Shown piece by piece: positions 1 through 20,207 of a stretch of DNA of 20,207 bases. Each line of letters opens with the position of its first letter. Within the stretch, counting starts at the first letter, position 1. Below the pieces are notes generated by a model that saw only the letters and a list, made by a program, of their open reading frames with translations, searched no databases and was not told the origin of the DNA. The stretch spans positions 1 through 20,207 of the IMG/VR virus record IMGVR_UViG_3300027847_000621; one strand, given 5' to 3'. The DNA comes from a virus. Position numbers and translations under genes: made by a program.

Positions 1-1
1 A

Positions 2-2518
2 GGTCTCCAGACTGCTTTGAGTTCCGGCAAGGGGTATGAATATAATCCCACCAGAGGTAAAGAAGTTCTAGACGCACTACAGGAGTTTGAGACAGGTAGT
101 GCTGACGAAATAGTAGACATAATTGATGGCAAGGTAATTAGTAAATTAAGTGAAGTTGGTAGAACTACTGCTCCCTCTTTAAGTGACGATCTTGTGCAAA
201 CTATAACTAGGTTTGCAGTAGATCTAGTTGAAGATGCTGCAGAAAATAAAATTGATTTAGGGATTGATTTTACGCAGAAGGCGAGCGAAATTGTACGGCA
301 GATTTTTGTAGAAGTAGGAGCAGGAAACATTGATAGTGACTTACTGCAGAGGGCTCTTAGAAAAGCCAAGTTAACTGAAGCAGATTTTGCTGACGCTTCT
401 GGAGCATCACTCTCAGCCAGCGCTAAAGAAATGTCTAGATATTCTCCAATGGGTAAACTAGCTAAGGCTCTAGCTAACCTAGATCCCAGAACTAAAAAAG
501 TATTGGATGCTTTTGCTAGTAATAATAAAAAAGTAGTAAGCATATATTCCTGGGGCTATGATGCGGCGATGCGACTAGATAGAGAACGTCGTGCATTAAT
601 GGTGACACAACTATCCACTACCGCTAGAAATACTGCAACAGGCATCACAGCAGCCACTATGGGATCTATGGCTAACGTCTTGGAGAGTACTATATACCAT
701 GCATTTAAAGGTATTAGTAAAGCACGTAGCGGAGAAGAGGCTATTACTATTAGTGGCCTAAAGAACGGATGGAGAAGTATTGTAAGAGATTCTTTTGGTA
801 CTCTTGCTGCTATGGACAACACGCTACGTACTAAGGAAATATCTAACGCACTACTACAACATAATCCTAGATTAGCACGACTGATTGATCGCTCGATGAC
901 GGAGTTAGAAGGAACAGAAGAGCTTAGTAAATTTTCACGTCTTGCTAATACCCTTAACATAGCGCAGGATGTCTTCCTAAGAAGAGCAGTCTTCACTGAT
1001 TCTGTAGAAAAGCAATTGCGGCGGCAAGGTATTGACCTTGTTGATACCCTTAATCAAGGTAAAAATGTACCTATAAAGGTACTACAAAAAGGTGTAGAAG
1101 ATGCGCTTGAATTTACATTCTCTAGGATGCCCAAGCCAGGAGGTGGCAGGGTAGGTGATAGCATTGGTAACGCATTTATAAAGCTCACTGAACTATTACC
1201 TATGGTGCCTATAGGTACTGGAGCGCATCCTTTCGCACGGTTCATGGTGAATGCTATGCAGTTCCAATTTGAATACAGCCCACTGAATTACTTTGGTGCA
1301 ACGGAAAGACTATTCCGGTATGGACAGAAGAAGGGCGTAGCAGAGGCAATAGATGTTACTACTAGGATGGGTAAAAATCTTAAAGAGGATACTCTCACAG
1401 ATGCTTCAGTGATGCTTGCCGAAGCACGTATGAAGTTTTCTAAGGGGACAGTAGGTGCTGCTGCTTTGGCGGCAGCGGTCAAATACCGTTCCGACCATCA
1501 AGAAGATCTTCCTAACTGGTATGACATCGGTACAGAAGGATCACGTACTGTTGATATGCGTCCCTTCTTTCCTATTGCTCCCTATCTACTAGTGGCAGAT
1601 GTTATAGTAAAACTAGCAGAAGGTAATTCAGCAGGTCTATCTGGTAGGGCTATCTATGAAGGTATGACAGGTTCTATGGCTAGAACAGGACTGAGTTCTT
1701 ACGTAGCTGACGGGTTCTTTAAAGCGCTACAAAGTGAAGGTCCAATTACGCTAGACGTACAAGCAGAGAGAATTGCAGAAGCTGGCGGTAAATATCTGGC
1801 TGAAATAGGTGGGGCAGCGTTAACTCCTATACGTTTTGTCAATGATATTATCAAACAATTTGATGCTGACGCTGCAGTACTAAAAGATTCTAATGCAATA
1901 GAAGGGCAAGGATGGCCCTCTAGGGGCTTAGATGCATTCGTAAAGAAATCGTTTAAGAATGTACCTTTCCTAGAGCAAACGCTACCGGATGCTATTAGCC
2001 CCATCACATCACGTAAGATCATAGAGCAAAGTCCAATCATGAAAGCATTCTTTGGTCCCCGTTTCATGGAGCGTAAAAGAGAAGCAGAGATACAGCTTAT
2101 GCGTCACGGCTACGAGTCGTGGCAAGTTGTGCCTACATCGGGAGATAAGACAGCAGACAGATATGTTAAAAAATTCATGGGGCCATACGTAGAGTCGTAC
2201 ATAGGAGACCTTGTAGAAACTGATCACTACAAAGGGCTTTCCAAACCAATGAAAAGAGAAAAACTTAAAAAATACCTTGATGTTCTACGTAAGGAAGCTA
2301 AAGCACTGGGCAAGGCAGAAGCTAGCATGGATGCTGATGGAGGTTACACTCCTTTTGATAGAGCAAGTTGGATGCGGCTTCGCCCAACGCAACGCTTAGA
2401 AGCAGACGCATATTTTGTCCAGCGATACGGTCGAACTGTTATGGAAATGCAACAAGTAGACCCCGAAGCTAATCACGTAGCAATCGGGGTCTATGTGGCT
2501 AAGGCATTAACTAAGTAG
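2..2518 (+). CDS. Very large phage protein, C-terminal part (probable virion/internal protein)
   Basis: This is the only long + strand gene. The frame is open to the left edge, with no stop from base 2, and the first apparent start (TTG at 17) has no SD. I read it as the 3' part of a longer gene, with about 838 residues visible. The protein is mostly helical and charged, with Ala/Gly-rich stretches (residues about 205-225 and 480-495) and a hydrophobic Pro-rich stretch near 520-535 followed by VADVIVKLAEG. I see no catalytic motif. Size, strand and position at the boundary with the replication genes suit the large internal or DNA-ejection proteins of podovirus-like phages, or a polyvalent virion protein. 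This function comes from context only. It ends 4 bases before the stop of the converging mazG gene. Confidence 0.75.
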   Translation, partial: GLQTALSSGKGYEYNPTRGKEVLDALQEFETGSADEIVDIIDGKVISKLSEVGRTTAPSLSDDLVQTITRFAVDLVEDAAENKIDLGIDFTQKASEIVRQIFVEVGAGNIDSDLLQRALRKAKLTEADFADASGASLSASAKEMSRYSPMGKLAKALANLDPRTKKVLDAFASNNKKVVSIYSWGYDAAMRLDRERRALMVTQLSTTARNTATGITAATMGSMANVLESTIYHAFKGISKARSGEEAITISGLKNGWRSIVRDSFGTLAAMDNTLRTKEISNALLQHNPRLARLIDRSMTELEGTEELSKFSRLANTLNIAQDVFLRRAVFTDSVEKQLRRQGIDLVDTLNQGKNVPIKVLQKGVEDALEFTFSRMPKPGGGRVGDSIGNAFIKLTELLPMVPIGTGAHPFARFMVNAMQFQFEYSPLNYFGATERLFRYGQKKGVAEAIDVTTRMGKNLKEDTLTDASVMLAEARMKFSKGTVGAAALAAAVKYRSDHQEDLPNWYDIGTEGSRTVDMRPFFPIAPYLLVADVIVKLAEGNSAGLSGRAIYEGMTGSMARTGLSSYVADGFFKALQSEGPITLDVQAERIAEAGGKYLAEIGGAALTPIRFVNDIIKQFDADAAVLKDSNAIEGQGWPSRGLDAFVKKSFKNVPFLEQTLPDAISPITSRKIIEQSPIMKAFFGPRFMERKREAEIQLMRHGYESWQVVPTSGDKTADRYVKKFMGPYVESYIGDLVETDHYKGLSKPMKREKLKKYLDVLRKEAKALGKAEASMDADGGYTPFDRASWMRLRPTQRLEADAYFVQRYGRTVMEMQQVDPEANHVAIGVYVAKALTK
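2457..2493. repeat. Perfect 10-bp inverted repeat at the convergent gene junction
   Basis: TAGACCCCGA (2457-2466) is matched exactly by its reverse complement TCGGGGTCTA (2484-2493) across a 17-base loop. It lies in the last codons of the + strand gene, just downstream of the - strand operon's final stop. An RNA from either strand would form a GC-rich hairpin. No clear U-tract follows on either strand, so a bidirectional terminator or an RNA-stabilising 3' hairpin is only inferred. Confidence 0.6.
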
Positions 2519-2522
2519 TAGG

Positions 2523-2852
2523 CTAACGGTTATCTCCGCTCCCCTGTAGCGTATTATTCTTTTGCCTTTCCATCAGCTTAACTCTGTTCTGTCCTGCAAT
2601 TGTAGACAGAGGGATCTCTAGGTCATTAGCTAACGCAGCACAGTACCACAACACATCCCCCAGCTCAGATGCCACCTGTTCTTTCCAGTCAGGTGGCATT
2701 TTGCTTTCCCCGTCCCTGATAATCTTCTTAATTTTATTAGCTACTTCACCCGCCTCACCTGCAAGCCCCAATGCTGGGTACATAAGTTTGTACTCGGTAG
2801 GGTAGATTGCGGTTTTCTGTGCAGCGAACTGATAGTCATCAAACGTAAGCAT
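2523..2852 (-). CDS. mazG: MazG-like nucleotide pyrophosphohydrolase
   Basis: All-alpha NTP pyrophosphohydrolase, expected to hydrolyse (d)NTPs, or possibly (p)ppGpp-type alarmones, to monophosphates using Mg2+. The two metal-binding boxes are EAGE (residues 33-36) and ELGD (63-66), set in the family context YPALGLAGEAGEV and LGDVLWYCAAL. I chose ATG 2852 because AAGGAG lies 9 bases upstream and phage homologues begin with MT(L/F)xxYQ-like sequence. A GTG at 2906 preceded by GGAGA would add 18 residues and overlap the upstream gene by 29 bases. This is the last gene of the - strand operon. Together with thyX and the RNR it belongs to the nucleotide-metabolism set. Family assignment is secure; the natural substrate cannot be told from sequence. 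Confidence 0.9.
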   Translation of the reverse strand: MLTFDDYQFAAQKTAIYPTEYKLMYPALGLAGEAGEVANKIKKIIRDGESKMPPDWKEQVASELGDVLWYCAALANDLEIPLSTIAGQNRVKLMERQKNNTLQGSGDNR

Positions 2853-2877
2853 TCCGTACTTCTCCTTTAGCCAGTTA

Positions 2878-3090
2878 TCAGCGTGATGTTTTATTTGGTT
2901 TTCCACTTTTTAGTGTCTCCAAATTCTCAAAGTACGCAGCGTTAAATCCCCGAAGCCATTCTCTGTACTGCATAGTATGAGAGTTAAAAGGTGATGACAT
3001 ATGCCCCTTGATAAAGGCTGTGTGCCCTTTTTGGTACTGTATTCGGAGAGGGGCATCATTCTTAGTTAGCAATCCTCGATGTGAAGACAT
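2878..3090 (-). CDS. RMF/CrpP-like small protein
   Basis: A 70-residue basic protein. Residues about 19-58 follow the ribosome modulation factor pattern: a GxxAxxxG helix (YQKGHTAFIKG), a short turn with SPF where many homologues have NPF or CPY, then an Arg/Trp helix (REWLRGFNAAYF). Cellular RMF binds the 30S subunit and promotes 100S ribosome dimers in stationary phase. The related CrpP-type proteins are poorly understood. I place this gene in the superfamily by motif spacing only. ATG 3090 was chosen because GAGG precedes it; a GTG at 3123 would add 11 residues but lacks a good SD. A role in slowing or retuning host ribosomes is speculation. Confidence 0.6.
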   Translation of the reverse strand: MSSHRGLLTKNDAPLRIQYQKGHTAFIKGHMSSPFNSHTMQYREWLRGFNAAYFENLETLKSGKPNKTSR

Positions 3091-3109
3091 AGTTTTTATT
3101 TCCTCGTTA

Positions 3110-3379
3110 CTAGGTATCAACACAGTAACTACGTGTCTCTACTTTTATCTCACTCATTGCTGCTAGCAACAACTCTCGTTGCACCGGGGCAGGTACTGTT
3201 ACGTCTACCCAATCTGTATGTGGATGTCCGAGACCCGTAGAGATAGCCAGCCGTCCGTGTGCATGATTACCCGCATCTAGGTGGGCTAGTGCATTTTCTA
3301 AGTTATGATACTGTTTCCTTAATTTAGTAACGTATGTAAGTGTACTCAGTGACATAGCCATAATAGGATTATCTTCCAT
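3110..3379 (-). CDS. Hypothetical protein
   Basis: An 89-residue protein I do not recognise. The N-terminal half is predicted helical (MSLSTLTYVTKLRKQYHNLENALAHL) and is followed by a His/Gly-rich stretch (AGNHAHGR, GLGHPHTDW). The last third is again likely helical. It has a single Cys near the C-terminus, no membrane segment and no signal peptide. The ATG at 3379 has only a weak GAAAG upstream. It lies between the MIP18-like and RMF-like genes in the same orientation, probably co-transcribed. The histidines could bind metal, but no known motif is visible. Confidence 0.6.
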   Translation of the reverse strand: MEDNPIMAMSLSTLTYVTKLRKQYHNLENALAHLDAGNHAHGRLAISTGLGHPHTDWVDVTVPAPVQRELLLAAMSEIKVETRSYCVDT

Positions 3380-3434
3380 AACAATTATCTTTCTAATATT
3401 TGAGGGGTGGTATGTTTGGTGCGTACTTAACTTT

Positions 3435-3728
3435 CTATATCCATCCTAGCATTAGTTTTGTCTCTTCCGGTACCGAGTCCATTGTAAATGGGGGATCGAA
3501 AGTTGTTATCACATCTACCGTTTCTGCACCGGCATCCTTGCAAGCCCTCTCAATCATTACAACAATCTCATCTGCAAACCCGCACCATGCACTAGTTAGC
3601 GTATGAGTTACTGTAACTTTTGGAAAGTGATCTACATCTATATCGTATATTAAACCAAGATCATATACATTCACGGCGATTTCAGGATCATATACTTTTT
3701 GTAGCTGCTCAATTATTAAGTTTTTCAT
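3435..3728 (-). CDS. MIP18 (DUF59/PaaD-like) family protein, possible Fe-S assembly factor
   Basis: This 97-residue protein matches the MIP18/DUF59 fold. The N-terminal signature YDPEIAVNVYDLGLIYDI (residues 13-30) is typical, followed by a beta strand (KVTVTHTLTSAWC) with the family's conserved Cys at 49, and an acidic helix (GFADEIVVMIERA). Cellular relatives (SufT, the PaaD N-terminal domain, eukaryotic MIP18) help insert Fe-S clusters. AAGGAG lies 10 bases before the ATG. The phage's own plausible client is the Cas4-like nuclease encoded at 9762-10622, which keeps a four-cysteine Fe-S set. Family assignment is firm; the role in the phage is inferred. Confidence 0.85.
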   Translation of the reverse strand: MKNLIIEQLQKVYDPEIAVNVYDLGLIYDIDVDHFPKVTVTHTLTSAWCGFADEIVVMIERACKDAGAETVDVITTFDPPFTMDSVPEETKLMLGWI

Positions 3729-3749
3729 CCTTATATTACTCCTTCACTT

Positions 3750-3932
3750 CTACGGGAGTATGGTATCCCTATTAATACTAGCTTTTGGTCTAGGGATATT
3801 TCTGGTACTGGTTTCAAGTTCTTCTATAGTTCTCCTTTGCTCAGTAATCACCTTAACCGCTTCTAACATAACTTTGTAATACTTATCATCTTTAGCGGCA
3901 CTGTTCTTTAGGGCGTCCACTATATCATACAT
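3750..3932 (-). CDS. Hypothetical small helical protein
   Basis: A 60-residue ORF between the tRNA gene and the MIP18-like gene. Residues 1-45 are likely helical with heptad-like spacing (VMLEAVKVITEQRRTIEELE), suggesting a coiled coil; the tail is Pro/basic. No SD is evident before the ATG at 3932, which makes it less certain than its neighbours. I do not recognise the family. An 8-bp inverted repeat (TATCCCTA 3764-3771 with TAGGGATA 3791-3798) falls in its last codons. Confidence 0.45.
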   Translation of the reverse strand: MYDIVDALKNSAAKDDKYYKVMLEAVKVITEQRRTIEELETSTRNIPRPKASINRDTILP

Positions 3933-3970
3933 TTACTTTGCCAATCTGTTATACATCCGCTTCACCAAAA

Positions 3971-4046
3971 TGGTGGAGGCGATCGGGATCGAACCGACGA
4001 CCTACGGCTTGCAAAGCCGTCGCTCTCCCAACTGAGCTACGCCCCC
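3971..4046 (-). tRNA. tRNA-Ala (anticodon UGC), CCA encoded
   Basis: A complete 76-base cloverleaf reads on the - strand. The acceptor stem GGGGGCG pairs with CGCCTCC and includes a G3-U70 wobble pair, the main alanyl-tRNA synthetase identity signal. The D arm is GCTC..GAGC. The anticodon stem ACGGC/GCCGT carries the loop TTTGCAA, giving anticodon TGC. The T arm has loop TTCGATC. The discriminator base is A and CCA is encoded. It sits inside the - strand operon, between a small membrane protein gene and a hypothetical ORF, so it is likely processed from the operon transcript. It would decode GCA and other GCN codons. No intron or mismatch is seen. Confidence 0.97.
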
Positions 4047-4092
4047 AATCCCTGGGTCTATTGAGGCACACTGATACAGTACTGCTGCTGCA

Positions 4093-4239
4093 CTAATTAT
4101 CCTGCCTAACAGTACCACCTAGATAGTTAGGAGTCGGTACACTGGGTGCATACTTAACTCTCCCAATAACAAACCCCACCCCACAACCTACTATAAATAC
4201 AGCTAGCGGTGCGGCAACGTACAGTAGAACAGCTGCCAT
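4093..4239 (-). CDS. Small single-pass membrane protein
   Basis: A 48-residue ORF filling the gap between tRNA-Ala and thyX. It is almost entirely a hydrophobic segment (residues 1-25: AAVLLYVAAPLAVFIVGCGV and onward), followed by a short basic/polar tail (GRVKYAPS through VRQDN). AAGGAG at 4246-4251 lies 6 bases before ATG 4239; a second ATG at 4242 would be only 3 bases away and adds one Met. The Lys/Arg after the membrane segment suggests the N-terminus faces out and the tail the cytoplasm. Position just after thyX argues for co-expression. Holin, antiholin or superinfection-exclusion roles are possible, but nothing in the sequence decides. Confidence 0.7.
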   Translation of the reverse strand: MAAVLLYVAAPLAVFIVGCGVGFVIGRVKYAPSVPTPNYLGGTVRQDN

Positions 4240-4254
4240 CATAGTCTCCTTACG

Positions 4255-4929
4255 TTATTCAGTTAATGCGAGCCAGCTTTCTGGGAACAGCTTCATCATA
4301 ATACTATCCCATTCTTTAGCCAACTCCCGGATCTCCTGTTGTGCATCCTCCTTAGACCTTAAATTATATGCTCGTGCCCAGGCGTACAGAGAACCTGTTA
4401 CGTAGTACTCAGTGTACATGGACTGCGGCAGTACCATACGAGCTTGTTCTGGGCAGACACCCTTCTGGAGTAGCCTCTTGTAGACCCAGGTGCATCTGTT
4501 AAGAACTGTGTCATAGTCATCAATCATAGACTTGCGACCGTACACGGTTAGTGGATTGATATCAATAACCTCACTTGATGACCCTTGTTTCTTATCAGAT
4601 GCCTTACCGCGCCACTCCTCCGGCTTGTAGAACTCTGGATCTTCGTCTACGTACCGGCGACTTACCTCATTGTAGGAGAACCCCACCGTGTGTTTAAACC
4701 TCTGCCTAGCCACAAACAACGGAACCTTTTCACGCATTGTAACCGTGGCATGTGTAAAGGGTGTGAAGTGATCGTGAGCAGCTAGGTATTTAATCAGCCT
4801 AATATCTTTATCCTCTAACTGCTCCCCCATTTCGTTGAGTTTATATTCAGACTCCTTATTAAAACTTACCCTAGCTGCATTTACTACAGTAAGGTCGGTA
4901 CCCATTGAGTCTACTAGTTCTACTTTCAT
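4255..4929 (-). CDS. thyX: Flavin-dependent thymidylate synthase
   Basis: ThyX converts dUMP to dTMP using FAD, NADPH and methylenetetrahydrofolate, and unlike ThyA yields tetrahydrofolate directly. The 224-residue length is normal. The signature region is RQR at 75-77, seven residues, then Ser85, Asn87, Ser90 and Arg92, in the segment ARQRFKHTVGFSYNEVSRRY. The usual motif is RHRX7S, so the middle His is Gln here. The N-terminal region with HDHFTPFTHATVTM (52-65) is also typical. The ATG overlaps the stop of the upstream nuclease gene as ATGA, implying translational coupling. It works with the B12-dependent RNR and MazG to supply DNA precursors. Confidence 0.95.
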   Translation of the reverse strand: MKVELVDSMGTDLTVVNAARVSFNKESEYKLNEMGEQLEDKDIRLIKYLAAHDHFTPFTHATVTMREKVPLFVARQRFKHTVGFSYNEVSRRYVDEDPEFYKPEEWRGKASDKKQGSSSEVIDINPLTVYGRKSMIDDYDTVLNRCTWVYKRLLQKGVCPEQARMVLPQSMYTEYYVTGSLYAWARAYNLRSKEDAQQEIRELAKEWDSIMMKLFPESWLALTE

Positions 4930-5357
4930 TTTACCACCGCAAGATATGTTATTGCACGATTTAAAATCTCACCACAATCATCGAAGCCCCCTAATGCCCT
5001 GTTGCATTTGTGACAGAGCCATCCTCTAAAAGTCTCAGTATCGTGACAGTGGTCCAGTACCCATGGCCCATTCTTGGTATTCCCTTTGCCTTTGCCCTGC
5101 TCTGCATCCTTATTACATATAGGACATATGTAACCTTCGTGTGGCATACCATGCTCTTTACGTAACCTCTGTCTTACATTGTGCAAATATCTGTTGCACT
5201 TTTTACATTCAGGACGGAGGTAGTTACCTCCAGATGTCATAGAGAATGAGGACAGTGGGAGGTACTCTTCACATTTACTACATACCTTACCTTGCCCTGC
5301 CCCCAGATCCCCATTTTCTATCTCCTCAAATAAATGTAGTTGAGTATCTATTTTCAT
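4926..5357 (-). CDS. Recombination endonuclease VII-like HNH nuclease with N-terminal zinc ribbon
   Basis: A 143-residue protein with two zinc modules. The N-terminal ribbon is CSKC (26-29) plus CKKC (51-54). The core has CPIC (78-81), then LDHCHD (101-106), RGWLCHKCN (111-119) and ALGGFDD. The core matches the endonuclease VII family (T4 gp49), with the catalytic Asp102/His103 and Asn119 and structural cysteines 78, 81, 115 and 118. T4 endo VII resolves branched DNA during packaging, but many phage relatives are homing-type or uncharacterised. The start ATG has only a weak SD, 2 bases after the upstream stop, so it is probably translated by coupling. Function as a DNA junction or nicking nuclease is inferred from family. 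Confidence 0.85.
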   Translation of the reverse strand: MKIDTQLHLFEEIENGDLGAGQGKVCSKCEEYLPLSSFSMTSGGNYLRPECKKCNRYLHNVRQRLRKEHGMPHEGYICPICNKDAEQGKGKGNTKNGPWVLDHCHDTETFRGWLCHKCNRALGGFDDCGEILNRAITYLAVVK

Positions 5358-5359
5358 AT

Positions 5360-5917
5360 CTATAGGTCCAGGGCTAATTGTCTAGGATTTTTCTCTTCAA
5401 AAACCTTCGCGTAAAACTTTGCAACTTTCATAAGTTCTTCCGGGGTTGCATCCCTTTTTAACGTGTTTGCTCTAGTTGATACAACTGCTATATTACCTTT
5501 AACGTAGCCAAGTTCTGGGATTAATCGATCCAAGCTAGGGGCTCTAATCATAGAATTTTTAAAGTCTCCTCCTACTTTCATTTGTATTCCCAGTGCAGGA
5601 CATATCATATCAGAAGGTGTAATACTTTTAATGTACTCCGTTGTTAGGTTAAATGGTATTTTTAGAGACCTTGCTCTGTTTTTAGCATCCTTAACACGCC
5701 GCCTTTCCCAGTTTTGCGCATTCCATAGTGCTTTTGTTTCTTTACCTCTAGGCGAGGTGCGGTAGGTAGCATTATAATCCCTTGAATGTTGGGCGTTACA
5801 TTCTTTACACCAATTTTTATGTTTGTCAATAGACTCTCTTCTTGCACCAAACATGTAAAAAAGTTTCCACTCCTTACAGCGAGTACATACCTTGCCCTCT
5901 GTACTAGGATCTAACAT
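5360..5917 (-). CDS. HNH-like (endonuclease VII-related) nuclease with N-terminal zinc ribbon
   Basis: A 185-residue protein. Residues 9-41 form a zinc ribbon (CTRC at 11-14, CKEC at 37-40) very like that of the next gene downstream. A basic linker (about 55-90) follows. The C-terminal core has ICPALG (105-110), SLDRLIPELGYVKGN (128-142) and RANTLKRDATPEEL (149-162). This SLDR..GYxxGN..aN..K pattern is common in phage HNH-like or homing endonuclease proteins in which the first His is replaced. AGAGGTG precedes the ATG, which overlaps the upstream stop as TAATG. The two neighbouring nucleases may be selfish homing genes or junction resolvases. Confidence 0.8.
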   Translation of the reverse strand: MLDPSTEGKVCTRCKEWKLFYMFGARRESIDKHKNWCKECNAQHSRDYNATYRTSPRGKETKALWNAQNWERRRVKDAKNRARSLKIPFNLTTEYIKSITPSDMICPALGIQMKVGGDFKNSMIRAPSLDRLIPELGYVKGNIAVVSTRANTLKRDATPEELMKVAKFYAKVFEEKNPRQLALDL

Positions 5918-6117
5918 TACGTCACCTCTTGCTGCTCACCGCTACACCTGTTTACATAGTCCTGCAGTAGATGCAAGCTGCCGTACACATGACCTTCTTC
6001 TGGTTCCCCATTCTCTTTCCAGTGTTGTAGTTCATCTCCCCAGTTATACAATACCAATGTCTGCAAGGCTTCAAACTCTTCCTTACGCATTGGGGCTGGC
6101 TTGTACTTAATGGACAC
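5917..6117 (-). CDS. Hypothetical small protein
   Basis: A 66-residue soluble ORF. It starts at a GTG (6117) with AAAGGAG seven bases upstream, so the non-ATG start is well supported. The composition is acidic and aromatic (LVLYNWGDELQHWKENGEPE), with a single Cys and no membrane segment. Its stop overlaps the next ATG by one base and its start overlaps the upstream ORF by 11 bases, typical of a coupled operon gene. I do not recognise the family. Confidence 0.65.
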   Translation of the reverse strand: MSIKYKPAPMRKEEFEALQTLVLYNWGDELQHWKENGEPEEGHVYGSLHLLQDYVNRCSGEQQEVT

Positions 6118-6319
6118 TGTGATACTCCTTTACGTAATCTACGTAGTAGTCATCTGCAGAAGGCCAAGCATCCCGCGCTGCCTCCATAGCGTCTCCCACT
6201 GCCTTCTCAATGTCAGCAGGATGTTCTGTTACTACTTCAAATATAAATTCAACATCATCACAGTTATTGTGACCCTGCAATGCACCTTCTACAACAAGTC
6301 CCACCTCTATCTTAGCCAT
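6107..6319 (-). CDS. Hypothetical small acidic protein
   Basis: A 70-residue, strongly acidic protein. A strand-forming N-terminus (AKIEVGLVVEG, then DDVEFIFEVVT) is followed by a helix (DIEKAVGDAMEAARDAW) and an aromatic tail (DDYYVDYVKEYHSVH). A strong AAAGGAGG lies before ATG 6319 and overlaps the RNR stop region, so it is co-transcribed with the RNR. A beta-beta-alpha fold is likely. I see no motif for a function. It could be a small inhibitor or adaptor protein, but that is a guess. Confidence 0.7.
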   Translation of the reverse strand: MAKIEVGLVVEGALQGHNNCDDVEFIFEVVTEHPADIEKAVGDAMEAARDAWPSADDYYVDYVKEYHSVH

Positions 6320-6333
6320 GAATGGTACCTCCT

Positions 6334-8253
6334 TTATGTAAGATCAACAACTTCACAAACGCCAGCAGCACACGCTAAATCCCTACCACCGGATGTAGTA
6401 TCTTCTGCTTCGTACTGCGTAAGCTCTGTCCAATCAACCCTGTCAGGCATCTTTTCCTTAAGATTGGTTATTGTATCCTCATCACACTCCTGGTAAGGAG
6501 CTTGCTTATACGAGTGTTCACTAAAGGGTAGGAAACTTATGCCTGAGATATCATCAAAGTGTTCGTACACCCAAGCACCAACATCCAGCCACTCATCTTT
6601 CTTAACTGAGATCGTTACTGAAGGTTTGTGCTCACACCAAAAGTTTTGATACGCTAGCCACAATTTAAGATCTTCGATAGCGGAGGTGTGTTCTCTGGTG
6701 ATAGCGTTATGGGGGCTTATCATAGGAAAGCTAAACACTGTAGTCTCCGCTGGTTTTACAAAGTCTGGTTCGTGAGGGACTCCTTTATCTTTCATGAAGC
6801 GTGTCATTGGATCTTTATTATCAGCTCTAACAGTACGTACATAGTACTTACTATGCCTAGCATGGATACCACTAGCGCTGTCTACTAATTGTGATACAGT
6901 TCCTGAAGGTTTGACGCAAGTTATCGCAGCAGATGCGGGAATGTTTAGCTTCTTAGCTATAGCAGCATTGGTTTGAACAGCCACCATACGTAGAGTTTCT
7001 AGGACTTCTTCTAGACCGTCATGCTCGTATAAAAGAGGGCAATCCATGATGCCAGTTAGAGATACCCCTAGTAGTCTCTCTTCATCGGTATTCTGCTTCC
7101 ATATCTTACGAAGATAGCGGAAGTTAGTCAGGGTTGACTGCAGCGTACCTAACACAGTAGCGATGTACACCTTGGTCTTTAAACTCTCTAAGGTGTCATC
7201 GGATCTAGCTACAACCTCTGAAAGATTACAGAACTGGTAAGGACGTAGGATAATCTCGCTACACGGGTTGCAACCAAACATAAAGTCTGTATCCCTGCGT
7301 CCATTTTTACCTGCCTGTTTCTTAGCAGACTGCCGGTTGAAGATGCCACGCTCCCCGGATTGACTTTCGTATAGGGACAACCACTCACGCATGAAAGTTC
7401 CCATGTCAGGTTTACTATCATAAGATACGCTGTTGTTCGCTAGGTGTCGCTGCCCCTCATTCTCCCACCATTGCCCCGACTTAGCGTGACGCATTTGATC
7501 ATCACCTAAATCGGATAGGCTAATTAGGGCACTCCTACGCACCCCTCCAACAACTACAACTTCACCGATCTTACACATAATGTCATGGCACTCAAGGGGA
7601 TCTAGACGCCTACCAATAGCACCTTTAAACTTCTCAATGCAAAACAAGAATAGTTCTTCCAGTGGCTCAGGGCCGGATGCTCTGCCACCAAATGTCTTTA
7701 GACGTGCACCTGCCTCCCGCACACCTGACATATCCCACGAAGGAATTTGCCCTGCGTACAGCATTGCAATAAGTTCTCGCAGAGACTTGGCCCAGCCCTC
7801 TTTGGAGTCTCCCACTTTAATCGTGGTATCTGACTCTCCCATGTTTTCATTGACCATAGGTAGCTTACTTACGTACATACTCTCAACACTGAAGCCGACA
7901 CCGGTACCACACATAAGAATGTACATACATTCATCGAAGGAACGCGGGTTGTCTACAGGAAGGTATGAGCAGTTGTAACTACCTACGTTACAGTTATCTA
8001 GAGGTTTACCCGCTGTCATTAACGCTCGCATACTAGGCATAACCTTTAAGCTAAGAATGGAGTTTTCAATTTCTTTAGCTAGTGATGCGGGTACTGTATA
8101 CCCGTGATTATCTTTGGCATGTTTAGTTAGGTAGCTTGTATACCTAGACACCGTCTCAGCCCACGTTTCACGGCGGGAGTCGTCGTCCCGCCACCGCGCA
8201 TACCGAGATAGTGCAATAAACTTTTGATAATCTGTAGGTAAGTAGTTATCCAT
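6334..8253 (-). CDS. Adenosylcobalamin-dependent (class II) ribonucleoside-triphosphate reductase
   Basis: Reduces ribonucleotides to deoxyribonucleotides with a cobalamin-generated thiyl radical. At 639 residues it is a monomeric type like Lactobacillus leichmannii RTPR (about 739), though shorter. Key residues are visible. Cys331 in NPCSE is the thiyl Cys with Glu333, and Cys342 lies 11 residues on, the same spacing as RTPR C408/C419. Cys95 in NCSYLP is the partner Cys. Cys628 and Cys633 (CAAGVC) form the CX4C redox pair near the C-terminus. KPSGTVSQL (448-456) is the phosphate loop. The start ATG has AGAGGGGA upstream and overlaps the previous gene by 8 bases. A class II enzyme needs no oxygen but depends on host B12. 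Confidence 0.95.
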   Translation of the reverse strand: MDNYLPTDYQKFIALSRYARWRDDDSRRETWAETVSRYTSYLTKHAKDNHGYTVPASLAKEIENSILSLKVMPSMRALMTAGKPLDNCNVGSYNCSYLPVDNPRSFDECMYILMCGTGVGFSVESMYVSKLPMVNENMGESDTTIKVGDSKEGWAKSLRELIAMLYAGQIPSWDMSGVREAGARLKTFGGRASGPEPLEELFLFCIEKFKGAIGRRLDPLECHDIMCKIGEVVVVGGVRRSALISLSDLGDDQMRHAKSGQWWENEGQRHLANNSVSYDSKPDMGTFMREWLSLYESQSGERGIFNRQSAKKQAGKNGRRDTDFMFGCNPCSEIILRPYQFCNLSEVVARSDDTLESLKTKVYIATVLGTLQSTLTNFRYLRKIWKQNTDEERLLGVSLTGIMDCPLLYEHDGLEEVLETLRMVAVQTNAAIAKKLNIPASAAITCVKPSGTVSQLVDSASGIHARHSKYYVRTVRADNKDPMTRFMKDKGVPHEPDFVKPAETTVFSFPMISPHNAITREHTSAIEDLKLWLAYQNFWCEHKPSVTISVKKDEWLDVGAWVYEHFDDISGISFLPFSEHSYKQAPYQECDEDTITNLKEKMPDRVDWTELTQYEAEDTTSGGRDLACAAGVCEVVDLT

Positions 8254-8428
8254 TGAGTCTTCCCCTCTTAGTAATTCGTAGCGCTGTCAGATAGATCCCG
8301 TCAAATTCATGCATCACATCTGTTATAATCTCGTGCAGGTCGGTATCTAAGTCCCCATCTACAGGTACAGGGTACTCTTGATCATCAATGTCTATTGTGA
8401 TAAGGCAAGTATACTTCACTCTTGACAT
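8246..8428 (-). CDS. Hypothetical small acidic protein
   Basis: A 60-residue ORF wedged between DUF3310 and the RNR, overlapping both (13 and 8 bases). It has a strand-rich N-terminus (VKYTCLITIDIDDQEYPVPV), an acidic helix (TDLHEIITDVMHEFDG) and a basic tail (RITKRGRLNG). AAGGT lies before ATG 8428. The overlaps on both sides and matching orientation support a real gene. The family is not recognised. Placement directly before the RNR start suggests co-expression with it. Confidence 0.65.
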   Translation of the reverse strand: MSRVKYTCLITIDIDDQEYPVPVDGDLDTDLHEIITDVMHEFDGIYLTALRITKRGRLNG

Positions 8429-8643
8429 TCAATCAACCTTTTTAGATACCATGCAGCCTTCTCTAGATCTTCTTTTGGCTTCCCTTTATACTTGTATCTC
8501 CAGATGTACTTTAAAATATTTCCCTGCAGATAGTACTCAAACCCGTCACCTGTAGCAGCTTTAATGGCAGTGATACATTCTATCCCTTCCTTGTTGTAGT
8601 GTGGAGGTTTTTCCACCATTTCATTATTGGTAGCGTTATCCAT
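8416..8643 (-). CDS. DUF3310 protein
   Basis: A 75-residue protein matching DUF3310, a domain common in phages of many hosts. It shows KPPHYNKEGIECI (about 13-25), a central helix YYLQGNILKYIWRYKYKG, and the closing KEDLEKAAWYLKRLI. The biochemical role of the family is unknown, though it often sits among nucleotide-metabolism and replication genes, as here. ATG 8643 is preferred over an upstream TTG (8655) because GAGGTG sits 4 bases before it. It overlaps both neighbours slightly. Confidence 0.9.
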   Translation of the reverse strand: MDNATNNEMVEKPPHYNKEGIECITAIKAATGDGFEYYLQGNILKYIWRYKYKGKPKEDLEKAAWYLKRLIECQE

Positions 8644-8989
8644 CGGGCACCTCAAGGGAAGTATTAAAATTAACTTTAATTACATTGCCGTCTGTACCCA
8701 CTACTTTAGCTGGCGGATCACTAACTTCTTCTGATTTACTATTGTATAACATGTCAGCGTACTCCCCCAGTAGGTGTGCAACTTCCTCCTCGCTTTCCAT
8801 GACAGGCGCTGACGAACATACTAGATGTGTTAAATGCATCATTTGGTGAAAGTCATCCACGGGTAAAGGATTAGTTGAGTCCCATAAGATATCTATGGAT
8901 ACAGTACCGTCCCAAGAATTGTCTGCATTCAAGCCAGGGCGTAAGCGTATGTGGTAATCTTCAGGATTATGTTCCAGTGTCTCTGGCAT
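8636..8989 (-). CDS. Hypothetical acidic protein
   Basis: A 117-residue, acidic, soluble protein. The N-terminus (PETLEHNPEDYHIRLRP) leads into alternating strand-like sequence (WDGTVSIDILWDS) and two helices (DFHQMMHLTHLVCSSA; EEEVAHLLGEYADMLYN). ATG 8989 was chosen because AGAGGAG lies 5 bases upstream; the longer reading from 9022 has no SD. The gene overlaps endonuclease I by 23 bases and DUF3310 by 8. Family unknown. The acidic character could suit a nucleic-acid-mimic or adaptor protein, but no motif shows this. Confidence 0.75.
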   Translation of the reverse strand: MPETLEHNPEDYHIRLRPGLNADNSWDGTVSIDILWDSTNPLPVDDFHQMMHLTHLVCSSAPVMESEEEVAHLLGEYADMLYNSKSEEVSDPPAKVVGTDGNVIKVNFNTSLEVPDG

Positions 8990-9437
8990 ATTTACTCCTC
9001 TTCTTTTTACTGAAGGATACAAACTTGGGGTGCTTGTTCTTTCCTTTCTCCGCTAGCCATGTTTCTGGTATGGTTTTAGTTGCATAGGAGAACCCGTATC
9101 TGTAGCACCAGTCACCGTAGCTACTCTTGGCACCCTTACGTATCTTACTTTTGCTATTAGCAAAGATAAAGCGTATGTCCAGCAAAGGATGTTGCTTTTT
9201 AATGCAACGATGTTTTCGCCTGTCGGCAGCAGTAAAAAGACCTTTTGTCTCTACAATTATACCGTTTGGTAATATAAAGTCCGGGGTATAGGTACGGTAT
9301 GCTAGATCTTCCCACTCTATCTTCATGCTTTCGTAGAGGAAGACCACGTTAGCAGCCTTCAAATACTCAGCGGTTGAATGTTCTAACCCAGATCTATACC
9401 CATTCTTTCTAGCTACTGCCGACAGGGAATACCTCAT
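8967..9437 (-). CDS. T7-type endonuclease I (Holliday junction resolvase)
   Basis: A 156-residue protein of the phage endonuclease I family, which in T7 cuts branched DNA and breaks down host DNA. The catalytic set matches T7 (E20, D55, E65, K67): Glu19 in YRSGLE, Asp53 in YTPDFILPNG, Glu63 and Lys65 in IVETKG. The KGLFTAADRRKH and LDIRFIFANSKSKIRKG segments are also typical. The C-terminal 20 or so residues are very basic (KFVSFSKKKRSKYAR) and likely contact DNA. The SD is weak (GGAG 13 bases upstream), suggesting modest expression. With the two HNH nucleases this makes three candidate junction or structure nucleases in 5 kb. Confidence 0.93.
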   Translation of the reverse strand: MRYSLSAVARKNGYRSGLEHSTAEYLKAANVVFLYESMKIEWEDLAYRTYTPDFILPNGIIVETKGLFTAADRRKHRCIKKQHPLLDIRFIFANSKSKIRKGAKSSYGDWCYRYGFSYATKTIPETWLAEKGKNKHPKFVSFSKKKRSKYARDTGT

Positions 9438-9484
9438 GGTTTAAAATGCGCTCCAACTGGAACGGGTAGCATCAGTGCATTTGT

Positions 9485-9760
9485 TCATCGGTACATCACC
9501 TCTACAACACTAGGTGCTCGTGGTAGTGCGCCGTATTCCTCTATATAATCCATAGCAAAACGGAAGGCGTCACCCTTCCCCTCTGCGTCTTTGTTGGCAC
9601 CAAAGACACCCGTAAATCCTGCAATGCGGTGCTGAAAACGAACTTGTAGTACCTCTTCTGTTATCGTAGAAGGATCAACGTGCAAGCCACCTAGTAAATC
9701 CTCACGGATAGAAGAACCATCCGTGTTAAGATACCCTTTTGCGAATCCTCTAAAAGACAT
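9485..9760 (-). CDS. Hypothetical protein downstream of Cas4-like nuclease
   Basis: A 91-residue protein, soluble and acidic toward the C-terminus. Visible segments are MSFRGFAKGYLNTDGSS, a helix/strand region with VLQVRFQHRIAGFTG, and GDAFRFAMDYIEEYGALP. ATG 9760 is chosen over a TTG at 9799 because GGAGGGGG is placed well before it. The start follows the nuclease stop by one base, so the two are probably translated together. No known family is recognised; a partner of the nuclease or the replication complex is a guess from position. Confidence 0.75.
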   Translation of the reverse strand: MSFRGFAKGYLNTDGSSIREDLLGGLHVDPSTITEEVLQVRFQHRIAGFTGVFGANKDAEGKGDAFRFAMDYIEEYGALPRAPSVVEVMYR

Positions 9761-9761
9761 C

Positions 9762-10622
9762 TTATACCCCCTCCCTTTCAACAATGTTTGTGTAATCAAC
9801 CATCTTAGGGTTCTTAGCCTTAGAATAGATGGCGGGTAGTGTAATCATGCTAGGCCAACAGGACTTCTTATACGAGCAGAAGGAACAATTCTTATGTAGT
9901 ATAGTGTTACCCGTCTTTTTACCATTGAATGACTCATATACGGGCTCGTATTCCCGTACCAGGATATTATTGTTTACGTTATGTACCGTCTTTTTGATAT
10001 TGTACATGGTCTCCATAATGTTAACACCTTCAGCGGGTACATACTTAAACTCGCCATTGGCTTTGTTCACTACCCACCATCCTCCTACATCATACCCTGA
10101 TGCAGAAGCATACGCAACTAGTTGTCCTACGTAACCGAAAGCATCATTTGCATGTAACGTATCGTATGATGCAAACTTATTTTGGTAAGACCAACTAGAT
10201 GCGGATTTAATGTCATCAACTTTACCACCGATGACAATGTCGTATGTTCCTTTCACTTTAGTGTCAGCAACCTCAAACTCAACAGTGTCACTGTCTTTGT
10301 ACTTTACCCCTGCCTCATCCAGCAAGCCTTTAAATACAACCTCTACAATATCTCCAAGAAGCATGTTCATTATGAAGTTGTACGAGGGTGGACTAGCCTT
10401 CTCCGGGGCATTCTTCTGCCACCAAAGTTGGCATGACGGCCTACCTATGTTAGACATTCGTAGTTTAAAATTGCTTCGATCAACCTGACTGCCAAATTGA
10501 CGACGCACAGACTCCGCTATACCCTTTGCTATAGTTTCAACGGTAGCATCTGAGATAGTAGATTTTCCTGCAGATGCGGTTTCCATATACTTTGTCAACG
10601 CCACTTCAGCAGGATGCTTCAT
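9762..10622 (-). CDS. Cas4-like PD-(D/E)XK exonuclease with Fe-S cysteines
   Basis: A 286-residue RecB/Cas4-type nuclease. The catalytic series is GDIVE (90-94), Asp128 in GTYDIVIGG, Asp137-Ile-Lys139 (motif III), and Gln167..Tyr171 in QLVAY (motif IV). Four cysteines typical of the Cas4/AddB Fe-S cage are present: Cys64 before the core and Cys246, Cys249, Cys255 (CSFCSYKKSC) after it. Such phage nucleases resect DNA ends for recombination or degrade host DNA. Its ATG overlaps the upstream stop (ATGA). Next to a putative ssDNA-binding protein and the polymerase, it likely acts in phage recombination or replication. There are no Cas1/Cas2 genes, so this is not CRISPR adaptation. Confidence 0.9.
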   Translation of the reverse strand: MKHPAEVALTKYMETASAGKSTISDATVETIAKGIAESVRRQFGSQVDRSNFKLRMSNIGRPSCQLWWQKNAPEKASPPSYNFIMNMLLGDIVEVVFKGLLDEAGVKYKDSDTVEFEVADTKVKGTYDIVIGGKVDDIKSASSWSYQNKFASYDTLHANDAFGYVGQLVAYASASGYDVGGWWVVNKANGEFKYVPAEGVNIMETMYNIKKTVHNVNNNILVREYEPVYESFNGKKTGNTILHKNCSFCSYKKSCWPSMITLPAIYSKAKNPKMVDYTNIVEREGV

Positions 10623-11527
10623 GATACGGGCACCGCACTATCTTGTTCAAAGATACCAGCCATGTCGTCGGCAAGAACCGCGTCTGCCTCTGACATTGCA
10701 TCAGTGTTCTTCTCTGACCAAGTCCTAACGATGTAGTCATTATACGAACTTACCCACTCCATAAAGCCAGCGAAGGTTTCCTGATCTGCGTCAGTAACAG
10801 TAAGAACATCCGACATGTCTACGTCAGCTTCAGGTACAAAGTATGAGCTGCCATTTGGTAGAGGTACTTCTGCAGTAGAGATTTTAATGGAGTGTTCGAC
10901 AGGAAGCTTTCGCTTTTTGTTGAGGCCACCAAAGACATCTCCAATCGTTTTGTAGGCGGTACGATTATCAACCTCCCAAATAGCAGCTAGACTTTTAACT
11001 TCCACTGCATCACCATTCTCATCCGTAGGATCAATCAGTTCTACTTCACCAAAGACAACACGAGTACGCTTGATCTGCCGAATAAGATCCTGTGTTGCAG
11101 CAGGTAGTGATTTGAAGTCTTTAACCCAGCCATTAGGCTTACCACAGTTAAAGCCACCATCGTTGTCCTTAAGATCATTGGTCAAGGATTCAGCCATGAC
11201 AGTCTTAACAAAACGATTAGGACTATTAACATCCCCCTTAATAAAACGCTTATACATAAAGCGCTGCAGAAAAGTACGTAATGCTACACCACGGGCATAG
11301 TAGGTATCCCCATCAGGGATCTCCAACTTAAACGCTCCCCCTGGAATAACCTCCATCTTCATTGACTTATTTCCAACCGTAGTCGTTCCCATAATACCAG
11401 AGTGGATAATCCTAAGACGCGGAAGAGTGCTTCGCCGAGAGGAAGAAGTTTCTTCTGCTGCAATGCCCATAGTACGGGCCATGGCGTCATAGTTATTAGT
11501 ATCAATAGTAGCAAGAGCATTCGTCAT
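10619..11527 (-). CDS. Putative single-stranded DNA-binding protein
   Basis: A 302-residue soluble protein between the polymerase and the exonuclease. It has a Ser/Arg-rich region (EETSSSRRSTLPRLRI), a strand-rich middle (AFKLEIPDGDTYYARGVALRTF, split here only for description) and a very acidic C-terminal tail ending DDMAGIFEQDSAVPVS. An acidic tail and a location beside polymerase and exonuclease are typical of phage SSBs such as T7 gp2.5, but I see no diagnostic OB-fold motif, so the call rests on context. ATG 11527 has GGAG nine bases upstream; ATG 11542 lacks an SD. It ends in an ATGA overlap with the nuclease. Confidence 0.6.
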   Translation of the reverse strand: MTNALATIDTNNYDAMARTMGIAAEETSSSRRSTLPRLRIIHSGIMGTTTVGNKSMKMEVIPGGAFKLEIPDGDTYYARGVALRTFLQRFMYKRFIKGDVNSPNRFVKTVMAESLTNDLKDNDGGFNCGKPNGWVKDFKSLPAATQDLIRQIKRTRVVFGEVELIDPTDENGDAVEVKSLAAIWEVDNRTAYKTIGDVFGGLNKKRKLPVEHSIKISTAEVPLPNGSSYFVPEADVDMSDVLTVTDADQETFAGFMEWVSSYNDYIVRTWSEKNTDAMSEADAVLADDMAGIFEQDSAVPVS

Positions 11528-11546
11528 CTTTATATTCTCCATTTTA

Positions 11547-13601
11547 TTAGGCTGCTTCTATGAGGTCCAGCCAGTTGTTACCGATCTTAAGTTCTAACAC
11601 AAGAGGTACATTGAAGTCAATACCCCAACGCAAGTTTATCAAATCTTTTAACGTATTATTTACTACTGATATAATTTCCTTAACCTCCTTCTCCTCATCA
11701 GGGTGAACATCAATCACGATACTGTCGTGGACAGTATTAACAATGCACGACTTGCAGAAGCGTAGCAACCTATCTATCTCTAGAAATGCAAGCGGCACAA
11801 TGTCGGCAGTAGCAAAGGATTGTACGGGATAGTTTTTAATCTGAGTAAAGTACGTTACGGTACCATTGATCTTTCTTTGCACGTTAGGGAAGGCAAACAC
11901 ACGTCCTGAAGGTGTGCTAACAGTGCCTTTGTTTAAAGCATCCCGTGCTAGCTCCTGATGCCAAGTGGCAATACCCTGGTACTTATCCCTAAAGTGTTCG
12001 TAGTACGCAGCTTCAGCTTTAGTTCTACCGTAACCTGTAGCTCCATACAGAGGAGCAAAGGTATGAGCTTTTGCATCCTGCCTAGACGTTTTCTGCCCAG
12101 CGCCAGTAATAACTGAGGCTGTGTACGCATGGACATCAAAGCCTTCTGCTACTTCCTTCATAGCAGTATCATCTTGTGCCAGGAAGGCGGCAGTGCGGAA
12201 CTCTAGCTGGGCAAAGTCAGCTTCGAGGATCTTACCTCCATCCCACCTAGACACAAACACTTTCTTAACTGGGAAAGTGCCACCGCGTGGCATGTTCTGC
12301 ATGTTAGGTTCTTTACCACTCAACCGTCCTGTGGAAGTCATGTGCTGGTTAAGCCTGACGTGCAGGAAGCCATCTTCTTTAACGTGCTTCTTAATACCAT
12401 CAACAAAGGAGTTAATGTATGTGTCTAGAGCAGATAGGCGCTGTACTTTCATTAGAAAATCTCGGACTTCTTCCTTGTCGTACTGTAGGGCTAACCTCCC
12501 AAGATACTCCAATGCACCCTTGCCTGTGACAAAGCCATGGGATGCATAGAAGCGGCTATACGGGGGGCTAATCCTTAAACCGGCAACAGCACTACCACGA
12601 ATAACAGTGTAACCGTTACCAGTGCAATCACTACATTTGTTATACTTTTTATATTGTTCACCGTTTTTCTTCCTCTTTCTAATAAGTCCTGATCCCCAGC
12701 ACGGGGCACATCTACGTAGATAAGATTTGTAAACGGGCTCTGTCTGGGTAGCTACAATCTTTTTGAACTCCTGCTCACTCATCCTAGCAAGGCCGAAGTC
12801 AGCCCACACCTTCTTATCCTTTGGCTTTCGACTGTATATAACAGCAGATAGTTGTTCCGGGCTGGCGAGATTTACAGGAACATCACCCATAAGATCTTTA
12901 ATAGCGTACTCAAGGTACGCTACAATCTCGTTACGCTCTGCTACGAATTGTTCCCTCACACTATCTAGTGCTGCCAAGTCAACTTTAAACCCTCGCCGAT
13001 ACATTTTTGTTAAGGCAATTGCCATTTCGTTTGATAGCATAAGTGTGTTTTCTAAGGTGCACATGTCGTCAGTATACATACGGTTCCGTTGCACTAGCAT
13101 GAGCTGCTGGGTTGCTCGCAGATCAGACTCTAGGTACATGGTCAATTCATCGTGGGGTATATCGCGAACAGATACTCCCTCCTTGAGATAGTTCTTTAGT
13201 GTGTCCCCTTTCTTTGTATCAAGCTCATGCCTAATAGCACAGGCGGCAAGTGATAAGGGTGCTTTCTGCCCTCGTAGCATTATATACTCAGCAACCATAG
13301 TGTCCCAAACGGCACCTTCATAGCGGAACCCCGCTTCCCATAGCCAGATCAAGTCATGGGATATGTTGTGACCTATCAAGACAGTGGTGTCGTCAAGGTA
13401 GGCTTGCAGCTTCTCACGTCCCTCCAACGTAGGGCTATGGCCGGAGTGATCAAAGGTAAAGATTACAGGAGAGGGAGTACTGCCTTCTGTGTCTACTAGA
13501 ACACCCACCATAACAAGACTGTTCTCTTTCTCGAACGGGTCAAGGTACATAACGCCATCTCTTTTGCATACCGTATTTTCTACATCAAGTACCAGTTTCA
13601 A
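11547..13601 (-). CDS. Family A DNA polymerase with 3'-5' exonuclease and DnaJ-type zinc insert
   Basis: Replicative polymerase of 684 residues from the TTG at 13601, which has GAGGAG seven bases upstream. Exonuclease: Asp6/Glu8, Asn79..Asp83 (GHNISHD) and Tyr156..Asp160 (DEDDy type). Polymerase: motif A DFAQLE (462-467), motif B Arg507, Lys511, Phe515, Tyr519-Gly520, motif C HDS (625-627). Phe515 is the equivalent of E. coli Pol I Phe762. Between the domains lie two DnaJ-type repeats, CAPCWGSG (298-305) and CSDCTGNG (323-330), joined by a basic linker, giving one likely zinc site. This insert is the trait I recall from HMO-2011-type phages. Its start lies inside the 3' end of the oxygenase gene. 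Confidence 0.95.
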   Translation of the reverse strand: MKLVLDVENTVCKRDGVMYLDPFEKENSLVMVGVLVDTEGSTPSPVIFTFDHSGHSPTLEGREKLQAYLDDTTVLIGHNISHDLIWLWEAGFRYEGAVWDTMVAEYIMLRGQKAPLSLAACAIRHELDTKKGDTLKNYLKEGVSVRDIPHDELTMYLESDLRATQQLMLVQRNRMYTDDMCTLENTLMLSNEMAIALTKMYRRGFKVDLAALDSVREQFVAERNEIVAYLEYAIKDLMGDVPVNLASPEQLSAVIYSRKPKDKKVWADFGLARMSEQEFKKIVATQTEPVYKSYLRRCAPCWGSGLIRKRKKNGEQYKKYNKCSDCTGNGYTVIRGSAVAGLRISPPYSRFYASHGFVTGKGALEYLGRLALQYDKEEVRDFLMKVQRLSALDTYINSFVDGIKKHVKEDGFLHVRLNQHMTSTGRLSGKEPNMQNMPRGGTFPVKKVFVSRWDGGKILEADFAQLEFRTAAFLAQDDTAMKEVAEGFDVHAYTASVITGAGQKTSRQDAKAHTFAPLYGATGYGRTKAEAAYYEHFRDKYQGIATWHQELARDALNKGTVSTPSGRVFAFPNVQRKINGTVTYFTQIKNYPVQSFATADIVPLAFLEIDRLLRFCKSCIVNTVHDSIVIDVHPDEEKEVKEIISVVNNTLKDLINLRWGIDFNVPLVLELKIGNNWLDLIEAA

Positions 13602-14280
13602 TGTCTTTCTCCTCAACAGTGTTAGGCTTCTCTAAGAAGTTTAAGTTTGCACTAAAGCTTCTCCTCTCGCCTTTTGTTTTAAAGGGATATACACAGTGGA
13701 ATAAATCTGAGGGGAACAAGTAGAAGTCACCCACTCTAGGCTTCACCATGAAGTTTGTCATGCTCCAGTGTGAGGGAGTACCGTGGGCAAACTGAATGTG
13801 TCCATTAGAAGGGTGATGATCCTTATAATCTTCCTCCCATTCCGCATCAATGTTATCTGGCAGCTTCAAGTATCCTACACATGATAGTTTACATCCTGGA
13901 TGGATGTGTAACGGATTGTACTCGTTCTCAAACTGACGGATGATCCACCCGGCTACTACCTCTACTCCATACGTGTTATTCTTTGCGTCTAAACCTCGTG
14001 TACCCATGGAGTTGTGCCCCTCGGCCCACTGCACATACCGTGCAACAAAGCCCTTTGTCTCGTTAAGAAACAACTTCTTTATCTCGGCATTGAAAAGCAC
14101 CTCTTGTGCAACTTTACCGACAAGGTTGCCGGAGAAGTCTGTCAGGCTAGGTAAGTCTTCCTCCACCCGCTGGTTAGTTTTCTTAATAAACGTATCCGAT
14201 AGTCTCAAGTATCCTACAGGAGGACCAAAGGGTGCGAAGAGGTGCTCGGTTTTCTGGGGTGGAATGTAAAAGGTTGACAC
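13585..14280 (-). CDS. Putative 2OG-Fe(II) oxygenase-like protein
   Basis: A 231-residue protein resembling the 2OG-FeII_Oxy_5 group. The iron ligands appear as His125-x-His127 in PLHIHPGCKLSC and His195 in SDLFHCVYPF, with Arg206/207 in GERRSFSANLNF binding 2-oxoglutarate. VKPRVGDFYLFP (179-190) is the typical core strand and turn. Family members hydroxylate proteins or small molecules, and some phage dioxygenases modify DNA bases; the substrate is not known here. The GTG start has AAGGAG seven bases upstream. The gene sits between helicase and polymerase and overlaps the polymerase start by 17 bases, so it is made together with the replisome. Confidence 0.8.
   Translation of the reverse strand: MSTFYIPPQKTEHLFAPFGPPVGYLRLSDTFIKKTNQRVEEDLPSLTDFSGNLVGKVAQEVLFNAEIKKLFLNETKGFVARYVQWAEGHNSMGTRGLDAKNNTYGVEVVAGWIIRQFENEYNPLHIHPGCKLSCVGYLKLPDNIDAEWEEDYKDHHPSNGHIQFAHGTPSHWSMTNFMVKPRVGDFYLFPSDLFHCVYPFKTKGERRSFSANLNFLEKPNTVEEKDIETGT
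13609..13614 (-). promoter_or_regulatory. Ribosome binding site deciding the TTG start of DNA polymerase
   Basis: On the - strand GAGGAG reads seven bases before TTG (13599-13601). The next TTG upstream (13616) lacks a correctly spaced SD and would overlap this site. The protein read from the inner TTG begins MKLVLDVEN, placing the first exonuclease Asp at residue 6, normal for phage polymerases. The whole initiation region lies in the last codons of the upstream oxygenase gene. Confidence 0.75.
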
Positions 14281-14291
14281 TACATCTCTCC

Positions 14292-15527
14292 TTACGCTGT
14301 GTATATCGACTTAGTATGGTCAAACTCACATGTAATGATGCCATGCCAACCATTTAACTTATTCTTAACAACATTAACGTACCTAAATGGATCTTGTTGC
14401 TCTGCAGTAGGATCATCAGAGATGCTAGGGTTCTTAGCAAGTAACAGCATGAGATCTGCTTCTGCTGCCTTGCCTGTCTTAGAACCCTCCATCATGCTTT
14501 GATCCAACTTAACTCTACCTTCCGCTTCCGCCGATAGCTGCGACATATAGAAGATGCAGCACTCATACTTCTTAGCTATCTGTCTAGCATAAACTACGTT
14601 GCGTTTCAATAGCTCGTCACTACGTAACGCCGTGTTGTTCTCTGCAAACTTATCTCCCATATCAAGTACCAGTATGTCGGGGTTGTAATACTTACATACA
14701 GATTCTACCCAGGACATCTGCCTATCAGAAGCGTCTGCCACTTTAAGGTGGGATCGCCGTTCGTTTATCCAAAAATCGTAGAAGCTTTTCTTATCTTTAA
14801 TTATAGTTTCACTACTCTCATTAGTAGCAGCGTTAAGGTAACGCAAGATAACACGACTGTATTTTTCTTCGTTTAATAGTACAACACAACTCGCACCCTG
14901 CTCAATAAATCCATTCTTACCTGACAGAAGGCTAGCATGAAAGGATGTCTTGCCTGTATTGGGGCGAGCACCAATCTCAATAAGTTGCCCAGCGTTTACC
15001 CCTGGGATGCGTCTAGCAAGAGATGTCAAGTTGAATTTCCAACGATACTTATTCTGCTCCTCTTCCAGCAGCGTATCCAGGGATATGTCTTCCCACTTAA
15101 CTGTAACCTTAGGAATGAAGTCATCGTTGTACTTCTCTAATAGGTTATAGAGTGGTTGTAAGTTCTTAAGTGTACCGTTAATACAGTCAAACCCTAAGTT
15201 AGATATCTCCTCTCCGATTACTTGTTGAAATAGTTTAGATAGCACTGACTCAGCTACGTCAGAACCCATAGCAGTTTCACTCTTAATGGAGGTAAATATT
15301 TCATGGTACTTACTTTTATTAGCAGTAGTCATCGTAGGATTATCAGAGATAAATACAGCCTGTACTTCTGCTGGCGTTAGACTCCTGTCAAACTGCTCCA
15401 TGGTTTTATCGAGCGTCATCTTAATCTTCTGCACATCTTTGGAGAACAGCGTGATAGGGCAGCGATCTCCCCTATGATCCTCGTAAAACTCTTTGTCCAT
15501 GAGACTGCGTATTAGGGCTAGTTCCAT
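14292..15527 (-). CDS. DnaB-like replicative helicase
   Basis: A 411-residue RecA-fold helicase, expected to unwind the fork as a hexamer. The Walker A motif is GARPNTGKTS (186-195), Walker B ILVLD (285-289), a sensor-type YMSQLSAEAEGR lies at 327-338, and a C-terminal basic KNKLNGWHG (near 390) could supply the arginine finger. The N-terminal 140 residues are helical (DnaB N-terminal-like) and link to primase. GGAG is eight bases before the ATG and the start overlaps the primase stop by 10 bases. In T7 primase and helicase are one protein; here they are separate, translationally coupled genes. Confidence 0.9.
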   Translation of the reverse strand: MELALIRSLMDKEFYEDHRGDRCPITLFSKDVQKIKMTLDKTMEQFDRSLTPAEVQAVFISDNPTMTTANKSKYHEIFTSIKSETAMGSDVAESVLSKLFQQVIGEEISNLGFDCINGTLKNLQPLYNLLEKYNDDFIPKVTVKWEDISLDTLLEEEQNKYRWKFNLTSLARRIPGVNAGQLIEIGARPNTGKTSFHASLLSGKNGFIEQGASCVVLLNEEKYSRVILRYLNAATNESSETIIKDKKSFYDFWINERRSHLKVADASDRQMSWVESVCKYYNPDILVLDMGDKFAENNTALRSDELLKRNVVYARQIAKKYECCIFYMSQLSAEAEGRVKLDQSMMEGSKTGKAAEADLMLLLAKNPSISDDPTAEQQDPFRYVNVVKNKLNGWHGIITCEFDHTKSIYTA

Positions 15528-16279
15528 TGCATGTTCTCCAGATTGGTGATATCTTCTTCGTTTCTATATTTAAGATCATCTTTTAACCTAAGTACTTTAA
15601 CAGTGTCTACGTACAGACGTAGATCCCGGCACATCTCTACAGCTTTAGGTAAGGCATCTGGATCTAATGCTATGATAGCTGTAGAGAACCGTGATAAGTA
15701 CTGCGTGTGTTCGTTGGACATCGAAGTTCCCATTAGTGCTACACCAGTTCGTTGACTTGTGCCAACTATCGAAGCACTCACACAGTCCTCTACAACCACC
15801 GCTACTGTACCACTACCGTAACAGAATGGCAAGGTAGACTTTCCGTAACGCTTCCACTTAGGCATACGTTTTCCTAATGACCTACCGGTGGCATCCATGA
15901 CAACACTATCATGGCGAACGAGAAACACAATACGATGCTCCAGAATGTCATATCTGAGTAGACTTTCTTGATCTTCAATACCCCATGTATGCAACCAATC
16001 CATCGCGGCACGAGATCGCTTACACGAGACCAGATATTCCGGCAAGTTGAAAGGTGACTTTGTTTTAACGTATCCATACAATCTCCTTTTAATATCTTCG
16101 GCAGTTAGTGATGTCTTATCTGCTCCTCTTAATTTACACGCTGCTTTGTAGCAATTCCACACAACGTGCCCATCTAAGTTGGAAACGGAGAGAGTATTGT
16201 ACCCTTTGCATATAGGACAATTATCCCTAACCGATGTCCCAACCGGTACATCTATACAAGCTATATAATCAGGCAGCAT
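15518..16279 (-). CDS. DNA primase (zinc finger and TOPRIM)
   Basis: A 253-residue primase that makes RNA primers for lagging-strand synthesis. The N-terminal zinc site is Cys21, Cys24, Cys43 and Cys48 (CPIC, then NCYKAAC), the T7 gp4/DnaG-type arrangement. The TOPRIM domain has Glu164 (VVVED) and the Asp206-x-Asp208 pair in ALDPDA. ATG 16279 was chosen because the zinc finger begins close after it and the longer reading (16402) lies inside the upstream gene in another frame; its SD is weak, but it overlaps the upstream stop by 11 bases and may be coupled. It is immediately followed by the helicase gene. Confidence 0.92.
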   Translation of the reverse strand: MLPDYIACIDVPVGTSVRDNCPICKGYNTLSVSNLDGHVVWNCYKAACKLRGADKTSLTAEDIKRRLYGYVKTKSPFNLPEYLVSCKRSRAAMDWLHTWGIEDQESLLRYDILEHRIVFLVRHDSVVMDATGRSLGKRMPKWKRYGKSTLPFCYGSGTVAVVVEDCVSASIVGTSQRTGVALMGTSMSNEHTQYLSRFSTAIIALDPDALPKAVEMCRDLRLYVDTVKVLRLKDDLKYRNEEDITNLENMQWN

Positions 16280-16517
16280 CCTCTGTTTTCTTTCTGTTGC
16301 GGTACTCTTTAAACTGCGCGGAAGCAGCGTCCTTACGATCCTGAGACATAGGCTTCCTAGAGATAAATGGATTTTTACCGAACCGATAGGGGTGCAGATC
16401 ACAGTCAGTAATGGCGCAGAGTTTAACCTCCTGCTTGTCTCCGCAGCAACAATCGATACACTTAGCTCTAATCACCTGAAGTATCGGACGTTTAGTGTGA
16501 TTTTTCTCCTTACTCAT
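16269..16517 (-). CDS. Small Cys-rich putative zinc-binding protein
   Basis: An 82-residue basic protein. Its Cys cluster, RAKCIDCCCG (17-26), then VKLCAITDCDLHPYRFGKNP (31-50), resembles a small conserved family of phage and proteobacterial proteins with the ending DCxLxPYRFGxNP; members have no assigned function. Four or more cysteines likely bind zinc. ATG 16517 has GGAG nine bases upstream; the longer reading to 16661 lies inside the upstream gene in another frame. It is coupled by overlap to the primase. Nucleic-acid binding is plausible but unproven. Confidence 0.8.
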   Translation of the reverse strand: MSKEKNHTKRPILQVIRAKCIDCCCGDKQEVKLCAITDCDLHPYRFGKNPFISRKPMSQDRKDAASAQFKEYRNRKKTEDAA

Positions 16518-16743
16518 AGCGTGTATCTCCACTGTCATTACGCTTGCGATGGCGCATAGTTCCTGCAAGAAGGGTGTTCCACTTAGCAAAGGGAACCTTG
16601 TAGTTGGTTGATTGGTAGCCAGGGATAGGAGTGTATACAATGTATACCCACTTGCGACCATACGTAACTTCCAACTGACGCCAGCCGCAACCTATGCGGG
16701 GGAGTTCATCTTGCAGAAGTATCCACTCTTTTTCTTTGATCAT
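16510..16743 (-). CDS. Hypothetical small protein after integrase
   Basis: A 77-residue basic, aromatic protein (RQLEVTYGRKWVYIVYTPIP; VPFAKWNTLL; TMRHRKRND). ATG 16743 has GGTGAT upstream and overlaps the integrase stop as ATGA; its stop overlaps the next start by 8 bases. A beta-rich fold is likely from the alternating aromatic and charged residues. Position directly behind the integrase recalls an excisionase, and the size and basicity fit, but no helix-turn-helix is evident, so I keep it as unknown. Confidence 0.7.
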   Translation of the reverse strand: MIKEKEWILLQDELPRIGCGWRQLEVTYGRKWVYIVYTPIPGYQSTNYKVPFAKWNTLLAGTMRHRKRNDSGDTRYE

Positions 16744-17627
16744 GTATCACCATTCTTTCTAGCCTGTAATGCACTACAGGCACTCTTAAAAGTATTCTTC
16801 ATGTAAGGCATTAACGACTGAGGATTACTGTGTCCTGTCACTGCCATGATCTGGGGTAACGATACCCCTGCCTCCACCATTTCTGTAGTGGCAGTCCTCC
16901 GTAAGTCCATCATGCGGAGCTTATCAGGCAAGCCAGCGGATTGTATTATTCGCCTACCTATGTATGACAAAGACTTTAAACTGTAGGGATGGTACTCCCC
17001 ACCCTCCGGCACTACTTTCGGCACTACCCATTTCTGGAAATCAAAGTCTTCCTTCTGTTGCAATAACATAAGGGTAAGATCTTCAGATATTGGTAGATGA
17101 ACACTAGCCCCTCGCTTTGACTGCTCAATGTCTACACGTCCCTGGTCTAAGGCTATTGCATCCCAGGTAAGTAGGCGCATGTCCCCCAATCGTTGACCCC
17201 ATTCGTAAGACATCTGTACAATTAAACCTACGTTGCGATACTCAAACTTTTGGTATGCATGTTCCAAAAATGTAGTGACTTGATCCTTTGTCCACACAAC
17301 CTTACGAGGCTTAGTAGACACTCGCGTTATGGATGCGAACGGATTGCTCCTCTCCATTAACTCTTCTGAAAGTCCGTAGTTCCACAGCCGGGTAGCTGCT
17401 GTAACTATATGGTTAGCCATGTGACGGCCACGGACTAGCCATTTCTCATACGCATCCTTGGCGTGGATATTTCGTATATCCGCCAGCGGAATGTCCCCTA
17501 CATCGTCAAGCATGACGGTGATGAACCTACGGTAATCGTGTTGTGTTCCTTCCTTTGTTCGATAGAATTCTGGCGATACAAAGAATGCCTGTGCAACGTA
17601 ACGCAACGTCTTCTTTCTGTTAGCCAT
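16740..17627 (-). CDS. int: Tyrosine recombinase / integrase
   Basis: A 295-residue phage integrase that would join phage and host att sites. Catalytic residues: Arg146 (GQRLGDMRLLTW), Lys171 (SKRGAS), Arg243 in MMDLRRTATTEM, His266 (TGHSNP) and nucleophile Tyr275 (MPYMKNTF). The first residue of the usual HxxR box is Met240 instead of His, a change seen in other variants of the family. The N-terminal 100 residues (helical SAM-like domain) would bind arm or core DNA. AGGAG precedes the ATG. No excisionase or attP core is obvious next to it. The integrase points to lysogeny or to a recombination role. Confidence 0.93.
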   Translation of the reverse strand: MANRKKTLRYVAQAFFVSPEFYRTKEGTQHDYRRFITVMLDDVGDIPLADIRNIHAKDAYEKWLVRGRHMANHIVTAATRLWNYGLSEELMERSNPFASITRVSTKPRKVVWTKDQVTTFLEHAYQKFEYRNVGLIVQMSYEWGQRLGDMRLLTWDAIALDQGRVDIEQSKRGASVHLPISEDLTLMLLQQKEDFDFQKWVVPKVVPEGGEYHPYSLKSLSYIGRRIIQSAGLPDKLRMMDLRRTATTEMVEAGVSLPQIMAVTGHSNPQSLMPYMKNTFKSACSALQARKNGDT

Positions 17628-17646
17628 CGTCGTCTCCTATGACAGT

Positions 17647-17910
17647 CTAGTAGTCTTCATCGCCGGAACCCCAAAGACGGTGATCACTTGCCTGTGCATT
17701 GATAAGCACCCCAGGTAAGTCTTCCTTAGGGCAAGCGTAGATGCCCTTATACACTGCATAGAAATCCTTGGGGCGGTTATAGTTTTTTGAGTGCATAATT
17801 CTAGTATGCACCCACCCGTTGTCCAGCTCCTCCACTTCTAAGTAAGTATCATGACCCACAAAGTGATACACCTTGTGGATCATCCCAGTTTCAGAGTCCT
17901 TCTTATCCAT
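17647..17910 (-). CDS. Hypothetical protein
   Basis: An 87-residue soluble protein. It reads as strand-rich (HKVYHFVGHDTYLEVEELDNG, split at the glycine turn) with aromatic and His residues, then NYNRPKDFYAVYKGIYACP and a loop-rich tail ending GSGDEDY. ATG 17910 has GGGGA upstream and overlaps the preceding gene by 8 bases; the longer reading (17964) has no SD. It is adjacent to the integrase and likely in the same operon. The family is unrecognised. Confidence 0.7.
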   Translation of the reverse strand: MDKKDSETGMIHKVYHFVGHDTYLEVEELDNGWVHTRIMHSKNYNRPKDFYAVYKGIYACPKEDLPGVLINAQASDHRLWGSGDEDY

Positions 17911-18238
17911 CGGTGTCCCCTTCCGCTTCCTCAACAGTCTGTATGTATCCGGAAGTACCTGCATCCAGAATGCAAATACTACCTCGCTTCTGCGTCATAA
18001 CCTTACCGACTGTCCATGTGCCAGACTCAGCATTTAGGAATACCAGGATCAGGTGTTCAGAGCGGGACACTCCTAAGAAGGCAGCAGTCTCCCCGTGGTT
18101 ATCCTTAAGTTGCTTAGTTGCTACGTCTATAGCCATGCAACCCTGGCGTGGAGTGGCTGAAGCTGGGGCTGCTGACGCTAGCAAACACAGTACCAGTATA
18201 GCTATTCCTACTAGTATATACTTCCAATTAGTATTCAT
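17903..18238 (-). CDS. Exported (Sec signal peptide) protein
   Basis: A 111-residue protein with a textbook signal peptide: Lys6, a hydrophobic core (ILVGIAILVLCLLASAAP) and ASA at 26-28, predicting cleavage before Thr29. The mature 83 residues are mixed alpha/beta with two cysteines (34 and 89) that could form a disulfide in the periplasm, and an acidic tail. The SD is moderate (GGGAT with a short gap). Exported phage proteins in early regions often exclude competing phages or alter the envelope, but no family is recognised. It lies in the integrase-DUF932 stretch. Confidence 0.75.
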   Translation of the reverse strand: MNTNWKYILVGIAILVLCLLASAAPASATPRQGCMAIDVATKQLKDNHGETAAFLGVSRSEHLILVFLNAESGTWTVGKVMTQKRGSICILDAGTSGYIQTVEEAEGDTDG

Positions 18239-18253
18239 ATCCCGTATCCCTTT

Positions 18254-19096
18254 TTATGCAGCTTGTGCCTGGAAGATAGGATGTTCCAGCCATTTAGCTA
18301 CTTCCAAATTCCTACTGAACTGCCTCTCAACCAGATTATCCGTTGCAGTTTTTCGGAAACCAAACCTGCTGGAGTGAGAGCCGTACTGTGTAAATGCTGA
18401 ATGAATAGCAAACACATTACTACCCCGGACACTGACCTCGTCCATGATGGACATCATCATCTCCTTTGCCCGTTTCTCTTTGAACAGATCCTTAGTTACC
18501 TGCTCAATCTGGCTATGTGTTACCTCAGTCTGTGCCAGATGCCGACAGTAGTTAACCTGCCGGATGAAGGTATCCTTGCTCTGCTCAATCTCACGAGCAA
18601 AGCTTTCTTCCGTAAAGTTCTTAGTACTCTTACGCTTAAAATGCTGGAGTTGACCAGTCCATAACCCGTTAAGGCAAAAGGTGTCCACTGCTCCGGAGAT
18701 GGAATTATTGGACGTACTGCCATCCAAACTACTCCAGTATATTACCTGAGGTACAAGCTCAGTTTGGTGACGCTTGCTCTCGACTGGGGTACTCTGACGA
18801 GGGAACGTCATCTTCTCCAGACAGAATGACCCATCACGGGAGATCTGTGTATTGATCTTAACTTCATCCATCCACTCCGGCACAATCTCTGCCACTGTGG
18901 TGCGTAGAGCATTCAGCAGTGGCATGAAGCCAGTACGCTTGGCACTGTTACTCCCAACAATGCCGATGACTTTACCAGTGTCGTCACGGGTAACGTAGTC
19001 CTTACCCTTGAGCCGGGTAGGGGAACGGGTAACGGTGAAGTTAGCGGGACCAAAGTCACCGGCATACTCATCAGCATCTAAAGTATCGAATGGCAT
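18254..19096 (-). CDS. DUF932 (phage/plasmid-like) protein
   Basis: A 280-residue protein matching the DUF932/TIGR03299 phage-plasmid family. The signature is VIYWSSLDGSTSNN followed by SGAVDTFCLNGLWTGQ (about 118-149), and a long helical C-terminal half (FTEESFAREIEQSKDTF onward) ends in RNLEVAKWLEHP. The family is widespread in phages and plasmids with unknown biochemical role; it is sometimes near recombination genes. AGGAG lies eight bases before the ATG at 19096. It is a full-length, intact member with no sign of decay. Confidence 0.88.
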   Translation of the reverse strand: MPFDTLDADEYAGDFGPANFTVTRSPTRLKGKDYVTRDDTGKVIGIVGSNSAKRTGFMPLLNALRTTVAEIVPEWMDEVKINTQISRDGSFCLEKMTFPRQSTPVESKRHQTELVPQVIYWSSLDGSTSNNSISGAVDTFCLNGLWTGQLQHFKRKSTKNFTEESFAREIEQSKDTFIRQVNYCRHLAQTEVTHSQIEQVTKDLFKEKRAKEMMMSIMDEVSVRGSNVFAIHSAFTQYGSHSSRFGFRKTATDNLVERQFSRNLEVAKWLEHPIFQAQAA

Positions 19097-19123
19097 GTTG
19101 TAAACTCCTAATTGTATGTTTAG

Positions 19124-19285
19124 CTACCCTAGCCGGGCAGTCCAGTACGCATCAACCATATATCGGAAGGTTGCTGCCGCGTCTTCATTTATCTTGTACC
19201 ATATGATCCAAGATAAATCTTTGTGAACCGCCATGTCCTGATGATCCACGATGTCTTGGAAGACAAGTGTTTCTAGATCTTCCAT
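19124..19285 (-). CDS. Hypothetical small acidic protein
   Basis: A 53-residue ORF filling the gap before the DUF932 gene (MEDLETLVFQDIVDHQDMAV...). It is acidic, with aromatic-rich segments WIIWYKINED and YMVDAYWTARLG. The ATG follows the upstream stop directly (TAAATG), suggesting coupling; the SD is only a weak GAGAG. No homology is recognised. It is supported by stop-start coupling and normal composition only. Confidence 0.5.
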   Translation of the reverse strand: MEDLETLVFQDIVDHQDMAVHKDLSWIIWYKINEDAAATFRYMVDAYWTARLG

Positions 19286-19438
19286 TTATCTCTCGTTAAG
19301 CTTGCGGGCAAACTCCTTTGCTGCTCGCTCCGCACTCCGACGCATCTTCCACGCCATCTCTCGACGTTTCGTCACTCTTTGTGCTAGAAGTTTTTGAATC
19401 CTCGTCATACGCATGTTGGCTACATTCTTTACGGGCAT
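19286..19438 (-). CDS. Small basic helical protein overlapping another ORF
   Basis: A 50-residue ORF, very basic and likely a single amphipathic helix (MRMTRIQKLLAQRVTKRREM, then MAWKMRRSAERAAKEFARKL). It is preceded by AAGG six bases before the ATG at 19438 and ends as TAAATG at the next gene. It overlaps the ORF at 19296-19526 for 143 bases in the +1 frame. The amphipathic, Arg/Lys/Ala-rich composition looks like a genuine nucleic-acid-binding or membrane-active peptide rather than a shadow frame. See the finding on dual coding. Confidence 0.5.
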   Translation of the reverse strand: MPVKNVANMRMTRIQKLLAQRVTKRREMAWKMRRSAERAAKEFARKLNER

Positions 19439-19526
19439 AAGATCCCTTACCTTTCTTAGCAGCTACAACTTGGGGCCGGTGGCGGTTATGTTTTGCCACC
19501 GGGTTGCTCTTTGATTTAAACGGCAT
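19296..19526 (-). CDS. Hypothetical small protein, basic N-terminus and acidic Ser-rich tail
   Basis: A 76-residue ORF. GAGG seven bases before the ATG at 19526 gives it the better-supported start. The N-terminal third is basic (PFKSKSNPVAKHNRHRP, then VVAAKKGKGSYARKE), typical of small phage proteins; the rest is Ser/Asp/Glu-rich and low in complexity (SKTSSTKSDETSRDGVEDA). The second half is shared with another reading frame that looks more protein-like, so the C-terminal part may be a by-product of overprinting. It overlaps the end of the helix-turn-helix gene by 11 bases. Confidence 0.5.
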   Translation of the reverse strand: MPFKSKSNPVAKHNRHRPQVVAAKKGKGSYARKECSQHAYDEDSKTSSTKSDETSRDGVEDASECGASSKGVCPQA

Positions 19527-19917
19527 TACCTTTCCTCTTTTTATTGTATCTGTTGTGCTGGCTTGCCGTCAAGTAATTGGGCACCGCATTCTCCTTGCGC
19601 CAGAGGGAAGCCAGACTAGATACGTCGATGTTGTGAGCCACTGTGTGGTGACATAGTATCCCCTTGGCTCCAGATACACGCCAGTCGCCGGGAGTACCTC
19701 GGATAGCTTGTACGTACCCCCTTCGTACCCAACCATGGATTACCGTGTACGGCACACCATTGTACTTAGCCAATTCCCTAACCGTTGAATAATCTTTCAT
19801 GTCGTATTCTCCGTTGTTGTGAGTAGCTAACCAGGCTTTCAGCCCACCAAACAGGCCGACCAGGATCATCAGTATCCCTAAGAATAATAGTACATCAGCA
19901 ATAGGGTTGTCAACCAT
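19516..19917 (-). CDS. Membrane-anchored MerR/excisionase-like helix-turn-helix protein
   Basis: A 133-residue protein. Residues about 6-28 form a membrane segment (ADVLLFLGILMILVGLFGGL). Then comes MKDYSTVRELAKYNGVPY..VIHGWVRRGYVQAIRG..GDWRVS (about 40-82), a pattern of the MerR/HTH_17 winged helix-turn-helix used by excisionases and small regulators. The tail (NRYNKKRKG) is basic. ATG 19917 has GAGGTG six bases upstream. A second ATG at 19800 has its own GGAG (19809-19812), allowing a soluble 94-residue form. Possible role: regulator or excisionase for the integrase, or a membrane-tethered sensor. The domain order is unusual. Confidence 0.7.
   Translation of the reverse strand: MVDNPIADVLLFLGILMILVGLFGGLKAWLATHNNGEYDMKDYSTVRELAKYNGVPYTVIHGWVRRGYVQAIRGTPGDWRVSGAKGILCHHTVAHNIDVSSLASLWRKENAVPNYLTASQHNRYNKKRKGNAV
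19809..19812 (-). promoter_or_regulatory. Internal ribosome binding site before the HTH part of the membrane-HTH gene
   Basis: GGAG (within CGGAG) sits eight bases before ATG 19800, which is in frame and begins exactly at the helix-turn-helix domain (MKDYSTVREL). It would allow a second, soluble product of 94 residues from the same gene. The site may be coincidental, but its spacing and its match to the domain border are notable. Confidence 0.4.
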
Positions 19918-19927
19918 GTTCTTCACC

Positions 19928-20017
19928 TCAAACTAACAAAACGACTACGAAAGCCATAACGCAAGCTGCGATTGCTACACACAATCCCATACCAATCACT
20001 TCCCTTACAGATGGCAT
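19928..20017 (-). CDS. Tiny single-pass membrane peptide
   Basis: A 29-residue ORF (PSVREVIGMGLCVAIAACVM, then AFVVVLLV) that is nearly all membrane segment with a short charged N-terminus. It has one of the best SD sequences in the window (AAAGGAGG at 20024-20031, ATG 20017) and its stop sits just upstream of the next gene's SD. It is probably coupled to the following membrane-HTH gene. Too short for homology, but the strong SD and uniform hydrophobicity support expression. Confidence 0.6.
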   Translation of the reverse strand: MPSVREVIGMGLCVAIAACVMAFVVVLLV

Positions 20018-20030
20018 AGTTCCCCTCCTT

Positions 20031-20090
20031 TCATTGGAATAGATAGTAAAGTATTACATGTATCGCTATCACCAGTGCCACCGCTTCCAT
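20031..20090 (-). CDS. Tiny membrane peptide ORF
   Basis: A 19-residue ORF (MEAVALVIAIHVILYYLFQ), all hydrophobic after the first two residues. GGAGG lies seven bases before ATG 20090, and the start overlaps the upstream stop as TGATG. Its stop overlaps the SD of the next ORF. It may be a real micropeptide or only a coupling device; the composition is membrane-like and it is the first of three consecutive membrane-segment ORFs. Confidence 0.4.
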   Translation of the reverse strand: MEAVALVIAIHVILYYLFQ

Positions 20091-20207
20091 CACCGTTCCT
20101 CCGGCATATATGTATTCCACTCGTCATCAGTTATGCCGGTCTTAATAAATTCCCGTTGATGGGCAGGTAAGTGGGGCCAGATTGATTGTAGCCCCTCTCC
20201 TTTTTCA
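20090..20207 (-). CDS. Phage protein, C-terminal part, cut by right edge
   Basis: The frame is open from the right edge and ends at TGA 20090-20092. The last 38 residues are visible and include IWPHLPAHQREFIKTGITDD, then EWNTYMPEER. This Pro/Trp-rich LPxxxREFIxTGITxxEW pattern resembles the end of small phage proteins of unknown function. The start is beyond the window. It is the most upstream visible gene of the leftward operon. Confidence 0.6.
   Translation of the reverse strand, partial: EKGEGLQSIWPHLPAHQREFIKTGITDDEWNTYMPEER

Follow-up and report, generated by a model that had tools for sequence, protein, structure and literature searches.

A predicted membrane-anchored winged helix-turn-helix protein and two coupled micro-ORFs in a variable early-operon slot of an HMO-2011-type marine podovirus

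To our knowledge, very few systems are known in which phage proteins fix DNA to the membrane, and p16.7 and p1 of phi29 are the ones that have been studied. The fold of p16.7 is not a winged helix-turn-helix (HTH), and domains of the MerR and excisionase (Xis) type bind double-stranded DNA whereas p16.7 binds single-stranded DNA. p16.7 is an integral membrane protein that binds the terminal protein as well as single-stranded DNA and brings replication to the membrane (PMC4974454). A search of the literature for membrane-tethered HTH regulators of phages found nothing that fits the locus described here. This locus belongs to a phage of the HMO-2011 type, one of the dominant phage groups of the ocean. 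Most members of subgroups I and III of this type carry an integrase, integration of CRP-3 has been demonstrated, and some HMO-2011-type phages are temperate (PMC9038755).

The stretch of DNA that was analysed (the window) is a virus record of 20,207 bases for which direct DNA comparison gave no close match with named phages. Primase, a DnaB-like helicase and PolA are encoded on its minus strand alongside an integrase, and the gene order of this strand is that of HMO-2011 and of the roseophages CRP-1 and CRP-345. Integrase, primase, helicase, PolA and a gp08-like gene thus stand in the group order by which the HMO-2011 type is recognised, and the window is, to judge from these genes, part of a marine podovirus genome of this type. 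A second contig from the same strain (L004) was found among viral contigs; it differs from the window at five of 1,208 bases, none of them inside the three open reading frames (ORFs) discussed below, over which the two are identical at all 575 bases. L004 prolongs the window upstream, where terminase-like genes (recognised by reading of their translations) on the other strand are followed by a gap and then by the early genes in the order GP88, up71, ORF1, ORF2, ORF3, ArfA-like and on to the gp08-like gene. This gene order places the three ORFs close to where the early operon begins. The features of the region, in the order in which they are read and with duplex energies for the Shine-Dalgarno (SD) sites, are as follows.

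20090 to 20206, minus strand: 3' end of the conserved gene up71, left flank of the cargo slot; a full copy (67-71 aa) lies at L004:4613-4828
20031 to 20090, minus strand: ORF1, 19 aa, ATG at 20090, stop at 20031, nearly all one hydrophobic helix (MEAVALVIAIHVILYYLFQ); SD -9.5 kcal/mol
19928 to 20017, minus strand: ORF2, 29 aa, ATG at 20017, stop at 19928, one predicted transmembrane segment (MPSVREVIGMGLCVAIAACVMAFVVVLLV); SD -12.1 kcal/mol
19516 to 19917, minus strand: ORF3, 133 aa, ATG at 19917, stop at 19516; SD -6.9 kcal/mol
19296 to 19526, minus strand: ArfA-like ribosome-rescue gene, right flank of the slot; Pfam ArfA E 1e-5, 25.3 bits against a cut-off of 25.5
18254 to 19096, minus strand: gp08-like early protein, homologue of HMO-2011 gp08, conserved in the group and used as synteny anchor
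16740 to 17627, minus strand: HMO-2011-type tyrosine integrase, 52% identical to that of Puniceispirillum phage HMO-2011; PF00589 E 3e-19

Several other genes of the window were noted in passing. A complete tRNA-Ala (TGC) gene at 3971-4046 (minus strand) is possibly linked to the integration site. A possible auxiliary metabolic gene at 3435-3728 (minus strand) has a domain of iron-sulfur cluster assembly proteins (PF01883, E 1e-11), and the span 13585-14280 holds a gene resembling 2OG-Fe(II) oxygenases. At 17903-18238 (minus strand) a protein of 111 residues has an N-terminal hydrophobic segment resembling a signal or membrane anchor and matches PHROG 25396 (function unassigned) with E 1e-12.

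The coordinates of the three ORFs, their lengths of 19, 29 and 133 codons, their couplings and their SDs, as given in a preliminary description of this DNA, were all confirmed by re-reading the sequence. One base is common to the stop of up71 and the ATG of ORF1 (TGATG), the SD of ORF2 (AAAGGAGGGG) is placed after the stop of ORF1, the SD of ORF3 overlaps the stop of ORF2 (TGAGGTGA) and the ArfA-like gene begins before ORF3 has ended. Ranked by SD duplex energy among the 451 minus-strand ATGs, ORF2 stands third and ORF1 fourth. That each ORF has a hydrophobic segment and an SD of its own also holds, the best 17-residue hydropathy being 2.1, 3.2 and 2.8 for ORF1, ORF2 and ORF3 respectively.

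Under fixed thresholds (an ATG, at least 18 aa, an SD of -6.5 or below and a 17-residue hydropathy of at least 2.0) ORF1 to ORF3 were the sole hits within the 3.5 kb early region, and no such run appeared in 300 dinucleotide shuffles. Slightly looser thresholds applied to 3.86 Mb of related-locus strands gave 303 single hits and five adjacent pairs with no adjacent triple. A run of three such ORFs is very unlikely to arise by chance. Codon composition gives good support to both parts of ORF3 (1.1% and 3.1% of off-frame windows score as high), is marginal for ORF2 (9.5%) and gives no support to ORF1 (37%), which is the least certain of the three. It could be argued from the score of ORF1 that the ORFs are chance ones or an assembly artefact, particularly as the sole second copy, on one contig from a strain that is nearly identical, may not be independent. 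This explanation is highly improbable given the outcome of the shuffles and of the relatives' strands, the agreement of the second contig over all three ORFs and the presence of conserved flanking genes in the expected order.

ORF3 is laid out as a predicted transmembrane segment (residues ~8-31), a winged-HTH-like domain (~41-85, with matches from residue 40) and a basic tail, the last 19 residues having a net charge of +5. The flank before the hydrophobic segment has a net charge of -2 and the protein from residue 40 onwards one of +10, a pattern which by the positive-inside rule would place the HTH side in the cytoplasm. Single-sequence AlphaFold2 modelling returned a long helix (5-33), helices at 43-53 and 57-66 and strands at 69-75 and 78-83 with a low mean pLDDT of 57; when the soluble part was modelled alone the helix-helix-strand-strand order was seen again, likewise at low confidence.

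Matches of ORF3 in Pfam, PHROGs, NCBIfam and PADLOC are all weak, and those with names are mostly HTH families. In Pfam, HTH_17 (PF12728) was matched with E 0.008 (16.8 bits against a cut-off of 27) and MerR_1 with E 0.04 (14.5 bits against 21.6); TIGR01764 excise gave E 0.08 (12.6-13.3 bits against 28.8), MerD E 0.05 and the PADLOC family mad1 E 0.012, while the PDB sequence matches included RppC (6hlk) at E 1.3. ORF3 is above no curated cut-off, and taken singly none of the domain or fold matches reaches significance. Among the best tblastn rows in phages and plasmids (E ~1 or above) are several proteins annotated as HTH, aligned over the same residues. The Foldseek PDB list is headed by CarH and Pukovnik Xis with E-values that are not significant, the VIA-align list is led by MerR regulators with Z of at most 3.8, and the named viral structural matches are mostly phage HTH, MerR or excisionase proteins. 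The domain is very likely, on these concordant matches and models, a winged HTH of the MerR/excisionase type, membership of any one family being unproven. For ORF3 as a whole the best reading is that of a single-pass membrane protein with its N-terminus out and its C-terminus in, carrying a cytoplasmic MerR/excisionase-like winged HTH. The arrangement previously proposed for ORF3, a membrane segment and then a MerR/excisionase-like HTH with a second SD and ATG between them, is thus supported by the sequence, by the predicted topology and by many domain and fold matches that are weak but concordant.

Searches outside the window located ORF3 in its own strain only. Back-translated ORF3 peptides matched one contig only among the viral contigs, that of the same strain. 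tblastn gave no homologue in phage records (best E ~1) or in plasmids (best E 2), and phmmer run without filters over 1.95 Mb of related loci also gave none. Among 25 whole related records there were no ORF3 homologues and no genes over the HTH_17 cut-off. When genome contigs were scanned with the integrase alignment, a single Rhodobiaceae contig came up, which has no more than 1.3 kb upstream. A relative whose gp08-like gene is 84% identical (L013) diverges fully at the start of that gene, its contig ending 0.4 kb beyond. A Pfam search of 292 distinct upstream ORFs of relatives showed, among the matches listed, no HTH_17 or MerR at E up to 0.008 and HTH_11 or HTH_24 in single members. A membrane-tethered lysis-lysogeny switch conserved in related temperate phages was not borne out, since no homologue was found beyond the one same-strain contig.

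With profiles of up71, the ArfA-like protein and the gp08-like protein, the flanking genes were recognised, in matching order, in many related contigs. For 23 relatives it was possible to read what stands between up71 and the ArfA-like gene, and approximately seven different contents were seen, including DUF7227 proteins, a pair of 70 and 209 aa, GP88-like proteins of 244 aa and others. None of these 23 relatives with the same flanks carries any of ORF1 to ORF3 or a membrane-HTH gene in the slot; by the yardstick of the preliminary description itself this speaks against a conserved switch, though not against ORF3 being a real protein. Because no homologue was found outside its own strain and the contents of the slot differ among relatives, the three-ORF cassette is, as far as the searched data show, cargo peculiar to one strain and lodged in a slot of the early operon that varies among these phages. 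Examples of cargo between up71 and the ArfA-like gene can be seen at L070:1928-2719, L077:2470-3292 and L194:4201-4965, and the kinds of gene in the slot are DUF7227, GP88-like, glycosylase-like and unassigned. Elsewhere among the early genes of relatives there are matches to Mom, DNA methylase, Pyr_excise and cell-wall hydrolase. An unrelated soluble protein of 112 residues is encoded just after the ArfA-like gene in L070 (3004-3342) and L077 (3614-3952), the latter with a weak winged-HTH match (HTH_24, E 0.003); early DNA-binding proteins may, from such matches, be recurrent cargo.

The ArfA-like gene occupies the same position in many relatives. The gene, which has a KKGKGSYxRK motif, was seen in many HMO-2011-type relatives (L107, L142, L104, L039, L076, L077 and others); in some (L002, L070, L077) the motif is degenerate. 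A phage ArfA has already been reported as gp30 of the pelagiphage HTVC027P (PMC12753301). A very basic ORF at window positions 19286-19438 (minus strand) overlaps the ArfA-like gene in the +1 frame and extends past its end. A basic overlapping ORF of ~43-67 codons, mostly with a net charge of ~+10 to +13, was present in 29 of 43 distinct related loci with a recurrent KPKRDDWKRERK-like motif, and is apparently a conserved overlapping gene.

The distinct neighbours found directly before the ArfA-like gene number 33, the window's own among them. In three relatives (L043, L076, L127) the neighbour is a membrane protein of 54-60 aa, and no neighbour in the relatives is a homologue of the ORF3 HTH. 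Small membrane ORFs make up 24 of 350 distinct upstream ORFs of relatives, some of them directly preceding the ArfA-like gene, and none of those seen is fused to another domain. The frequency of such ORFs nearby, together with the unrelated cargo of the slot, would suit a reading in which the N-terminal segment of ORF3 belongs, together with ORF1 and ORF2, to the ordinary small membrane proteins made early for host takeover or the exclusion of other phages, with the HTH-like part of ORF3 a passenger or serving some other role. We hold this to be plausible but on balance unlikely, as many weak HTH matches concur with the predicted secondary structure and as the small membrane ORFs of relatives are unfused. 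A reading of the micro-ORFs as a lysis cassette or holin was also considered and rejected: the cell-wall hydrolase (PF07486) found nearby in CRP-345 was not seen beside the ORFs.

The preliminary description had also claimed an internal SD and ATG at the border between the membrane segment and the HTH, and these are present. Two further features bear on a second product of ORF3.

19516 to 19800, minus strand: possible soluble form of ORF3, 94 aa, ATG at 19800; SD CGGAGA, -6.6 kcal/mol
19884 to 19913, minus strand: hypothetical promoter, sigma-70-like match TTGACA-18-TATTAT (11/12), inside the membrane-segment codons and upstream of the ATG at 19800

Internal in-frame ATGs with an equally good SD make up 5% in the core genes of the window and 2% in named relatives, and the internal SD is suggestive only as a sign of a second start. 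The promoter match is the sole sigma-70-like match of at least 11 on this strand of the window, with 0.3 expected by chance. Together the SD and the promoter match, both noticed post hoc, would allow a free form to be made. Another reading is that the HTH gene starts only at 19800 and that the membrane segment is a third micro-ORF joined to it by chance loss of a stop, leaving a plain soluble excisionase-like protein. The SD at 19800 is close in strength to that at 19917, and 94 aa is a usual size for excisionase-like proteins. We regard this as improbable, since the membrane-coding part of ORF3 is an open frame with a codon score equal to that of the core genes and has an SD of its own overlapping the ORF2 stop.

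ORF3 lies 1.9 kb from the integrase, which is downstream in one gene string, and nothing else was found to tie ORF3 to lysogeny control. It might nevertheless be an excisionase or lysogeny regulator in two forms, a free one from ATG 19800 acting on the integrase sites or an early promoter and a membrane form keeping it in reserve. Such a role would agree with the weak excisionase-family matches, with the SD and ATG at the domain border, with the promoter-like site upstream of that ATG and with the temperate habit of some HMO-2011-type phages, including the integration of CRP-3. It is made distinctly unlikely by the absence of a homologue or of an HTH_17 gene over the cut-off in the 25 related records, which indicates that the gene is not kept with the integrase, by the retention of the integrase gene order in relatives without ORF3, and by the lack of a clear repeat array near the integrase, where two short pairs only were seen. 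The decision switch originally suggested for the cassette is left unsupported, as relatives are without the tiny ORFs and those bearing an integrase have no clear HTH_17 gene.

The reading that we prefer, tentatively and at a rough probability of 0.4, is that this is a real strain-specific cassette in which ORF3 holds DNA at the membrane, with ORF1 and ORF2 as coupled and possible partners and with a possible free form of ORF3. The proposed tethering role is modelled on p16.7 of phi29 as the best-studied phage parallel. ORF3, made early, would bind DNA while fixed to the inner membrane, and its target DNA would thereby be concentrated there. The DNA held would most likely be the phage genome in early replication or transcription and, less likely, a host promoter. 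ORF1 and ORF2 would be micro-membrane proteins, translationally coupled to ORF3, that may partner its helix; they may instead be independent of ORF3, since small membrane ORFs are common in the same region of relatives. A free form of 94 residues may also arise from the second SD and ATG. An extension of this reading, which we consider quite improbable, would have one gene give tethered and free winged-HTH proteins (from the starts at 19917 and 19800, possibly with the promoter within the membrane-coding segment) and the two coupled micro-membrane peptides control which form is active. If true, it would link DNA binding by an early phage regulator with the state of the membrane.

Of the systems to which the locus can be compared, the MerR regulators (CarH, NmlR, CueR) provide the best VIA-align matches of ORF3 and its top Foldseek row, although these matches are below significance; ORF3 differs from them in having no recognised dimerisation coiled coil or sensor domain and in its added membrane segment. 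The excisionases of the HTH_17/TIGR01764 kind, for example Xis of mycobacteriophage Pukovnik, share with ORF3 small size and a nearby integrase and have two helices followed by a beta hairpin, elements that are predicted at low confidence at the matching residues of ORF3, whereas ORF3 falls below all curated cut-offs, adds an N-terminal membrane segment and is missing from relatives with the same integrase. The early slots of HMO-2011, CRP-1 and CRP-345 resemble that of the window in flanking gene order and early position, but slots of HMO-2011-type phages hold DUF7227, glycosylase-like, GP88-like and other genes and not a membrane-HTH cassette. This variable slot would be a good place to hunt for anti-host and counter-defence genes. 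p16.7 of phi29 is an early phage protein with an N-terminal membrane segment and a C-terminal DNA-binding part, an arrangement that is predicted for ORF3 from its hydrophobic segment, its charge pattern and its likely DNA-binding domain, and at ~130 residues p16.7 is of similar length. No terminal-protein system is recognisable in the present phage, and neither p16.7 among the PDB sequence matches of ORF3 nor a phi29-like record among its tblastn matches was present up to E 10. If the preferred reading is true, a membrane-anchored MerR/Xis-like protein would be a second, unrelated solution to the anchoring of DNA at the membrane, and one small enough for tests in a laboratory host.
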